Below are positions 1 to 64,000 of a DNA stretch of 64,000 bases, one piece after another. The DNA is from Anaerorhabdus furcosa. GTDB lineage: Bacteria > Bacillota_I > Bacilli_A > Erysipelotrichales > Erysipelotrichaceae. A program made the position numbers and the translations under genes. The notes below the pieces were generated by a model that was not told where the DNA came from, made no database searches, and saw nothing but the letters and a program-made list of their open reading frames with translations. The DNA is taken from the NCBI RefSeq assembly GCF_900167375.1, contig NZ_FUWY01000001.1, forward strand, positions 62,001-126,000, read 5' to 3'. Each line of letters opens with the position of its first letter. Positions within the stretch are counted from its first letter, which is position 1.

Positions 1-1392
1 GTAGTTATTTGCATACATGAACATATCTACTGTTTGATTTGTTGTAACAACACTATATGGCGCAGCTGGAATAACAACACGTGAGTTCGAACTTTCTGGA
101 TTAAAGAAGATGGAACGGTCCATATCACGATATGCAGAACCACGATCCAAATCATCTAATCGTACAAAGGCACCAATTTCTGTACCTTGAGCAACAATCT
201 TGCCATTGTGGTCAAGATGCAAAGTACCCATATCATCAAATACAACTTCTTGATAGTCTATTTCTGATTTAGCTAAGTTTGTAAGAGCTTCAATTGTTTC
301 TGATTTACCCGCACCAGAATCTCCCATAAACATAATTCCTTTTTTTGTACCATCTTTAAGATGTAAGTTAATCATAGCACCATGAATTGGTAACCAATTC
401 TTTTCCATCATTGCTAAGTTATGAAGTGTTAATGCCATTTTCTTTAAGTAACCAAAGTATTCAATCTTATCTTCATAAGAGATTTTACCTACCCAAATTT
501 GGTTTGGTTTATCATGATAGAAAACTGTGTCTTTCTTACCATCTTCATTACCAAAGATCATAATACAATCTGGTTTTTTCCCAATACATTCTTCTTGTGA
601 TGCAAGTTCAAATAAGTTTGCTAATGAGATAGCACTTGCTGAGAAATCACGGTGGAAGAAGATAAATGTAAGTAATGATCCAACTTTACATGGAAAGCAA
701 ATCCAATCTTCATGGTTATCCACATAATCACTAATTGGATTATCTAATACTTCTGTAAATGTACCAGTACGTTTATTTGATTTAGGATGAATAATTAGGG
801 GTGTTCTCAACATTAAAGTATGGACAAATGGTGTTTTATTTAACATTTCATATTCTTTTGGCATATCCCAATCACATGTACATAACATCATACTTGCGTT
901 TGTACCTGCTTGTAATTGACGGAATACTCTGTTATTTGATCCTTGAACTTTTTGTTGAACACGACGATAAGTTTTTAATACTAAATCATTAAAATCATTA
1001 TCTGCTTCTAGGAAGTTTGCCAGTTGAAGCCCTTCATCATGCTTTGAATAAACAATTGAAATACGCTGTGTTTGACGCCAAAATTGATACATTGACTCAA
1101 TGACATCAAGTAAACGTTTTGGATCGTTAAGTGCTGGATGATTGATTTCATCCATTTCTAATACTAATAAAATCTTAGCTAAACGAATAAGTTCAGACTT
1201 TACTTCTTCCTCTGATGCGTTATTTGTAAGCCATAAATACAAATCTTGATTATCTTTCATCAAGAATTGTAAATAAGCATCTAAAAACTGATCAAATCCT
1301 TCAGATGAAATTAATTCACTTCCAGTTTTGCAATACTTTGTTGTATAGTTAACGATTGCAAGGTTATTTTTTAAATAAAAAGCTTCTTTCAT
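1..1392 (-). CDS. HPr kinase/PEPCK-like P-loop protein, 3' end beyond the window
   Basis: The frame is open from an ATG at 1392 to the left edge (464 codons, no stop), so the C-terminus is missing. A GGAGG site lies about 9 bases before the start. The clearest motif is GDSGAGKSE near residues 356-364, a Walker A close to that of HPr kinase (G-[DE]-S-G-x-G-K-S-E) and related to the PEPCK P-loop. It is followed by an acidic FDDMG segment and a PYSVVTTNQTVD segment. The ~350 residues before the P-loop are not recognised. Members in related bacteria are often labelled phosphoenolpyruvate carboxykinase, but the P-loop does not read like the GxSGTGKTTLS of ATP-PEPCK. A nucleotide-dependent kinase or carboxykinase-fold enzyme is all I can support. 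It is the last visible gene of the operon starting at 4262. Confidence 0.7.
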   Translation of the reverse strand, partial: MKEAFYLKNNLAIVNYTTKYCKTGSELISSEGFDQFLDAYLQFLMKDNQDLYLWLTNNASEEEVKSELIRLAKILLVLEMDEINHPALNDPKRLLDVIESMYQFWRQTQRISIVYSKHDEGLQLANFLEADNDFNDLVLKTYRRVQQKVQGSNNRVFRQLQAGTNASMMLCTCDWDMPKEYEMLNKTPFVHTLMLRTPLIIHPKSNKRTGTFTEVLDNPISDYVDNHEDWICFPCKVGSLLTFIFFHRDFSASAISLANLFELASQEECIGKKPDCIMIFGNEDGKKDTVFYHDKPNQIWVGKISYEDKIEYFGYLKKMALTLHNLAMMEKNWLPIHGAMINLHLKDGTKKGIMFMGDSGAGKSETIEALTNLAKSEIDYQEVVFDDMGTLHLDHNGKIVAQGTEIGAFVRLDDLDRGSAYRDMDRSIFFNPESSNSRVVIPAAPYSVVTTNQTVDMFMYANNY

Positions 1393-1428
1393 AGAATTTC
1401 CTCCATTTCGTAATATTATATCACGAAC

Positions 1429-2160
1429 TTATTCACTGATACCATATCTTCTTTGTCGAACTACTTCAAAACTAATCGCCGCTACTGCGCTAGCTGCATT
1501 AAGAGCATTTCTGAAGTCATTTGCATAAGGAATATAAATATTATGATCGACAATATCTAGAATTTCCTTACTTAATCCTCTCATTTCTCCACCAATCGCA
1601 AGAATGATCGGACTAGTATAAGTATATTCAAAATATGTCTTTGCATCTTTTCGCATAGCTGCATAAATTTTACAATCAAACTTCTTTTTAAGAAGCAACA
1701 TATCTCTTGCCATATCATCACTTAAGATGAGTGGCATATACTCACTTGCTCCTGCGCTTGATTTAAGAATTGTACTTTCACTGCGAGTCCAATCACGACT
1801 TGGAAGTAATACTGCTGTACATCCAGCGCTATAAAGCGTTCTTAATGCATATCCTAAATTAAATGGATCTTCGACTCCTTCCAATACACAAATAAAAGGA
1901 ATTCCCTCTAAACAATCATCAATTGATTGATACGAACGATTTTCGACATCAGCTAACACACCTCCGTGCGTTTTACCATCTGCCATCTTATCAACCTCTT
2001 CTCTCTCAAGGCGTTTTACTTCAACACCAAAATCCATTGCTCTAGCAAGGATAAACCCTGTATCTTTATCTTTCTTCTTTTGATCGATGATAATACAATT
2101 GATTTTACGATTTCTTGCTAATAATACCGCTTTTACACTAAGTGCCCCTTCAATAATCAT
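1429..2160 (-). CDS. SpoU/TrmH-family RNA 2'-O-methyltransferase
   Basis: 243 residues with the C-terminal SPOUT (knotted) methyltransferase domain. Motif 1 is N101xxxxxR107 inside EGVEDPFNLGYALRTL, motif 2 is IGGEMRGLS near 189-197, and motif 3 is IPYANDFRNALNAASAVA near 210-227; these bind S-adenosylmethionine and place the catalytic Arg and Asn. The ~85-residue N-terminal part resembles the substrate-binding domain of TrmH/RlmB relatives. It probably methylates a ribose 2'-OH in rRNA or tRNA; the target base cannot be read from sequence. It starts one base after the stop of the U32 gene, with GGAG before the ATG, so the two are likely cotranscribed. Confidence 0.88.
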   Translation of the reverse strand: MIIEGALSVKAVLLARNRKINCIIIDQKKKDKDTGFILARAMDFGVEVKRLEREEVDKMADGKTHGGVLADVENRSYQSIDDCLEGIPFICVLEGVEDPFNLGYALRTLYSAGCTAVLLPSRDWTRSESTILKSSAGASEYMPLILSDDMARDMLLLKKKFDCKIYAAMRKDAKTYFEYTYTSPIILAIGGEMRGLSKEILDIVDHNIYIPYANDFRNALNAASAVAAISFEVVRQRRYGISE

Positions 2161-2161
2161 C

Positions 2162-3367
2162 TTATTTTCTCCTAATTAAATCTTGTGGTTCTACGATAAA
2201 TGGTATCTTAACTTCAACAATCGTCATCGGTTGATTGGCTACTTCAATATTTTCTTTATCACTATTGATGATTGAATCTACCACAAAGGCTTCATTATCA
2301 ATGTGGGGTCCAAATACTTCAAGTTCATAACCACAACCAAATACATTTCTAACTTGGACTTTAGCAATTTGACTATCTTGATCATATGCCATAACTACAC
2401 CTACAAAATCATGAGTAACACCTGCTCCATTGATTCCATAAAGATGAGCTTTTGCAGTTGGAAGTCCTCGATAGAATCCGATAGATGTTGGTCTATTTTC
2501 AGCTTTTGAAAGCTCATTTGCGTAGTATTCTAATCGTTCTGCATCTAATGGTTTCTCTGTTTGTGCTATTTCATCAATTGCTTTGCGATAAGTATGTACC
2601 ACACTCGCAATATAATAAGCAGATTTCATTCTACCTTCTATTTTAAGTGATGCTACATTCGCATCCATTAAATCATATAGAACATCAACAGCCATTAAAT
2701 CCTTTGAACTCATAGAAAACAAACAATCTTCCTTGCTTATCTCTTTTTCACCTTGTATTAAGTGATACTTCCATCTACAAGATTGAGCACACCCACCACG
2801 ATTCGCATCCCTTAATGTCATTGCATTGCTTAATGTACATCGCCCAGAATAGTTGACACACATACCCCCATGAATAAATGCTTCTGTAGGTACTGGTGAA
2901 TTTTTAGAAATCATACAGACTTCTTCTAAATTACATTCTCTTGCATAAACAATACGGTCTACACCTAATCGTTGATAGTATTCAATTGCCTTTAAGTTTG
3001 TGGTCGACATTTGAGTACTCAAATGAACTTCTAACTTAGGTGCAACTTTTTTTACTGTTTGAATGATGGTTGGGCTGGCAACAATTACTGCAGTAACACC
3101 TGCATTTTCTAACTCTTTTAAATAACCTTCCAACCCATCAAAATCCTCATCATGAGGAATTATATTAATAGTTACATGAATATGAGCACCATATTCTCTT
3201 GCATAATCGCAAGCTTCTTTTATATCAGAAATTTCAAAATTAGAGGCACGAGATCGAAGTGAAAAACGTTTGCCTCCAAGATAAACTGCATTCGCTCCAA
3301 ATCGTATAGCAACTTTAGCACGCTCTAAATCGCCTGCTGGTGCGAGTAATTCTATTTTCTTATTCAT
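2162..3367 (-). CDS. U32-family protein, YrrO/TrhP-like (tRNA hydroxylation)
   Basis: 401 residues with the U32 signature E162AFIHGG...C170...GRC177TLS, followed by C193 and C197 of a GGCAQSC segment. These cysteines are expected to bind an iron-sulfur cluster. The family is named for an old collagenase claim, but YrrO/TrhP and RlhA relatives support prephenate-dependent 5-hydroxylation of tRNA U34 or rRNA hydroxylation. The N-terminus (ELLAPAGDLERAK) is typical of YrrO. It lies seven bases downstream of a second, shorter U32 gene, matching the yrrN-yrrO pair of Bacillus subtilis. AGGTGA precedes the ATG. Family assignment is secure; the exact RNA target is inference. Confidence 0.88.
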   Translation of the reverse strand: MNKKIELLAPAGDLERAKVAIRFGANAVYLGGKRFSLRSRASNFEISDIKEACDYAREYGAHIHVTINIIPHDEDFDGLEGYLKELENAGVTAVIVASPTIIQTVKKVAPKLEVHLSTQMSTTNLKAIEYYQRLGVDRIVYARECNLEEVCMISKNSPVPTEAFIHGGMCVNYSGRCTLSNAMTLRDANRGGCAQSCRWKYHLIQGEKEISKEDCLFSMSSKDLMAVDVLYDLMDANVASLKIEGRMKSAYYIASVVHTYRKAIDEIAQTEKPLDAERLEYYANELSKAENRPTSIGFYRGLPTAKAHLYGINGAGVTHDFVGVVMAYDQDSQIAKVQVRNVFGCGYELEVFGPHIDNEAFVVDSIINSDKENIEVANQPMTIVEVKIPFIVEPQDLIRRK

Positions 3368-3374
3368 ACTTCAC

Positions 3375-4262
3375 CTACTTTACTAAATTTGTCTTTTGGT
3401 ACATGTACCCTTTACTAAAAGGATACTCACTGTACTTCTCTTCAAATTTCTTTCTTATGACTTCACTATCCATACCTAAATCAATCATGACAAATGCTTT
3501 GCACGCATCCACCACTAAATCTCTAGGCAAAAATATTCCATCAATACGCATTGACTTTAATCCTGTATCTTTTAACACCTTAAATTCATCAAATGCATCC
3601 AAGATATAGTCAGTAAAGATATGAGTACCTTGTTCATCTTCAAGAATAGGCATCTTACCTTCACGTGTTGATTCTATTAATACACAATTCATCTTATTCA
3701 CACACGTATTGTCTGCACCAATCTCATCACAATAATTTTGAATTAAGTGACGTTTTGAATATGACATATTCAAATAACCAAAAAGGATTGCTTCTGTATT
3801 TCCATGTACATTTATACACATTTCCTTCATTTCATCTAGTGTGATTTCTGTTGAAAGTACTGCATGATGAATACCTTGATCCAAGACAAATTGCATATCC
3901 CTCGAATTTGTCATTAATGTATCCGGTTCATATACTAGATGACCGACTAGCCCTAATGACTCCGCAAGAATATAAACTGCTGGATCATTGTAATAAATGA
4001 ATGCAACTCCATGTTCTTTCAAGAACTTCATATACTCTTCAGCTTGCTCTAACTCTTTGTCTGTATAAATACGATTCATATAAACCGCTACTTTAAGTCC
4101 TAATTCCTGTGTTTTTCCAAAAGCTTCTATTAATTCTTCTTGCTTAAACTTAGATGGAGCTCTTGTTCCATGAAACTCATCACAAAAAAGAAGAACTGTC
4201 GCTCCTGCTTCACAAAATAGGTTTATGTCTTCAATTTTTTCAACTGTTACTATAAATTCCAT
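3375..4262 (-). CDS. U32-family protein, YrrN/TrhP1-like
   Basis: 295 residues, a shorter partner of the downstream U32 protein. It has the TIM-barrel-like pattern of the family (CNE-like segments, LVYEPDTLMTN, HHAVLSTEITLDEM) and ends in a short YPFSKGYMYQ tail typical of YrrN. Cysteines occur in NYCDEIGADNTC but the full U32 signature is absent. In B. subtilis YrrN and YrrO are both needed for 5-methoxyuridine formation in tRNA, so a heteromeric role here is likely. I place the start at the ATG at 4262, because the in-frame GTG at 4271 lies inside the GGTGAGAAG ribosome site. It is the first gene of a four-gene minus-strand operon reaching the left edge. Confidence 0.8.
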   Translation of the reverse strand: MEFIVTVEKIEDINLFCEAGATVLLFCDEFHGTRAPSKFKQEELIEAFGKTQELGLKVAVYMNRIYTDKELEQAEEYMKFLKEHGVAFIYYNDPAVYILAESLGLVGHLVYEPDTLMTNSRDMQFVLDQGIHHAVLSTEITLDEMKEMCINVHGNTEAILFGYLNMSYSKRHLIQNYCDEIGADNTCVNKMNCVLIESTREGKMPILEDEQGTHIFTDYILDAFDEFKVLKDTGLKSMRIDGIFLPRDLVVDACKAFVMIDLGMDSEVIRKKFEEKYSEYPFSKGYMYQKTNLVK

Positions 4263-4372
4263 TCTTCTCACCTACCTCGTATAGTTTACCTTATTTTGTT
4301 CATTTTATAAAGATATTGCCACTTGGTTCATTTAAATAAAACATCAATCATCTACATTATAATTTGTATCTC

Positions 4373-4401
4373 TTGACAAAGGGTTCACATCTTTATATTC
4401 T
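4373..4401 (+). promoter_or_regulatory. Sigma-A promoter of folT
   Basis: TTGACA at 4373-4378, a 17-base spacer, then TATTCT at 4396-4401. Transcription would begin within a few bases of the first strand of the riboswitch P1 helix, leaving almost no leader before the aptamer. Confidence 0.8.
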
Positions 4402-4404
4402 TAA

Positions 4405-4484
4405 GGTAGTTACTTGGTTGTGCGTTAAGTGCTAGTGCTTGGGAAGCATTGGACGAAAAGGAAACTTGCGGTGCAACTATAGTC
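4405..4484 (+). ncRNA. Tetrahydrofolate (THF) riboswitch
   Basis: The stretch carries the conserved GCGTTAAGTG block (4422-4431) and a CTTGCGGTGCAAC block (4465-4477) typical of THF aptamers. GTAGTT (4406-4411) pairs with AACTAT (4475-4480) to close P1. The gene downstream is a folate-type ECF S-component, the classical partner of this riboswitch. Identification rests on motif and context, not on a covariance-model search. Confidence 0.85.
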
Positions 4485-4500
4485 CCACATCTGTGAATTG

Positions 4501-4541
4501 AGTCTCTCATTCTTCACATTGTGGAGGAAAGGAGACTTTTT
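4501..4541 (+). promoter_or_regulatory. Shine-Dalgarno-sequestering hairpin of the THF riboswitch
   Basis: AGTCTC (4501-4506) pairs with GAGACT (4532-4537) and TTCAC (4512-4516) with GTGGA (4521-4525). The second strands cover the GGAGGAAAGGAG ribosome site (4523-4534) of folT, so folding hides it. Five T residues follow, so a terminator reading is also possible, but the pairing to the ribosome site favours translational control. Confidence 0.6.
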
Positions 4542-5102
4542 ATGTTCAAAAAATCAGCTCAAAATCTAAAATCGATTAACTATCTCGCTATTATGGCCGT
4601 TTTCATCGCACTTAAAGTGATTATGGCAGGCGTTTTCATTCCAGTGGGTGAAAACCTTAGAATTTCATTTACCTTCCTTATAATCGCTGTAGAGGCTTGT
4701 ATCATTGGTCCTATCCCAGGACTAGTGAGTGGGTTTATTACTGACTTGGTTGGGTTTATGTTATTTCCATTTGGTGCATTTTTTCCAGGGTATATCTTAA
4801 GTGCTATGCTCAATTGTTTTATCTATGCATTATTTCTTTACAATACACGCATAACCATTACCAAACTAATTCTTGCAAAAACAGTTGTATCTTATTTCTG
4901 TAATGTACTTTTAGGTTCGCTATGGAGTTCCATGCTCTATTCAAAAGGATTCATCTTCTATGCAAGTGCAAGTTTAGTAAAGAATACTTTATTATTACCT
5001 ATTGAAATTATCATGTTAGTTATTGTGTTTAAACTACTCTTACCTTATCTACAAAAAAAGAACCTTGTACCTGTACAAGATTCTAAAATGAAACTTATTT
5101 AA
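4542..5102 (+). CDS. folT: Folate-type ECF transporter S-component
   Basis: 187 residues with about five or six hydrophobic helices and the ECF S-component pattern: NYLAIMAVFIALKVIM near the N-terminus and GPIPGLVSGFITDLVGF in the middle. It would bind folate at the membrane and be driven by a shared EcfA-EcfA'-EcfT module, which is not in this window (group II arrangement). The THF riboswitch upstream gives the substrate. The true start is the ATG at 4542: an in-frame GTG at 4521 is part of the ribosome-binding region. Its 3' end overlaps the convergent CapA-like gene by 8 bases. Confidence 0.88.
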   Translation: MFKKSAQNLKSINYLAIMAVFIALKVIMAGVFIPVGENLRISFTFLIIAVEACIIGPIPGLVSGFITDLVGFMLFPFGAFFPGYILSAMLNCFIYALFLYNTRITITKLILAKTVVSYFCNVLLGSLWSSMLYSKGFIFYASASLVKNTLLLPIEIIMLVIVFKLLLPYLQKKNLVPVQDSKMKLI

Positions 5103-6213
5103 TTCCACCTATACGGATGGAATCATCTAGCATCGTAAGAACAACACTATACTTTTCATATACACTTTCTTTATTTTGAAGTTCATCAGTTAGTTCATCG
5201 AACATCATAATTTTTGTAGAATTGGATGTTGTATAAATTAAGTCAGCCTTGGGTTGACTTTTTTCTATTGTCACAACGCCATCAACAACTGTTTTCTGAA
5301 CGAATATACTTCCTATCATCCCAACTCGTTCATCTAAATCGGTATTTGTTGTCAGTAGATTACCTAATGAATAATAAACAATTGTATCATCAATCCATTC
5401 AATTGGTTGGATACTTCCTGTTCCTGTACCAAGAAGTACATCAGCACCAGAATCAGCTAATAACTTAGCAATCCGATGTTGTTCATTGGTTACTTCAAAT
5501 GAATCAACTTCACCCCAATCAAGATAAACAATGATAATATCTACTTGATTTCTTAAATTCATAATATCACTTGCTGCTTTTTGATCATTGTATACATCCA
5601 ACAAAAATGGATTTGTTATTGTAATCCCTTCAATATTTTGAGGCATCGTATAAGAAAGTAATCCAAAGGTTATACCATTTTTATCATAGATAGCGGTTGT
5701 CCCCTGTTCATGTGCTTCACTACCTGAGGTATACATAATTTGATTATCCCAATAAGTATGAGAATCTAATAATTGTGTCTCCCCTAATTCCAATTGATCA
5801 GCACTTGCTAATGAAACCATTGAAAATCCTATGCTAGAAAACATATCCGCAAATGATTTAGGAACTCCCTCTTCTTTGTAGTCATTAACTACAACATCAT
5901 CCAATTGAAATAAAGCCACTTCATTATTACTAACTGCTGGTTCAATATTTTCAATAAGCGGATAAAAATCTTGAACTCCATCAACTGTATATTCACTGAT
6001 TAGATCATCATCAACACTTACTTTCCCACCAAAGAAGATGCTTGCACTGTAATTACTTACAACTGGTGGTTTTGTTTTTTCTATTATTTCTTCTTTTTGC
6101 TTTTCGTTGAATGTATTAATTAATATTAATAACACCACACTGACAGCGATGATACAAAAAACAATCGTTAAAACAAGTGCAACGATTTCCTTCTCTAACT
6201 TCTTATTTTTCAT
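5095..6213 (-). CDS. CapA-like (PGA_cap fold) membrane protein with degenerate metal site
   Basis: 372 residues with one N-terminal transmembrane helix (about residues 10-32) and a predicted extracellular domain of the CapA/PgsA calcineurin-like type. Family landmarks are in order: VYLDWGE for the usual HWG.E, then AKLLADSGADVLLGTGTGSIQ where CapA has GADVVIGHHPHVLQ, then YSLGNL. The GD, NLE, NNHxxD and GHHPH metal ligands all appear replaced (FGGK, FQLDD, SASADQL, GTGTG). It is probably a catalytically inactive relative with a cell-envelope role; function is unknown. AGGTGG precedes the start. It lies 29 bases downstream of the PHP-domain gene and is likely cotranscribed. Confidence 0.75.
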   Translation of the reverse strand: MKNKKLEKEIVALVLTIVFCIIAVSVVLLILINTFNEKQKEEIIEKTKPPVVSNYSASIFFGGKVSVDDDLISEYTVDGVQDFYPLIENIEPAVSNNEVALFQLDDVVVNDYKEEGVPKSFADMFSSIGFSMVSLASADQLELGETQLLDSHTYWDNQIMYTSGSEAHEQGTTAIYDKNGITFGLLSYTMPQNIEGITITNPFLLDVYNDQKAASDIMNLRNQVDIIIVYLDWGEVDSFEVTNEQHRIAKLLADSGADVLLGTGTGSIQPIEWIDDTIVYYSLGNLLTTNTDLDERVGMIGSIFVQKTVVDGVVTIEKSQPKADLIYTTSNSTKIMMFDELTDELQNKESVYEKYSVVLTMLDDSIRIGGIK

Positions 6214-6242
6214 TCAACCACCTCTATTCCATTATACACAAT

Positions 6243-7127
6243 TTATCTTTGTTTTTCTTGTATTCTTCTTTTTAAATCATGGACTATCCTTGTACAATCA
6301 CCATCATATCCAGTATCCCCTAATTGGATATTCGGTTTAGTAGAACCATGAAAATCACTACCAATTGTCATACATAAATCATTTTTTATACATATCTCTT
6401 TGTAGAAAAGAGCATCTTCTTGATTATGGTATGAACAATAAGCTTCAAAACCATCAATACCTGATTCTATTAATTCATTAATCAAATCTAAATCTTGCGC
6501 AATTGTTACTTTGGGATGAGCACAAATAACTACTCCTTTTAATCGATGAACTAATTCTATGATTTCTTTATAGTGGGGAAGTTTCATTTCAACATAACCC
6601 CATTTACCAATAGCAAGATGATCCCAAAAGTAATTAGCAATCGGGCTATTACTTTTAGATCCTGTTTTATATATATTCAAATCTGGATGTTCAATATCTT
6701 CAAGTAATACTTTTTCAATTTCAACATTGGTATAAGGATAACCACCATGTGTCATTCCTTTTATCTTATTCTCATCAAGTTTACACCCATATTTATCCTC
6801 TACAAGTTTTAATCGAATAGAGCCAACACGATCTAGTTCCTTAATATAATTACTCTTTAATTCTAATAATTTTGGATGGTTTAAATCCATCCCATATGCA
6901 GTTAAATGAATAATTGTATCTTTACAAAAACAATCAATTTCAATGCCCGAAATAATCTCAATTTCATTTTGTAGTTGAGCTTCTAAAGAACCTTCAACTG
7001 TATTGTGATCACATAGGGCTAATACATCAATCTGAGCTTTTTTCGCTCTTTCTAGAACATCTGCAACACTCTGTGTACTATCGAAACTATAGATACTATG
7101 ACAATGTAAATCGCATTTCATACTCAT
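6243..7127 (-). CDS. PHP-domain metal-dependent phosphoesterase
   Basis: About 294 residues. The N-terminus carries the PHP signature DLHCHSIYSFDST and then LALCDHNTVEG, the usual HxH and DH metal ligands; later ICAHPKV and IGSDFHG complete the site. Relatives hydrolyse small phosphates such as nucleoside 3',5'-bisphosphates or histidinol phosphate; the substrate here is unknown. I choose the ATG at 7127 (MSMKCDLHCHS), preceded by GGTGGTG, over in-frame starts further out, because the longer forms would reach to within 2 bases of the divergent gene and leave no promoter space. Confidence 0.8.
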   Translation of the reverse strand: MSMKCDLHCHSIYSFDSTQSVADVLERAKKAQIDVLALCDHNTVEGSLEAQLQNEIEIISGIEIDCFCKDTIIHLTAYGMDLNHPKLLELKSNYIKELDRVGSIRLKLVEDKYGCKLDENKIKGMTHGGYPYTNVEIEKVLLEDIEHPDLNIYKTGSKSNSPIANYFWDHLAIGKWGYVEMKLPHYKEIIELVHRLKGVVICAHPKVTIAQDLDLINELIESGIDGFEAYCSYHNQEDALFYKEICIKNDLCMTIGSDFHGSTKPNIQLGDTGYDGDCTRIVHDLKRRIQEKQR

Positions 7128-7179
7128 CACCACCATAGGAATTATAACACAATCGTGATACAATTTGGTGGGTGATACG

Positions 7180-7812
7180 ATGAGTAATTATAGTAAAATT
7201 AGACAAGATTTAACAAATCAAAAATTAATTGTTGTTAGTAAGAAAAGAAGTATAGAACAAATCCAACAGTATTATCTTATGGGTGAAAGATGTTTTGGTG
7301 AAAACAGAGCCGAAGAGCTTATTGATAAAGCAAAACAATTACCCCAAGATATCGAATGGCATTTCATAGGTCATTTACAACGTAATAAAGTAAAGATGAT
7401 TCTTCCTTATGTTAGCTATATCCAATCAGTTGAAAGTATTGAGCTTGTAAAAATCATAGATAAAGAAGCTCAAAAACTAGACAAAGTAATTCCAATTCTT
7501 ATTCAATTTAACTTTGCTCAAGAAGACACAAAAAGTGGTATTGATAAAGAAGAAGCAATTACGTTTATCAATCAATGCCTAACCTACCCAAACGTAAAAG
7601 TTCAAGGTATTATGTGTATGGGTCCGCACACTGAAAATACAGAAGAAATTCTAGCAGTTTTTAAAGAAGCGCAAACCTATTTTAATATGCTTCAAGAAAA
7701 ATTTGGTCATGATATGATAAAAGAGTGTTCCATGGGGATGAGTGATGATTATTTAATTGCTTGTCAATGTGGTTCAACCATGGTACGAATTGGTTCAAAA
7801 CTATTTGAGTAA
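7180..7812 (+). CDS. YggS/PROSC-family pyridoxal-phosphate homeostasis protein
   Basis: 210 residues. The PLP-binding lysine is in LIVVSKKRS near residue 20; FGENRAEEL, WHFIGHLQRNKVK and a C-terminal SMGMSDDY with the GSTMVRIGS phosphate-binding end are all in the expected order. YggS proteins bind PLP in a single TIM barrel, have no clear enzymatic activity, and influence vitamin B6 and amino-acid balance. I start at the ATG at 7180; the in-frame TTG at 7165 is part of the GGTGGGTGAT ribosome site. It diverges from the PHP gene and ends at a bidirectional terminator. Confidence 0.92.
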   Translation: MSNYSKIRQDLTNQKLIVVSKKRSIEQIQQYYLMGERCFGENRAEELIDKAKQLPQDIEWHFIGHLQRNKVKMILPYVSYIQSVESIELVKIIDKEAQKLDKVIPILIQFNFAQEDTKSGIDKEEAITFINQCLTYPNVKVQGIMCMGPHTENTEEILAVFKEAQTYFNMLQEKFGHDMIKECSMGMSDDYLIACQCGSTMVRIGSKLFE

Positions 7813-7815
7813 AAG

Positions 7816-7849
7816 AAAAGATGCACTTCCATCTGAAGTACATCTTTTT
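7816..7849 (+). terminator. Bidirectional terminator between yggS-like gene and 7848 gene
   Basis: GATGCACTTC (7820-7829) and GAAGTACATC (7835-7844) form a 10-bp stem with one mismatch, flanked by AAAA on the left and TTTTT on the right. It can serve the plus-strand gene and the convergent minus-strand gene. Confidence 0.75.
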
Positions 7850-8183
7850 ATTTGAAGAAACTCCAACCACAAAATACATAGAATAAGTGAATCACAAATC
7901 CTTGTATTCCAACTAGATCAAATATATTTTTTAATTCGGGTAAAACGATATAACCTAAATCCCAGAATATAAAAAACAAGAAAAAGAATGCAATCACAAA
8001 TTTTTGTATCCAGCCATTGCTCTTCTTACCATAGTGTAAACTTACTCCCACTGCAAAGCATGTTGCTGCGACCAAAATAATAATTACTTCATTGGGGACA
8101 TATGGATTAAGAAAGCGAACCAATAATCCGCCAATAATCATAATACATAATGGATATCCCACATTTCTCCAAAAATTATTCAT
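7848..8183 (-). CDS. Small four-helix membrane protein of unknown function
   Basis: 111 residues with about four hydrophobic segments (VGYPLCIMIIGGLLVRF, VIIILVAATCFAVGVSL, FVIAFFFLFFIFW, GFVIHLFYVFCGW) and little soluble sequence. I do not recognise the family. The start is set at the ATG at 8183, where AAGGAG lies at proper distance; a longer in-frame version from 8207 has no ribosome site. It sits alone between two plus-strand genes and ends at the shared terminator at 7816-7849. Confidence 0.65.
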   Translation of the reverse strand: MNNFWRNVGYPLCIMIIGGLLVRFLNPYVPNEVIIILVAATCFAVGVSLHYGKKSNGWIQKFVIAFFFLFFIFWDLGYIVLPELKNIFDLVGIQGFVIHLFYVFCGWSFFK

Positions 8184-8245
8184 ACCATCACTCCTTAAAT
8201 ACTTCATTAGTTTACATGATTTAGAATATTTTATCCACCATATTC

Positions 8246-8274
8246 TTGATTTTGGTGGTTGGTACTTCTATACT
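8246..8274 (+). promoter_or_regulatory. Promoter of the aminotransferase gene
   Basis: TTGATT at 8246-8251, a 17-base spacer and TATACT at 8269-8274, 29 bases before the ATG at 8303. Confidence 0.7.
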
Positions 8275-8302
8275 TAAAGATAAGATAGAAGAGGTAAACA
8301 AG

Positions 8303-9529
8303 ATGACATTTACTAGAAAAGCAGCAGATTTAGTTCCTATAGAAGATACCGTCTTTGCAGTTGTTGATTTGGCAAACAAAGAAGCAAAGAAGATTGGCCC
8401 TGAAAATGTGGTTAATGCAACAATCGGTGCTTTATATGATGAAAATGGTGAATTAGTTGCATACAAGAGTGTATTCGATCATTACAATCAAATTTCAAAC
8501 AAAGCAAAAGCGAAATACGCTGCAAGCTTTGTAGGTAACGATTCTTATCGCCAACAGGTATATCAATGGGTAACACAAGGTGCAAACCTTGATTTAGCAC
8601 ACCGTGTTATTGCGACTCCAGGTGGTAGTGGTGCAGTAAGTATGACTTTTGCTAATATTTTGGATGCAAATGAAACAGTAATTCTTCCAAACATTGCATG
8701 GGGAAGTTATAAATTAATGGCTACACAAAATAATTTCAAGGTGCAAACGTATTCATTATTTGAAGAAGATCACTTCAATCTTGATTCATTCAAAGCAGTT
8801 TGTAGTGAAGTACTCAATCAACAAAAAAAATTACTAATCGTCATCAATGATCCATGTCACAACCCAACTGGATACTCAATGACAAGAAGTGAATGGGATC
8901 AAGTTATTGAATTCTTGAATAAATGTTCAGAGATTGGACCTGTTGTATTAATCGATGATATTGCATACATTGATTATGCATATGATATCCCACAATCACG
9001 TAAAGTCATGGAAGCTTTCAATCATATTTCTGACAATGTTCTTATTAGTATCGCATTTAGTTGTTCAAAGACATGTACATCTTATGGCTTACGTTGTGGT
9101 GCTGCAATTATTCTTGCTAAAAAAGAAGAAAGTGTTCGTGAAGTTGAAATCGTGTTTGAAAAACATGCACGTGCTGTTTGGAGTAATATACCAAATGCAG
9201 CAATGGATAATTTCACATGGGTTACAACTGATAATTACTTTAACTTCTTATCTGAGAAACAAGATTATATTGATTTACTTAAACAAAGAAGTTCCATTTT
9301 TATGGAAGAAGCAAATAAAGTTGGACTCGATGTATATCCATACAAAGAAGGATTTTTCGTAACAGTTAAATGTAAAGATAACAATCAACGTGACCAGCTT
9401 CATGAAAAATTGATTAAACATCACATCTTCACGGTAAAAGTAAATTTGGGAATAAGAGTTGCTATTTGCTCATGTAGTATTGAAAAAACAAAAGGTCTTG
9501 CCACCGCAATTAAAATGTTAGCTGATTAA
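8303..9529 (+). CDS. Class I/II PLP-dependent aminotransferase
   Basis: 409 residues of the fold-type I family. Visible landmarks are TPGGSGAVSMTFANIL (cofactor phosphate region), the NDPCHNPTGYSMT block with the Asn that contacts the PLP ring oxygen, DDIAYIDY for the Asp at the pyridine nitrogen, and SFSCSK-like SIAFSCSKTCTSYGLRCG with the Schiff-base lysine. The CHNPTG form resembles the aspartate/aromatic aminotransferase subgroup, so an aspartate or aromatic substrate is likely but not proven. The ATG at 8303 is preceded by GAGG; an upstream in-frame start lies inside the promoter. The gene stands alone and ends at a strong terminator. Confidence 0.85.
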   Translation: MTFTRKAADLVPIEDTVFAVVDLANKEAKKIGPENVVNATIGALYDENGELVAYKSVFDHYNQISNKAKAKYAASFVGNDSYRQQVYQWVTQGANLDLAHRVIATPGGSGAVSMTFANILDANETVILPNIAWGSYKLMATQNNFKVQTYSLFEEDHFNLDSFKAVCSEVLNQQKKLLIVINDPCHNPTGYSMTRSEWDQVIEFLNKCSEIGPVVLIDDIAYIDYAYDIPQSRKVMEAFNHISDNVLISIAFSCSKTCTSYGLRCGAAIILAKKEESVREVEIVFEKHARAVWSNIPNAAMDNFTWVTTDNYFNFLSEKQDYIDLLKQRSSIFMEEANKVGLDVYPYKEGFFVTVKCKDNNQRDQLHEKLIKHHIFTVKVNLGIRVAICSCSIEKTKGLATAIKMLAD

Positions 9530-9534
9530 ATAGT

Positions 9535-9560
9535 AAAGGGTAGAAAATTTTCTACCCTTT
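9535..9560 (+). terminator. Bidirectional terminator after the aminotransferase
   Basis: AAAGGGTAGAAAA pairs with TTTTCTACCCTTT (9535-9560), followed by T-rich sequence. The stop codon of the convergent PHP gene (9552-9554) lies inside the stem. Confidence 0.85.
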
Positions 9561-10529
9561 TAATTTAATACGATTACTCCAAGCGATATGACCTGTCTCA
9601 TCAACACATTCAACACGTCCAAATTCTTCATGTCCTCTTAATGGATAAGTAGCATGACAAATTGTTTCAGATTCACCAGCACGCACAGTACGTCCATCTC
9701 CTACACGGTTTCCAACAATAAAACGAATCTCCTTAACATTTGAACACTCAACATACAAACATCCCTCATCAACTCCAAAATCAAATAGTGAAGGTCCAGA
9801 AGATGAATAAAAATTCCCTTCCAATAGATTTTGAATAATTGATTCATGAGTAAGTGCTTCAGATCGAACCATAACATAACCACCACCTGAATCAGGTAAT
9901 GAAGGATTGTTATGATTATCATCCGTTGCGGTTGCAAACAAAGTTGCTCCTCTTCTTAATGACACATCCCAATGCAACGAATCAAATCCAGTATTACTCT
10001 CAAGTTCTGTTCCATAATTGTAAATCTCTAGACCCCAAATATTTTTTGTGTCAATGAATTCTACTTCATCAACTCTTGACCAAACAGGATGATTCATCAT
10101 CACAAACATGCCATAATCACGTAGTTGATCACACATTTCTTGTGCTACTTGCTTTCCATCCCACTTACCAATAAATTTTCTTGGAGTTAAATACTTTCCT
10201 TCGATCGGTACATTCCTTTTGTTATTTTGCATTTCTACTGTTCCAAGAAATCCATTTAAATGATGTGTCTTTAATGTGACTTTATCATCTTCACTTCTTA
10301 AACTTGCAGACAACTCCATTCCTGGAAGTGTTATAAATTGTTCATCATCTAATTCTTTACGATGATCATAATATAAATCATGATCGGTAAAACTAATAAA
10401 TTGGTAACCTAACTTCTTATAAAGTTCTTTTGCCTCTACTGGACTCAGGTTACCATCTGATAAGGTTGTGTGTGAATGTAGATTTCCCTTATACCATTGT
10501 CCAGTATTCTTAAATATACTTCTCTTCAT
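9552..10529 (-). CDS. CehA/McbA-family PHP-type metallohydrolase
   Basis: 325 residues. The N-terminal PHP signature GNLHSHTTLSDG (residues ~15-26), FISFTDHDLYYDH and PGMEL supply metal ligands; MNHPVWSRV and ATATDDNHN complete the site. The C-terminal ~80 residues form a beta-rich domain (YVECSNVKEIRFIVGN) seen in CehA/McbA proteins. Named members hydrolyse carbaryl or process microcin B17, but most are uncharacterised, so the substrate is unknown. It follows the HAD gene by 28 bases with no terminator between, so a threonine aldolase-HAD-PHP operon is likely. Confidence 0.82.
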   Translation of the reverse strand: MKRSIFKNTGQWYKGNLHSHTTLSDGNLSPVEAKELYKKLGYQFISFTDHDLYYDHRKELDDEQFITLPGMELSASLRSEDDKVTLKTHHLNGFLGTVEMQNNKRNVPIEGKYLTPRKFIGKWDGKQVAQEMCDQLRDYGMFVMMNHPVWSRVDEVEFIDTKNIWGLEIYNYGTELESNTGFDSLHWDVSLRRGATLFATATDDNHNNPSLPDSGGGYVMVRSEALTHESIIQNLLEGNFYSSSGPSLFDFGVDEGCLYVECSNVKEIRFIVGNRVGDGRTVRAGESETICHATYPLRGHEEFGRVECVDETGHIAWSNRIKLKG

Positions 10530-10557
10530 ACGTTGTCTTTCTACGAACTATGTCGAT

Positions 10558-11172
10558 TTAAGAAACAAATATTTCTATTATTTCACGCAAACTTGTCACA
10601 TGCTTATCCGCAAGATTTCCAATGTCTGTCATTTCAAAATCACGCTGCACCCAAATCGCATTCATCCCCAACTGCTTTGCAGGAAGAATATCATTATCAA
10701 TTCTATCACCAATCATTATCGCTTCATTGGATTCACATTTTGCATCGTGCAACGCTATTTCAAAAATCTTATGATCTGGTTTTTCTAACTGAACATCACT
10801 TGATGACACAATCACCTCAAAATAATCTGCTATCTTGAGTTTTATTAATCTCTCTTTTAATCCTGGCAATTGATTGGCTATAATTCCCAGTTTAACTTTC
10901 TTACTTAAGTTTTCTAAAACTTCGATTGTATCACAATATAATCTTTCTTTATCGCTTGACCATGGCTTTGTTTCTAATCCATAATACTTGCAAGCTTCCC
11001 TATAACCATGTTTTCCTAAGCGTGTATATTCATCGATTTTACTTACAAACTCATCATAAGAAATATCATGCTTTTCGATTGTTTTTTTGAATTGAGTTTC
11101 TAGTGCAAATGATTCATCCACTAGGGTAGAACCAATGTCAAAGAATACCCATTGTATTTGATTTATCTTCAT
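10558..11172 (-). CDS. HAD-superfamily hydrolase
   Basis: 204 residues. Motif I is FFDIGSTLVDE with the nucleophilic Asp, but the usual second Asp is Gly. Motif II lies in GIIANQ, motif III is the Lys of LEKPDHKIF, and motif IV is IGDRIDNDILPAKQLGM. The small helical cap is of the beta-phosphoglucomutase/haloacid type, so a phosphatase for a small phosphoester is most likely; lacking the second Asp could change the acid-base step. Its ATG overlaps the stop of the threonine aldolase gene as TAATG, which indicates translational coupling. Confidence 0.83.
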   Translation of the reverse strand: MKINQIQWVFFDIGSTLVDESFALETQFKKTIEKHDISYDEFVSKIDEYTRLGKHGYREACKYYGLETKPWSSDKERLYCDTIEVLENLSKKVKLGIIANQLPGLKERLIKLKIADYFEVIVSSSDVQLEKPDHKIFEIALHDAKCESNEAIMIGDRIDNDILPAKQLGMNAIWVQRDFEMTDIGNLADKHVTSLREIIEIFVS

Positions 11173-12227
11173 TACTTTTTATTTTTTAAACAAGATTTGA
11201 TTGTTTTAATCAACAAATCACAGTCTTTCTTTTCAATCCAATAATGTGTTACAACACGATATTCACAATCATTACTTGGATTAATAAGAAGATTATTTGT
11301 TTTGCAAAGTTCAACAAATTTCTTATCATTGAATTTCTTTTTATCAAATTTAAAGAATACCATGTTGATTTGAACTTTCTCAACATCAACACAGATGCCA
11401 TCAAGTTTAGCTAATTCACTTGCAATGTATTTCGCATTCGCATGATCTTCTTTCAATCTCTTCGTCATTTTCTTAAGTGCTACAAGTCCACATGCAGCCA
11501 TCATTCCAGCTTGACGTGTTCCTCCACCAATCATTTTTCTATGACGTCTTGCTCGTTCAATAAATTCCTTGTTTCCTACAATCACTGAGCCATATGGTGC
11601 CGCAAGCCCTTTTGACAAACAGAAAGTTACACTATCTGTATATTGTGCAATGTCCTTTACATCACATTTTAAAGATGTTGCTGCATTAAAAATACGTGCT
11701 CCATCAAGATGAACTTTTAGACCATATTTCTTAGCCATTTCATAATTTGCTTTCATGATATCTAGTGGTATGACTAAACCATTAGACAATGCATTTTCTA
11801 AACTAACTAACGTCGTTTTAGGTTCGTGAATATCATCTGGACGAATATTTTTTTCAATATCCTCTGGATAAATAAAATCATTTTCATGACAAATAACATG
11901 GGGCATTACTTGGCAAATTTGTGCTATACCAGCTTGTTCATGGACAATAATATGATTGTGCCAACCAGTAATAATCTCTTCCCCACGGTTGGTGTGAGCC
12001 CAAATCGATAATAAATTCCCCATTGTTCCACTACTTACAAAAAGTCCTGCTTCTTTACCTAACATTTTTGCTGCTAAATTTTCTAGTTCAATGACAGTTG
12101 GATCATCACCATAAACATCATCTCCAACCTTTGCATTCATCATTGCATTTCTCATTTCTTGAGTAGGAAATGTAACGGTGTCACTTCTAAAATCTACAGA
12201 TTTCATTCCATTCTTCTCTTTACGCAT
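11172..12227 (-). CDS. Low-specificity L-threonine aldolase (GntG/LtaE type)
   Basis: 351 residues, a PLP fold-type I enzyme that cleaves L-threonine or allo-threonine to glycine and acetaldehyde. Recognisable blocks are DFRSDTVTFPT near the N-terminus, DDVYGDDPTVIELE, FVSSGTMGNL for the cofactor phosphate, LDGARIFNA with the Asp that binds the pyridine nitrogen, and the lysine in FCLSKGLAAPYGS. GGGTRQAG follows, as usual. A GGAG site stands 7 bases before the ATG at 12227. It leads a probable operon with the HAD and PHP hydrolases; a common pathway is not obvious. Confidence 0.92.
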   Translation of the reverse strand: MRKEKNGMKSVDFRSDTVTFPTQEMRNAMMNAKVGDDVYGDDPTVIELENLAAKMLGKEAGLFVSSGTMGNLLSIWAHTNRGEEIITGWHNHIIVHEQAGIAQICQVMPHVICHENDFIYPEDIEKNIRPDDIHEPKTTLVSLENALSNGLVIPLDIMKANYEMAKKYGLKVHLDGARIFNAATSLKCDVKDIAQYTDSVTFCLSKGLAAPYGSVIVGNKEFIERARRHRKMIGGGTRQAGMMAACGLVALKKMTKRLKEDHANAKYIASELAKLDGICVDVEKVQINMVFFKFDKKKFNDKKFVELCKTNNLLINPSNDCEYRVVTHYWIEKKDCDLLIKTIKSCLKNKK

Positions 12228-12254
12228 TAGAATTCTCCTTTTCTTACTATTATA

Positions 12255-12278
12255 AAAGACAACCCGAAGATTGTCTTT
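12255..12278 (-). terminator. Terminator of nrdDG
   Basis: A 10-bp stem (12255-12264 with 12269-12278) capped by a UUCG tetraloop on the minus strand, followed by TTTTATAAT. The nrdG stop codon is within the stem. Confidence 0.8.
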
Positions 12279-12777
12279 AGTAAATTAAAGTTATTTCATG
12301 CTGATTTAGTGTTTTTTGTACATCAATGCATCTTTGATTGCTTGAACCTTTGAATTTTAATTCTAATGATTTAAGTTCTTGCTTGAATTTGCCATCGACA
12401 AGTACATCAATACACCCAAGAAATTTCATGGTGGCATCATCTTTTGCTTGTGTTAATTGTTCGAAGGTATACCCTGTATAACACCAAATATTTAAACCCA
12501 TTTCTTTACAAAACTGTGCAATTTTTAAACATGCTTCAGCTTGTTCCATAGGTTCTCCACCCGAAAAAGTAATACCTGTATGATAATCTAGTGATTTTAT
12601 CTCATTACATAATGCTGCAATATCTTTCTCTTCTCCATCCTCATAACTATGTGACTTTGGGTTATGACATCCAGCACAGTGATGTGGACATCCTTGAGTC
12701 CATACTACAAGTCGAAGTCCTGGGCCATCTACGATACTATCTGATTGCAATGGTGCTGCAAGTCTAATTTTGTCCAT
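12277..12777 (-). CDS. nrdG: Anaerobic ribonucleotide reductase activating protein
   Basis: About 166 residues, a radical-SAM enzyme that makes the glycyl radical on NrdD. The cluster motif is CPHHCAGC (CxxxCxxC) after SIVDGPGLRLVVWTQG, and the SAM-binding TFSGGEPM segment follows. The start is probably the ATG at 12777, inside the end of nrdD; the in-frame GTG at 12786 is the alternative. The 14-base overlap with nrdD implies translational coupling. It can act only in low oxygen, supporting an anaerobic lifestyle. Confidence 0.93.
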   Translation of the reverse strand: MDKIRLAAPLQSDSIVDGPGLRLVVWTQGCPHHCAGCHNPKSHSYEDGEEKDIAALCNEIKSLDYHTGITFSGGEPMEQAEACLKIAQFCKEMGLNIWCYTGYTFEQLTQAKDDATMKFLGCIDVLVDGKFKQELKSLELKFKGSSNQRCIDVQKTLNQHEITLIY

Positions 12778-15019
12778 GCTTAACACGGTCTTTTACTTCT
12801 TGTAGTTTAGCATTGTTAAAACGATCTAGCGTACCAACTAAATAACCAGTAATACGGCGAATTCTTTCAAATGGAATTTCTTCTTCTACGCGGTGACATT
12901 GTGGACATTCATCATTGATGATTCCATTATAGCCACAAACAGGATCACGATCTAAAGGATGATTAATAGCTCCATATCCAATATTCGTTTCTCTCATAAT
13001 TCGAACAATTTTTTCAAATGCATCTAAATTATTCGCCATATCCCCATCAACTTCAACATACGAGATATGTCCACCATTTGTATATTCGTGGTAAGGAGCT
13101 TCAATCTCAAGTTTGCGTTTGATGTTGATTGGATAATAAACAGGTACATGGAAAGAATTCGTATAGTAATCTCTTTCTGTAACATTTGGAATTGGACCAT
13201 AAACTTCATTATCGATTTTAATAAATCTTCCTGATAATCCTTCTGCTGGTGTAGCAATCAGCGAAAAATTCAATCCTGTTTCTTTACTAAATTCATCACA
13301 TAACTCACGCATTCTTTTTACAATTTGTAAACCTAACTCTTGTGATGCTTCACTCTCACCATGATGTTTACCAGTAAGGGCTACTAAACATTCTGCTAAA
13401 CCAATAAACCCAATTGTAAGCGTCCCTTGTTTAAGAACTGATTCAACTGAATCTTCCATATCCAATTGTTCAGAACCTTTCCAGTTGCCTTGTGCCATTA
13501 AGAAAGGAAAGTTCTTTACTTTCTTTTGACATTGAACTTTATATCGCTCAATTAATTGTCCCTTAACAAGTTCCATTTTATCTTCTAATTCATTAAAGAA
13601 ACCATCAATATCATCTCTACCCAAACCATGTTTAATTCCAAGTCTTGGTAAGTTAACTGAAGTGAAACTCAAATTACCTCTACCTACGACAACTTCATCA
13701 TTTGGACATGCTGAGTTTCCAATAACACGTGTTCTACATCCCATATAAGCAATTTCTGTCTCAGGTCTTCCTTCTTGATAGTATTGCTTATTAAATGGTG
13801 CATCAATAAACGCAAAGTTAGGAAACATTCTTTTTGATGAACAACGAATCGCAAGTTTAAATAAATCATAGTTAATATCTTCAGGATTATAATTAATTCC
13901 CTCTTTTACTTTGAAAATTAAAATTGGGAATATTGGTGTTTCGTGATTACCTAATCCACTCTCCATTGCAAGTAATAGATTACGCGTTACCATTCTTCCT
14001 GATTCACTGATGCATGTACCAAAGTTAATTGAACTAAATGGTACTTGAGCACCTGCGCGAGAATGCATTGTATTCAAATTATGAATTAAACCTTCCATCG
14101 CTTGGTAAGTTTCTCTCTCCGTTTTTTGAACAACTTTTTCAAAAATTTGCATTGCGTTCTCTACACCACACAAATCTTCTAACGCTTCTATTTTTTCATT
14201 AATTTGATGTAACTCTTCATCACTATACTTACTTGTAAAATCTTGATAGTCTATTAATACTTGATGATAATTTTTCTTGAATGAACAAAGTACACCCTTA
14301 GAAAGATAGTAATCAAATAAAGGTATTGCTTGGCCACCATGTTGATCATTTTGATTGGATTGAATTGCAATTGCTGTTAATGATGCATAGGAACCAATAC
14401 TCTTAGGCTCTCTTAAAAAACCATGACCTGTATTAAAGCCATCTTTAAATAATTGTTCCAAATTAATTTGAAGACAAGTTGTTGTTCCCATTGGATAGAA
14501 ATCCAAATCATGAATATGAATATCTCCAAAATCATGAGCATCCCCATATCGTTTATCCAAACAATATGCCGATGTATATGCTTTTGATAAAGTACTTCCA
14601 TACTTTAACATTAAACCCATGGCTGTATCGCCATTGATATTGGCATTTTCTCTTTTTTCATCAACTTCACTTGCTTCTTTTATTCCAAAGTTTTCTAATG
14701 TCTTCATCAACTTATGTTCTTTTGATGAGAAACATTCACGTGCCAATGTTCTTTTTTGACGATATTGTTTAAATCGTTTGTATTCCTCCACAAAATGATT
14801 CTCTACATAAGATTCTTCCACGATGTCTTGAATTCTTTCGATTTCTATTTTGTTAACATTTAAATCTTGAATTTTATTCATGACACTCTTACAAATTGTA
14901 TCAATACTGCCTTGAATATTATCTCTTTCTACAAATGCTTTTTCGATTGCTGTTTCAATTTTTTCGCGATTAAATTGAACGATCCTACCATCTCGCTTGA
15001 TTACTTCAATATTTTCCAT
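12764..15019 (-). CDS. nrdD: Anaerobic ribonucleoside-triphosphate reductase, large subunit
   Basis: 751 residues. An N-terminal ATP-cone (VIKRDGRIVQFNREKIE...) precedes the ten-stranded reductase barrel with the LEQLF and HNLNTMHSRAG regions. The glycyl radical sits at G725 in RRITGYLVGTLDRF. Three cysteines near 695, 705 and 708 belong to the C-terminal zinc region. The enzyme reduces ribonucleotides to deoxyribonucleotides without oxygen, using formate or thioredoxin-type reductant. It overlaps nrdG, its activase. An inverted repeat lies upstream (15043-15103). Confidence 0.95.
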   Translation of the reverse strand: MENIEVIKRDGRIVQFNREKIETAIEKAFVERDNIQGSIDTICKSVMNKIQDLNVNKIEIERIQDIVEESYVENHFVEEYKRFKQYRQKRTLARECFSSKEHKLMKTLENFGIKEASEVDEKRENANINGDTAMGLMLKYGSTLSKAYTSAYCLDKRYGDAHDFGDIHIHDLDFYPMGTTTCLQINLEQLFKDGFNTGHGFLREPKSIGSYASLTAIAIQSNQNDQHGGQAIPLFDYYLSKGVLCSFKKNYHQVLIDYQDFTSKYSDEELHQINEKIEALEDLCGVENAMQIFEKVVQKTERETYQAMEGLIHNLNTMHSRAGAQVPFSSINFGTCISESGRMVTRNLLLAMESGLGNHETPIFPILIFKVKEGINYNPEDINYDLFKLAIRCSSKRMFPNFAFIDAPFNKQYYQEGRPETEIAYMGCRTRVIGNSACPNDEVVVGRGNLSFTSVNLPRLGIKHGLGRDDIDGFFNELEDKMELVKGQLIERYKVQCQKKVKNFPFLMAQGNWKGSEQLDMEDSVESVLKQGTLTIGFIGLAECLVALTGKHHGESEASQELGLQIVKRMRELCDEFSKETGLNFSLIATPAEGLSGRFIKIDNEVYGPIPNVTERDYYTNSFHVPVYYPINIKRKLEIEAPYHEYTNGGHISYVEVDGDMANNLDAFEKIVRIMRETNIGYGAINHPLDRDPVCGYNGIINDECPQCHRVEEEIPFERIRRITGYLVGTLDRFNNAKLQEVKDRVKHGQN

Positions 15020-15042
15020 ATGTTATTCTTCCTTTTCCAAAA

Positions 15043-15103
15043 TATGAGAACCCTAGTTACACGTGATTAGTTTATTTCTCTTCATCCACAATCACTAGGT
15101 TAA
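15043..15103. promoter_or_regulatory. Two-tier inverted repeat upstream of nrdD
   Basis: On the minus strand CCTAGT followed by GATT is answered about 25 bases later by AATCAC and, after five bases, ACTAGG. It could be an operator or a leader RNA structure. It does not match the NrdR box form I know. Confidence 0.35.
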
Positions 15104-15126
15104 TTCTAAACTTGATTTGTATCTTT

Positions 15127-15555
15127 TTAATTAAAACTATCAACTAGATTAAATGTGAAATCATCACCATCTTTAATCATAGTTTCATCAATGCCTAAAC
15201 ACATTCCTTGTGATTTACATGTTTCATTATTTGTTGATTCATATAACCACCAAGGTCCAGATTCTTGTGGTCCTTGTTCAACATCACACAAAGATACAAT
15301 AAATCTTCCATAAGTACTGTCTTCTGTTTTCATTTTAAGTTCTTCTGCTTCAGCTAATGCATCACCTAATGTTTCTGCATCGGTATGAATTGTACCACTA
15401 TATAATTCTGCATCATTCACTTTATCCACAACTGTTATATTAATTGCTTTATCGCCTATTTGTGCTTCTTGTTTTGGCATTAATTGATTAAATCCAAATC
15501 CTGCTAATAAGATTACTGCTACTATACTTAATGCTATAATTATTTTCTTTTTCAT
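15127..15555 (-). CDS. Membrane-anchored DUF4430 protein of the B12 operon
   Basis: 142 residues. A single N-terminal hydrophobic helix (about residues 4-22) has no lipobox cysteine, so it is an anchor or uncleaved signal. The rest is a DUF4430-type domain: DAETLGDALAEAEELK, RFIVSLCDVEQG and GPWWLYESTNNE are the landmark segments. DUF4430 resembles the C-terminal domain of cobalamin carriers such as intrinsic factor and transcobalamin. It is the third gene behind a cobalamin riboswitch and starts one base after the S-component stop, so an outside-facing cobalamin capture role is a good inference. Confidence 0.78.
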   Translation of the reverse strand: MKKKIIIALSIVAVILLAGFGFNQLMPKQEAQIGDKAINITVVDKVNDAELYSGTIHTDAETLGDALAEAEELKMKTEDSTYGRFIVSLCDVEQGPQESGPWWLYESTNNETCKSQGMCLGIDETMIKDGDDFTFNLVDSFN

Positions 15556-15556
15556 T

Positions 15557-16051
15557 TTAATATTCCCCCTCGATTTTATTCAATACTTTTAAACATGGTT
15601 CAAAGATAAGTAAGCACATCAATGCACTGAGACATCCTTGTATTAAAGAAGTTTTTAATCCTAATAAAATATAGAATATTGTTACTTCTTTTGAAAATAA
15701 GATAAATGGCAAATCTAGTAATTGTCCAGTTGCAAATGATAATACACCACATACAAATACCATTAAACCTAATCTTTTTAATAATATTGGCTTTAAAGAT
15801 GAAACAATGAAACTATAGGTTGGATAAATCAAAACATACATCATTGTCCAAATGTTGATACCTTGGACAAGCATGTTTACCATACCGAAGATAAATGAAG
15901 CAAGAATTGCCTCATTTTTCCTAAATGCACAAGCAAACAAACACACAGTAAACGTAATTCCTTCCAAATACAATACTTGAGAAAATATTGTAAAGACAAC
16001 GCTTTGAATGCTTGCCATTATCGCTATTTTTGTCAGTGTTCTAACATTCAT
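15557..16051 (-). CDS. ECF transporter S-component, probably for cobalamin
   Basis: 164 residues with five or six transmembrane helices and the S-component pattern (LTKIAIMASIQSVVFTIFSQ at the start, FIFGMVNMLVQGINIWTMMYVLIYPTYSF in the middle given here as a region near residues 52-85). It would bind the vitamin and use an EcfAA'T module from elsewhere. The cobalamin riboswitch upstream and the neighbouring adenosyltransferase and DUF4430 genes point to B12 or a precursor, as with CbrT-type transporters. Its start overlaps the preceding gene by 11 bases. Confidence 0.8.
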   Translation of the reverse strand: MNVRTLTKIAIMASIQSVVFTIFSQVLYLEGITFTVCLFACAFRKNEAILASFIFGMVNMLVQGINIWTMMYVLIYPTYSFIVSSLKPILLKRLGLMVFVCGVLSFATGQLLDLPFILFSKEVTIFYILLGLKTSLIQGCLSALMCLLIFEPCLKVLNKIEGEY

Positions 16052-16541
16052 AACTTTTTGAAATGAATTGCATTTCTTCTACATTTTCATTTTTATTCTC
16101 AACTAAAGCCATTAATAAGAAAATATTTGATAGAAGATTGAAGAAGTCGTGGAGAATATATCTTTTTTCTCTATTTTCTTCTTGATCTATTTGATGGATT
16201 AATCGAATAATTGATTTTGTTTTACTCCGCAAGCAATGTAGATGGCATGCCCCAATTGATCCTTGTGGTAAAACAAAGTACTTACATGCTCCAACCTGTT
16301 TCAGTGTATCGTCATACAATTGATTAAGGTATTGAATGTCTTCTTCACTTATTGCGATTTTTGCACGCATAGAGCCATTTGCATGATAGACAAGTTCAAC
16401 TAACTTGCTCAAATCATGATGCTTTACATAATGCATTGCTAAACCAATTTGTGAAGCCAACTCATCCGTTGCTATTTCATAATCACATAGTGATGATGAT
16501 TCATAGAGAAACGAATAAGCACATGCACGTGTATCTTTCAT
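16041..16541 (-). CDS. ATP:cob(I)alamin adenosyltransferase-like protein
   Basis: 166 residues. TDELASQIGLAM, FVLPQGSIGACHLHCLRSKTK and FFNLLSNIFLLMALVEN correspond to the DELNSxIGLA, FILPGGS...LHxxRT and YLNRLSDLLFVLAR blocks of PduO-type adenosyltransferases. The N-terminal TGDxGxT loop of PduO is missing, so the protein may be closer to the EutT C-terminal half. It would convert imported cobalamin to adenosylcobalamin. The start is the ATG at 16541 after AAGGGGGTGA; a longer in-frame start at 16574 lies inside the riboswitch terminator. First gene of the B12 operon. Confidence 0.72.
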   Translation of the reverse strand: MKDTRACAYSFLYESSSLCDYEIATDELASQIGLAMHYVKHHDLSKLVELVYHANGSMRAKIAISEEDIQYLNQLYDDTLKQVGACKYFVLPQGSIGACHLHCLRSKTKSIIRLIHQIDQEENREKRYILHDFFNLLSNIFLLMALVENKNENVEEMQFISKSYEC

Positions 16542-16565
16542 TAATTCACCCCCTTCAACCAAATA

Positions 16566-16590
16566 AAAACTCATTCTTCGATGAATGAGT
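16566..16590 (-). terminator. Riboswitch-controlled terminator of the B12 operon
   Basis: ACTCATTC (16569-16576) pairs with GAATGAGT (16583-16590); minus-strand TTTTATTT follows. It lies between the cobalamin aptamer and the first gene, as expected for ligand-controlled premature termination. Confidence 0.82.
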
Positions 16591-16624
16591 GAATAAGTAC
16601 GTAATTAAACAAAAAATCTGTTTA

Positions 16625-16813
16625 AATCGCCGACATCTTTCACCCAGAAGAATCGTAAAATTTTGCAACAGGCAGGTCTACCGGCTTAGCATCATCCTTG
16701 ATTTTCCCTTCCCGTACGTTTGTACAGTGGTTATCGAAAATCTTGTCCGCATCACGGTTGCTGGGGCAGCTAGAGATTTACTCTATTCCCTATTAAGGTT
16801 ATTCACCATATTG
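16625..16813 (-). ncRNA. Cobalamin riboswitch
   Basis: On the minus strand the order of conserved blocks is AATAGGGAA (16786-16794), GCTGCCCCAGCAACCG (16754-16769), GATGCGGACAAG, GATGATGCTAAGCC, and the B12 box AAGCCGGTAGACCTGCC (about 16672-16688). This is the standard cobalamin aptamer arrangement. A terminator and a B12-related operon follow directly. Confidence 0.93.
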
Positions 16814-16818
16814 CTTTC

Positions 16819-16849
16819 TTATTATAGCATAGATTTTTCATAGTAAAAC
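16819..16849 (-). promoter_or_regulatory. Extended -10 promoter of the B12 operon
   Basis: TGCTATAAT on the minus strand (TATAAT at 16826-16821) forms an extended -10; the -35 region is weak. Transcription would begin just before the aptamer. Confidence 0.65.
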
Positions 16850-16859
16850 GGTTATGCCC

Positions 16860-16878
16860 AATGTAAATTTGTTACATT
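16860..16878. promoter_or_regulatory. Perfect inverted repeat upstream of the B12 promoter
   Basis: AATGTAA, five bases, TTACATT. It lies about 10 bases above the -35 region of the riboswitch promoter and after the oppF terminator. Its TTACAT half-site recurs upstream of oppA. A repressor or activator site is plausible; the protein is unknown. Confidence 0.45.
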
Positions 16879-16925
16879 TTGTAAAACCTATCATTACTAT
16901 TTTTTTCACAAGAAGAGCAAAATAA

Positions 16926-16948
16926 AACACCTGGAATAACCAAGTGTT
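16926..16948 (-). terminator. Terminator of the opp operon
   Basis: AACACCTGG (16926-16934) pairs with CCAAGTGTT (16940-16948), with one wobble; the minus-strand side runs into TTATTTT. Confidence 0.75.
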
Positions 16949-16956
16949 CTATTGTT

Positions 16957-17883
16957 TTATTTGCTCCAGCGAACAAATTCATCATCTGTTGCTAAAACAG
17001 AATGAGTTGGAGTTAGTTGAAACAATTTGCCTTTTGTATAATCAACGCCCTCTTTCTCCATATCATAGACCATCGCTACACGTTTCTTCTCAACCACAGG
17101 ATTTGGATGAGGAATCGCTGACAACAAAGATTTCGTATACGGGTGGATTGGGTTGTGAAATATCTCGTCAGTTGTTCCAGTTTCCACGATGTGACCAAGA
17201 TGCATAACACCTATTCGGTTGCTAATGTATTTGACCATGGATAAGTCATGGGCTATGAATAAATAAGTAGTACCTAATTCATCTTGTAAATCCTTCATTA
17301 GATTAACTACTTGGGCTTGAATTGATACATCGAGTGCTGATATTGCTTCATCTGCAATAACTAATTTAGGATTCATAATTAATGCTCTAGCGATACCAAT
17401 ACGTTGACGTTGACCACCTGAAAATTGATGTGGGAAACGAGTTGCATGCTCTTTTGACAAACCAACACGCTCTAGAATTCGATCTACTTTTTCATCTAGG
17501 TCTGCTTTATCTTTATAAAGATGATGTATTTCCAATCCTTGTGCTATAATTTCTTTTACTTTTTTTCTTGGGTTAAGACAAGCCATAGGATCTTGAAATA
17601 TCATTTGCATGTTAGTACGCAAATATTTTTCATCTTCTTTTGATAACTTACCACTAACTTTACGTCCATCAAAAACTACTTCGCCATCAGTTGGTGTGTA
17701 TAAGCGAATAATAGATCGTCCAGTTGTTGATTTACCAGAACCTGATTCACCTACTAATCCATATGTTTCACCAGGATAAATATCGAAACTAATTCCATCA
17801 ACTGCCTTTGTTGTATATTTTCTACTAATTTTAAAATGTTGTTTTAAGTTTTTTACTTGAAGTAAAGGAGCACGGTTATCCAT
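16957..17883 (-). CDS. oppF: Oligopeptide ABC transporter ATP-binding protein OppF
   Basis: 308 residues. Walker A GESGSGKST (about 43-51), FQDPMACLNPRKK Q-loop, FSGGQRQRIGIARAL signature and LVIADEAISALD Walker B are present, then the H-loop in IAHDLSMV. The C-terminal IPHPNP and ATDDEF region is the Opp/Dpp extension. It powers peptide import with OppD. The 8-base overlap with oppD implies coupled translation. The gene is last in oppABCDF and closes at a terminator. Confidence 0.92.
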   Translation of the reverse strand: MDNRAPLLQVKNLKQHFKISRKYTTKAVDGISFDIYPGETYGLVGESGSGKSTTGRSIIRLYTPTDGEVVFDGRKVSGKLSKEDEKYLRTNMQMIFQDPMACLNPRKKVKEIIAQGLEIHHLYKDKADLDEKVDRILERVGLSKEHATRFPHQFSGGQRQRIGIARALIMNPKLVIADEAISALDVSIQAQVVNLMKDLQDELGTTYLFIAHDLSMVKYISNRIGVMHLGHIVETGTTDEIFHNPIHPYTKSLLSAIPHPNPVVEKKRVAMVYDMEKEGVDYTKGKLFQLTPTHSVLATDDEFVRWSK

Positions 17884-18973
17884 TCGCTAAATCCTCCTTT
17901 TTCATTTTTTCAATTCTTATTCTTAATTGCTCTGGCATACTCACTTTAGGTGCACGTGGATCGCAAAGCCAACTACATACACGATGTTGTCCACCTACAT
18001 CAAAGATGGGTGGTTCCTCCTCAAAATCAATTTTTAAAGCAAATGGATTTCTTGGAGCAAATGCATCGCCACTAATCTTCTCTAATAAGTTTGGTGGTGA
18101 TCCAGGAATCGCAAACAAGCGATGACTATCCGTATCAACATCTGGCATACTACTTAATAACCCCCATGTATATGGATGACGTGGATCATAGAAAATCTCA
18201 TTTATATTTCCTTTTTCAACAATCTTTCCGGCATACATAACCGCAACATAATCCGCTACTTTTGCAACAACTCCTAAATCATGTGTAATGTAAATAACAG
18301 AAATTCCTTTTTCAGCTTGAACCGTTTTAATAAGCTCAAGAATTTTAGCTTGAATTGTAACATCAAGTGCAGTCGTTGGTTCATCACAAATTAAGATATC
18401 TGGATTACATGATAAAGCAATCGCAATTACCACACGTTGTCTCATACCACCAGATAATTGGTGTGGATATTGGTTAATTCTTTTCTCTGGTGATTCAATA
18501 CCAACATAAGTTAATAAGTTAAGTGCTCTTTCTTTTGCTTCAGCATGCGATATTTTCTCATGTTCAATCATTCCTTCCATGATTTGTTTTCCAATCGTCA
18601 TGGTTGGATCAAGTGATGTCATTGGATCTTGGAATACCATCGCAATTTTCTTACCACAAATTTGATAACGAATTTGCTTTGGACTCATTTTTACTAAATC
18701 AACTGATTTTTCTTCACCATGAGCATCTTTATAATTAAAGATGATTGATCCTTCATCAATTTTCCCATTACTACTTAAAATACCCATGATTGCTTTTACT
18801 GTTACAGATTTACCTGAACCTGATTCACCTACTATCGCAATTGTTTCTCCTCTAAATAAATCTAGACGAACACCACGAATTGCATTAACAATTCCAGATC
18901 CAGTTTCAAATGAAATACTTAAATCACGAATCGATAAAACACGATCTTTTTTATTTTTCTTTTCAGTCATCAT
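17876..18973 (-). CDS. oppD: Oligopeptide ABC transporter ATP-binding protein OppD
   Basis: 365 residues. GESGSGKSV Walker A, FQDPMTSLDPTM Q-loop, LSGGMRQRVVIAIAL signature, LICDEPTTALDVT Walker B and YITHDLGVVA H-loop are all intact. The C-terminal part has a short cysteine pair (CSWLC near residues 332-336) that in some OppD/DppD proteins helps hold a cluster. GGGGGAATCG precedes the ATG. It starts 10 bases after the oppC stop. Confidence 0.92.
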   Translation of the reverse strand: MMTEKKNKKDRVLSIRDLSISFETGSGIVNAIRGVRLDLFRGETIAIVGESGSGKSVTVKAIMGILSSNGKIDEGSIIFNYKDAHGEEKSVDLVKMSPKQIRYQICGKKIAMVFQDPMTSLDPTMTIGKQIMEGMIEHEKISHAEAKERALNLLTYVGIESPEKRINQYPHQLSGGMRQRVVIAIALSCNPDILICDEPTTALDVTIQAKILELIKTVQAEKGISVIYITHDLGVVAKVADYVAVMYAGKIVEKGNINEIFYDPRHPYTWGLLSSMPDVDTDSHRLFAIPGSPPNLLEKISGDAFAPRNPFALKIDFEEEPPIFDVGGQHRVCSWLCDPRAPKVSMPEQLRIRIEKMKKEDLANG

Positions 18974-18983
18974 CGATTCCCCC

Positions 18984-20000
18984 TTACATCTGCTTCATCT
19001 TTGGATCGAATGCATCACGCAAACCATCCGCAAATAAATTAAGACTTAACATCAATAGTGCAAGTACAATAATTGCACTCATCATCATATGTGGATAGAT
19101 TGTCATTGATTTATACCCTTCAGAAATAAGGGATCCTAAAGATGCCATTGGTGCAGGAACACCTAAACCAACAAATGATAAGAATGCTTCAGTAAAGATT
19201 GCATTTGGAATTGAAAACATACTCATAATGATGATTTGTCCAAATATATTCGGCAGTATATCTTTGAAAATAATCGCAAAGTTTTTAGCACCTAAAGTTT
19301 TTGATGCCAATATAAATTCTTGTTCTTTTAGTTTTAATACTTGAGCTCGAGCAATTCGACTCATTCCTATCCATCCTGTTATCATCAATGCAAAGATAAT
19401 GGATGCAATACCACGTGGTAATACTAATCCTAGCAATGTAACAATAACTAAAGTTGGTATACCATTTAATATTTCAGCTATACGTTGCATAACCATATCA
19501 ATCTTGCCACCAAAATAGCCCGAAATTAATCCATAAACCATCCCTACAAATATATCAATCAATACTGCTGTAACAGCAATGATTAATGAAATACGAGTAC
19601 CTTCCCAAACACGTGTGAAAATATCTCTACCTTGTGTATCAGCACCAAACCAGTAATAAATATCTTGAAATCCTTTTTCAACATAGATATTTTTTCCATG
19701 GAATGTACCATCAAATAGTCCAAAGTTTTCCAAGAAAGGAATACGTGGTGTAAGTGATGCATGCTCAATAATAATCGATTTATATGTATGCCCTGTTAAG
19801 TGAGGTCCAACAATTGCCATAATCACAATTAAAATAATAATGACTGCTCCAATAACAGCTCCTTTATTTTTAATAAAGTGAGACCATACATCTTTAGCAT
19901 AAGAAGAAGTGTTGTATGTTTTATCTATGATCTTTTCATTTGTTTCATGGGCAAATGTAAAATCATCATCTTTAAATTCTATGTCTTTAACTTGTGTCAT
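18984..20000 (-). CDS. oppC: Oligopeptide ABC transporter permease OppC
   Basis: 338 residues with an N-terminal cytoplasmic extension, about six transmembrane helices and an external loop of ~75 residues after the first helix, typical of OppC. The EAA coupling motif is in EFILASKTLGAKNFAIIFKD (near 233-252). It pairs with OppB to form the channel. AGGGAG precedes the ATG and the gene starts one base after oppB ends. Confidence 0.9.
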   Translation of the reverse strand: MTQVKDIEFKDDDFTFAHETNEKIIDKTYNTSSYAKDVWSHFIKNKGAVIGAVIIILIVIMAIVGPHLTGHTYKSIIIEHASLTPRIPFLENFGLFDGTFHGKNIYVEKGFQDIYYWFGADTQGRDIFTRVWEGTRISLIIAVTAVLIDIFVGMVYGLISGYFGGKIDMVMQRIAEILNGIPTLVIVTLLGLVLPRGIASIIFALMITGWIGMSRIARAQVLKLKEQEFILASKTLGAKNFAIIFKDILPNIFGQIIIMSMFSIPNAIFTEAFLSFVGLGVPAPMASLGSLISEGYKSMTIYPHMMMSAIIVLALLMLSLNLFADGLRDAFDPKMKQM

Positions 20001-20001
20001 A

Positions 20002-20937
20002 CTATGCTCCCTTCTTTGCTACTCTAATACGAGGATCAATTACGCCGTATAAGATATCAACAATGAGCATTGTGAAAATATACAACGCTGAATAAATAAA
20101 CGCACATGCAATAACAACATTGTAGTCATTGTTTTGTATCGCAAGAACCATCAATGAACCAAGTCCTGGAATACCAAATATTTTTTCAACTACCATTGAA
20201 CCAGTAAGTAATCCTACTAGCAAAGGTCCCATAACTGTAATAATTGGAATCAATGTATTTCTAAGTGCATGTTTAATAATTAATTTCCATTCTTTAATTC
20301 CTTTTGATTGTGCAAGTTGAACATAATCTGAACCCAATACATCAATCATTTCAGAACGAGTAAAACGGGCTACGTTCGCTATAGTAAAAAGCGACAACGC
20401 AATTGTAGGAAGCACCGATGACTGTTCAGGTATCGCCGGATTATACAAAATTGGAAATAATCCCATTTTGAATCCCACATAGTAAGCAAGTGCCAAGGCA
20501 AAAACGTACGAAGGTACGCTGACACCAATAATGGATATTACCGAACATAGCGTATCTACCCATGTATTATGTTTAATTGCAGCAATAATTCCTAGAACCA
20601 ATCCAACTATACTTCCAAGAATCATGGCTTGTAACCCAATACGAATTGTAACAAAGAAACGATCTACAACCATAGAAGTTACTGCAAAGTTTTTATTTAT
20701 AACATACGAAACACCAAAATCTCCTTTTAACATATTTCCAGCATAATTAAAGAAGCGGACAAAGAAAGGTTGATCTAAACCATATTTTGCATTCAATAGA
20801 ATACGTTGTGCCTCTGTTAATTTTTCATCATTAAAAGGTGATCCGGGCATAAATTCTAACATTAAGAATAAAACAAAGAGAATTACAAATAGTGTCGCTA
20901 AACTTATCAGTATTCTTTTTAATATATATTTACTCAT
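20002..20937 (-). CDS. oppB: Oligopeptide ABC transporter permease OppB
   Basis: 311 residues with six transmembrane helices. The start KYILKRILISLATLFVILF and the EFMPGSPF segment are hallmarks of the Opp/Dpp permease family, and the EAA coupling region is DYVQLAQSKGIKEWKLIIKH near residues 205-224. It forms the translocation pore with OppC. A stem-loop lies between it and oppA. Confidence 0.92.
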   Translation of the reverse strand: MSKYILKRILISLATLFVILFVLFLMLEFMPGSPFNDEKLTEAQRILLNAKYGLDQPFFVRFFNYAGNMLKGDFGVSYVINKNFAVTSMVVDRFFVTIRIGLQAMILGSIVGLVLGIIAAIKHNTWVDTLCSVISIIGVSVPSYVFALALAYYVGFKMGLFPILYNPAIPEQSSVLPTIALSLFTIANVARFTRSEMIDVLGSDYVQLAQSKGIKEWKLIIKHALRNTLIPIITVMGPLLVGLLTGSMVVEKIFGIPGLGSLMVLAIQNNDYNVVIACAFIYSALYIFTMLIVDILYGVIDPRIRVAKKGA

Positions 20938-20967
20938 ATCCCCTATCCCTTTCTTTTAAAGAAGAGA

Positions 20968-20986
20968 GCGAGAGATTCTCTCTCGC
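20968..20986 (-). terminator. Stem-loop between oppA and oppB
   Basis: GCGAGAGA (20968-20975) pairs perfectly with TCTCTCGC (20979-20986) around a 3-base loop. There is no clean T tract on the minus strand. It probably protects the oppA message end or partly terminates it, so that the binding protein is made in excess. Confidence 0.55.
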
Positions 20987-20998
20987 CCTAAACTATTT

Positions 20999-22639
20999 TT
21001 ATTTTCTAGTCATATGACGATAGCTATCAACACCAGCACTATGGAATTCAATTCCTTCTACTGCAGGAGTAATCATCATTGCACCACCATTTTGGTAAAC
21101 TGGAATAACACCAGCATCATCACCAACTAATACTTTTTCAGCTTGCACTAATAAGTCCCAACGAGCTTGAGAATCTTTTGCAGATTCACCTTGAGTCGCT
21201 TCAAGAACTAAATCTTGGTAAGCTTGACTTTCGTATTTACCATAGTTGTTTGATGCACCTACTAAGAATAAATCCAAGTAAGTTTGAGGGTCAGCGTAGT
21301 CTGGTCCCCAACGATGTAATGCAACTTGATATTCACCATTTTGCATCATTTGTAAACGAGTCTTCTTAGGTTTACTGTTTAATGTAACAGTCATACCTGG
21401 ACAATTTGTTTCTAAATTATTTTGGATATATTCAGCAACTGATTTACCTGCTTCAGTATCTTCAAATAATAAGTCAATTGTTACATCTTTACCAAGATCT
21501 GCTTTTGCTTTTTCATAATATTCTTTTGCTTTTGCTGGATCGTATTCAGTAATCTTACCAGCTGTTGCGCGATATTCTTTACCATCAGGTCCTGTAGCTA
21601 ATTCAATTGGAATAATTCCATCAGCTGCTACTGATCCATCTTTTAATACGTTATTCGCAATTGTTTCACGATCAACTGCATACATCATTGCTTTACGTAA
21701 ATTTTGGTTTTGAAGTTCAGGAATATCAAAGTTCAATGACAAGTACCATAAGTAACCTTGTAAACGATTTGTGAATCCCTCTTGATCTTTATAAGCATCA
21801 ACCATTTCACCACTTAATTTAACTACATCTAAATTTCCTGATTGATATTCAAGCATTGCTGATTGAGTATCTTGAATAAATTTAAAGTCGATATCATTTA
21901 CATCAATTGTATCTGCTTTAAAATAATCATTGTTTTTAGTAAATGCATAACTGTTTCCTGGAGTCCAAGCTGTCATTAAGTAAGGTCCATTATAAATCAT
22001 GTTTTGTGGAGTCTTAGCATATTGATCACCTTGAGCTTCATAATACTCTTGGTTTAAAGGAAAGAAACTAGGGAACGCTAGTAATCCAAGTAAGAAATCA
22101 CATGGAGCATCTAGAGTTACTTCTAAAGTCTTATCATCAAGCGCTTTAACACCTAATTCTTCAAGTGGTAATTCACCAGCAGCTACTGCATCAGCATTTT
22201 TCAAAGTAATTGTTGAAAGAATGAATGCATATTCACTTGCTGTAGCTTGATCAATTAGACGTTGCCATCCATATACGAAATCATTTGCTGTTACAGGTGT
22301 ACCATTTGACCATTTTGCATCAGCTAAATGGAAAGTATACACTGTTCCATCTTCATTTATATCCCAACTCTCAGCAATCTCTGGAATCGGCATGTTATTT
22401 TCATCCAATTCAGTTAGTCCAGAGAATACTAAAGTTTGAGCAATAAAGGAAGTTCCATCAGTTGCTAGGTGGTGGTCCATCGTGGACAAATCTGTGTCCG
22501 TAGCAACGACAACTTTGCTATTGCCTGTGCCATCTGTATTCCCACCTTCAGTACCACCGTTAGTTGCTGGTTTAGACGAACATCCTGCAACAAGAGCAAA
22601 TACCAGGGTAGAAACAATCAATAATTTGAGTTTCTTCAT
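20999..22639 (-). CDS. oppA: Oligopeptide-binding lipoprotein OppA
   Basis: 546 residues. A lipoprotein signal ends at the lipobox LVAGC (Cys20), followed by a Gly/Asn/Thr-rich linker. The solute-binding family 5 pattern is clear: IAESWDINEDGTVYTFHLADAKWSNG region (about 86-112), FVYGWQRLIDQA, and late HRWGPDYADPQTYL. It binds peptides outside the membrane for OppBCDF. A GAGGGGG site precedes the ATG, and a consensus promoter plus three operator-like repeats stand upstream. Confidence 0.93.
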   Translation of the reverse strand: MKKLKLLIVSTLVFALVAGCSSKPATNGGTEGGNTDGTGNSKVVVATDTDLSTMDHHLATDGTSFIAQTLVFSGLTELDENNMPIPEIAESWDINEDGTVYTFHLADAKWSNGTPVTANDFVYGWQRLIDQATASEYAFILSTITLKNADAVAAGELPLEELGVKALDDKTLEVTLDAPCDFLLGLLAFPSFFPLNQEYYEAQGDQYAKTPQNMIYNGPYLMTAWTPGNSYAFTKNNDYFKADTIDVNDIDFKFIQDTQSAMLEYQSGNLDVVKLSGEMVDAYKDQEGFTNRLQGYLWYLSLNFDIPELQNQNLRKAMMYAVDRETIANNVLKDGSVAADGIIPIELATGPDGKEYRATAGKITEYDPAKAKEYYEKAKADLGKDVTIDLLFEDTEAGKSVAEYIQNNLETNCPGMTVTLNSKPKKTRLQMMQNGEYQVALHRWGPDYADPQTYLDLFLVGASNNYGKYESQAYQDLVLEATQGESAKDSQARWDLLVQAEKVLVGDDAGVIPVYQNGGAMMITPAVEGIEFHSAGVDSYRHMTRK

Positions 22640-22669
22640 TTTTAAATCCCCCTCTCAAAATATGTTACA

Positions 22670-22698
22670 AGTATAGTTGCATCAAATTCCACTGTCAA
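22670..22698 (-). promoter_or_regulatory. Sigma-A promoter of oppA
   Basis: On the minus strand TTGACA (22698-22693), 17 bases, TATACT (22675-22670), about 30 bases before the oppA start. Confidence 0.88.
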
Positions 22699-22700
22699 GC

Positions 22701-22765
22701 CAAAATGAAACATTTTACATCAAAAATGATAAATTTTACATATTTTTTCATGAAAACTGTTACAT
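22701..22765. repeat. Three imperfect tandem 20-21-base repeats upstream of oppA
   Basis: Copies at about 22701-22720, 22721-22741 and 22746-22765 share a core of ATGAAA or ATGATAAA followed by a T-rich stretch and TTACAT. They sit directly above the -35 element, spaced by about two helical turns. An array of operator sites is the simplest reading. Confidence 0.55.
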
Positions 22766-22781
22766 TCGTTACTAAAATAAA

Positions 22782-22810
22782 AAATCTTACCCCTTTTTTG
22801 AGTAAGATTT
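22782..22810 (-). terminator. Terminator of the pyrophosphatase gene
   Basis: AAATCTTAC (22782-22790) pairs with GTAAGATTT (22802-22810), followed on the minus strand by TTTATTTT. Confidence 0.82.
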
Positions 22811-22816
22811 ATTTTT

Positions 22817-24448
22817 TTACATATTCTTTAACATTGAAGATAGTTTAGGCATAAGTTGTTGCTTCCTTGAAATGATATCATGGTCATAACCAGAATTATC
22901 ATCAAACTGAGTTTCAATAATGTTGCTCATAATATAAGACAATGGTCCGCAGTAGACGAACATTGTTCCTTCTGCCATAACATGTGTAAACATCATAACC
23001 AGCAAATCCAATTTCTTATCTTGCAACTCAACCTCTAGATTTTTCCTAAACTCTGGAAGTATCTTTTGAAGATCTTCTATATTATGATAATTCGTTTGAC
23101 CAATACCTAAGTGATATTTACCAATATCATAACTCTTCAAGTCACGATTCAATATTTGTGAAGGTGTTGCATCTTTTAGAGCCACCGAAGCACTAAGCAT
23201 TTCAATAGCGTATGTTTCAATATTAATATTCGCAAGTTCTGCTAGCCACTTTGCTGTCTTCTTATCTAATTCCGTTGTTGTTGCCGATTTAAAATGCAAG
23301 GTATCCGATATAATTGCACTCAGTAATATTCCTGCCATTTGCTCATTAGGCGTTACATGATTCTCTTGATATAATTGCGAAATGATAGTCGCAGTACATC
23401 CACATCTTTGATTACGATAATAAATAGGATGATCCGTTTCAATGTTACCAATGTGATGATGGTCAATAATTTCTTGAATATCAGCTTCTTCTATATTATT
23501 AATTGCTTGGTTTTTAGCACTATGATCTACTAAGATAAATTTCTTACGACGGTAATTTTGTAAATGATAGCGTGATACTGCCCCTACAATTTTACCCTCA
23601 TCATTCAATACAGGATAACTTCTAAAACGAGTGTTCATCATTTTCTTAGCCACATCATCAACAAATTCATTTTCATTAAATGTCATTGCATGTGGTGTCA
23701 TGATACATTTAATTGGAAATGCTTCATTGATTACTTTCGCTACATTCATTGTATCCCAATCTGTTTGAACAATTGCACAATCACTTGCTTTTGCAAGACG
23801 CAATACACTTTCATCAACATCTTGACCACAAGTAATGATTAAACACTTGGCGCCTGCTTCAATTAATTGTCTTTGCTTAAGAATACCATCTGACATAATG
23901 CAAATACTACGTTCTAGATTATCCTCAAAGTTTTCCATATTAATTAAAGTGATAATGAACACTTTACCACTGAGTTCAAAATCCTTAGCCTGCAATACGA
24001 TTTTACCATTTACAGTCTTTGAAACTGATTCCAAGTTTGTTGAACGCATCAAGTATTCAATCTCTTCTGGCAACATTAATCTTGTCATCGCTAAATTTGA
24101 TGTTGACACAATACCCACAAGATTTTCTGCATCATCAATTACTGCTAAACTACGATTACTAGCTCCAAGCATTTCACTCCAAGCTTCTTTCATTGTGTTG
24201 TATTCATTAATCAAATTAGCATTATCTTTTTCAATATCCATTAATTGACTTCTTGCATCTTTTAACAACAATGGATTTTCTAAGTTAAATTTCTTTAGTA
24301 TAAATTTAGTTTCATCATTTAAAGGACCCAATCTGCATGCGATTGCATCTTCCCCAAGCTCACGCTTTAAATTTGCATAAGCTAGTGCTGAACAAATCGA
24401 ATCAGAATCTGGATTCTTATGACCAACTACATATAGTTTATCGTCCAT
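22817..24448 (-). CDS. Manganese-dependent inorganic pyrophosphatase with CBS and DRTGG domains
   Basis: 543 residues of the DHH family II type. The active-site motifs are GHKNPDSDSI near the N-terminus, DTLHFKS and DHHH in EIIDHHHIGN. Between the first and later catalytic parts are inserted a CBS pair and a DRTGG-like domain (about residues 65-300), which in related enzymes bind AMP, ADP or diadenosine polyphosphates and regulate activity. It hydrolyses pyrophosphate from biosynthesis. The ATG at 24448 follows AAAGGTGA; the in-frame GTG at 24457 is part of that site. Monocistronic. Confidence 0.92.
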   Translation of the reverse strand: MDDKLYVVGHKNPDSDSICSALAYANLKRELGEDAIACRLGPLNDETKFILKKFNLENPLLLKDARSQLMDIEKDNANLINEYNTMKEAWSEMLGASNRSLAVIDDAENLVGIVSTSNLAMTRLMLPEEIEYLMRSTNLESVSKTVNGKIVLQAKDFELSGKVFIITLINMENFEDNLERSICIMSDGILKQRQLIEAGAKCLIITCGQDVDESVLRLAKASDCAIVQTDWDTMNVAKVINEAFPIKCIMTPHAMTFNENEFVDDVAKKMMNTRFRSYPVLNDEGKIVGAVSRYHLQNYRRKKFILVDHSAKNQAINNIEEADIQEIIDHHHIGNIETDHPIYYRNQRCGCTATIISQLYQENHVTPNEQMAGILLSAIISDTLHFKSATTTELDKKTAKWLAELANINIETYAIEMLSASVALKDATPSQILNRDLKSYDIGKYHLGIGQTNYHNIEDLQKILPEFRKNLEVELQDKKLDLLVMMFTHVMAEGTMFVYCGPLSYIMSNIIETQFDDNSGYDHDIISRKQQLMPKLSSMLKNM

Positions 24449-24522
24449 TTCTTTCACCTTTTCTATAGTACATTTATTTTACTTGATTATAGGATCAATT
24501 TCAAATAAAGTAACAAATTCTA

Positions 24523-24551
24523 TTGAAGTTTAATTTTTCACGAGGTACACT
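24523..24551 (+). promoter_or_regulatory. Promoter of azlCD
   Basis: TTGAAG at 24523-24528, 17 bases, TACACT at 24546-24551, 17 bases before the azlC ATG. Confidence 0.65.
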
Positions 24552-24568
24552 AAATCAAGGTGATAGAA

Positions 24569-25270
24569 ATGGAACTATTTAAAAAAGGCATAAAAGATGG
24601 TTTACCCATTGGTTTGGGCTATCTTTCAGTATCTTTTACATTTGGCATGATTGCTACAGCCCAAGGATTATCAACATTTGAAGCAACCTTACTCTCATTA
24701 GCTAATTTAACTTCTGCTGGACAATTTGCAGCAATTCAACTAATGGCAGTTCAAGCACCAGTACTCGAGGTATTCTTAGCTACAATTATTATTAATTTTA
24801 GATATGTATTAATGTCCATCTCACTATCTCAAAAATTGGACTCTAAAATGAAATTACGAGAAAAATGCATTGTAGCATTTGGAAATACAGATGAAATCTA
24901 TGCAGTAGCTCAATCACAAAGTGATCCCAATAAGTTTATCTATATGGTTGGACTCATGACAACTCCCATTATTGGATGGACTTTAGGTACATTCCTTGGG
25001 GGAACATTTAATTCTTTGCTTCCAGCCTCACTTCAATCCGCTTTTTCAATTGCACTCTACGGAATGTTTATCGCAATCATTTTACCTGTTGCAAAAAAGG
25101 TTAAAACTGTTGCGTTTACAATCTTGATTTCAATTGTATTAAGTTCTATGTTTAAATGGATTCCTTTCTTAAATTTTATATCTGATGGATTTTCAATTAT
25201 CATTTGTACTTTAATTGCATCTGCAATTAGTGCAACCTTCTTTCCAGTGGAGGCAAATGAATATGAATAA
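24569..25270 (+). CDS. azlC: Branched-chain amino-acid exporter subunit AzlC
   Basis: 233 residues, several hydrophobic helices. GLPIGLGYLSVSFTFGMIA, LTSAGQFAAIQLM and INFRYVLMSISLS are hallmark AzlC/BrnF blocks. With AzlD it exports branched-chain amino acids or analogues. The ATG at 24569 follows AAGGTGAT; an in-frame GTG at 24560 is inside that site. It overlaps azlD by 8 bases. Confidence 0.9.
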   Translation: MELFKKGIKDGLPIGLGYLSVSFTFGMIATAQGLSTFEATLLSLANLTSAGQFAAIQLMAVQAPVLEVFLATIIINFRYVLMSISLSQKLDSKMKLREKCIVAFGNTDEIYAVAQSQSDPNKFIYMVGLMTTPIIGWTLGTFLGGTFNSLLPASLQSAFSIALYGMFIAIILPVAKKVKTVAFTILISIVLSSMFKWIPFLNFISDGFSIIICTLIASAISATFFPVEANEYE

Positions 25271-25565
25271 TTTTATATTATATTTACTTGTAACTGCAGG
25301 TACAACTTATTTATTAAGAGTTATTCCACTTCTATTTATAAAAGGAAAAATCAAAAATAAATGGTTCTCTAGCTTTTTATTTTATATGCCTTATGCAGTA
25401 TTAAGTGCAATGACATTTCCAGCAATTCTTACATGTACCTCATCCATCTACTCAGCTCTTGCAGGACTAGCCACTGCACTACTTCTTGCTTACAAAGAAA
25501 AAGGACTACTGACAGTAGCCCTAAGTGCTTGTGTTGTTGTTTTTATTGTAGAACGATTTATCTAA
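25263..25565 (+). CDS. azlD: Branched-chain amino-acid exporter small subunit AzlD
   Basis: 100 residues with three or four helices and the AzlD pattern TYLLRVIPLLF near the start and FYMPYAVLSAMTFPAIL in the middle. I use the ATG at 25263, nine bases after GGAGG; another in-frame ATG at 25257 is too close. It overlaps azlC and, at its 3' end, the convergent nitroreductase gene by 8 bases. Confidence 0.88.
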   Translation: MNNFILYLLVTAGTTYLLRVIPLLFIKGKIKNKWFSSFLFYMPYAVLSAMTFPAILTCTSSIYSALAGLATALLLAYKEKGLLTVALSACVVVFIVERFI

Positions 25566-26073
25566 TCACAGAGAATACATTTTGTTTTCTTGTCTTTGCT
25601 TCTGGCAGTTTTCCCGAAGGATAGCCAACAGCTAGCGATCCAACGCATGTGTAACCCTCAGGTACTCCACATGCTTTTTTTAATGCTGCATACTTTGGAT
25701 TATTAAATACATTTTTTGTTGCATGAATCCAACATGTACCTAAATCATTTAAGACTGCTGCATACATCATATTAGACATCGCAAGAACGCAGTCTTCAAC
25801 AGGCGCAATTGCATCATCTTTTGCAAATGCAACAATAACTGTAGGGGCATTATAATAAGGTGATTCTTCAATTCCTGTAGCCAATACCGCTATTTCTTTA
25901 ATTACTTCTTCTTTTTGTATTATAACAAAAAACCATGCTTGTTCATTCATAGCACTTGCTGCAAGTTGAGCAGCACTGCAAAGTTCATGTAAATCAGTAC
26001 TCGATATTTGTCTTGACTCAAAACTTCGAATACTTCTTCGATCTTGAAATAACGCTTTTCTTAAGTCATCCAT
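25558..26073 (-). CDS. Nitroreductase-family FMN protein
   Basis: 171 residues. RRSIRSFESRQIS near residues 12-24 and the C-terminal GSLAVGYPSGKLP segment are typical FMN-binding blocks of the NfsA/NfnB-like family. Small members reduce nitro compounds, quinones or flavins with NAD(P)H; the natural substrate is unknown. It lies 11 bases after the methionine aminopeptidase gene. Confidence 0.85.
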   Translation of the reverse strand: MDDLRKALFQDRRSIRSFESRQISSTDLHELCSAAQLAASAMNEQAWFFVIIQKEEVIKEIAVLATGIEESPYYNAPTVIVAFAKDDAIAPVEDCVLAMSNMMYAAVLNDLGTCWIHATKNVFNNPKYAALKKACGVPEGYTCVGSLAVGYPSGKLPEAKTRKQNVFSVIR

Positions 26074-26084
26074 TTTATGTTCTC

Positions 26085-26948
26085 CTAATATGTTAAAATT
26101 TCATTTCCATCTTCAGTGATTAAAATCATGTGTTCAACTTGTGCTGAAGGTTTACCATCTGCTGTATAAATTGTCCAACCATTATATCGGTCAATAACAA
26201 CATTTGCTCCACCCTCATTAATCATAGGCTCAATTGTAAAAATCATCCCAGGAACCAGCAGCATCCCTGTTCCCTTTTTTCCTACATGTGCGATAAATGG
26301 ATCTTCATGGAATTCTAATCCTACCCCATGTCCACCTAATTCTCTTACCACAGAGTATCCTTGTTGATGAGCATATTTACTAATTGCCTCACCAATATCA
26401 CCCACAAAACCCCAAGGCTTTGCAGCTTCAATACCAATTCTTAAGCACTCTTTTGTTGCATCAACTAATCTTTGTTTTTCAGGACTTACTTTACCAATGC
26501 AAAACATTCTTGAGGCATCACTATAATAGCCATCTAATATTGTTGATACATCAACATTGACAATGTCACCTTGTTGCAGTTTTTTTCTTTTATTCGGAAT
26601 ACCATGACACACCTCTTCATTAATTGATGTACATACACTTTTAGGAAATCCTTGATATTGATAAGGAGCACAAATAGCTCCTTTACTCTTAGTAAATTCA
26701 CTGACTAAAATATCTATTTCTTCTGTGCTCATACCTTCACAAATATGCTCTGCAACATGATCAAGTACAGCGGTATTAATTCTTGCACTTTCTTTGATTT
26801 TCTCAATCTGTGCTGGTGTTTTAATTAAACTTCTTGGTGGTACAATACAACCTTTTCTTTCGTATTCTTTGATTTTCATATCTATTTCTTTATGACAAGA
26901 TGCATAGTCTTTTCCACTACCACACCAACACTTCTCTAAATCTTCCAT
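26085..26948 (-). CDS. map: Type I methionine aminopeptidase with SEC-C zinc motif
   Basis: 287 residues. The N-terminus has a SEC-C zinc motif (CWCGSGKDYASCH, residues ~7-19). The catalytic domain carries the metal ligands in NVDVSTILDGYYSDAS (two Asp), LGGHGVGLEFHEDP (His), FTIEPM (Glu) and VEHMILIT (Glu). It removes initiator methionine from new proteins. The start is the ATG at 26948 just after the M18 stop; the longer in-frame start at 26987 would lie wholly inside that gene. Confidence 0.93.
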   Translation of the reverse strand: MEDLEKCWCGSGKDYASCHKEIDMKIKEYERKGCIVPPRSLIKTPAQIEKIKESARINTAVLDHVAEHICEGMSTEEIDILVSEFTKSKGAICAPYQYQGFPKSVCTSINEEVCHGIPNKRKKLQQGDIVNVDVSTILDGYYSDASRMFCIGKVSPEKQRLVDATKECLRIGIEAAKPWGFVGDIGEAISKYAHQQGYSVVRELGGHGVGLEFHEDPFIAHVGKKGTGMLLVPGMIFTIEPMINEGGANVVIDRYNGWTIYTADGKPSAQVEHMILITEDGNEILTY

Positions 26949-26952
26949 TTCA

Positions 26953-28257
26953 TTACCTCTCAATTCTATATTGATGATTTGCATCACTTACTAAATGAGC
27001 ACTAAAGAATTTTTCCATTGCCAATATCATCATATCTGTATCTTGTACTCCAGCAGTTTCAAAAGCAGAATGCATCGCAAGTTGAGCACAGCCAATATCC
27101 ACTGACAAAATACTTACATGCGAAGTACTTATTGCTCCAAGCGTTCCACCACCACGTTCATCTGAACGGTTTGTAAATGACTGAAATTTTATTTGCTCAT
27201 CATGACAAATCTCTTTAAATAGTGCTGCTGATAAACCATCCGTACTATAGTGTTGATTTGCATTGTATTTCAACACGATACCATCATTGATTGAAACCAC
27301 ATTGGTTGGATCTGATTTCTCAGGATGATTAGGATGAATTGAGTGTGCATTATCTGCTGATACAATCATACTAGATGCAAGTGCTTGTTGAAGTTGCTCT
27401 GCATTGTTGCCAAGCCCTGAATTAATTCGTTGTAATGTATCCATTAAGAAAGTAGAATCAGCCCCTTGTTTTGTACCACTTCCCACCTCTTCATTATCGA
27501 AGCAACAATACACCGAAACTGTATCTTGATTTGATCCTTTTATAAATCCTTGTAATGTTGTATATGCACATTGCAAATCATCTAAATGATAGATCGAAAC
27601 AAATTCATTGTTGTCACCCCACACTGCGCCTTGATCAACAGGGTACAAAAATAAATCAGTATCTAATATATTCTCTTTATTTACATTTACTTCTTTTGCA
27701 ACAACATCCATAACATCAAAGCTTTGATTCTTTGATACCATTGGTAATAAATCGATTTGAGGATTCAACTTCACACCGTCATTAACACTACGATTCATAT
27801 GAATCGCTAAGTTAGGTATGATGCACATTGGTGTTTTAATGTGTACAGGTTTAATCACAACTTGATCGTTTTCCTTCACAATGACACGACCTGCAATACT
27901 TAACAAACGATCCATCCATGTATTGTAAATTGGTCCACCATATACTTCAGTATTAATTACTTCATAACCACTGTTGTTCTTTTTATTTTTAGGTTTAAGT
28001 TTAAATGAAGGTGCATCACTGTGCGATGCTACAATATGGTAGCTCATACGATCCAAACGAGTACCTACTTTAAATGCAATGATGCTTGAATAATTACGTG
28101 TAACATAATATGATTTTCCTTTTTCAAGTTTAAATGTTTCACCCTCTTTTAATTCTATAAATCCTAACTTATCCAATTCACCCTTAATTGTATCCACCGC
28201 TTGGTAACTCGTTGGTGATGATTGAATAAATGATAACATTTTCTTTGTATTTTCCAT
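26953..28257 (-). CDS. M18-family aminopeptidase
   Basis: 434 residues of the aspartyl aminopeptidase family. Zinc ligands are in VASHSDAPSFKLKP (His, Asp region near 75-88), CCFDNEEVGSGTKQGAD (catalytic and metal Glu) and SADNAHSIHPNHPEK, with the last His near ILSVDIGCAQLAMHSAFE. It trims N-terminal residues from peptides taken up by the cell, fitting the Opp system nearby. It leads an operon with map and the nitroreductase. A small hairpin precedes its start. Confidence 0.9.
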   Translation of the reverse strand: MENTKKMLSFIQSSPTSYQAVDTIKGELDKLGFIELKEGETFKLEKGKSYYVTRNYSSIIAFKVGTRLDRMSYHIVASHSDAPSFKLKPKNKKNNSGYEVINTEVYGGPIYNTWMDRLLSIAGRVIVKENDQVVIKPVHIKTPMCIIPNLAIHMNRSVNDGVKLNPQIDLLPMVSKNQSFDVMDVVAKEVNVNKENILDTDLFLYPVDQGAVWGDNNEFVSIYHLDDLQCAYTTLQGFIKGSNQDTVSVYCCFDNEEVGSGTKQGADSTFLMDTLQRINSGLGNNAEQLQQALASSMIVSADNAHSIHPNHPEKSDPTNVVSINDGIVLKYNANQHYSTDGLSAALFKEICHDEQIKFQSFTNRSDERGGGTLGAISTSHVSILSVDIGCAQLAMHSAFETAGVQDTDMMILAMEKFFSAHLVSDANHQYRIER

Positions 28258-28266
28258 TTTATGTCC

Positions 28267-28282
28267 TATAGCTTACGCTATA
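28267..28282 (-). promoter_or_regulatory. Hairpin with GTAA loop before the M18 peptidase start
   Basis: TATAGC, loop GTAA, GCTATA on the minus strand. It lies between a GGGAG and a weaker AGGA ribosome-site candidate, ten bases before the ATG. Confidence 0.4.
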
Positions 28283-28343
28283 CTCCCTTCTAATCTTTCT
28301 TATATTTTACACAATTGTCTTCCACAATGGTATGACAACACAC

Positions 28344-28850
28344 TTATTTATTTGTACTTCCAAATCCACCATTGCGAATCTCAGTTGTTTCATCATCCAC
28401 TGTAATTCCAAATGGAATGAAGATACCCTGCACAATTGCTGATCCTGCAGTAAGATCAAATGCGATATTTTCATCATTATCACATACAAGAGACATGAAC
28501 ATATGCCCTTCATTGTCTGAGCCGTAGTAATCCGAATCAATAATACCTGTTGTATTTCCTAAACGTAGTCCATATTTAAATCCCAGTGAACTTCTTGGAA
28601 ATATTTGAAGTACCCAACCCTCATCAATACGAACACGAATACCTGTTGGTATTTTTATTTTTGCCTTTGGCTCAAAGTGAAGATCAATGGGACTAAAGAA
28701 ATCATATCCTGCAGATCCCTGTGTAGCTCTTTTTGGAATTTTAATCGCATCATAAATTTCTTTTATCTTCTCATCATTATCATTGAATTGTTTTACCCAG
28801 TCTTTCTTAAACTGTTCAAAACTAACTTTTTCAAATTTTCCTACTTTCAT
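28344..28850 (-). CDS. dut: dUTP diphosphatase
   Basis: 168 residues. The trimeric dUTPase motifs occur in order: GSAGYDFFSP (motif 1), PRSSLGFKYGLRLGNTTG (motif 2), GIIDSDYYG (motif 3), SAIVQGIFIPF (motif 4 region) and RNGGFGSTNK (motif 5). It converts dUTP to dUMP, keeping uracil out of DNA. The ATG at 28850 shares one base with the stop of the patatin gene (TAATG), so the two are translationally coupled. The longer in-frame start at 28865 lies inside that gene. Confidence 0.93.
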   Translation of the reverse strand: MKVGKFEKVSFEQFKKDWVKQFNDNDEKIKEIYDAIKIPKRATQGSAGYDFFSPIDLHFEPKAKIKIPTGIRVRIDEGWVLQIFPRSSLGFKYGLRLGNTTGIIDSDYYGSDNEGHMFMSLVCDNDENIAFDLTAGSAIVQGIFIPFGITVDDETTEIRNGGFGSTNK

Positions 28851-30136
28851 TACATTTCCTTCCATTCTAATTCGATTCCTTTACTTGTAATAATCCACAA
28901 TGCCATTGCAGTTTCATATCCAAATACATTGATAATCAAACGCAAAGGTATCTTGCTTGCTTCTGGATATAGTAAACAATAAATCAATTTCATGACAATT
29001 TCTTTTTTGTTCATTGTCTCTAAAGTTTTTATAATTTCTTTAACATTTAGTTCTGGTAAAACTTCAAAGTCTTTTGAAAATGCAGGTTCAAATTCTTTTT
29101 GAATTGTATCGATAACTTGATTTAAATGATAAAGTTCATATGGACTCATTTGCAACATCACCATAATTGAATCAATCATTGCAAAATTCATTTCACGTAT
29201 TGATAAGAATGCTCGTTGACTTTCTCTACATAATTTTGTTGAAACAGCATCTTCATCAGAAATCAACATCAGTTTTGTTAACTTATGATCAAAGATCAAT
29301 AAACGTAAATAAAAATCTTGAAACATTTGAGGCACATTTTCCTCTGGATAAAATGCATAGCGAATTCCATCCAACTTTCTAAATGCTTTCATGGTGTCAA
29401 AATAACCTAACAAAATATTCTGAGTGATTCTCTTTGGATCAAAATCTAAGAAGGAGCCAAGTGAAAAACTTGGATGAATATAGATAATACTTGGTTTATT
29501 TACAAATTGACGATGAATCGGTTTATCATCCAAGTCAACAGCTATGATTTCATCTGCACCTAATCTTAAAGCAAGTTCAATAGGCAAGTTATCATAATAC
29601 CCACCATCCACAAATTCACAACCATCAAATATGCATCGTGGAAAAGCTGGGAAACAAGAAGCACTTGCCAACAAGAATTTTTCCCCTTTTCCTTCTTTCA
29701 TATCATCTTTCGTTATATATCTATATTTAAGTGTTGGAAACTCAACTGTAACCAAGCCATATTGAATTGAGGATTTCATAAATTTTTCTTCATTATAATA
29801 TTCATGAATCATTTCTTTAAAAGGTGTAATATCTGCACCTTGTTCTTTTACATATTTTTTAAAGAAAGAAGCTACTCGATTTGATTCCTTTAAAAACTCA
29901 TCAACATTTAATTTTATTGGCATGTCTTCTGCAAGAACACGATTCATTTCCATATGTTCCCATAAATCAATAAGTCGGTCTTCCTCATGTTGAACAAGTA
30001 AAGCACCATTTAATGATCCAATGGATGTACCTGTTACGATATCATATTGAATTCCCAATTCTTGGATTGCCTTAACAAAACCAGCTTGGTAGGCACCTTT
30101 TGTTCCTCCACCAGCTAATGCAATTGCTCTTTTCAT
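28850..30136 (-). CDS. Patatin-like phospholipase
   Basis: 428 residues. Oxyanion hole GGGTKG (residues 9-14), nucleophile GTSIG with Ser38, and the dyad aspartate in DGGYYDNLP. The C-terminal ~200 residues are helical and not recognised. Bacterial members release fatty acids from membrane phospholipids, intracellularly unless exported; there is no signal peptide here. TATAAT lies at 30165-30160 on the minus strand, with a weak -35. Confidence 0.88.
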   Translation of the reverse strand: MKRAIALAGGGTKGAYQAGFVKAIQELGIQYDIVTGTSIGSLNGALLVQHEEDRLIDLWEHMEMNRVLAEDMPIKLNVDEFLKESNRVASFFKKYVKEQGADITPFKEMIHEYYNEEKFMKSSIQYGLVTVEFPTLKYRYITKDDMKEGKGEKFLLASASCFPAFPRCIFDGCEFVDGGYYDNLPIELALRLGADEIIAVDLDDKPIHRQFVNKPSIIYIHPSFSLGSFLDFDPKRITQNILLGYFDTMKAFRKLDGIRYAFYPEENVPQMFQDFYLRLLIFDHKLTKLMLISDEDAVSTKLCRESQRAFLSIREMNFAMIDSIMVMLQMSPYELYHLNQVIDTIQKEFEPAFSKDFEVLPELNVKEIIKTLETMNKKEIVMKLIYCLLYPEASKIPLRLIINVFGYETAMALWIITSKGIELEWKEM

Positions 30137-30213
30137 TGTATCTCCCTCTTTCCTTAATTATTATACAATAAATCATCTTACTATTTTTAAGAAAAGAAAT
30201 AACTGAAGCTGTG

Positions 30214-30242
30214 TTTACAAGCGTAGACCTTAATTCTATATT
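30214..30242 (+). promoter_or_regulatory. Promoter of the 30275 lipoprotein gene
   Basis: TTTACA at 30214-30219, 17 bases, TATATT at 30237-30242. Confidence 0.6.
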
Positions 30243-30274
30243 ATTGTTGGCAAGTGTAGAGAAAGGAAAATCCT

Positions 30275-30808
30275 ATGCGAAAATTATATATTTTTGTCTT
30301 ATTTCTGTTCATATTTTCAGGCTGTTCAGATAAAAAAGATGAATCAGTTTCCACAGATCTTGCAGTATCAAATCCTGAAATAGAGGTGCAAGATGATATC
30401 AAACTTCACCACAATCCAGCTAATCCAACTGAATCCAACGATGAATATTACTCTGAACTTGAACTCTATATGATTACTGAGAGTGCAATTGGATATCGAT
30501 TAGAGCGACAAGATGCAAGTGGAAAGATGTTAAGTGGTTCTGCTTCAAGATCTAGTGATGGTACAATTGCAAATCCTAATGAAAAACATCTTGAGCCAAT
30601 GACTTCATCCATAACATTGGAAACTAGAGGTGAGGGACAATTAAGTGATATGGATTACACTTATTTTAAATGCAAAGCTATCTTTTCTGATTTAACAGAG
30701 CAAGATTGTAAGAATACACTCATGGTAGAGGAATTAGGTGGCTATCGTTTTGGTCCTATTTATATCGTTGAGAAAGATGGCGAGTATTGCTTTACTACCA
30801 CAAAATAA
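30275..30808 (+). CDS. Lipoprotein of unknown function
   Basis: 177 residues. The signal ends in the lipobox IFSGC (Cys17), followed by a charged linker. No known domain is visible. Two cysteine-containing stretches near residues 129-139 (FKCKAIF, EQDCKNT) could form a disulfide. AAAGGA precedes the ATG. It is a single-gene unit between a divergent patatin gene and a convergent deacetylase gene, sharing a terminator with the latter. Confidence 0.75.
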   Translation: MRKLYIFVLFLFIFSGCSDKKDESVSTDLAVSNPEIEVQDDIKLHHNPANPTESNDEYYSELELYMITESAIGYRLERQDASGKMLSGSASRSSDGTIANPNEKHLEPMTSSITLETRGEGQLSDMDYTYFKCKAIFSDLTEQDCKNTLMVEELGGYRFGPIYIVEKDGEYCFTTTK

Positions 30809-30817
30809 GTAAACAAA

Positions 30818-30838
30818 AAGGAGCCATTGCTCCTTTTA
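30818..30838 (+). terminator. Bidirectional terminator after the lipoprotein gene
   Basis: AAAAAGGAGC, loop CATT, GCTCCTTTT, serving both converging genes. The stop of the deacetylase gene at 30836 lies at its edge. Confidence 0.8.
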
Positions 30839-32218
30839 TCTTGCTCTACTATACTTAACGCCATTCTCCATTTGAATCCCTTTTGCTGCCATCATTTCAC
30901 TGACTGTTACAAGTTGATATCCTTTTTCAATAAGCATCGGTATAACTTGTTTCGCAGCTTCTTTTGATTCAAAATGAATATCATGCATTAATATAATGTC
31001 ACCATCTTTTACATCATTCATAATTGTATCAATTGTTGATTGCACATCTCGAGTTTTCCAATCCAATGTATCCATACTCCACATAATAAATGGATATGGT
31101 GATTTTTCAGAAACACGATTATTTACTGCACCATAAGGTGGTCTAAATAGTTTGATTTGATAACACCATTCGCTGACATCCTCATATACTTTTGTTGATG
31201 TACCATAGAATTGTGTATCTAAGTCTTTGTCTTTTGTCTTCACAAGATTTGGATGACTCCATGAATGACTTCCTACTTCACTTCCAGATTCAATGGTATT
31301 AATAACTGTATATCTAGAATTCTTGCCAATACGATTACCTAAGATAAAGAAGGTTGCAGCACTATCATACTGACGTAATACTTCAAGAATTTCAGGAGTA
31401 TATTCAACATGAGGGCCATCATCAAATGTCAACGCAACCATTGGTCGATTTGGATCTATATATCGTGTTGGAATATAAATCACAGGATCATCTATTGTTT
31501 GAGTCATTCCCAAATTCAAATTAATGTGATTTGCTATTTCTTCACCATTTTGTCTAAAAAGAATTGGATAGCCTTCAAAAGCATCAATATGGAATACTAA
31601 ATCTTTTCCTTCAATTGTGAAATTAGAGAAAATGGAAGTATCTGCTGCTGTTATTTCTAAAAACTCTTTTGAAAAACCTAATTCTTTTAGATTTTCATCT
31701 GCCTTTACCATGTTCCTTAAGTTTTGCTTCATTAAGCGTAACGCGACATCATCAAAAACTTGAGTTGTATCCACCACAGAGCCAGTTGCTTTATCAATCA
31801 TTGTGGATTCGATAAATTGTGATTCTGTATCATTTTTCATTACTCTTATAGTAAATTGTAATTGTGCTATTGAATCAGATAAATCTTCAATGTTGTAATC
31901 TACAAGAATCATAACTGATTTTGAATCTTCTAAATACTGCTCTTTATTACTTATGATTGAATTGTAGATTTCATTCGCTTTACTTGTTGAAATTTCATTT
32001 AGATTATTATCTAACTGTGGATAATATACAACAACTGAAAAGTCATTCCCTATTTTTTTAAGAAGCTTTACTTTTTCTGAATGCTCACTAACTTGTTTCA
32101 AAGGCTCAGGTATATAGCTATTAATTAATACTATACTTAAACTAATTCCGCATATAATTGCAATTAAAACAAAAACAATTGCGATTTTTTTATTTCTTAC
32201 TGTAGAATTCGATACCAT
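30836..32218 (-). CDS. Polysaccharide deacetylase (CE4, NodB domain) with membrane anchor
   Basis: 460 residues. A single N-terminal transmembrane helix (about 10-33), a ~200-residue extracellular domain of the kind found in PdaC-like proteins, then a C-terminal NodB domain. Catalytic blocks are ALTFDDGPH, GSHSWSHPNL, FRPPYGAVN, SMDTLDW and ILMHDIH. It most likely removes acetyl groups from peptidoglycan or another wall glycan, often giving lysozyme resistance. GGAGGG precedes the ATG. Monocistronic. Confidence 0.9.
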   Translation of the reverse strand: MVSNSTVRNKKIAIVFVLIAIICGISLSIVLINSYIPEPLKQVSEHSEKVKLLKKIGNDFSVVVYYPQLDNNLNEISTSKANEIYNSIISNKEQYLEDSKSVMILVDYNIEDLSDSIAQLQFTIRVMKNDTESQFIESTMIDKATGSVVDTTQVFDDVALRLMKQNLRNMVKADENLKELGFSKEFLEITAADTSIFSNFTIEGKDLVFHIDAFEGYPILFRQNGEEIANHINLNLGMTQTIDDPVIYIPTRYIDPNRPMVALTFDDGPHVEYTPEILEVLRQYDSAATFFILGNRIGKNSRYTVINTIESGSEVGSHSWSHPNLVKTKDKDLDTQFYGTSTKVYEDVSEWCYQIKLFRPPYGAVNNRVSEKSPYPFIMWSMDTLDWKTRDVQSTIDTIMNDVKDGDIILMHDIHFESKEAAKQVIPMLIEKGYQLVTVSEMMAAKGIQMENGVKYSRAR

Positions 32219-32315
32219 GTTTATTGCCCTCCCAAAGCCTCTTCTATTTTACCATAGTTATGCATTAGATTTGCCTCAGTTTCAAATTTTTAGAATTTCT
32301 TTAGATTTTCATAAA

Positions 32316-32343
32316 AAAGTGATTGGCTCTTACCAATCACTTT
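32316..32343 (-). terminator. Terminator of the flavodoxin-like gene
   Basis: AAAGTGATTGG (32316-32326) pairs with CCAATCACTTT (32333-32343), with minus-strand TTTTAT after it. The stop codon is inside the stem. Confidence 0.85.
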
Positions 32344-32837
32344 GGAAATATCGTGTATAAAATTCGTTCAAAATTCTTAAAATCGTTTTCATTTGGATGA
32401 AGTAAAGTTTCATCAAAATTTTTCAAAAATAAATCAACATCAAATCGTGCTGTTTTGCGATCCATTTTTTCGCATTTCGCCTTTATTGAAATTGGCATTT
32501 TCCCTTGACACATAAAATCACCGATAACTTTATTTCCTGGGTAAACACTTGATCTTACGATTTTTATTATACGATCGTAATATGTTTGGGTTTTTTGAAA
32601 ACCTGCTGTTCCAAATAAGAATACTTTCTTATCTCTCATGTTTTTCAAAAAATCCAGAACCGAAGGATAAAAGTTACCTTTATCTACTCCTGACCCTACA
32701 AATATCAATTCTGGCAAATGATCTGATTTTGTAATATCTCCTTCATAAACACACTCTCCTGGAACACATTTTTTAATTACATCCACCAACATTTTTGTGT
32801 TACCCATTTTAGAAACATACACTATTGCGTACTCCAT
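32337..32837 (-). CDS. Flavodoxin-family protein
   Basis: 166 residues with a flavodoxin fold. The FMN phosphate loop is VSKMGNTKML near residues 8-17, followed by FVGSGVDKGNFYP and FLFGTAGFQKT. The start is the ATG at 32837 after GGAGG; a longer in-frame start exists but adds 20 basic residues with no ribosome site. Size and motifs would also fit BilS, a flavodoxin linked to bilirubin reduction in gut Bacillota, but no bilR lies beside it. Role: probable electron carrier. Confidence 0.75.
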   Translation of the reverse strand: MEYAIVYVSKMGNTKMLVDVIKKCVPGECVYEGDITKSDHLPELIFVGSGVDKGNFYPSVLDFLKNMRDKKVFLFGTAGFQKTQTYYDRIIKIVRSSVYPGNKVIGDFMCQGKMPISIKAKCEKMDRKTARFDVDLFLKNFDETLLHPNENDFKNFERILYTIFPK

Positions 32838-32941
32838 TCTACACCTCCACCTTTCTTTTACTATAACTTTTCTTAATTTAGTAGTCAACGAACACATATT
32901 GAATATGTAAAAAAATACGGAATTTTACAACAATATATAAA

Positions 32942-32962
32942 AACTCGGTTATATACCGAGTT
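32942..32962 (-). terminator. Terminator of the afu-like operon
   Basis: AACTCGGT (32942-32949) pairs with ACCGAGTT (32955-32962), then minus-strand TTTATAT. It overlaps the permease stop codon. Confidence 0.8.
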
Positions 32963-34613
32963 ATATTGTTATATCTTTTCCTTTGGATATCTTCATAAAA
33001 ATGAGTAGTGAAATCACGGTTGCGACGGTTAGCACTGTACTTAATGCAGCGGCTATACCATAATTACCTCGAAGTACTTCTGTATAGATTGCAATTGTCA
33101 GTGTCTTTGTTTTTGTCGTATAAAGTATGATGGCAGTTGATAATTCACTTATTAATGTTACCCAGCTAAGAATAGCACCTGAAATAATTCCCGAAGCCAT
33201 CATGGGCATTGTAATCTTAAAGAACGTTTTAAGTTTACTAGCACCTAGTGAAATACTTGCTTCCTCAATAGACATTGGTATTTGTTGAAGAATTGCTACA
33301 CTAGATCGAATTGTATAAGGAAGTCTTCGAATAACTAGTGCAATAACCATTAATGCTAATCCACCAATCGAAAAGAATTTATTTCTAAATGTAATTCCAA
33401 ATGCAATCCCTACAACAGAACCTGGAATGATATATGGAATCATACTCATTACATCGACTGTACTCGTCAGTTTATTTCTTCTACGAACAACTAAGTAAGC
33501 AATCAAAACAGCTAAGAAAATAATGATAATAAGAGCAATACCTGGAATCTTAAAGGTATTTACAATCGTATTACCCATACGTTTAAATGCTGCTTCATAA
33601 CTCATTAAAGAGTGACCCTCTGTAAACAATAATCCTTTTGTATTTTTAAACGATGTATAAATTACATAACATTGAGGTAAAATAGCGACTCCAATGACCA
33701 AATACGAATACAAATGAACGAGGAAATTCTTCATTCCTTTTAATGGTTTTTCTTCAATTGTATGCATTGCATTCATTGTAAATGAGAAATGATTACTTGC
33801 ATATTTTTGAACCAAGAAGATGATTGCAGTCACTACAATCGATACAATTGCGATTGCTGATGCAAACCCATCATCACCACTAACTTCACTCATGAACTCA
33901 TTAAATATCAATACTGGGAATGTTCTAAATCCTTCCCCAATTAACATCGGTGTACCAAAATCAGATAATGCACGCATAAATACTAGTAAGCCACCTGCAA
34001 GCATGGTTGGCATAACTAACGGAATGATAACTCTTAAAAATAATTTAATACCACCACAGCCCATATTTTGACTTGCTTCAACCAAAGAGTTATCTACATT
34101 CTTCAATGCTCCTTGGATATACAAGAAAATGAGTGGGAACAATTGACATACTAAAACCAATAATATTCCTGCGAATCCATAAATATTTGGGATTGCAATA
34201 CCAACTCCTTTAAAGAAATTAGTAATGACACCATTTCTACCTAACAACAAAATCCAAGAATACGCCCCAATAAATGGTGCTGACATACTTGCAAGGATAA
34301 TCAAGATTTGCAAGAATTTTTTACCTTTGATTTTGAACATGGTAAAGAAATAAGCCAATGGTGTTCCAATAGCAATAGCTAAAATCGTTGTCCAAAAGCT
34401 AACTTGAAAACTGTTTATTAATGTATCTGAATAATATTTTTTACCAAAGAATTTTGTGAAATAATCAAGTGTGATTGCACCTGTTTCTTTATTAATTACC
34501 GCTTGATATAAAACTGTCCCTAATGGTAAGACCAAAAATAAGATATATAAACCAAGTATAGTAAGTGTGATTATTCCCCAAATATCTAACTTGAATTTAT
34601 GATTATTTTTCAT
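32961..34613 (-). CDS. ABC transporter permease, FbpB/AfuB-like fused double unit
   Basis: 550 residues with about twelve transmembrane helices in two repeated halves, as in FbpB/AfuB/ThiP proteins. Each half has an EAA-type coupling loop (SLVEASQNMGCGG near 180-192; SIEEASISLGASKLKTFFKI near 445-464). It forms the pore for the substrate bound by the 35734 lipoprotein. The start is the ATG at 34613, overlapping the ATPase gene by 11 bases. Automatic labels will say iron(III), but context suggests a carbohydrate phosphate. Confidence 0.85.
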   Translation of the reverse strand: MKNNHKFKLDIWGIITLTILGLYILFLVLPLGTVLYQAVINKETGAITLDYFTKFFGKKYYSDTLINSFQVSFWTTILAIAIGTPLAYFFTMFKIKGKKFLQILIILASMSAPFIGAYSWILLLGRNGVITNFFKGVGIAIPNIYGFAGILLVLVCQLFPLIFLYIQGALKNVDNSLVEASQNMGCGGIKLFLRVIIPLVMPTMLAGGLLVFMRALSDFGTPMLIGEGFRTFPVLIFNEFMSEVSGDDGFASAIAIVSIVVTAIIFLVQKYASNHFSFTMNAMHTIEEKPLKGMKNFLVHLYSYLVIGVAILPQCYVIYTSFKNTKGLLFTEGHSLMSYEAAFKRMGNTIVNTFKIPGIALIIIIFLAVLIAYLVVRRRNKLTSTVDVMSMIPYIIPGSVVGIAFGITFRNKFFSIGGLALMVIALVIRRLPYTIRSSVAILQQIPMSIEEASISLGASKLKTFFKITMPMMASGIISGAILSWVTLISELSTAIILYTTKTKTLTIAIYTEVLRGNYGIAAALSTVLTVATVISLLIFMKISKGKDITI

Positions 34614-35709
34614 CGTTAACACCTACCATTAAGTTATACGATCCATCTTCATTGAAGATGTTTATTTTTTCACGTTTAACTGTTAACTTAATTTTTGTTT
34701 TAGGTGCAATGATACTGTCAATTGATGATTCTTGTATAATTTCTACTTTTTCACCTGTTTCTTCAAGATGCACAAAATAATGTGTATTTAAACCTAAGAA
34801 TACACTTGAATCTACAATTGCATCCAATCCATCTTGTCCATGATGAATCACAAATTCTTCAGGACGAATTGAAATTTGCACATTTTGATCTTTTTGATGT
34901 TCTTGACTAACTGTATCTAATTCTACAACATAATTTGGAGTAATATTTAAGACTATTTTTCCATTACTTATGGATAGTTTTCCTTGCATAATATTCGTAC
35001 GTCCAATAAATGTAGATACAAACAAGTTACTTGGTCTTTGATACAAGTCTTTTGGAGTACCGATGTGTTGTATAACACCATCTTTCATAACTGCAATACG
35101 ATCAGAAATTGCCATTGCTTCTTCTTGATCATGTGTAACATAGACAGTTGTGATTCCAACTTCATTTTGAATATCTTTGATTACAGTACGCATTTCAACT
35201 CTTAGTTTTGCATCTAGATTACTTAATGGTTCATCCATTAAAAGTACATCTGGTTTTATAACTAATGCACGTGCTAAAGCAACACGTTGTTGTTGTCCAC
35301 CTGATAGTCTTTCAGGCATACGATCTTTATAAGAATCAATTTGTACTATTTTTAAGAATTTTTCAGTATCTGCTTCTATTTGTTCCTTTGGAACTTTTCT
35401 ATTTTTCAATCCAAAGGCAACATTTTCTTTAACACTTAAATGTGGAAAAATTGCATAGTTTTGGAAAACCATCCCAATATTACGTTTCCCTGGATCCATT
35501 TCATTAATTCTAGTATCACCGAAATAAAAGTCCCCACCTTCAATACTATTGAATCCTGCAATCATACGTAAAAGTGTTGTTTTCCCGCAACCAGATGGAC
35601 CAAGAAGGGTGAATAATTCACCCTTCTTAATATCCACAGAAAGGTTCGAGATGACCGTATTTTGACCATATTTCTTTACTGCACCTTTGATTTTAATATT
35701 TACGCTCAT
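34603..35709 (-). CDS. ABC transporter ATP-binding protein, FbpC/AfuC-like
   Basis: 368 residues. Walker A GPSGCGKTTLLRM (about 38-50), LSGGQQQRVALARAL signature, LLMDEPLSNLDAKLR Walker B and YVTHDQEEA H-loop are intact. The C-terminal ~120 residues form a TOBE domain (ISIRPEEFVIHH). It powers the 32961 permease. Gene order binding protein-ATPase-permease here is collinear, spaced 24 bases and then overlapping. Confidence 0.9.
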   Translation of the reverse strand: MSVNIKIKGAVKKYGQNTVISNLSVDIKKGELFTLLGPSGCGKTTLLRMIAGFNSIEGGDFYFGDTRINEMDPGKRNIGMVFQNYAIFPHLSVKENVAFGLKNRKVPKEQIEADTEKFLKIVQIDSYKDRMPERLSGGQQQRVALARALVIKPDVLLMDEPLSNLDAKLRVEMRTVIKDIQNEVGITTVYVTHDQEEAMAISDRIAVMKDGVIQHIGTPKDLYQRPSNLFVSTFIGRTNIMQGKLSISNGKIVLNITPNYVVELDTVSQEHQKDQNVQISIRPEEFVIHHGQDGLDAIVDSSVFLGLNTHYFVHLEETGEKVEIIQESSIDSIIAPKTKIKLTVKREKINIFNEDGSYNLMVGVNDEK

Positions 35710-35733
35710 CTTTCTGTCTCCTTTATTTAATTA

Positions 35734-36777
35734 TTATTTTTGTAGTGATGCGAATAAATCAGTATATTTTGTAGCAAGTGCATCTTTGTTACTATTTACC
35801 CATTCACGATCTTCATCAATTGTTGTAATTTCAGCAATTGGAGTCATGTAATCAGCTGTTTGTGCTTCAGCTAATGCTGGACGATTTGTTAAAGTTGTAC
35901 CAAAAATATCTTGTACTTCTGGAGTTAAGATAAAGTCGATGAATTTTTTAGCATTATCCATGTTCTTAGCACCTTTGATAATTCCAGATGTTGCAGGTAA
36001 ATAAACTGCTCCTTCAGTTGGATATACTAATTCAACATTAGCACCATCACGAACAAGTTGAGCACATGGATCTTCATAAGATAAACCAACAATCATTTCC
36101 CCATCAGCAACTGATTTGTAAACAGCACTTGAACCAGAAGCAACTTTACCATCAAGTTGTTCAATTAATTTTCCTACATAATCCCATGCTTCTTCAGATT
36201 CATATCCACCCATTGCAAGTAAGATATTTGTTAATTGTGCAAATGCACTTGAAGATGTTGCAGGGTCTCCCATTGCAATCTTTCCTTTTAAAGCAGGATT
36301 TAATAAATCTTCATAGCTTTCAATCTTAATATCACCAATAAGATCTTTATTCACGATTAATACACTACCATCAAGAACATAGCTTGTCGTGAAACCTGAT
36401 TTGTTTTGATATGCTTCAGGTAATGTTGCATCTGCTGGAGATACATAAGATTCCCATAAATCAGGGTTTGAAATGTATTGAGAGTGAGCTCCACCAAACA
36501 TGATATCTGCATATGGATCATCCTTCTCTGATTGAATACGTTTAATTAATTCACCTGTTCCTGCTTGAATAACTTCAACTTCTACGCCGTATGTTTCTTC
36601 AAATAAAGGAATAACTGAATTCATTAACCCTTCACTGTTTGGAGAATAAACAACTAGTTTACCAGTTGCTGCAGCATCTCCACTTGGTGTACTTTCTGCT
36701 GGTTTTGCTGGACTTGAACATCCTGCAACAGACAATAACATCGCTGCCATTAAAACTAATGATAGAAACTTTTTCAT
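35734..36777 (-). CDS. Periplasmic-type binding lipoprotein, AfuA/FbpA-like
   Basis: 347 residues with a lipoprotein signal ending at SVAGC (Cys20) and a type II solute-binding fold (KLVVYSPNSEGLMNSVIPLFEE, IMFGGAHSQYI). The sequence lacks the obvious adjacent tyrosine pair that binds iron in FbpA. AfuA and HptA, which bind hexose phosphates, share this family. Upstream are a CcpA-type operator and a two-component system, so a phosphorylated sugar is a good candidate. GGAGGG precedes the ATG. Confidence 0.85.
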   Translation of the reverse strand: MKKFLSLVLMAAMLLSVAGCSSPAKPAESTPSGDAAATGKLVVYSPNSEGLMNSVIPLFEETYGVEVEVIQAGTGELIKRIQSEKDDPYADIMFGGAHSQYISNPDLWESYVSPADATLPEAYQNKSGFTTSYVLDGSVLIVNKDLIGDIKIESYEDLLNPALKGKIAMGDPATSSSAFAQLTNILLAMGGYESEEAWDYVGKLIEQLDGKVASGSSAVYKSVADGEMIVGLSYEDPCAQLVRDGANVELVYPTEGAVYLPATSGIIKGAKNMDNAKKFIDFILTPEVQDIFGTTLTNRPALAEAQTADYMTPIAEITTIDEDREWVNSNKDALATKYTDLFASLQK

Positions 36778-36807
36778 TTTTAGATTTCCCTCCTGTTTCT
36801 TACCCTA

Positions 36808-36836
36808 ATTATAAAAAGGTTGCAAACGCTTTCATA
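36808..36836 (-). promoter_or_regulatory. Promoter of the afu-like operon
   Basis: TATAAT on the minus strand (36813-36808); the -35 position (36836-36831) reads TATGAA, a poor match, which suggests need for an activator. It overlaps the cre site. Confidence 0.5.
36821..36834 (-). promoter_or_regulatory. Catabolite-responsive element (cre, CcpA site)
   Basis: TGAAAGCGTTTGCA on the minus strand matches the cre consensus TGWAARCGYTWNCW at every position. It overlaps the -35 region of the binding-protein promoter, so CcpA-HPr-Ser-P would repress the operon when a preferred sugar is present. Confidence 0.8.
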
Positions 36837-36882
36837 TGGTATTATTCTACAAATTTGTCCACTTTCAAAAACCAAAACAAAA

Positions 36883-36898
36883 GCTACTAACAAGTAGC
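36883..36898 (-). terminator. Terminator of the two-component system
   Basis: GCTACT, loop AACA, AGTAGC; minus-strand TTTTGTTTT follows. The regulator stop codon is within it. Confidence 0.75.
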
Positions 36899-37666
36899 CT
36901 TCGCAAATTCTTTTGGTGAACACCCAATATACTTATTGAATACAATATTAAAATACTTATAATTTTTAAATCCCGTTAACTCAGCAATTCTATAAATTGG
37001 CTGCTTTTTCTCTTTAATTAGCTTAACAGCCACTAGTATTCGATAACGGTTTAGGTAATCATTGAATGTCGTTCCTGTTTCACTTTTAAACTTATTATTT
37101 AATAAGGTAGCACTACATTGAAGTTTTTCCACTAAATCATACATAATTATTTTATTAGGATAATTTTGTTGAATATATTCAATCATTTGTGCCACAACAA
37201 CTGATTTATCACTTAAAATTAATAGACTATCATCCAATACATTACTTTCTGTAATCTCATCTTTCTTTGATATTTGATACAAGTAACTCTTTCGCATTTC
37301 AATTTGTTCAATTGCTCTAATTAAAGCATTCTTTAACTCTTGATGATCTACAGGTTTGAGTAAATACTCACTTACACCGAAACGAATGGCTTGTTTAGCA
37401 TAATCGAATTCATTATAACCTGAAACTACAATTGCACTGTAATTGAATTCTTCTGAAGTTTGTTTGATCATTTCAAATCCATTAAGAATTGGCATGTTGA
37501 TATCTACCAATACAATATCTGGATGATGTTCTTTTATTTTCTCTATTCCTTCTAAACCATTCTCAGCCTCTGAAACAACATTACAGTCAAAATCAGCCCA
37601 ATTAATTGAATAAATTAAACCTTTACGAATAAGTGCTTCATCTTCAACAATCAATACTTTATACAT
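36887..37666 (-). CDS. Response regulator with AraC-type DNA-binding domain (YesN-like)
   Basis: 259 residues. The receiver domain (1-125) has the acidic pair ED, phosphoacceptor D55 in VLVDINMP and K105 in LLKPV. The C-terminal two helix-turn-helix AraC domain (about 165-258) includes FNDYLNRYRILVAVKLIKE and GFKNYKYFNIVFNKYIGCSPKEF. It should activate the adjacent transporter. The start at 37666 follows GGAGGAATAAG and the preceding kinase gene ends one base upstream. Confidence 0.9.
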   Translation of the reverse strand: MYKVLIVEDEALIRKGLIYSINWADFDCNVVSEAENGLEGIEKIKEHHPDIVLVDINMPILNGFEMIKQTSEEFNYSAIVVSGYNEFDYAKQAIRFGVSEYLLKPVDHQELKNALIRAIEQIEMRKSYLYQISKKDEITESNVLDDSLLILSDKSVVVAQMIEYIQQNYPNKIIMYDLVEKLQCSATLLNNKFKSETGTTFNDYLNRYRILVAVKLIKEKKQPIYRIAELTGFKNYKYFNIVFNKYIGCSPKEFAKATC

Positions 37667-37667
37667 C

Positions 37668-39329
37668 TTATTCCTCCAACCTAATATGAATCGCAATCTT
37701 TGTACCAATACCTACCCGTGAAGATATTGTTAAACTAGAACTATCTTTATATTGAAGATATAATCGCTTCGCGACATTTGCAAGTCCGATATGACTTGTT
37801 TGATTAATTTCTTTGGAATTAATAATCTCATTAATTTTACTTAACTCTTCACCATTCATACCTTCCCCATTATCTTCTACCTCAATGATTAATTGGTCAT
37901 CAATAATATCTGCAGTAATCCAAATGGATAAGGTATTCTTTGTTTTAAAGTTATGCTTTATGCTATTTTCAATTAATGGTTGGATAATTAGTTTAGGTAT
38001 TACACAATCATAACAACTTTCATCTATCTTAATTGTATAATCAAATCTTTCTTGAAACCTAACTTTATTGATATCAAGAAAACTACGTATATATTCAATA
38101 TCTTCTCTTATAGAAACCTTATCTTCACCGTTGGATATACTATAACGTAAGATTTTAGTCAATTTAAATATCAAGTCACTCGCAACATTTTGATCCATGA
38201 TCATTGTATAACGAATTGTCTCCAGTGTATTGTATAAGAAATGAGGGTTGAATTGTGCTTGAAGTTGTTTAATTTCCATTAGTCTTCTTAAATCCAACAA
38301 CTGTTCATTTCTTTCAGCTAAATGATGGATTTCCTTAATCATGTCATTGGTCTCATTCGCAATGACTTCAAATTCATCATCCGTAGAAATAACAATTTCT
38401 TGAATCTCTCCCTTTTTTACTTTATCCATTTCATTTAATAAGATTGATAAAGATTTGGTTGTATTTTGTGAAATACGTTTTGCATAGTAATCCAGTAAAA
38501 AGGCAATTGCACCGATAGCTAGAAGGATGAAAATCACAAAAGTTCCTCGATCAATCATATCTTCTTTATACAATAAACTAATAAATTTATAACCATCTTG
38601 CGATTTAATTTTCGTTGCATAATTTAAATTATTAATTTTAACCATGGTATCATCAATGTTAAATGATATCTTTCGCATCTGTTTTACTAATTGGCTCTCA
38701 GTGCTCGCAACAACTTGATTTTTGGAATCCAAGATGACAAAATGATCTGCTGGTTTTCTTTCAATGTAATTAATCAAATTAGAATCCTTCATATAATATA
38801 ACGCAATAGTATTGTTTGGAAGTTTCCCTGCAACAACAGTAAATTCATGATAATTCCCATTGATTTTTGCATAATAATTTAATGTTACATTATCGTTTTC
38901 ATTCTCTAAATTACGATAGATTAACTTCTGATAGCTTCTATTTACTGCATCGAAGCTTTCATTTTGAAAACTTGTAAAAACAATTTCCATATCCGTATTC
39001 AATAAAACTAAATCAAAATTAAATTCCGTAATGTTGTTTATATGATAAAGCTCTTTATAAATAATTGAATCATCTTCTGGATGATTTAAAAAGAATAAAA
39101 TATCATCACTTTGATTCATGCTCGCAATGCTTTCATTGCAGGAAATTACTAGTGAATTAAATTGATTTCGTATTGTATCATTGCTTGTATTAAGTTTTCT
39201 TTCATTGTTGTAATTTTCATAATAATTCGCAACAATAGTAAAAATAACAATTGCACCCAAAACAATCACAAGCGTATTCTTTAAGATTTGCTTTCGTAGT
39301 TTTTCCTCGAATCGATTCTTCTTATTCAT
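37668..39329 (-). CDS. Membrane sensor histidine kinase, YesM-like
   Basis: 553 residues. Two transmembrane helices (about 15-36 and 262-281) enclose a ~225-residue extracellular sensor. A HAMP region precedes the His_kinase domain with the phosphoacceptor H363 in QAQFNPHFLYNTLE; the ATP-binding N box is IIQPLIENSIKHN and the G box is DNGEGM. It pairs with the regulator 1 base downstream. Related kinases (HptS, YesM) sense sugars or sugar phosphates, some through a binding protein. Promoter-like TTGCAC (39385-39380) and TAAAAT (39362-39357) are 17 bases apart. Confidence 0.9.
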   Translation of the reverse strand: MNKKNRFEEKLRKQILKNTLVIVLGAIVIFTIVANYYENYNNERKLNTSNDTIRNQFNSLVISCNESIASMNQSDDILFFLNHPEDDSIIYKELYHINNITEFNFDLVLLNTDMEIVFTSFQNESFDAVNRSYQKLIYRNLENENDNVTLNYYAKINGNYHEFTVVAGKLPNNTIALYYMKDSNLINYIERKPADHFVILDSKNQVVASTESQLVKQMRKISFNIDDTMVKINNLNYATKIKSQDGYKFISLLYKEDMIDRGTFVIFILLAIGAIAFLLDYYAKRISQNTTKSLSILLNEMDKVKKGEIQEIVISTDDEFEVIANETNDMIKEIHHLAERNEQLLDLRRLMEIKQLQAQFNPHFLYNTLETIRYTMIMDQNVASDLIFKLTKILRYSISNGEDKVSIREDIEYIRSFLDINKVRFQERFDYTIKIDESCYDCVIPKLIIQPLIENSIKHNFKTKNTLSIWITADIIDDQLIIEVEDNGEGMNGEELSKINEIINSKEINQTSHIGLANVAKRLYLQYKDSSSLTISSRVGIGTKIAIHIRLEE

Positions 39330-39393
39330 AATTTCCCCTGTTTACTACTTTCATCCATTTTATAATTTTTAATGAGTGAGTGCAAACTAGAAA

Positions 39394-39415
39394 AAAAAAG
39401 TTCCGTAGAACTTTT
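39394..39415 (-). terminator. Terminator of the chromate-transporter pair
   Basis: AAAGTTC, loop CGTA, GAACTTT; the minus-strand side continues as a run of nine or more T residues. Confidence 0.8.
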
Positions 39416-39989
39416 ATTTTAAAATAGTAGGTAAATAAGCCAGTGTTCCGATAATCCCTGTTCCAAAAATAATTGTGATTGCATTCATTTTGTACTTTCT
39501 TAGTAAAAACAAAGCACCAATAAACAAGATGAATTCAATGACTCTAAAATTACCAAAGACAATTGATTTTAAGTCTGAGTTGAATAAACCCAACACAAGA
39601 ATTGATAAGCCAGCCGAAGCAATCATTGCAACAACAGCTGGACGAAGAGCTGCAAGAACAGTTTGAACGCCACTAAAATTACGATATTTATAATAGAAAT
39701 GAGCAAGTAATAAACAGATAATGAATGCTGGAATTACACAACCTATAGTGCATATGAGTGCTCCAATTGGTCCTGCAAGTTGAGTTCCAACAAATGTAGC
39801 TGAGTTAATTGAAATTGGACCAGGGGTCATTTCTGCAATAGTAATTAAGTCCGTAAACCCAGCCATTGTCATTAATTGATGAACATTTACAATTTGATTT
39901 TGAATTAGTGGAATAGCTGCATATCCGCCGCCCACTGAAAACAACCCTACCTGAATAAAGCTGATAAATAGCTTGAATAATAAAATCAT
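39414..39989 (-). CDS. Chromate transporter (CHR) half, second subunit
   Basis: 191 residues, about six helices. FSVGGGYAAIPLIQNQIV and MTPGPISINSATFVG are the CHR-family blocks (GGG and PGP motifs). Two short CHR proteins form the heteromeric unit that longer ChrA proteins carry in one chain. They expel chromate in some bacteria; in others the true substrate is uncertain. The start overlaps the first subunit by 4 bases (ATGA). Confidence 0.85.
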   Translation of the reverse strand: MILLFKLFISFIQVGLFSVGGGYAAIPLIQNQIVNVHQLMTMAGFTDLITIAEMTPGPISINSATFVGTQLAGPIGALICTIGCVIPAFIICLLLAHFYYKYRNFSGVQTVLAALRPAVVAMIASAGLSILVLGLFNSDLKSIVFGNFRVIEFILFIGALFLLRKYKMNAITIIFGTGIIGTLAYLPTILK

Positions 39990-40576
39990 TCAGTGACACC
40001 AACCTTCCCCTTATTTCCATATAAATTGAAAAGTAAATCAATTATTCCTATAACTAAACACGCAAGAATAATAATCATTGCACTTATATTTAAGACAACT
40101 GCACAAAAGAAAGCAGTCCCCATAAGTCCAATGTAAAGTACACGTTGTGTAGCACATACATTTTTCGCAAGATTTAATACTACATCGAAGATTACAGCTG
40201 CAACACCAGCACGCATTACTTGAAGAGCAGTTGCAATGTATACATTTGATCTAAATTGTTCATAAAATACAGCAATAACTGAAATGATGACAAATGGCGG
40301 AATAATTGTACCTAAAACTGCTACAAAAGAACCTAAAATCCCACCCATTCTATATCCCAATATTACTGATGCATTAACAGGTATTGGCCCTGGTGATGAT
40401 TGTGCTATTGCGGTAACATCTAACATTTCATCTTCTGCTAGCCAACCTAGTTTTTCAACAAACTCTTTTTTCATTAAAGATACGATGACAAATCCTCCAC
40501 CAAATGTACAAGCACTTAACATAAATGTTGAACAAAATAGTTGCCAAAGCATCTTTTTATCAGCCTTTTTCTTCAT
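39986..40576 (-). CDS. Chromate transporter (CHR) half, first subunit
   Basis: 196 residues, about six helices. FMLSACTFGGGFVIVSLM and AQSSPGPIPVNASVILGYR match CHR motifs, showing a repeat relation to its partner. It diverges from a LysR-type gene, and the 110-base intergenic region has two dyads that fit LysR binding. Control by that regulator is likely. Confidence 0.85.
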   Translation of the reverse strand: MKKKADKKMLWQLFCSTFMLSACTFGGGFVIVSLMKKEFVEKLGWLAEDEMLDVTAIAQSSPGPIPVNASVILGYRMGGILGSFVAVLGTIIPPFVIISVIAVFYEQFRSNVYIATALQVMRAGVAAVIFDVVLNLAKNVCATQRVLYIGLMGTAFFCAVVLNISAMIIILACLVIGIIDLLFNLYGNKGKVGVTE

Positions 40577-40595
40577 TTCTATCTCCCCTTATTGT

Positions 40596-40610
40596 TTATC
40601 AATGTGATAA
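40596..40610. promoter_or_regulatory. LysR-type dyad 1 between chr genes and lysR-type gene
   Basis: TTATCA, ATG, TGATAA: a 15-base inverted repeat. It is close to the divergent chr start. Confidence 0.45.
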
Positions 40611-40628
40611 ATATACCATGGCTTTTAT

Positions 40629-40643
40629 ATAATTACTAATTAT
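40629..40643. promoter_or_regulatory. LysR-type dyad 2 (T-N11-A)
   Basis: ATAATTA, C, TAATTAT: a perfect 15-base palindrome with the T-N11-A arrangement of LysR boxes, midway between the divergent genes. Confidence 0.55.
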
Positions 40644-40686
40644 GATATATTATATTATATAAATATTTGTTATATGAGGAGGTACA

Positions 40687-41571
40687 ATGTTAGATTCTAA
40701 AATTGAAACATTTTTAGCAGTTGTGAAATACGAAAGTTATACAGCAACTGCACAAGAATTACACATGACTCAACCCGCAGTAACACAACACATTCATAAA
40801 CTTGAAGATTATTATGGCTGCAAACTTGTTGATAGTTCTAAGCGATCAATTAAATTAACAGATGCAGGAAATTTACTTTATGAATATCTTAGCCTTCAAC
40901 AAGCAAACGAAAAACATTTTATGAGTATGTTGCATAAAACAAAACAACCTCTTTGTGTCGGAGCATCGTTATCAATCGCTGATTTCTATTTATCACGATT
41001 GATGACAAAGAAATTTTCTACTGATAACGAACGAACTCGTATCTCCGTCGAAAACACTACGTCCCTTATTCACAAACTACATACTGGAGAATTGGACTGT
41101 GCTTTGGTTGAAGGTCTTTTCAATAATCAAATGTTTAACACCAGAATATTAATTGAAGTACCTTTCATTGCGGTTGTTTCCTCTACACATCCGCTCGCTG
41201 GAAAAACAATTAGCCTTAATCAATTACATGAATATCCGCTTGTATTAAGAGAACCTGAATCGGGTACAAGAGAAATATTAGAAAATTGGTTAGCGTCTAA
41301 AAATGATTGTTGCCAATCTTTTAAAGAAATTATTGAACTTGGAAGTTTTACCTTAATAAAAGAAATAGTCTTGAACTCAAATGCAGTCACATTCTTATAT
41401 GAAGGTGTTGTTCAAAATGAACTTGCTCATGGTACTTTAAAAAGAGTAAATATAAAAGATTTTAATTTACATCATCCATTTCATTTTGTATTTAGAAAAG
41501 GTGATCCGCAAACAAATCACCTTCTTGATTTCTATGAACTTTTAAATGAAAATTTTAAAGCACTCGACTAG
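40687..41571 (+). CDS. LysR-family transcriptional regulator
   Basis: 294 residues. The N-terminal winged helix has FLAVVKYESYTATAQELHMT and PAVTQHIHKLEDYYGCKL (residues ~9-48). The remaining ~200 residues form the ligand-binding domain of the CysB/CbbR class. AGGAGG precedes the ATG. It diverges from the chromate-transporter pair, its probable target; the ligand is unknown. Its stop overlaps the Hpt gene by 4 bases. Confidence 0.9.
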   Translation: MLDSKIETFLAVVKYESYTATAQELHMTQPAVTQHIHKLEDYYGCKLVDSSKRSIKLTDAGNLLYEYLSLQQANEKHFMSMLHKTKQPLCVGASLSIADFYLSRLMTKKFSTDNERTRISVENTTSLIHKLHTGELDCALVEGLFNNQMFNTRILIEVPFIAVVSSTHPLAGKTISLNQLHEYPLVLREPESGTREILENWLASKNDCCQSFKEIIELGSFTLIKEIVLNSNAVTFLYEGVVQNELAHGTLKRVNIKDFNLHHPFHFVFRKGDPQTNHLLDFYELLNENFKALD

Positions 41572-41918
41572 ATTTTCTTACCTAATTCTTCAATAAATTC
41601 AGTATAGGATTGATCAAAGTCATCTACCCTATCCTTGACTCCATCAAAAGAGCTATTTCTTAATATCTCAACAATTTGAGATATTTTTTCATAGTATGGA
41701 GTAAAACTCAAATTCGCAAGAATACCTTTTAAAGTATGTGCTTTAAAAAATGCATTCTTAATATCTTGTTCTTCAATTGCCTTCTTTAACTCGTTTAGAT
41801 TTTGATCATTTAGTATAAGTTCAATACAACTGCGGTAAAATTCTGCATCATTATTTAGTCGATTAAGTGCAGCTTGTGTATCACAACCTTGCTCTTTCAA
41901 ATAAGTTAAATAATCCAT
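41568..41918 (-). CDS. Free-standing Hpt phosphotransfer protein
   Basis: 116 residues, all helical. The phosphorylated His is H61 in FFKAHTLKGILANL, the standard Hpt sequence. Such proteins pass phosphate between receivers. It starts three bases after the REC-GGDEF gene ends, so the pair is likely one relay arm: REC (D54 of that protein) with Hpt. The cognate kinase is not visible in this window. Confidence 0.85.
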   Translation of the reverse strand: MDYLTYLKEQGCDTQAALNRLNNDAEFYRSCIELILNDQNLNELKKAIEEQDIKNAFFKAHTLKGILANLSFTPYYEKISQIVEILRNSSFDGVKDRVDDFDQSYTEFIEELGKKI

Positions 41919-41920
41919 AA

Positions 41921-43141
41921 TTATTCCCTCTCCACCTCAATTATTGCTTGAACCTTTGCACAATTAGAAACTCCCCAATGAGTTCTAGAAGCTAATAAAA
42001 TGTACTTCTTATCTCCTACAAAGAATTCTTTATTCAATTCCTCTTTGTCTCGAATTTCTTTATTAATCTTGTTAATTACACTTTGAAGTCTAAAATATGT
42101 TGCAATATCACCTTCTACAAACTCTGCTTTATCACGAATGATTGAAGCAATTTTTTTATTTGCATAATAAATATATCCTGTTTCCATATCTGATATATAA
42201 ATATAAGCATTCAATGCATCTAGAATCCATTCTTTTCCAACAAATGATTCACATCGTGATAATATTTCTTGACCTTCTAAATAAAAACAACTCTTCGATT
42301 TACCCAATCGTTTTGCATTGTATAATGCTTCATCTGCATGCAGGTAAATTTCACTACGTGAAGTACCATGTTCTGGATAATAAGATATTCCAATTGAACA
42401 AGATGGAACTTCACCTTCATATTGTGACATTGATTTATTAAAAGTTCGAATGATACCATCAGCTATTTCTTTTGCTTTTTCTTTATATTCTATGTTTTTT
42501 AATAAAACAATGAATTCATCACCACCAAGTCGACCTATCGCATGCTCACCATGGCACTCATCCAGCATGATATTCGCAAACTCGATTAATACTTTATCAC
42601 CAAAGAAATGTCCATATACATCATTTACCCGTTTAAAATTATCAATATCAATAATCATGAGTGCCGCAGGTTTCTTTGATTCTATAAGGTATGTTTCTAT
42701 TTCATGTCGAAAAGCTGCACGATTTAATAAGCCCGTAAGTCCATCTGTTCTACCAGCGCGTATTGCACGTGTTAATTCCAATGTATTTTTCAAGCGATTA
42801 CGGATAATTGCTGGATTATATGGTTTTTCAAGAAAATCAATAGCACCGGCTTCAATGATTCTTTCTTCAACATGTTTTGATTCAATTCCAGTCATAGCAA
42901 TTACTGGAATTTCTTGGTATTCTTTAATCTTCTTAAATTGTTCTAAAAATTCATACCCATCCATTACTGGCATCACAATATCTAATAAAATTGCATGAAT
43001 ATCTTGATAATTATCTTCAAGAATATCCAAAGCTTCTTTTCCATTTGAAGCTTGCAAATAATTATATTTATTAGTCAAACATTCTATTAAAATTTTGCGA
43101 TTTACATCAACATCTTCAACGATTAAAATTGTATCTTTCAT
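41921..43141 (-). CDS. Response regulator with GGDEF diguanylate cyclase and C-terminal sensor-like domain
   Basis: 406 residues. Receiver domain 1-120 with D54 (LLDIVMP) and K106; GGDEF domain about 125-285 with intact G206GDEF and DIDNFKRVND. The product would be cyclic di-GMP. No RxxD inhibitory site is seen five residues before GGDEF. The last ~115 residues (from about 295) look like a PAS-type domain (YIYISDMETGYIYYANKK). Upstream is the filament operon with a GGDEF-like regulator, so cyclic di-GMP control of surface structures is plausible. Confidence 0.9.
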   Translation of the reverse strand: MKDTILIVEDVDVNRKILIECLTNKYNYLQASNGKEALDILEDNYQDIHAILLDIVMPVMDGYEFLEQFKKIKEYQEIPVIAMTGIESKHVEERIIEAGAIDFLEKPYNPAIIRNRLKNTLELTRAIRAGRTDGLTGLLNRAAFRHEIETYLIESKKPAALMIIDIDNFKRVNDVYGHFFGDKVLIEFANIMLDECHGEHAIGRLGGDEFIVLLKNIEYKEKAKEIADGIIRTFNKSMSQYEGEVPSCSIGISYYPEHGTSRSEIYLHADEALYNAKRLGKSKSCFYLEGQEILSRCESFVGKEWILDALNAYIYISDMETGYIYYANKKIASIIRDKAEFVEGDIATYFRLQSVINKINKEIRDKEELNKEFFVGDKKYILLASRTHWGVSNCAKVQAIIEVERE

Positions 43142-43191
43142 GTGGTCTCCTGCTAGAGTTCTATTGTAATAATTATACTACAAGTTAAAAA

Positions 43192-43216
43192 AATAGACAC
43201 CTTTTTTGTGTCTATT
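43192..43216 (-). terminator. Terminator of the filament operon
   Basis: AATAGACAC (43192-43200) pairs with GTGTCTATT (43208-43216); the minus strand then runs TTTTTTTAA. The BTAD gene stop lies inside the stem. Confidence 0.87.
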
Positions 43217-44387
43217 CATGTGTTTCAATTGTTGGTAAATGATTTACATCATCTACAGCATTCAATGATTTTTCATAGTAATAAACTCTAGCATTTTTAC
43301 TTGGCACCTTACTATAAAATTTCTTTTGAATACGATCAATTACGACAAATATATCTTCTAAATTCTTAACTTCCACTAATAAACCAAAGTTATTTGTTAC
43401 AAAACTTGTATAAATATCAGTTCGTCTTAAAGTATCCAATATAACATTTTCAAAAGTTTCATGAAGATGAGTTTGTTTTCCCTTAATATCTTTTAGTTCA
43501 AATACTATAATGTGATAATTTGCTTTATCTCTTCTAGATTTTCTTACATAGACTTGATATAACTTTTTAAATGTAAGTTGCGAACAAAATAATGGTCCAT
43601 TTGCAATAAGATCTTCTTCAAATTCCTTCGGAATTTCTTCAATATGTACTGCTTTTGCAGTTTGTTGATCTCCCATAAACAAGCTGCGAATGTTATCACC
43701 TAATGGGATACCTAGTTCTTCATTGAATTTTCTAGACATCTTTTCAAAGTAAGTAAGTGCCTTGTTATATTCTCTAGTTTCAATCAATGCTTTACAATAA
43801 TATAAAATAAGAGTTTCCGAGAAAGGATCTTTATCTAATGATTTTCTACAAACTTCAATTAATGTTTTATAATCTGGGTCTTTCTTTTCAAGTTCGTCTG
43901 AACAAACAGTAACAATCATCTTATTGAATAGTTCATTAAAGTATTCACGAATTGATAAAATCCATTCATCACTAAATTCTGCAAGAAATTGTCCATAATT
44001 TGCATCAACATTTCCTAATAAGCTTAAATCTCTAGATTCAGTAATCTTTTTATAATCATTTTCATAAGCATCCAAATCAACTTTTACCTCTAAAGCAGGA
44101 TTCAACATATATCCCATTTTAGAAGTAATAATCCAATCATACTCACATATTTTTGCCAATTCATTTCTTAATCTAAATATCGCATATTTAATAGCACTAT
44201 TTGGGTTTTCACTTTCTGGCCAAAATGAATCAATTAACATATCTTTCGATATAATGCGATTTCTATGATATACAAAATAGGCTAATAAGCTTGATAGTTG
44301 TCTACCCAATACATCAGCAGCATCGATCGTACTCCCTGATATTTCGATATAGAATTTCCCCAATGTTTTAAATTCTATTGTATTCAT
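43212..44387 (-). CDS. BTAD transcriptional regulator with degenerate GGDEF-like C-terminus
   Basis: 391 residues. Residues 1-95 form an OmpR/SARP-type winged helix (IEFKTLGKFYIEISG, NSAIKYAIFRLRNELA). Residues ~100-245 form a bacterial transcriptional activation domain of TPR-like helices. Residues ~265-375 follow the order of a GGDEF domain (LTFKKLY, HIIVFELKDIKG, LDTLRRTDIYTSFVTNNFGLLVEV) but the GGDEF signature is replaced by TNNFG, so it cannot make cyclic di-GMP and may bind it or only hold fold. It overlaps pilT by 4 bases and ends the filament operon. Confidence 0.82.
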   Translation of the reverse strand: MNTIEFKTLGKFYIEISGSTIDAADVLGRQLSSLLAYFVYHRNRIISKDMLIDSFWPESENPNSAIKYAIFRLRNELAKICEYDWIITSKMGYMLNPALEVKVDLDAYENDYKKITESRDLSLLGNVDANYGQFLAEFSDEWILSIREYFNELFNKMIVTVCSDELEKKDPDYKTLIEVCRKSLDKDPFSETLILYYCKALIETREYNKALTYFEKMSRKFNEELGIPLGDNIRSLFMGDQQTAKAVHIEEIPKEFEEDLIANGPLFCSQLTFKKLYQVYVRKSRRDKANYHIIVFELKDIKGKQTHLHETFENVILDTLRRTDIYTSFVTNNFGLLVEVKNLEDIFVVIDRIQKKFYSKVPSKNARVYYYEKSLNAVDDVNHLPTIETHE

Positions 44388-45448
44388 AACTTACCTATCT
44401 TCTTCTCCATAATTTCAGTATTCACTGCATAAGTTATCGCAGTTTCTTTAGAGATCTTACCTTCCTTAAATAACGTATAAATTGATTCATCCATGGATAT
44501 CATTCCATCTTGTTTTCCAGTTGCAATATAATTGTCGATTTGATAGGTCTTACCATCTCTTATTTGGGTTCGTATTGCATTACTTGATAGTAAGATTTCA
44601 AAAGCTGGAATTAATTCATCATTTACTGTTGGTAATAATTGTTGAGAAACAATTGCTTGTAACACAGTAGAAAGTTGAATTTGAATTTGTCGTTGTTGTT
44701 CTGGTGGAAAAACATCAATAATACGATTTATTGTTTCAGCCGCCCCTAATGTATGGAGTGTTGATAGCACTAAATGTCCAGTTTCTGCTGCTGATAATGC
44801 AATTTTTATTGTTTCATAATCTCGCATTTCTCCAACCAAGATTACATCTGGAGCTTGACGCAATGTTGCTCGAAGTGCTTGAGCATAATCTCTTGCATCA
44901 TTTCCAATTTCTCTTTGTGAAACAATTGATTGTTTATGTCGATGTAAATATTCAATAGGATCTTCGATTGTAACAATATGTGCTTTTCTTGTTTTATTTA
45001 TTTCATCAATTATACAAGCAAGCGTTGTTGATTTTCCACAGCCCGCACTACCTGTAACTAGAACCAAACCTTTTAGCAATTTTGAAAATTGAATCACCGT
45101 ACTTGGAATTGATAATTCCGCAGGATTTGGTAAATCTGGTTTTACAAATCTTAGCACTGCAGATAGTGATCCACGTTGAAAATAGACACTTGCTCTAAAT
45201 CTTCCTAAGCCAGAAATAGAAAAAGAGAAATCGTCATCACCCATTTCATTTACACGATCAAACGATCTATTCTTATTTAGACTATAGATTTCATCAATAA
45301 TTGTACGCGCCTCATCTGGACGTATTACATTTGTGTCCATTTGTGTCACACTACCATTTATTTTAAATGATATTGGGCTTCCCGCAATGATAAAAATATC
45401 CGATACATTTTTTTCTACAGCTTTTTGAAGAATCTCTTGAATCAACAT
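44384..45448 (-). CDS. pilT: PilT-like type IV pilus retraction ATPase
   Basis: 354 residues. Walker A G133SAGCGKST, Asp box VTIEDPIEY (159-167), Walker B VILVGEMRD (202-210), His box GHLVLSTLH (224-232) and the retraction-type AIRTQIRDGK motif (291-300) are intact. PilT hexamers pull the pilus back. The start at 45448 follows TGGGAGG; a longer in-frame start lies in the previous gene. It is the only secretion-type ATPase of the cluster: no PilB/GspE is in this window. Confidence 0.93.
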   Translation of the reverse strand: MLIQEILQKAVEKNVSDIFIIAGSPISFKINGSVTQMDTNVIRPDEARTIIDEIYSLNKNRSFDRVNEMGDDDFSFSISGLGRFRASVYFQRGSLSAVLRFVKPDLPNPAELSIPSTVIQFSKLLKGLVLVTGSAGCGKSTTLACIIDEINKTRKAHIVTIEDPIEYLHRHKQSIVSQREIGNDARDYAQALRATLRQAPDVILVGEMRDYETIKIALSAAETGHLVLSTLHTLGAAETINRIIDVFPPEQQRQIQIQLSTVLQAIVSQQLLPTVNDELIPAFEILLSSNAIRTQIRDGKTYQIDNYIATGKQDGMISMDESIYTLFKEGKISKETAITYAVNTEIMEKKIGKL

Positions 45449-45461
45449 AGCATTCCTCCCA

Positions 45462-45899
45462 TTAGAAATTAAAACCTTTTTGTGAATAATCACCCTCATT
45501 ATTAGTAACCACTATCCATGATAGAATTTCACTATTCATCTCTTCTACATTTAAATTCAATTTTACTTCAAGACGAGCATTATCATTTATCATTATAGTA
45601 TAATCGACCGTATTATCCAATAAATTTATATTATCCAATGTATTTGTTAGTATTATTTTTGCTTCATCCATGCTATTTGACCTTGCTAGTATTTGATCAA
45701 TCTCATAGCGAACTTCCATTGCTTTTGTATCCGCATCATAATTCTCTGTTAAAATCGCTATCGATTTATTTACACGGTTTAAACTTGTTTCAGCTTGTTT
45801 ATAACTAAGAGTAGAAAAAGATACAAATACTAAAATAACAAATACGATTAAAATTGATGAATAACCTACAGATAACCCAAAGTTCTTCGAATTACGCAT
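45462..45899 (-). CDS. One-TM filament-operon protein (type IV pilus accessory candidate)
   Basis: 145 residues. An N-terminal hydrophobic helix (about residues 11-31: SVGYSSILIVFVILVFVSF) is followed by a helical segment, then a ~100-residue extracellular part rich in Asn and Asp. No canonical pilin leader or Glu5 is seen. AGGAGG precedes the ATG at 45899. It lies 1 base after the next upstream gene and 13 bases before pilT. A minor pilin or assembly factor is possible; the family is unknown to me. Confidence 0.65.
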   Translation of the reverse strand: MRNSKNFGLSVGYSSILIVFVILVFVSFSTLSYKQAETSLNRVNKSIAILTENYDADTKAMEVRYEIDQILARSNSMDEAKIILTNTLDNINLLDNTVDYTIMINDNARLEVKLNLNVEEMNSEILSWIVVTNNEGDYSQKGFNF

Positions 45900-45900
45900 T

Positions 45901-46272
45901 TTAGTTACCTCCTGACATAACATCAAATTCAATCAATACATTCTCATAGTATGAAATTTGAATATGATGCATCATATAATCTAATTCAAGATTTTCTGAT
46001 GTAACTTGAACCACATAATCATCTATGTTGGTCATATATTGGTTTTCAGCAATCTTATTGTATCCTTCAAGGTTACCATCATACTTTTTCATTGATTCCG
46101 CAACACTTTCACCAATTAACATTGCCTTGTTTTTTTGAATTGTTTCTTGTGAATATTGATTACTCTTAACAAAAAAATTAACACAAACAATACTTGAAAG
46201 CGCAAAGAAAAGAATTCCCCACAAAATTTCAATTAAGAATATATAAAATTTTGATTTTCTTTCAACTTTCAT
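45901..46272 (-). CDS. Pilin-like small protein with LIEIL core
   Basis: 123 residues. After 11 mostly polar residues comes FLIEILWGILFFALSSIVCVN (residues ~12-32), strongly like the hydrophobic start of type IV pilins (FTLIEVLVALAIL), including the conserved glutamate. The usual glycine before the cleavage site is missing. A helix then a short beta part follow. Between the 46275 gene (2 bases) and the 45899 gene (1 base), so it is cotranscribed. Confidence 0.65.
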   Translation of the reverse strand: MKVERKSKFYIFLIEILWGILFFALSSIVCVNFFVKSNQYSQETIQKNKAMLIGESVAESMKKYDGNLEGYNKIAENQYMTNIDDYVVQVTSENLELDYMMHHIQISYYENVLIEFDVMSGGN

Positions 46273-46274
46273 AT

Positions 46275-46718
46275 TTACCTCATCACGATCTTCATATCAT
46301 AACTTTGATTATTTATATTAATTTGATAATTTAATTCATTGTCTATTAACTCAAAATCAATAGAATCTACACTCGCAATCAATTCACCACTTGCCAATTT
46401 AAACTCAGTATCAGGTAATGAAACCATCTCTTTTAATTCCCCTTGATAAGCGTAAATATATTTTGAATAATCATCATAGGAGATGACTAAACACTCTACA
46501 CCACCAACTTTTTGAATACTCACTTGATTTTTATTTGATTGTCTTATGGAAGTGGCAATGAATGAAATTGGAATTCTTTGATCCTCCGCTTGATTTGTAT
46601 TGTTGATAACTGACTGATAACATTTCCCACCTAATAAGAGCAAGTAAAAACAACTTACAACAACACATGCAAGTAAAGTTAAAGTCCATAGAATTTCAAT
46701 AACTTTTGTTTTTTTCAT
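46275..46718 (-). CDS. Pilin-like small protein with IEILW core, DUF4860-like
   Basis: 147 residues. VIEILWTLTLLACVVVSCFYLLLLGG sits at residues ~6-31, so a glutamate lies near the front of the hydrophobic helix as in pilins, but the protein has almost no leader. The rest is a beta-rich head (YDDYSKYIYAYQGELKEM). It resembles what is labelled DUF4860, from memory. The next gene starts 2 bases on. Confidence 0.62.
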   Translation of the reverse strand: MKKTKVIEILWTLTLLACVVVSCFYLLLLGGKCYQSVINNTNQAEDQRIPISFIATSIRQSNKNQVSIQKVGGVECLVISYDDYSKYIYAYQGELKEMVSLPDTEFKLASGELIASVDSIDFELIDNELNYQININNQSYDMKIVMR

Positions 46719-46722
46719 ATTT

Positions 46723-47028
46723 TTACCTTTGATATACTTTTATTTCTGGTTTGATGTTCTCTCCAATTACTTCGTAAAATACGTGGTATTTTTGCTCATC
46801 AATGTAGACTCCATAATTTTGTTGCAAATACTCTAATGATGATGGATAAATTCCCTCCATGCTATAGCACGAAATAGCAGCTCGTCCCAATGCTTCTTCT
46901 AATCGTTTGGCTCCTTCTTGATTCAACTTACTTTGTAGTTGTGTTAATGAAATAATCATCCATCCCGCAACAACAAAGAATATTACCAAGTAGAGAATAC
47001 GACTTACTTCTCTTCTCTTCTTAATCAT
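46723..47028 (-). CDS. Short pilin-like protein
   Basis: 101 residues. A basic start (KKRREVSR) then a helix ILYLVIFFVVAGWMIISL and an amphipathic segment RLEEALGRAAISCYSMEGIYPSSLEYL, close to the Ala/Cys-Tyr, Gly-x-Tyr-Pro pattern of pseudopilins such as ComGC. There is no glutamate at position five. It lies 2 bases after the platform gene. Confidence 0.62.
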   Translation of the reverse strand: MIKKRREVSRILYLVIFFVVAGWMIISLTQLQSKLNQEGAKRLEEALGRAAISCYSMEGIYPSSLEYLQQNYGVYIDEQKYHVFYEVIGENIKPEIKVYQR

Positions 47029-47030
47029 AA

Positions 47031-48062
47031 TTACCCCAAACTACTCATGATACTCATTAATGGTAACATAACTGATAATAAGATAATTCCTACAATGAAT
47101 ACACAACTCATCATCATGATTGGTTCAATCGCATTTAAGAATTTATTAATCGAATTTGAAGATTCTATTTCATATTCTCTAGCTACCTTTGACATAGTTT
47201 CATCTAATTTACCAGACTTTAACCCCAAACGAAGCATTTTCGTGTATACCGGTTTTAGAATAGTTGAGTTAACAATTACATCCATTGTATCTTGACCCTC
47301 TTCAATCAGTTTACTACATTCATTAATTTTCTTTATCATATCTGATTGATGAATAAGATTATGTAAAGATGCAAAGGATTCTTTCAAGTTCATTCCACTA
47401 TTTATCAATAGACTAAGTGCAAAAGCCACTTTGCTTGTTTCTATGTTAATCATTAATTTTTTCGTAAGTGGAAAAGCAGTTAAGAATTCTGTAATCGCAT
47501 TATTTTTGAATTTTACTTTGTAATATAAATAGACAATGAAAATAATTACCACAACAATTAAGAGTGCAATAAAACCATACTGAGCTAAAAACTGACCGAC
47601 TTGCATTAGAACTAATGAGGTAGCGGATAAGTCAACACCCATACTGTTGAGCACTTCTCTGAAGATAGGTAATATTTTAATAACCAAGATTCCCATTAGT
47701 AAAATCATCATGACTAATAAAATAGTTGGATAAAACAGTGCATCTTTCACTTTATTTTGCATTGAATCAATTCGATTATAATAGATAGCACATTGATTCA
47801 TAACTTGATCTAAATATCCTGTTTTCTCCCCAACTTGGATCATTTCTAAAAAATATGAATCAAAGATTCCTACTGAGTTTGCAGCATGGTAGAAACTCTC
47901 TCCAACAGATATCTCTTCTTTCATCTTTAATACAGCTTGTTTAAATTCATGATTATCAATTTCTTCAACTACTGCTTCTAAACCTTCTTGAAGTGTCAAT
48001 CCCGAATCTAAAATCATACTTAATTGTTCACAAAATAATGATGTTTCATGGTATGTAATCAT
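47031..48062 (-). CDS. Type II secretion/type IV pilus platform protein (PilC/GspF)
   Basis: 343 residues with two GspF-type cytoplasmic repeats (FCEQLSMILDSGLTLQEGLE at about 9-28; VAFALSLLINSGMNLKESFA at about 209-228) and three transmembrane helices (about 103-125, 150-176 and 315-338). It anchors the ATPase and pilin assembly in the membrane. GGAGGAAGTC precedes the ATG. First clear pilus gene of the operon, 12 bases after the transglutaminase stop. Confidence 0.9.
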   Translation of the reverse strand: MITYHETSLFCEQLSMILDSGLTLQEGLEAVVEEIDNHEFKQAVLKMKEEISVGESFYHAANSVGIFDSYFLEMIQVGEKTGYLDQVMNQCAIYYNRIDSMQNKVKDALFYPTILLVMMILLMGILVIKILPIFREVLNSMGVDLSATSLVLMQVGQFLAQYGFIALLIVVVIIFIVYLYYKVKFKNNAITEFLTAFPLTKKLMINIETSKVAFALSLLINSGMNLKESFASLHNLIHQSDMIKKINECSKLIEEGQDTMDVIVNSTILKPVYTKMLRLGLKSGKLDETMSKVAREYEIESSNSINKFLNAIEPIMMMSCVFIVGIILLSVMLPLMSIMSSLG

Positions 48063-48074
48063 ATGACTTCCTCC

Positions 48075-48986
48075 TCAATAATTATATTTCGACTCATAAG
48101 AGCCTTTGTAGTTTTGTTCTGCAGCTGCAAATGTTGGATCCATTAACTTCCATTCTTCTGAATTAAAGTAAATATTGGGATCTACCCACCCCACATCATG
48201 AATGTATACTTCCACCCACGCATGATATCCTTCTTCAACATACCCTGTAATTAATTTTGTTGGGATTTGCTGTACACGCAACATACACGTCATGAGTGCT
48301 GCATAATCGAAACAAATTCCTGATTTGATCTCCAATGTTTCATCGATAATTGGAACAACAAACTTATTTTGGACTTCTTCAACTTTATCCCAATCATAAT
48401 CAATATTTTCTACAATCCAAGTGTAAATGCGATAAACTCGCTCTAGTTCAGTTGTCGCACCTTCACAAAGTTCAAATGACTTACTTATTGCAGCAGTTTG
48501 TAAATCATAGTCAATAATCTGATTTGGATAGAGATAAGGATAGTTAGGATCATCCAGTTTAACATCAATTTCTTGTCCTAAAACAAATGCATACGTATTA
48601 TCTTTAACACTCTCTCTAACCTGAATATCATATTTTCCATCTCCCATATTTAATGGGTAGGAAATGTATTCATTATCTTTTGATAGATCATAATTGTAGG
48701 TTTCATCATCTTTTATAATTTGTACTTTTATTCGCTTATGATCATCTTTTAGAGTCTTTACCATGATGTACCCTAGGTTTGAATTCGAATAATCGATACT
48801 AACTAAATCATTTTCCATTACCAAAATACCAGGAGATTCTGGTATTTTAATATCTTCTTGAGTAGGGATTTTTACTTCTTCTGATTGCTCGATAATTGGA
48901 TATTTAGCTTTGTCATTACTTGGGTTAGTTTGTGAACATCCAACTAATAATAAGAGTAAAGTCACCAAACATTTAATTAACTTCAT
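48075..48986 (-). CDS. Transglutaminase-domain lipoprotein
   Basis: 303 residues. Signal with lipobox LLVGC (Cys15). C-terminal transglutaminase-like domain with the Cys-His-Asp triad: SGICFDYAALM, GYHAWVEVY and WVDPN. Members can be proteases, amidases or cross-linkers, and some are inactive. It heads the filament operon, so a role in surface display or filament processing is inferred. The start at 48986 follows AGGTGG; a longer in-frame form adds ten residues before the signal. Confidence 0.82.
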   Translation of the reverse strand: MKLIKCLVTLLLLLVGCSQTNPSNDKAKYPIIEQSEEVKIPTQEDIKIPESPGILVMENDLVSIDYSNSNLGYIMVKTLKDDHKRIKVQIIKDDETYNYDLSKDNEYISYPLNMGDGKYDIQVRESVKDNTYAFVLGQEIDVKLDDPNYPYLYPNQIIDYDLQTAAISKSFELCEGATTELERVYRIYTWIVENIDYDWDKVEEVQNKFVVPIIDETLEIKSGICFDYAALMTCMLRVQQIPTKLITGYVEEGYHAWVEVYIHDVGWVDPNIYFNSEEWKLMDPTFAAAEQNYKGSYESKYNY

Positions 48987-49040
48987 GGCACCACCTATAT
49001 TACTAATTATAAACAATTTTCTGTTATAATACTATGTATA

Positions 49041-49064
49041 AAGGCGCTACAAATGCAGCGCCTT
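49041..49064 (-). terminator. Stem-loop between 49069 gene and filament operon
   Basis: AAGGCGCT (49041-49048) pairs with AGCGCCTT (49057-49064). The minus-strand T run is short (TTTATA); the plus-strand side is TTTTCTTTATTTT. Confidence 0.55.
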
Positions 49065-49068
49065 TTCT

Positions 49069-49578
49069 TTATTTTACAGTAGACGACTGAATTTTTTCTC
49101 CATCAACTACTAATGATTCATCTTTATAGATAAATTCAATAATACTCTTACGGTTTACAACCGCAACAAACAAGTCATCATTTTTAGTCAATTTGGTGTT
49201 AGAAAAGTCTAGTTTTTTAAGAAAGATGCAACTTCCTCTGCGAATGATGACATGAACATCATCTGGATTCTGTATCATTTTTTTAATTTCTCTACTCCGA
49301 ACTGTAATTGTAAAGCTTCCATCATCATTCATTTCTGTAGCATAAAGGTTAAATGCCTTTTTATTACGATAACTTATTACGATTGCCCCAACGACAATTA
49401 CAAAGCCACTAAAAATCGCAAACTTCACGATTAAATCTTGTTCATTCTTTCTACGATAAGCTTCTGGTGTTTGTTCATCTTCAATCTCAACAACCTCTGC
49501 TTTTTCTTCAGCTAGTGGAGATATTGTTGAAAACATTGCTCCAATAACCAAAAATAATACTACCAACAATTTCTTCAT
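49069..49578 (-). CDS. Exported membrane protein of unknown function
   Basis: 169 residues. A signal peptide (about 1-22), a charged acidic linker, a transmembrane helix IVKFAIFSGFVIVVGAIVIS (about 50-69), then a cytoplasmic domain of ~95 residues with beta pattern (FTITVRSREIKKMIQN, VHVIIRRGSCIFL). No family recognised. It is separated from the filament operon by a weak stem-loop, so read-through is possible. Confidence 0.65.
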   Translation of the reverse strand: MKKLLVVLFLVIGAMFSTISPLAEEKAEVVEIEDEQTPEAYRRKNEQDLIVKFAIFSGFVIVVGAIVISYRNKKAFNLYATEMNDDGSFTITVRSREIKKMIQNPDDVHVIIRRGSCIFLKKLDFSNTKLTKNDDLFVAVVNRKSIIEFIYKDESLVVDGEKIQSSTVK

Positions 49579-49689
49579 AATCTTTACCTCATGGTATTAG
49601 TATGTATCAAAGCGGTTATATCATGGTTATAAATCCATAAACGCATCATTTTATTGCATCAATAGTACTTTTCCCTAAAAACACATAAA

Positions 49690-49712
49690 AAAAACCGATA
49701 ATTCGGTTTATT
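49690..49712 (-). terminator. Terminator of tRNA-Gly
   Basis: AAACCGA, loop of TAAT, TCGGTTT; minus-strand T8 run follows. Confidence 0.85.
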
Positions 49713-49719
49713 TGATAAA

Positions 49720-49793
49720 TGGAGCAGATGAAGGGAATCGAACCCTCGTGTCGACCTTGGCAAGGTCGCGTTCTACCATTGAACTACATCTGC
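49720..49793 (-). tRNA. tRNA-Gly (GCC)
   Basis: Cloverleaf with GCAGATG/CATCTGC acceptor, D arm AGTTCAATGGTAGAAC, anticodon loop CTTGCCAAG (anticodon GCC) and T arm GAGGGTTCGATTCCCTT. T is the discriminator and CCA is encoded. Confidence 0.95.
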
Positions 49794-49814
49794 ATAGCAA
49801 CTTACTGCTTTTGT

Positions 49815-49843
49815 ATTCTAGCATATTTTCTAAATCGAAACAA
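49815..49843 (-). promoter_or_regulatory. Promoter of tRNA-Gly
   Basis: Minus strand TTGTTT (49843-49838), 17 bases, TAGAAT (49820-49815) with TGC before it. Confidence 0.65.
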
Positions 49844-50193
49844 GGTGATTTTCTAATTTTTTTATAATTTTTATTAAAAAACAGTACTGGAAGTTAGTAC
49901 TATCTTTTCCTCTTAACTGCTTTAGTTTACATCTTCTTTTTGGGTAAATTGAAACGTGATTTATTAATATACCTCCGATAATTTCAATTAACGTATCCTT
50001 ACAAAACAACCCAACACTGGATGTGTATCTTTATCTTCAAAAACAAGTGTAATTTATTTTGGCTTCCTCTACACTAGATGCCAAAGTATATGTGAACTAC
50101 CCTTTAATTCTCTCACCATGTTCTAAGTAGTTAGAGAAGATAAACTACCTTTTTTATAAGTATGATTACCTTGTCTTTGTTCTGGTAAAAGAA
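49844..50193. other. Gene-free tract with possible decayed coding remnants
   Basis: No intact gene is seen. On the minus strand a short frame VFEDKDTHPVLGCFVRIR ends in a stop near 49996, and MVRELKGSSHILWHLV near 50130-50080 looks protein-like but is only 16 codons. Short direct and inverted GTAGTT/AACTAC copies lie near 50100-50150. This may be debris of lost genes. Confidence 0.3.
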
Positions 50194-50218
50194 AGCCTAT
50201 ATCCAATGGATATAGGCT
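50194..50218 (-). terminator. Terminator of the giant surface-protein gene
   Basis: AGCCTATATCC (50194-50204) pairs perfectly with GGATATAGGCT (50208-50218); minus-strand TTCTTTT follows. Confidence 0.87.
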
Positions 50219-50250
50219 CTTAAAATTTAATAGCACTTTTTATAATTAAG

Positions 50251-53200
50251 CTAATTAGATTTTCTTCTCTTAGCTATAAGAACAATTACTCCTCCAATGA
50301 TAATAATCCCAATTGGAATTAATATCCAAGAATAGTCTATCGTTGATTTCTCTTCTTTAACGATTAAATTGGTATCGCATGTAAAGAGAATTGTCATTGG
50401 TTCATTAATCTTAAGCTCAATTATATCATCGGTTTGTTTAAACTGAGTTAGTTCAATTAATGATGAGTCATTAATTTTCCATATTCTAAATTCTTCATAA
50501 CTAGGTAATATCTTTGAAATATCAATCTGTAGATTAATGGAATATTGATCATTAAAACTTGTAACTGATTGCCACTCTTCATCGTCAAGTCGAACATTGA
50601 ATTCAACTTCCAAGACATTGCATATTTCCATATCTTCTTCTTGCAACTGATTATTGAAATTTTGCATCATTTCTACTTCTTGGTAATCCTTTGCTTCAAT
50701 TTCAATCATGACTTCAGCTTTCGAGCCTTTTGCAATTTTATTTAATTGTTCTTGACTAAATAAATCATTAATCAAATCTTCACCATTGTCTATTGATGTA
50801 TTCTTCAAATTACCACGATTCATCAGTAACATAATCTCGCCTTGATCCAATTCGATTTTCAAATCATCTTTTACTTCAATTACTTGATTTGGATCATTGA
50901 AATAGAATGCACCTCCTTGTATTGAACCCATACGTGTTTTATTACTTGCATTCGGTGTAGTTGTAGGTGTTGCAGTACTTCCCGATGGTGTTACTGTTGG
51001 TTTTTTTGTTGGTGCTAAAGTAGGATTTGGTGTTGGTGTTGATGTTGGTTCTGTTGTTGGGATTACTGTCGGTGTTGGCGTATTCGCTAAGATTGTTAAC
51101 GTATTTGTTCCAATTACTGGTTCATAATCCTCTTTCTCTACTTTCCAATTGATTGAATAAGTTCCTGGTTCAGTATAATAAGCTCTAGTTATTGTACTAT
51201 CTTCAGGTGCTAAAATATCTATAGTATGTGAGTTTCCATCATATTTTACTTCAACATCTTTTCCTTCTACCGCATCATTCATGTTAGCGTATGTAACGGT
51301 TAATACACCTGTTCCATAAGCAAATGAATAATCATTTCCTGGATTTCCACCAGAAGGAGTTAATTGATATGTCATTCCTGCATTCCAATCATTAATTGAA
51401 ACAGTTGGTTTCACATAACCATTGATAGTTGATGGTGTCTCATTATTCACAAAACCACTTACACTTACTTCAAATTTTGGAGTTCCATTGAACACTACAG
51501 TTTCATTAATATAGTTTGCGTTTAGAACTGCTTTTGCAATTGTATAGTTTTTCACTGTACTCGCTGGTAAATCATAATTATCTTTATCATTCCCTTTAAT
51601 ATCATTCACAATTACATTGTAAGATCCAGAATGAGTTCCTTTATCACCTAACACTTCAAGATATGCATCATTAGATTCTACAAAATCTATTGATGTAGGA
51701 GTAAATTGATGTTCTGTTCCATCATATGATAGACTTTCATTATTATTCCATAACAACGAAATTTCTTTCTTATGAATTTGTGCTGTTGAAACTTGATTTA
51801 ATAATTCCGTGGTACTCAATGTATAGTTATCTTTATCAACACCATTTAATTGAATATTATTTACATGAACTGTTTTATTTTCACCCGCATTTTTATCTGC
51901 AAAGTTAATTACTCCTGATGCCTTAACTTCATCCACTGAAACTACTCCTGTTAAAGATATAGAACCCTTTGTAGTAGTTGAGCCATCATATGTTTTATCA
52001 TCAACAGTGAATACAGTAGGGTTTACTGTTTTCCTTCCAACAGTTATCACTGCACTTCCCATTAAATCTTCATAATTGTTTTTAGTCACTTTGTAATACA
52101 CTGTAATTGAACCAGCATTTTTCAAAGTTGGAGAATCTACTAAATCATAAGTTCCATCTGTAGTACCATACATAATCAGTGCATCAGATGGTATTTGAGT
52201 ATTTAGTCCATGATTCTCACCTGTATAAACATCGTTATAGCCAGTAATTAATACTGATAATGTTGCGTTTTGAATAACGAGATTACCACTTTGATAAGTA
52301 AATTCATAATCCGCTGCACTTCCATCTTGAGGGGTAAGCACATAAGTTCCAACGTTTGTGTTGTTATTTATGATAACAGGTTGTAAGTAATCTAATGGCC
52401 GCTTATCTTCATCATTTGATCCTGGTTCTTCACCATTTACAAATCCTGTAACAGTTATATGGAATGTTGGATTATTTCCATAAGTAATTGTTTCGCCATC
52501 ATATTTTGCTTGCAAAGGTGCTTTACCAATTGTGTAAGTTTTTGTATTTGCTGTTGGTAATTTATAGTCTTGGTTATCAATACTTGCACTAGCACTGTAA
52601 ATTCCTGCATGAACTTGATTTCCATCTTTGGTTGTTACGTTGACTGTGTCATTTGTTATTACACCTGTTACATCTGCTACTACATTTTTTTCTAATCCGT
52701 TATAAATTAAATTCTCTGTATTTTCCCAAGATAAGGTTAACTCTTTTGGTACTATTGTATATTCTTGATTCGGATTTGATGGTAGCACATAATTATTACT
52801 ATCATCTCCATCTAAATCTACTGCAATCGCTTTGTATGTTCCAGCATGGATTCTATTACCATTGGTTACCACAACTTCAATATCATCATTTGCAATTTGA
52901 TTATCTATACTAGCCATTACATTACTTGAACTTTGATCATAAATTCGACTAGTATAATTACTCCAAACCAACGAAACTTCAAGAGGAGTAATACTTGCGG
53001 TTGTAGCCACATCATTCTTATTTGTTTCTTCTAATACATAATTTGATGATTGATTACCACTTAAAACTAAATTTTTTAAATTCACATTCTTATTTGTTGA
53101 AACATTCTTGTCAACAAATTCAATTGCTCCTTCAACACGAATATCTGCTTCATCTTTAGAAAGAACACCTATTAGTTTCAATGTGCCTGTAGTATTTACT

Positions 53201-56200
53201 GCTCCATCATAAACCTTACTATTAATAGAATCTGCTGTAGCTTCAATTTCTTTAGGTAATATTTTAATCGTTGCAATACCCATCTTATCGTTATGATTTG
53301 GTTGCTTTGCGACATATGATATTTCATATGTTCCAACATCAGCAAATTCAAATTCATCACTAACCCATGGATCACTTTCAGATAAACGATATTCTATCGT
53401 TACATCTGAATCTTTCTTCACAATATCAAGTTCATGTTTTTCTCCATCATAAATACCTTCATATCCATTGATTTGAAGATCTATGTCAATTGGGTTAACT
53501 ACTAAAACACCTGAAGTATAAATAAAATCATAATTGTTTGCACTTCCATTTTTTCCAACAACTTCATACCTACCTACATTAGGTTTATTTAAGTCATTCA
53601 ATGTTGATGTAACACTTGCAACTGGTGCAACATAACCTTGGATTGCTGCATCTTCATTATTGACAAAACCTGTGACGTTAATTGCTAATTGTGGAGTTTG
53701 ACCATAAACAATATTCTCTCCACTATATTTTGCTTGAAGCTCTGCAGGAATGATTGTATAGTCTTCAGTTTCATGATTTGATTCGATGATATAGTTATCA
53801 TTTCCAGAAAGAGTTGCAGTTGCGGTATAATTTGTAACCACTTTTGAATCTGGATTACGAAGAACATTGATGTTATTTCCATTACTTACATTGATAGTTA
53901 TCGTATCACCTTCATACAATCCATTTGCAATCGCTGATACATTACTACTCTTACCATCATAAATTCTTGGATTTAAACCTGACCATGTTAATGTTATTGG
54001 TTTTGGTTTTATTTTAGCGGTAGTACTTGTTTCATTTATAAATGTGTCATCTAGTTCATAATTGTTTTGCGAATCAGATGTGAGTTGAATATTTGTAACA
54101 AGAACAGCTTTATCATCTCCAACATTTTTATCCGTAAATGCAAACTGTCCAATTGCAGTTAAATCATCACCTTGTGCTACACTATCATCAAACTTCAATG
54201 TTCCAGTAGTATTAGTTTGTTTATCATAAACTTTATCATCTACATGATTTATAGTTGCGCTGACTACTCTTTTGGTAATGGTAACAGTAATCGAACCTGT
54301 TAAATCTTCTTCATCAAAATCTTTGATATCGCTAATTTTATACCAGATTTGATGATTACCTACATTCTTATATTTTGGTACAGTTGAAGTATAAATACCA
54401 TCTTGTGTTTCACTATATGTATATTCATATTCATCATCAATACTCGTTACAATAACAGAACCTGAATGATATTCTCCATCATAAACACCTACATAATTAT
54501 TAACAGTCACTGATACATTTTCTGGTAATATCGTTAATGTTCCTGGAATATTATTAAAACTATAATTCAAGGCACTTCCACCAGTTGGTGTTATTGTGTA
54601 AGTACCGTGATTAGTCTGATTAATCGTTACTGTTGGGGCATTATAATCAGTAGCATTCTCTGCATTTTCATTATGCACGAAACCACTCACTATCACAGTT
54701 GTTGGAGGTGTAGCATTATACTCTATCGTTGCATTATATGTTGCTGTTAAAACTGCCTTGGTTATAGTAGCAGTAGTCTCTATATCATTTAATTGTGCTA
54801 CACTCAATTGATAGTTTGAATTTGGTGTATTAAATGCAATGTTGGCTACATTTACTTTTTTATTTTGTCCTGCATCTTTATTTGAAAATGTAAATGTACC
54901 TGTTGCTGTTACTGATGAGGCATCCACATCTTCAACACCACTTAATTTAAGTACTCCATTTGCAGTAGTAGTTCCATCATAGACTTTATCATTTACACTT
55001 AGGATAATTGGAGTAACTGTTTTCTTATTGATTACTACAGTTTCACTACCAATATAATCATTGTAATTTGGTTTGCTTACTTTGTAATAAACTGTATAAC
55101 TTCCCACATTTGTATATTGTGGCGATTGATTAAGTGTGTAATTTCCTGCAGTTTCACCATATAGAATGGTAGCCCCTTCTTGATCACTTGTCACTGATAC
55201 ACCATGACTCTTCGCATCATATGTTCCATTAAACCCTGTTGAATGTATTGTTAAATCCGCTTTGTTAATTGTTAATGATCCTGAAATATGAATAAATGAA
55301 TAATTATCTGCACTACCTCCTACAGGAGTAATGTTATATATCCCAACACTTGGCATACTTTGATTATCAAAGTTAGGACTGATCGTTACTGTTGGAGATA
55401 CATAATTACTAGCATTCAATATCGTTTCATTATTTACAAAACCACTCACATTCAATTCTAAATTCGGCGTAGTTCCATAAGTTATTGTTTTACTATCAAA
55501 TGATGCCGTTAATGACGCTTTAGTTATTGTATATGTGGTTGTCAAACCAATCGTTGGTAGTTTATAATTATCGCTTTTATTTCCTGCTAAACCAGTGATT
55601 GTCGCTGTATGAATACCTGCATTGGTTTGTGTATTATTCGATATTAATAAATTACATTCATCACTATCAACTAAATTCGTAATTGTTGCGGTAACATTGC
55701 TGGAGATACCATCATATACTTTAGTTGAATTATTACTCCAAGCAATAGTAATCTCTCTTGGTGAAATAGTATACCGTTGACTTAAATTAGAAGCCCCAGT
55801 CAATGTGTAATTGCTATCATTTACTCCTGTTATCATCGCTGTATGAATGCCTGTATTAGTTGCTGCATTTCCACTTATAGTAAGGGCTGGAGATTCTCCT
55901 GAAATTGCATTTGAAATAGAAGCACTTACATTACTTGCTATGCCATCATAAGATCTTGTATTTGTATTAGTCCACGTAATACCTACAACAATAGGTTTAA
56001 TATTAGCATTACCTGTTAATGATGTCGTCAAACAATTATAATTTGCTACATCACTTCCTGATAAACGAATATTTGTGATATTTACTATTTTGTTATTTTC
56101 ACTATTTTTATCTGTAAATTCAAATGTTCCATTTGCACTGACATTATCGTTTCCAATTATTCCTTCTATATTAAGAACACCACTACTTGATGTTGTTCCA

Positions 56201-59200
56201 TCATATGTTTTGGAATTGATGGATTGAACAGTAACACTAATATCTTTCGGTGTAATTACAACTTGAAATTCTCCCGTTTTATCAACATAATTATTTCTAC
56301 TAGCAACATATTGCACTGTATACGTTCCTACATTTTTGAATACTGGAACAGTTGTTCCCATATCAAAATTATTAACAGTATATCTAATTTGCTCTGCATC
56401 GTTGTTGTTAATTATTGGTCCATGTGCTAATCCATCATAGATACCTGAATAACCTTGAATATTGACATGAAGACTACCTTTTTGAATAGTTAATGATCCA
56501 GAAGTGTATGCAAATACATAATTCTTACCTGGATTTCCTCCACTTGGTGTCAATGTATAAACACCTGCATTTGTGTTTGTATTTATTACTATTGGATTAA
56601 TATATGTGTTATCGGTTGTTGCATTTTCGCCATTTACAAATCCAGTCACATTAACTTGTAAGGTTGGTAACCCTCCATAAACAATTGTTTCTCCCTGATA
56701 AGTTGCTGTTAATTCTTTTGCTGATACAGTCGCATTCACTGCCACTGAGCTTTGTATTGTTTCATACCCTGCTGCGCTAATACTATAGTAAACCTTTACG
56801 GTTCCCACATCTTTTATTTGTGGAATAGTTGGTGAAAGATTACTTGGACTTGTACCATATTGAATAACTGCCCCTGGTATTGTACTTGTTATATTGATTG
56901 CATTATGAGTTTGCCCATCATAAGTGCCAGTATATGGAGTTATTGTATAAGTTTGCGCATCCATAGCTAACACAGTATTGATACTTACAGTTATTGGATC
57001 ACTGCAAAGCATATTGGCGCCTCCATTAGTTCTCAACAAAACCGTAGTACCTTGAGCTAAATTTTCTAACTCTGTTACTGATCCTAGCCATGTTACACCA
57101 GCATCTAAACTATACATGACATTTGCGTTAATATTTTTAATCGATCCTTTGCCACTTACAGTTGTTGGTTGATTAACCGTTACTGTAGGTACACTAGCTT
57201 TCGATAAATTAATCTTTCTTATCGTACTATCTGGAATCACTCCATTCCCTGGTCTATAAATCCATACCGAAGAACCAGTAAAGTTTAATGGTATTTGAAA
57301 AGTTCCATTTATAACATTTTGACTTGTCATTGAAGTCCATGTATTTCCATTATCATAGCTTATACTTAACCCCGCAAATACTGGTGAAAGGGTATAATTC
57401 AAGCCGTTAAATTGGATGTTAGAAGGATCATATGCAGGCATAGTAACCGTTGTAGCATAATCAGTTAAGAGTTGATTATTGATGTTAGCATTTACTGTGA
57501 ATGTATCTGATGCAGTTAATGTTGTCACTGTTACTGTATAACTTCCTCTCCCATTTCCACTATCAACTAATGAGTTTGCATCCATTGCATAATACGTTCC
57601 ATTGATAGTAATACCATATTGAGATACTCCACTAGGAGCACCAACAAAATTTACTTCGAATTTTGCAGTAGCATTTATTCCATTGACTGATTGATTTAGT
57701 AATTTTACTGTTCCACTTTGCCATGTTGCATATAGCGTTACATTATTACTAATTGTAAAACTATTTGCTCCACTTTGTGTATAATCCGGAGTTCCATTTA
57801 TTCCTTTATTCACTAATGACCATCCAGTAAATGAATAGAAATTTAATGTAGGTAATGGTGTAAAAGCTACATTCACTGTGCTACTTTTTTGATAGCTTTG
57901 TGTTGCTGGAATGCTACCTGTTCCATTATTCGCATTATAAACAACAGAGTACGTAGTTGACACACCTACTGCTGTAATTAAAATATTCCCTGTTATTGCT
58001 CCACCAAATATAGTTAAACTTCCAGTGGTTGAATTATAACTGTAACTTGTTGATGGTAAAGTAATCCCACCAACAGTAATTGTGATTGTACTTGGTAATG
58101 AATAATTGGCTGCTGGAACTAGTGTACCTTTCCAATCAATATTTAAAATTGCACTTAAACTAAAGTTATTTTTTTCTGTGATATTACTACTCGAAGAAGA
58201 TAATCCTATTGTAACTTGTGCTCTTTTTATAATTAAATCTTTTTCCTTAACACTTAATCCATATTTATTTGTAGTAATAAATTTACTAGGATCTATTGTT
58301 ACTCCATCTGATGCAGTTGCTATTACTGTATCAGAAATAGTAATTGTATTGATAATTGTAATATCTGCCATATTACCTGTTAGTGCCTTATTTACCATAA
58401 AGCGAGAGTCCGATAAGCTAGCAAGATCAATACCTTTTGATGTTTTATCACCAATTACAGGATTACCACTAATTCTTAATATTTTTGTTCCCGTACCTAA
58501 TGATAAATTACCATTAGCAGTAACAGTATTTACTACTGTTCCTCCACTTATATTTATATTGATTCGTGCTGTTGTAATTCCTGTATAATTTCCTCCATAA
58601 ATCCATTGAACTGTTCCTCCAGTCATATTGATTGTTTCGGAATTTGATAAAGAAGAACTAGCTCCACCACCATAAACAGTATTTAAATTAGCACTACCAC
58701 TAATATTTATTGTTGCATTAGTCCCAGTAGCAAGTGCGCCCTTACCCCCACCAAAAACGCCTGATAGAACTGTTCCACCAGAAATATTAATAATCAAATT
58801 CCCACTCACAGAAGCAATATTGCCTCCCCCATAAATGTTATTAACAGTTCCACCCGTCATAGTAACTAATGTATCACCCGTAATTAAATTAAGGTTTCCA
58901 CCACCATAGATGTCATACCCCGATAAATCACCTGATGCCAATGCAGCAACTGAATCATCGACTAGTCCATTTCCATTTTTATCCCAATAAACATCAGTTC
59001 CGCCAGATCCATTACTAACAATAACTAACGGATTACCATTTCCATAAACAATTTTACTTAATGTATCAACTGATGGAGCCGTCAATAATAAAGCTGCCAC
59101 TTGCATAGAGTTTGTGGATTGGTATATTGTCATTAAGAATACAAAATCTGGGTTATTCTCCATTTGATCATAGACAGTGTTATCAATTGTAGCTATTTCA

Positions 59201-59640
59201 TCAACCATAGCCATAATTAAATCAAATTCTTCATTAAATGTATTTCGTTGTGTTTCATCTATTAATGTCCCATCTGTATTAATAGAAATAGGATTAATAG
59301 CTATATCATCATAAAACATCTTAAGATCTTTTATCTTCTTTTGAAGTTCAGTAATTCTACTTGATACATCATCCGTTGGTGTTGGTGATGGAGTTGTTGT
59401 CACTTCAGGACTTGTTGTTATTTCAGGCGTTGCTGTGACGTCAGGTGTAACCGTAGCATCAGGCGTAGAAAAATCACCAGGTGTTGGTGTTATTTCAGGG
59501 CTTGTGCTTACCTCTGGTGTTTCAGTTGGAATCTCTGTAACTTCAGGTGATGTTACTGGTTCTGGTGTTGTTTCTGCAATGACAGTCGATGTAGATATAC
59601 ACATTGCCATTGTTGTTATGATAGCAAAAAATCGTTTCAT
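50251..59640 (-). CDS. Giant modular MBG/YDG-type surface protein
   Basis: 3,129 residues. Order: signal peptide (1-23); Thr/Pro/Glu linker (~24-90); helical part; five repeats of TGGTVxxIYGGG, likely a beta-helix (about 58930-58440); an InlB-type repeat VVYNANNGTGSIP...TLYATW (57955-57710); Ig-like stretch; about 24 modules of four types (56964-51085), including MBG-like and YDG domains; Thr/Pro linker; a ~200-residue domain; and a final transmembrane helix ending KRRKSN. No LPxTG sortase signal. It is probably a wall-spanning adhesin-like stalk. The start is the ATG at 59640 after GAGGG; an in-frame ATG at 59694 lies in the leader hairpin. Role is inferred from architecture only. Confidence 0.9.
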   Translation of the reverse strand: MKRFFAIITTMAMCISTSTVIAETTPEPVTSPEVTEIPTETPEVSTSPEITPTPGDFSTPDATVTPDVTATPEITTSPEVTTTPSPTPTDDVSSRITELQKKIKDLKMFYDDIAINPISINTDGTLIDETQRNTFNEEFDLIMAMVDEIATIDNTVYDQMENNPDFVFLMTIYQSTNSMQVAALLLTAPSVDTLSKIVYGNGNPLVIVSNGSGGTDVYWDKNGNGLVDDSVAALASGDLSGYDIYGGGNLNLITGDTLVTMTGGTVNNIYGGGNIASVSGNLIINISGGTVLSGVFGGGKGALATGTNATINISGSANLNTVYGGGASSSLSNSETINMTGGTVQWIYGGNYTGITTARININISGGTVVNTVTANGNLSLGTGTKILRISGNPVIGDKTSKGIDLASLSDSRFMVNKALTGNMADITIINTITISDTVIATASDGVTIDPSKFITTNKYGLSVKEKDLIIKRAQVTIGLSSSSSNITEKNNFSLSAILNIDWKGTLVPAANYSLPSTITITVGGITLPSTSYSYNSTTGSLTIFGGAITGNILITAVGVSTTYSVVYNANNGTGSIPATQSYQKSSTVNVAFTPLPTLNFYSFTGWSLVNKGINGTPDYTQSGANSFTISNNVTLYATWQSGTVKLLNQSVNGINATAKFEVNFVGAPSGVSQYGITINGTYYAMDANSLVDSGNGRGSYTVTVTTLTASDTFTVNANINNQLLTDYATTVTMPAYDPSNIQFNGLNYTLSPVFAGLSISYDNGNTWTSMTSQNVINGTFQIPLNFTGSSVWIYRPGNGVIPDSTIRKINLSKASVPTVTVNQPTTVSGKGSIKNINANVMYSLDAGVTWLGSVTELENLAQGTTVLLRTNGGANMLCSDPITVSINTVLAMDAQTYTITPYTGTYDGQTHNAINITSTIPGAVIQYGTSPSNLSPTIPQIKDVGTVKVYYSISAAGYETIQSSVAVNATVSAKELTATYQGETIVYGGLPTLQVNVTGFVNGENATTDNTYINPIVINTNTNAGVYTLTPSGGNPGKNYVFAYTSGSLTIQKGSLHVNIQGYSGIYDGLAHGPIINNNDAEQIRYTVNNFDMGTTVPVFKNVGTYTVQYVASRNNYVDKTGEFQVVITPKDISVTVQSINSKTYDGTTSSSGVLNIEGIIGNDNVSANGTFEFTDKNSENNKIVNITNIRLSGSDVANYNCLTTSLTGNANIKPIVVGITWTNTNTRSYDGIASNVSASISNAISGESPALTISGNAATNTGIHTAMITGVNDSNYTLTGASNLSQRYTISPREITIAWSNNSTKVYDGISSNVTATITNLVDSDECNLLISNNTQTNAGIHTATITGLAGNKSDNYKLPTIGLTTTYTITKASLTASFDSKTITYGTTPNLELNVSGFVNNETILNASNYVSPTVTISPNFDNQSMPSVGIYNITPVGGSADNYSFIHISGSLTINKADLTIHSTGFNGTYDAKSHGVSVTSDQEGATILYGETAGNYTLNQSPQYTNVGSYTVYYKVSKPNYNDYIGSETVVINKKTVTPIILSVNDKVYDGTTTANGVLKLSGVEDVDASSVTATGTFTFSNKDAGQNKKVNVANIAFNTPNSNYQLSVAQLNDIETTATITKAVLTATYNATIEYNATPPTTVIVSGFVHNENAENATDYNAPTVTINQTNHGTYTITPTGGSALNYSFNNIPGTLTILPENVSVTVNNYVGVYDGEYHSGSVIVTSIDDEYEYTYSETQDGIYTSTVPKYKNVGNHQIWYKISDIKDFDEEDLTGSITVTITKRVVSATINHVDDKVYDKQTNTTGTLKFDDSVAQGDDLTAIGQFAFTDKNVGDDKAVLVTNIQLTSDSQNNYELDDTFINETSTTAKIKPKPITLTWSGLNPRIYDGKSSNVSAIANGLYEGDTITINVSNGNNINVLRNPDSKVVTNYTATATLSGNDNYIIESNHETEDYTIIPAELQAKYSGENIVYGQTPQLAINVTGFVNNEDAAIQGYVAPVASVTSTLNDLNKPNVGRYEVVGKNGSANNYDFIYTSGVLVVNPIDIDLQINGYEGIYDGEKHELDIVKKDSDVTIEYRLSESDPWVSDEFEFADVGTYEISYVAKQPNHNDKMGIATIKILPKEIEATADSINSKVYDGAVNTTGTLKLIGVLSKDEADIRVEGAIEFVDKNVSTNKNVNLKNLVLSGNQSSNYVLEETNKNDVATTASITPLEVSLVWSNYTSRIYDQSSSNVMASIDNQIANDDIEVVVTNGNRIHAGTYKAIAVDLDGDDSNNYVLPSNPNQEYTIVPKELTLSWENTENLIYNGLEKNVVADVTGVITNDTVNVTTKDGNQVHAGIYSASASIDNQDYKLPTANTKTYTIGKAPLQAKYDGETITYGNNPTFHITVTGFVNGEEPGSNDEDKRPLDYLQPVIINNNTNVGTYVLTPQDGSAADYEFTYQSGNLVIQNATLSVLITGYNDVYTGENHGLNTQIPSDALIMYGTTDGTYDLVDSPTLKNAGSITVYYKVTKNNYEDLMGSAVITVGRKTVNPTVFTVDDKTYDGSTTTKGSISLTGVVSVDEVKASGVINFADKNAGENKTVHVNNIQLNGVDKDNYTLSTTELLNQVSTAQIHKKEISLLWNNNESLSYDGTEHQFTPTSIDFVESNDAYLEVLGDKGTHSGSYNVIVNDIKGNDKDNYDLPASTVKNYTIAKAVLNANYINETVVFNGTPKFEVSVSGFVNNETPSTINGYVKPTVSINDWNAGMTYQLTPSGGNPGNDYSFAYGTGVLTVTYANMNDAVEGKDVEVKYDGNSHTIDILAPEDSTITRAYYTEPGTYSINWKVEKEDYEPVIGTNTLTILANTPTPTVIPTTEPTSTPTPNPTLAPTKKPTVTPSGSTATPTTTPNASNKTRMGSIQGGAFYFNDPNQVIEVKDDLKIELDQGEIMLLMNRGNLKNTSIDNGEDLINDLFSQEQLNKIAKGSKAEVMIEIEAKDYQEVEMMQNFNNQLQEEDMEICNVLEVEFNVRLDDEEWQSVTSFNDQYSINLQIDISKILPSYEEFRIWKINDSSLIELTQFKQTDDIIELKINEPMTILFTCDTNLIVKEEKSTIDYSWILIPIGIIIIGGVIVLIAKRRKSN
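51085..56964 (-). repeat. Higher-order A-C-D-B module array in the giant protein
   Basis: About 24 diverged modules of ~80 residues. Types by key residues: A, GYxGxYDGxxH; B, YGxxPxxxVxVxGFVN and LTPxGG; C, YDGTTxTxGxLxLxG; D, WSNxxxxxYDGxSSNV and AGxYxA. The order is AB, ACDDB, ACB, ACDB, ACDDB, ACDB, A. Confidence 0.75.
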
Positions 59641-59707
59641 ACTTTCCCTCGTTGGACTTGCTTCAGATAGTAAAGCCTTTCTAGTGCTGATCATTTCAGC
59701 AGCTTAT
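59641..59707 (-). promoter_or_regulatory. Leader of the giant gene with two hairpins
   Basis: TGCTGA, AATGA, TCAGCA and then GCTT with AAGC around a 9-base loop, just before the GAGGG ribosome site. Possible translational control or message-stability element. Confidence 0.45.
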
Positions 59708-59713
59708 ATTTTC

Positions 59714-59742
59714 ATTATGTTATCCAATTCACTTATTTTCAA
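59714..59742 (-). promoter_or_regulatory. Promoter of the giant surface-protein gene
   Basis: Minus strand TTGAAA (59742-59737), 17 bases, CATAAT (59719-59714). It gives a leader of about 67 bases. Confidence 0.7.
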
Positions 59743-59974
59743 GAAAAGTAATCTTTATACTTATTATCCAAATTATACTTAAATAAAAGACGATTAACTG
59801 TCTCTTGAATTACGTTTTATTTTGAAATTTATTATGTTCTTTTCAGTTAAATTAAATACCAATCTATTTCGCTATTAATTTCAGAGTACATAGAATATTT
59901 TCCATCGCTAGATGCTCACTCATTTTATTTCGCTTATTCAACTACAGTAGAGAAATTAATTCTAGAAAGCATAA
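59743..59974. other. AT-rich intergenic tract, nothing recognised
   Basis: No gene, RNA or repeat is seen between the giant-gene promoter and the terminator at 59975. Confidence 0.5.
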
Positions 59975-60002
59975 AAAAACCTGTATCAATTAGACACAGG
60001 TT
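59975..60002 (-). terminator. Terminator of the 60140-60872 transcript
   Basis: AAACCTGT at the left pairs with ACAGGTTT around an 11-base loop; minus-strand TTTTTTTATG follows. Confidence 0.75.
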
Positions 60003-60125
60003 TAATGCACTTAATGGTGTGTGTACCGCCTTCGAACTCATCATCTTTGATTAATCCATTGTCAAGTTTATGACTTCTTATAAATTTACAAATAATAATC
60101 AATTTAGATTTCCTAAAAATGTAGA
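59989..60125 (-). pseudogene. Probable 3' remnant of a lost gene
   Basis: A minus-strand frame of about 45 codons (DFYIFRKSKLIII..., HKLDNGLIKDDEFEGG, ending IKCIKPVSN) has no start codon and a stop in the loop of the terminator at 59975-60002. Real gene ends commonly look like this. The family is unknown; the fragment could be chance. Confidence 0.35.
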
Positions 60126-60139
60126 AGTCTTATGATATC

Positions 60140-60538
60140 CTATTTTGATCCAGGATAGTTTAAATTTGTAATGATTTTAAAAATATTGTTTACATTTAAT
60201 AAGCCATAGTCAGCTTTTTCAATCACTTCAATAATTTTGTCAGGAAATTTATCTTTGACTTCATTTTTTAATTCACTAAGCTCTGGAGTTAACAATATAA
60301 TGTCTGCATCCAATCCAATAGAATCGATTTTAGAAAACCGACTAACATCTGTAAAAATGTTAAGTTTGTTCTTTTTAGCAAACATATTCATCTTTGTTGC
60401 AAGTGTTGTTGTATATGGATTCACTCCGTTATTTATTGGGGTTAAAGTAATACTATCCATACTAAATATAATAACCTTTCTGTTGCTACCCTCGTTCTTC
60501 GCATCACTCATCAAGTTTAGTTTTGTTTTAAAATTCAT
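60140..60538 (-). CDS. PTS EIIB-like protein lacking the phosphocysteine
   Basis: 132 residues. After a ~20-residue polar start the fold of a lactose/cellobiose-type EIIB appears: KVIIFSMDS for the first strand, ATKMNMFAKKNKLNIF, then LDADIILLTPEL and KADYGLLNVNNIF near the C-terminus. The phosphoaccepting Cys of the usual C-x-x-G-M-S loop is replaced by Phe/Ser. It may be a regulator, a binding protein or decaying. GGAGAAGAAAAAG precedes the ATG, which overlaps the upstream gene by 11 bases. No EIIA or EIIC is adjacent. Confidence 0.5.
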   Translation of the reverse strand: MNFKTKLNLMSDAKNEGSNRKVIIFSMDSITLTPINNGVNPYTTTLATKMNMFAKKNKLNIFTDVSRFSKIDSIGLDADIILLTPELSELKNEVKDKFPDKIIEVIEKADYGLLNVNNIFKIITNLNYPGSK

Positions 60539-60872
60539 CTTTTTCTTCTCCTTTCACAAAAATGATAGTAAGTGTTACCTCAATGTCCAAATTGCCATAT
60601 TCACCTCTATTTTCAAGACGATTCCATATCATGAACACAATATTAATACTTCCTTCTTTAATCAATTCATCTATAATTAGTTTTATTTGATCAAAAAATA
60701 ATAATGTAAAGCAAAGAAGTATTAAGATACCTAAGATTAACATAAAAGTTTGAGTATAGAAACTGTCATTATGACAATATGTAAGCAAGTAAAAATAACT
60801 AGACAAGAAATATAAGTTATTTGAGTTAAGAATCCATTGGAAATATAATCGACAATAAACACTCATATACAA
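60528..60872 (-). CDS. Small membrane protein, start uncertain
   Basis: Up to 114 residues. A single strong helix MLILGILILLCFTLLFF (about 44-60) is followed by a charged helix and a short tail. No family recognised. No ribosome site is seen before the ATG at 60872; a later start near the helix is equally possible. The overlap with the EIIB-like gene suggests a two-gene unit. It could also be a fragment of a larger lost membrane gene. Confidence 0.4.
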   Translation of the reverse strand: MYMSVYCRLYFQWILNSNNLYFLSSYFYLLTYCHNDSFYTQTFMLILGILILLCFTLLFFDQIKLIIDELIKEGSINIVFMIWNRLENRGEYGNLDIEVTLTIIFVKGEEKDEF

Positions 60873-61172
60873 ATTTAACTATTATTATTTGAAGATAGAA
60901 AATCACTTTCAGGTGAAAATCTCAACTTTCAAAGAAAATTAATAGAACTTATTAAATCGTATGAGAATTAATAAAACATTGTAGATAAATATTAACTTAG
61001 ATTGGAAGAAATTCATTTATAGAATGCGAATTATAATATTGAAAGCAAGCTTAACAATTCACGAGAAGGTGTGCAAAGGAATATAATCGAATAATTTATT
61101 TTGTTAGAATATATCATTTGCATTAATATTATAATTCCAGTATATTGTGTATGGGAGAAATAAGACTAAATT
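60873..61172. other. AT-rich tract upstream of the 61173 lipoprotein
   Basis: No intact gene. A promoter-like TTGTTA (61101-61106), 17 bases, TAATAT (61124-61129) could serve the lipoprotein. A plus-strand frame around 60900-60970 (KSLSGENLNFQRKLIELIKS) has no start and runs into stops; it may be a remnant. Confidence 0.35.
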
Positions 61173-61715
61173 ATGAAAAAAATTATACTGTTTATGACTG
61201 TATTTATAGTAGTAGGGTGTAGTTCAAAAGAAATTAATGTAGAAAAAAAAGATACTGTTTCAACCATTGAACCTACTCCAATGGTAAGTGAAAAACCCTT
61301 TTTAGAAACATGCAAACTGAGAGGAAATTCTATTGAAGTATTGATAGAAAACGGATTTTATACAGCTGATAATATTGTATACAAGAGAAAAGGTGAATCA
61401 GGAGAAATTGAACATACATTTAATATTGAAACATTAGAATTAATTGGACCATTTGGGTCAAATGCTACTGACGGATACAAATATTCAATCAAAAATAATA
61501 CAATAGACTTTCAAGGATGTCTTATTAATTTAAATCCGTTAACAACTTCAGGAAGTAATTGCTCGGATATAAAAACTTCGAATTTATCTGACTCAATCTA
61601 CTCAATTCAACAATTCATAGCATACTATTTGTTTGAATGCGATGATATAACGAAATTTTCAAGAATAAGTTCAGAGGATCTTCAATCATTGATGAATGTT
61701 TTATACGAAAAATAA
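61173..61715 (+). CDS. Orphan lipoprotein of unknown function
   Basis: 180 residues. Lipobox IVVGC (Cys16), then a charged linker with EPTPM. No family recognised; four further cysteines (near 47, 115, 129, 151) may form disulfides. GGGAGAAAT precedes the ATG. It lies alone in a gene-poor AT-rich tract, which suggests a lineage-specific gene. Confidence 0.65.
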   Translation: MKKIILFMTVFIVVGCSSKEINVEKKDTVSTIEPTPMVSEKPFLETCKLRGNSIEVLIENGFYTADNIVYKRKGESGEIEHTFNIETLELIGPFGSNATDGYKYSIKNNTIDFQGCLINLNPLTTSGSNCSDIKTSNLSDSIYSIQQFIAYYLFECDDITKFSRISSEDLQSLMNVLYEK

Positions 61716-61975
61716 TTTATTATTTTTTAATATATTGTTTTATCTATTTCATTTACTAATATATGCGTTGTTACTATATGATTGGTTTATAATATGTTTG
61801 AACATAACAGAGTTTATTTTGATGTGCACCATTTAACTTAAATAATTAGGGGATGTGGTGTTTTTTAATATAATCACTTACTCACTTAGTTTTGTTGTTG
61901 TTCAAAAAATATCTTGATTATTCAAAGAACAAATATTATGTGAGCAAATATTAATTAATTTAATTAAAATGTTCC
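61716..61975. other. AT-rich intergenic tract, nothing recognised
   Basis: No gene, terminator or repeat can be supported here beyond low-complexity AT sequence. Confidence 0.5.
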
Positions 61976-62713
61976 CTAATCAATTAAGTCAGCACTTTTT
62001 ATTTCTCTTAGCACATCAAAGCCATCATTAGATAGATCTGTATGTCCAAAGTATACTTTTCCTCCGTTGATTCCTGGACCCGACGCTAAATGTTTAATAT
62101 ACTCAATTTGACTGAAATCATTTACAAAATATACCCAGATATCATTGGTCTTGAAATTATTACTTTGATACTTCACTTGTTCATTTAACTCTTTAAGTTT
62201 CTCTATATACTTATCTGCTTCTTCATAATCATTCACCTGAATTGCAATAAAAAATGTAAATATCTTACAGTCAGTATTCCAGAAACTATCGCATTTACCA
62301 TCATTAGCTAAGTTATCTTTTTCGTCTACGAAAAGTAGTATACCCGTGTTTAGAATTCCTTCTATCTTATCTTGATAAATATTGTTCATTTTTATTGTAT
62401 ATTGAATTTGACTATATTCCCTTTTCTCTAATTCTTCCACTTTTAGATTCGTAGACAACTTAGTGCCTGATATTGGATAATCCGGATATTTATCACTCAA
62501 TAATACATAACTGCATGATTTTACATTGCCATATTTCTTTTCCTCAACTACACGACAACTAAATTCATCAACTGTGAACTTATCATTGAATTCTTTCTTA
62601 AAATTATTTACTATCGTATCTCTTAAAGTATCATCATCAATGTTCAAATAATCTACTTTAGCACTACATCCAACTAATATCATAATTAATATAGCAATTA
62701 AATATTTTTTCAT
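61976..62713 (-). CDS. Orphan lipoprotein of unknown function
   Basis: 245 residues. Lipobox ILVGC (Cys16) followed directly by a folded domain. Several Tyr/Asp-rich beta segments and cysteines (near 48, 67, 137, 146) are seen; no family is recognised. It is a single gene in the gene-poor tract. Similar only in style to the lipoprotein at 61173. Confidence 0.65.
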   Translation of the reverse strand: MKKYLIAILIMILVGCSAKVDYLNIDDDTLRDTIVNNFKKEFNDKFTVDEFSCRVVEEKKYGNVKSCSYVLLSDKYPDYPISGTKLSTNLKVEELEKREYSQIQYTIKMNNIYQDKIEGILNTGILLFVDEKDNLANDGKCDSFWNTDCKIFTFFIAIQVNDYEEADKYIEKLKELNEQVKYQSNNFKTNDIWVYFVNDFSQIEYIKHLASGPGINGGKVYFGHTDLSNDGFDVLREIKSADLID

Positions 62714-63042
62714 CTTTTACGCTCCTAATTTATTAATAGCCGGTTAAGTAATTGAAATAATTCACTATTCCTTATTATATATATTATATAATTAACATTT
62801 GTAATAAACCAACCATATTGGTCGCAATATTATGACCACTAATTATATTAATATTATTAGATTCTTATTTTGAATACCCATTACAATGGCATCCTAATAT
62901 TTATGACCAAACCTTTGCTATACTATTGTGATGCAATACCTAGCAATCCTACTTATTTTACATACTTAACAAATTCTAGAATTGTATTTACTTAATGATA
63001 TTTATAGTTTCTACAATCGAATATCTTTGACAAAACAACAAA
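62714..63042. other. AT-rich intergenic tract with no recognised gene
   Basis: Only low-complexity AT sequence and a TGGTC...GACCA inverted repeat near 62818-62837 are seen. No RNA gene or ORF can be supported. Confidence 0.45.
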
Positions 63043-63064
63043 AAACCCTTTTTACAAAGGGTTT
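63043..63064 (-). terminator. Terminator of the tRNA pair
   Basis: AAACCCTTT (63043-63051) pairs with AAAGGGTTT (63056-63064), minus-strand TTTTTTG after it. Confidence 0.85.
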
Positions 63065-63070
63065 TTTTGA

Positions 63071-63086
63071 CGCGATATTTATCGCG
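63071..63086 (-). other. CGCGATA hairpin between tRNA-Asp and the terminator
   Basis: CGCGATA, TT, TATCGCG: a perfect 7-base inverted repeat in the trailer of the tRNA transcript. It may guide 3' processing. Confidence 0.45.
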
Positions 63087-63097
63087 GCACTTATAAA

Positions 63098-63173
63098 TGG
63101 CGGTCCGGACGGGAATCGAACCCGCGATCTCCTCCGTGACAGGGAGGCATGTTAACCGCTACACCACCGGACC
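63098..63173 (-). tRNA. tRNA-Asp (GTC)
   Basis: GGTCCGG/CCGGACC acceptor, D arm GTGTAGCGGTTAACAT, anticodon loop CTGTCAC (GTC), T arm GCGGGTTCGATTCCCGT, G discriminator and encoded CCA. It lies six bases after tRNA-Ser in one transcript. Confidence 0.96.
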
Positions 63174-63179
63174 ATATTA

Positions 63180-63270
63180 TGGCGAAGAAGGAGGGATTTG
63201 AACCCTCGCGCCAGTTTCCCGACCTATACCCTTAGCAGGGGCACCTCTTCAGCCTCTTGAGTACTTCTTC
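63180..63270 (-). tRNA. tRNA-Ser (GCT)
   Basis: 91 bases with the long variable arm of class II tRNAs. Acceptor GAAGAAG/CTTCTTC, anticodon loop CTGCTAA (GCT), T arm GAGGGTTCAAATCCCTC, G discriminator and encoded CCA. Confidence 0.95.
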
Positions 63271-63295
63271 ATGTAATACTTAACAGTGCTATATC

Positions 63296-63324
63296 ATAGT
63301 ACCATAAAGCATTTTTGAAGGCAA
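63296..63324 (-). promoter_or_regulatory. Promoter of the tRNA-Ser/tRNA-Asp unit
   Basis: Minus strand TTGCCT (63324-63319), 17 bases, TACTAT (63301-63296) with TGG before it. Confidence 0.7.
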
Positions 63325-63369
63325 GTACTTTTTTCTTATTTTTTTAATTTTTTATAAGAGAAATTTCAA

Positions 63370-64000
63370 TTACATAATTGCTGCTTCAAGAGCGATTTTC
63401 ATCATATTTGTAAATGAATTTTGACGCTCCTCTGCAGTTGTAACTTCACTTGTTACAAAGCTATCTGAAATTGTTACTAAACATGCCGCATGTTTATTTA
63501 ATACTTTAGCATTGTGAAATAATGCAAAACTTTCCATTTCTACACAAGTACATTTCTTTTCATCAACTAAGACTTTAACATAATCCAATCCACCTTCACG
63601 ATAGAATACATCTGATGAATGAATACAAGATTCTATAACAGGAATACCTACTTGATTTGAAGCGAGTTTAATTTTCCCATTTAATACTTCAGATGGATAA
63701 GTTTTATCTTCTGTATATCCGCTTTGTACACGTGCATAACTTGATTCACTGTATGCACTATTTGCTAAGACAACATCAAATACTTTTAAATCTGCTGTAT
63801 ATCCTCCTGCTGATCCAATACGGATGATATTTTCAACTCCATATTGAGTATAAAGTTCATAAGAATAAATACCAATACTTGGCATACCCATTCCTGAACC
63901 CATTACAGAAATTTCTTTTCCTTTATATGTTCCAGTATAACCGAACATATTACGTACAGTGTTGAATTGTACAGGATTTTCTAAGAATGTTTCTGCGATA
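63370..64000 (-). CDS. deoD: Purine nucleoside phosphorylase DeoD, 5' end beyond the window
   Basis: About 210 codons are visible; the frame is open at the right edge, so roughly 25 N-terminal residues are missing relative to the ~236-residue family. Motifs seen are AETFLENP, NMFGYTGTYKGKEISVMGSGMGMPS, IRIGSAGG for the phosphate site, CVEMESFALF for the ribose site, and ISDSFVT with the catalytic Asp. It cleaves purine nucleosides with phosphate. The preceding tRNA unit has its own promoter. Confidence 0.93.
   Translation of the reverse strand, partial: IAETFLENPVQFNTVRNMFGYTGTYKGKEISVMGSGMGMPSIGIYSYELYTQYGVENIIRIGSAGGYTADLKVFDVVLANSAYSESSYARVQSGYTEDKTYPSEVLNGKIKLASNQVGIPVIESCIHSSDVFYREGGLDYVKVLVDEKKCTCVEMESFALFHNAKVLNKHAACLVTISDSFVTSEVTTAEERQNSFTNMMKIALEAAIM

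Follow-up and report, generated by a model that had tools for sequence, protein, structure and literature searches.

The giant surface protein of Anaerorhabdus furcosa (3147 residues) carries a stalk in which four kinds of divergent domains alternate in a fixed order, and the protein is probably a membrane-anchored fibrillar adhesin whose heteropolymeric stalk is old and stable in length. The protein would belong to the well-known class of fibrillar adhesins with MBG_2/YDG stalks. All coordinates refer to the window, i.e. the whole stretch of 64,000 nucleotides that was analysed.

Architecture of the giant protein and its gene

The gene lies on the minus strand and its likely start codon is residue 19 of the listed open reading frame, which is preceded by GAGGG and followed by the signal peptide (Table 1). 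The region between the N-terminal linker and the stalk (residues 109–913) contains five YGG[GN]/FGGG repeats, at residues 263, 288, 314, 341 and 366, then a part that by eye resembles InlB B-repeats and, directly before the stalk, a domain that is also present in a protein of Intestinibacillus massiliensis. No Pfam family reached its cut-off in a scan of residues 109–913, and no known adhesive domain was recognised there. The folded parts are bordered by Thr/Pro-rich linkers. An LPXTG-type motif was not found at the C-terminus, where the LPXTATN model scored below its cut-off, and the protein ends instead in a transmembrane helix region with a basic tail (residues 3118–3144). The protein combines the size and stalk of a fibrillar adhesin (3147 residues, 24 modules including known stalk domains) with a surface anchor, formed by this helix and tail.

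Terminator-like hairpins were found on both sides of the gene, at 60003–59977 and 49709–49692, by a consensus scan only, and because of them the giant gene would appear to be a single-gene unit. Just downstream on the minus strand (44384–49016) lie genes for a T2SSE ATPase, pilin-like proteins (one with DUF4860), T2SSF and a Transglut_core lipoprotein; an operon joining the giant gene to this pilin-like cluster was not adopted, given the terminator-like hairpin in between.

Table 1. Features of the giant surface protein gene, from the N- to the C-terminus of the protein. All modules were cut by hand at recurring motifs and classified with leave-one-out profiles; for modules the last column gives further evidence.
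Feature	Position in window	Strand	Remarks
Giant surface protein gene	50251..59694	-	likely true start at residue 19, position 59640, MKRFFAIITTMAM...
Signal peptide, residues 19–40	59575..59640	-	hydropathy peak 22–40
Thr/Pro-rich N-terminal linker	59371..59574	-	contains 18-bp DNA repeat 59390–59445
Pre-stalk N-terminal region, residues 109–913	56956..59370	-	YGGG-type repeats, InlB-B-like part, pre-stalk domain
B1	56719..56955	-	tree
A1, MBG_2 type	56479..56718	-	Pfam
B2, block 1	56248..56478	-	
C1, YDG, block 1	55993..56247	-	Pfam
D1, block 1	55759..55992	-	
D2, block 1	55519..55758	-	single-module Pfam scan
A2, block 1	55261..55518	-	
B3, block 2	55024..55260	-	single-module Pfam scan
C2, block 2 (block without D)	54757..55023	-	
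A3, block 2	54523..54756	-	
B4, block 3	54271..54522	-	
C3, block 3	54004..54270	-	
D3, block 3	53746..54003	-	
A4, block 3	53491..53745	-	
B5, block 4	53254..53490	-	
C4, block 4	52984..53253	-	
D4, block 4	52747..52983	-	
D5, block 4	52522..52746	-	
A5, block 4	52267..52521	-	Pfam
B6, block 5	52033..52266	-	
C5, block 5, best YDG match	51769..52032	-	Pfam
D6, block 5	51532..51768	-	
A6, block 5	51289..51531	-	
B7, terminal, short and divergent	51085..51288	-	
Thr/Pro-rich C-terminal linker	50938..51084	-	contains 24-bp DNA repeat 50986–51060
C-terminal membrane-proximal domain	50344..50937	-	no Pfam family above cut-off
C-terminal transmembrane anchor, then basic tail	50263..50343	-	no LPXTG-type motif

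Four kinds of module in a recurring order

The array (51085–56955, minus strand) comprises 24 modules of 68–90 residues each, which read BABCDDABCABCDABCDDABCDAB from N- to C-terminus. Divided into blocks this is BA / BCDDA / BCA / BCDA / BCDDA / BCDA / B, with 2, 0, 1, 2 and 1 copies of D in blocks 1–5. A sequence-only reading of this DNA had described about 24 modules of types A to D between 51085 and 56964, and its string agrees with ours letter for letter once A and B are exchanged, so that its recurring unit A-C-(D)0-2-B is the B-C-(D)0-2-A of the present work. It had also taken the length of the stalk to vary by block, which is true only in the sense that the blocks within this one protein differ in length.

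Hidden Markov models built without the module under test placed 24 of 24 modules in the right class, with scores of 25–100 bits for the own class and none above 18.4 bits for another. When the 24 modules were placed in a maximum-likelihood tree together with 15 modules from I. massiliensis, every letter formed one clade (supports B 99/99, A 96/92, D 94/85, C 91/84), and C and D clustered together (90/83). A failure of same-letter modules to cluster, named beforehand as the result that would speak against the module grammar, was seen in neither analysis. Profile comparison likewise joined C and D most closely (84% probability), followed by A and D (41%), with lower values for the remaining pairs; all four kinds are therefore probably distant homologues.

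The share of orderings of the 24 letters that use only the observed transitions is 2.2e-9, a figure that describes the order and is not an independent p-value, the rule having been taken from the same string. Independent confirmation of the order is provided by another genome, that of I. massiliensis, in which an array protein (L038) reads BABCDABCDABCDAB.

Module families and predicted fold

In a Pfam scan of the whole protein, where both families have a cut-off of 25 bits, module A was identified as MBG_2 (PF18676; 1.3e-31, 109.4 bits, 7 stretches) and module C as YDG (PF18657; 1.8e-52, 176 bits, 8 stretches). When scanned alone, D2 reached 27 bits with YDG (cut-off 25) and 24.3 bits with MBG_2, four of the six D modules matched YDG at E≤1, and D forms its own clade beside C, which would place module D between YDG and MBG_2. 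Module B may be called MBG_3-like at most, as only one of its seven copies matched MBG_3 (PF18887), with 16 bits, below the cut-off of 25. The YDG and MBG_2 families were built from tandem repeats of such proteins (PMC8201768), and work on fibrillar adhesins uses YDG as a model of a stalk domain (PMC9210967).

The segment A5-B6-C5-D6-A6 was modelled by AlphaFold2 with five aligned blocks, and the resulting model has a mean pLDDT of 89.5 with no residue below 50 and consists almost entirely of strands, arranged in five successive modules. An earlier model of six modules was good except across the D4–D5 junction, which had been misaligned in the input. The pTM was 0.57 for the six-module model and 0.61 for the A5-B6-C5-D6-A6 model, so that the inter-domain geometry is uncertain. 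Structure matches to both models in the PDB were chains of Ig-like or cadherin-like domains, foremost the GhpA grappling hook protein, and also included cadherins, an RTX adhesin repeat and SraP. Their TM scores were low, about 0.1–0.4, as expected for flexible rods, and therefore support the fold class alone; searching the PDB by sequence yielded no relative. The modules are accordingly predicted, from these models, to be small all-beta, Ig-like domains.

It can be difficult to tell a stalk domain from an adhesive one (PMC9210967), and module B gave weak sub-threshold matches to varied beta-sandwich families, among them one putative adhesive domain. Both points would fit modules that are themselves functional binding domains and not a passive stalk, a reading that we regard as improbable, given that no ligand-binding family scored above its cut-off and that the architecture and the fold matches are typical of a rod.

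Divergence of the modules and probable stability of length

Modules of the same kind are 19–54% identical overall (A 40–54%, B 19–44%, C 34–47%, D 22–45%), and every adjacent pair is at most 45% identical. Adjacent identity is 28.0%, compared with 30.7% in shuffled orders (fraction 0.048), and this lower value may be a mere by-product of the order; neighbouring domains in large multidomain proteins are usually less than 50% identical (PMC8201768). The longest exact direct DNA repeat in the 5871 bases of the array is 14 nt, and codon shuffles give 12–19 nt, so that exact repeats are at the level of chance. The array DNA contains no repeats long enough to promote a change of length. With such low identities and no long DNA repeats, there is therefore nothing visible on which homologous recombination could act, and the length of the array is probably fixed, as argued from DNA divergence in one genome.

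These data bear directly on periscope-type proteins, in which near-identical repeats recombine and the number of blocks differs between strains, tuning the projection of the tip. Repeat proteins of this sort were the source of the MBG_2 and YDG families, and the length of CdrA, which has MBG_2 repeats, varies (PMC8201768); some MBG_2 arrays do look periscope-like, such as that of Chitinophaga (L064), with 17 A modules of 82% mean adjacent identity. The survey of periscope proteins, however, demanded a repeat identity of at least 80% (PMC8201768), far from the range found for same-kind modules here, and with exact DNA repeats at chance level we rejected, from the module identity and repeat content of the one genome of the genus that was covered, periscope-type length variation, which for this protein is very unlikely.

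Related arrays in other genomes

The I. massiliensis protein (4257 aa) is built from the same four kinds of module and shares with the giant protein the BA start, the terminal B and the pre-stalk domain (local score 100). It differs in having one D in every block, three blocks where the giant protein has five, another N-terminal region, and a C-terminus that by eye is of the surface-layer-homology type, as opposed to a transmembrane anchor. The array segments of the two proteins are 31–35% identical. Modules of the window resemble those of I. massiliensis about as closely as they resemble one another, so that the copies have diverged as far as modules of the two genera have. Identities within the window and between the two proteins are 0.45/0.43 for A, 0.29/0.29 for B, 0.40/0.36 for C and 0.33/0.35 for D; the slight excess within the window has p 0.036 for A and p 0.031 for C, and B and D show no such difference. 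Lineage-specific clades were not rejected (AU p 0.15–0.49), nor was joint expansion, and the joint module tree, the identity comparison and the topology tests did not resolve position-by-position orthology of the modules. Because of the shared order, BA start, terminal B and pre-stalk domain, we favour descent of both proteins from a common older array.

In a single pattern scan over genome contigs, A-like modules turned up in 42 loci, which range across Clostridia, Coriobacteriia, Methanomassiliicoccales archaea, Spirochaetales, Proteobacteria and Bacteroidota. Since the loci were picked for their likeness to the window's own modules, they do not form an unbiased census. In the family of the source genome itself, 20 of 273 genomes match the array. 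Matches in plasmid and phage collections were weak throughout, at 24–28% identity on plasmids and with one match of 41% over about 100 aa in a phage. Module strings were finally assigned with models from the window and I. massiliensis only, iteration over all loci having turned class D into a catch-all. Of 45 frames with at least four modules, two of which cover the same locus and overlap, most show a different order (AAAA, CCCC, CACA, CDCD, DBDB), and the full B-C-D-A cycle outside the window was found only in Intestinibacillus.

The partial orders ABC, BCD, CDA and DAB do recur in a few other frames, as they would if domain interfaces imposed the order and similar orders had converged from separately acquired modules. 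Most relatives are nevertheless ordered otherwise, showing that the modules tolerate many neighbours, and the pre-stalk domain held in common with Intestinibacillus favours descent; convergence of this kind therefore seems distinctly unlikely to us.

Several of the related loci are of interest in their own right. An uncultured Clostridia genome contains one open frame of 9332 aa with C, A and B modules (L027/L147/L148, G635:C24), and a 9750-aa frame in a second genome (G1321:C18) matches the block model. In a 2726-aa frame (L184, G1273:C1) the string BABCCCCCCCC.C.C starts with BABC as in the window and continues with C only, as if the C module alone had expanded. The 17 A modules of Chitinophaga silvatica are consecutive in a frame of 3214 aa and reach a maximum adjacent identity of 92%, and this stalk is likely to be of variable length. 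MBG_2-type modules from archaea (L024, L026, L028–L030 and L033; Methanomassiliicoccales, Methanomethylophilaceae and other Thermoplasmatales) are 53–62% identical to A1 of the window, above most bacterial ones, which suggests that gut bacteria and archaea may have exchanged such modules.

Proposed block duplication

Whole-block duplication followed by divergence, as the sequence-only reading had proposed, is the natural reading of the order. Concordance of the block trees was assessed in three ways (Mantel correlation, the joint likelihood of all 15 topologies in several phases, and lag periodicity), and only agreement between B and C emerged, at about 0.067. One topology, ((blk1,blk4),(blk2,blk5),blk3), is best for both B and C, with a joint lnL loss of 0.00; 6.7% of relabellings do equally well, and the A tree does not fit this block tree. 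The block trees are thus not significantly congruent. In an exploratory comparison, B and C had their highest mean same-kind identity at a lag of three blocks and A gave no such signal. Derivation of the D doublets from one copied BCDDA block falls 13.6 lnL units short of the unconstrained tree (AU p 0.076), whereas a local D1–D2 duplication costs no likelihood; D1 and D2 are 45% identical (support 79/87). The two doublets, at least D1/D2, therefore look more like local tandem duplications than like a copied block. The proposal of block duplication and divergence is hence borne out as to the clustering of same-letter modules and the strict order, and not by the trees, where A disagrees and the agreement of B and C is weak. 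Judging from module divergence, any block duplication would have occurred long ago.

In its simple form the proposal would confine the duplications to this lineage. The strict block order, the topology shared by B and C, the slightly higher identities of A and C within the protein and the AU values are all compatible with this. B and D, however, show no difference within and between the proteins, the A tree contradicts those of B and C, and the same order, BA start and terminal B in Intestinibacillus point to a shared older array, so that duplication in this lineage alone is possible but rather unlikely.

Discussion

We infer that the stalk of the giant protein, probably old and stable in length, would function as follows. 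The signal peptide would export the protein and the C-terminal helix would hold it in the membrane, with the N-terminal 800 residues and their YGGG repeats exposed at the tip. From there to the anchor the 24 Ig-like modules would form a rod of roughly 80–100 nm, assuming about 3.5–4 nm per module. The module kinds may be regarded as ancient and much diverged relatives of the MBG/YDG families of stalk domains, and the ordered block B-C-(D)0-2-A probably predates the divergence of the modules and most likely arose by duplication of blocks together with local duplication or loss of D. With same-kind identity under about 55% and long DNA repeats absent, recombination should no longer lengthen or shorten the array, and the alternation of unlike neighbours probably reduces misfolding between domains.

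As in the fibrillar adhesins with MBG_2/YDG stalks, e.g. CdrA, a tandem stalk lies between a distal region and an anchor, but the giant protein has four alternating divergent kinds in place of near-identical copies of one, and no recognised adhesive domain. It shares with the periscope proteins SasG, Rib and Sgo_0707 a long repeated rod and a distal N-terminal region; in those proteins, repeats that are all but identical differ in number from strain to strain, whereas the repeats of the giant protein are not near-identical and are not known to vary in number. GhpA of Aureispira (9flp), the best PDB match, is likewise a very long chain of beta-sandwich domains, but at 9–16% identity and with low TM scores the resemblance is one of fold only.

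The alternating order could itself have been selected, keeping like modules apart and thereby preventing both misfolding and recombinational change of length. We consider this doubtful; if true, the selected order would be a design opposite to that of periscope proteins, and one that persisted in distantly related gut bacteria while their anchors and tips were exchanged.

The present analysis documents a stalk of four alternating kinds in a fixed order that is common to another genus, with two kinds, B and D, that current Pfam models recognise poorly or miss entirely. It also offers, within one domain superfamily, a clear contrast between mixed stalks that are probably stable in length and uniform stalks that vary in length, and through this contrast the proposed trade-off of misfolding against variation in length becomes open to testing.
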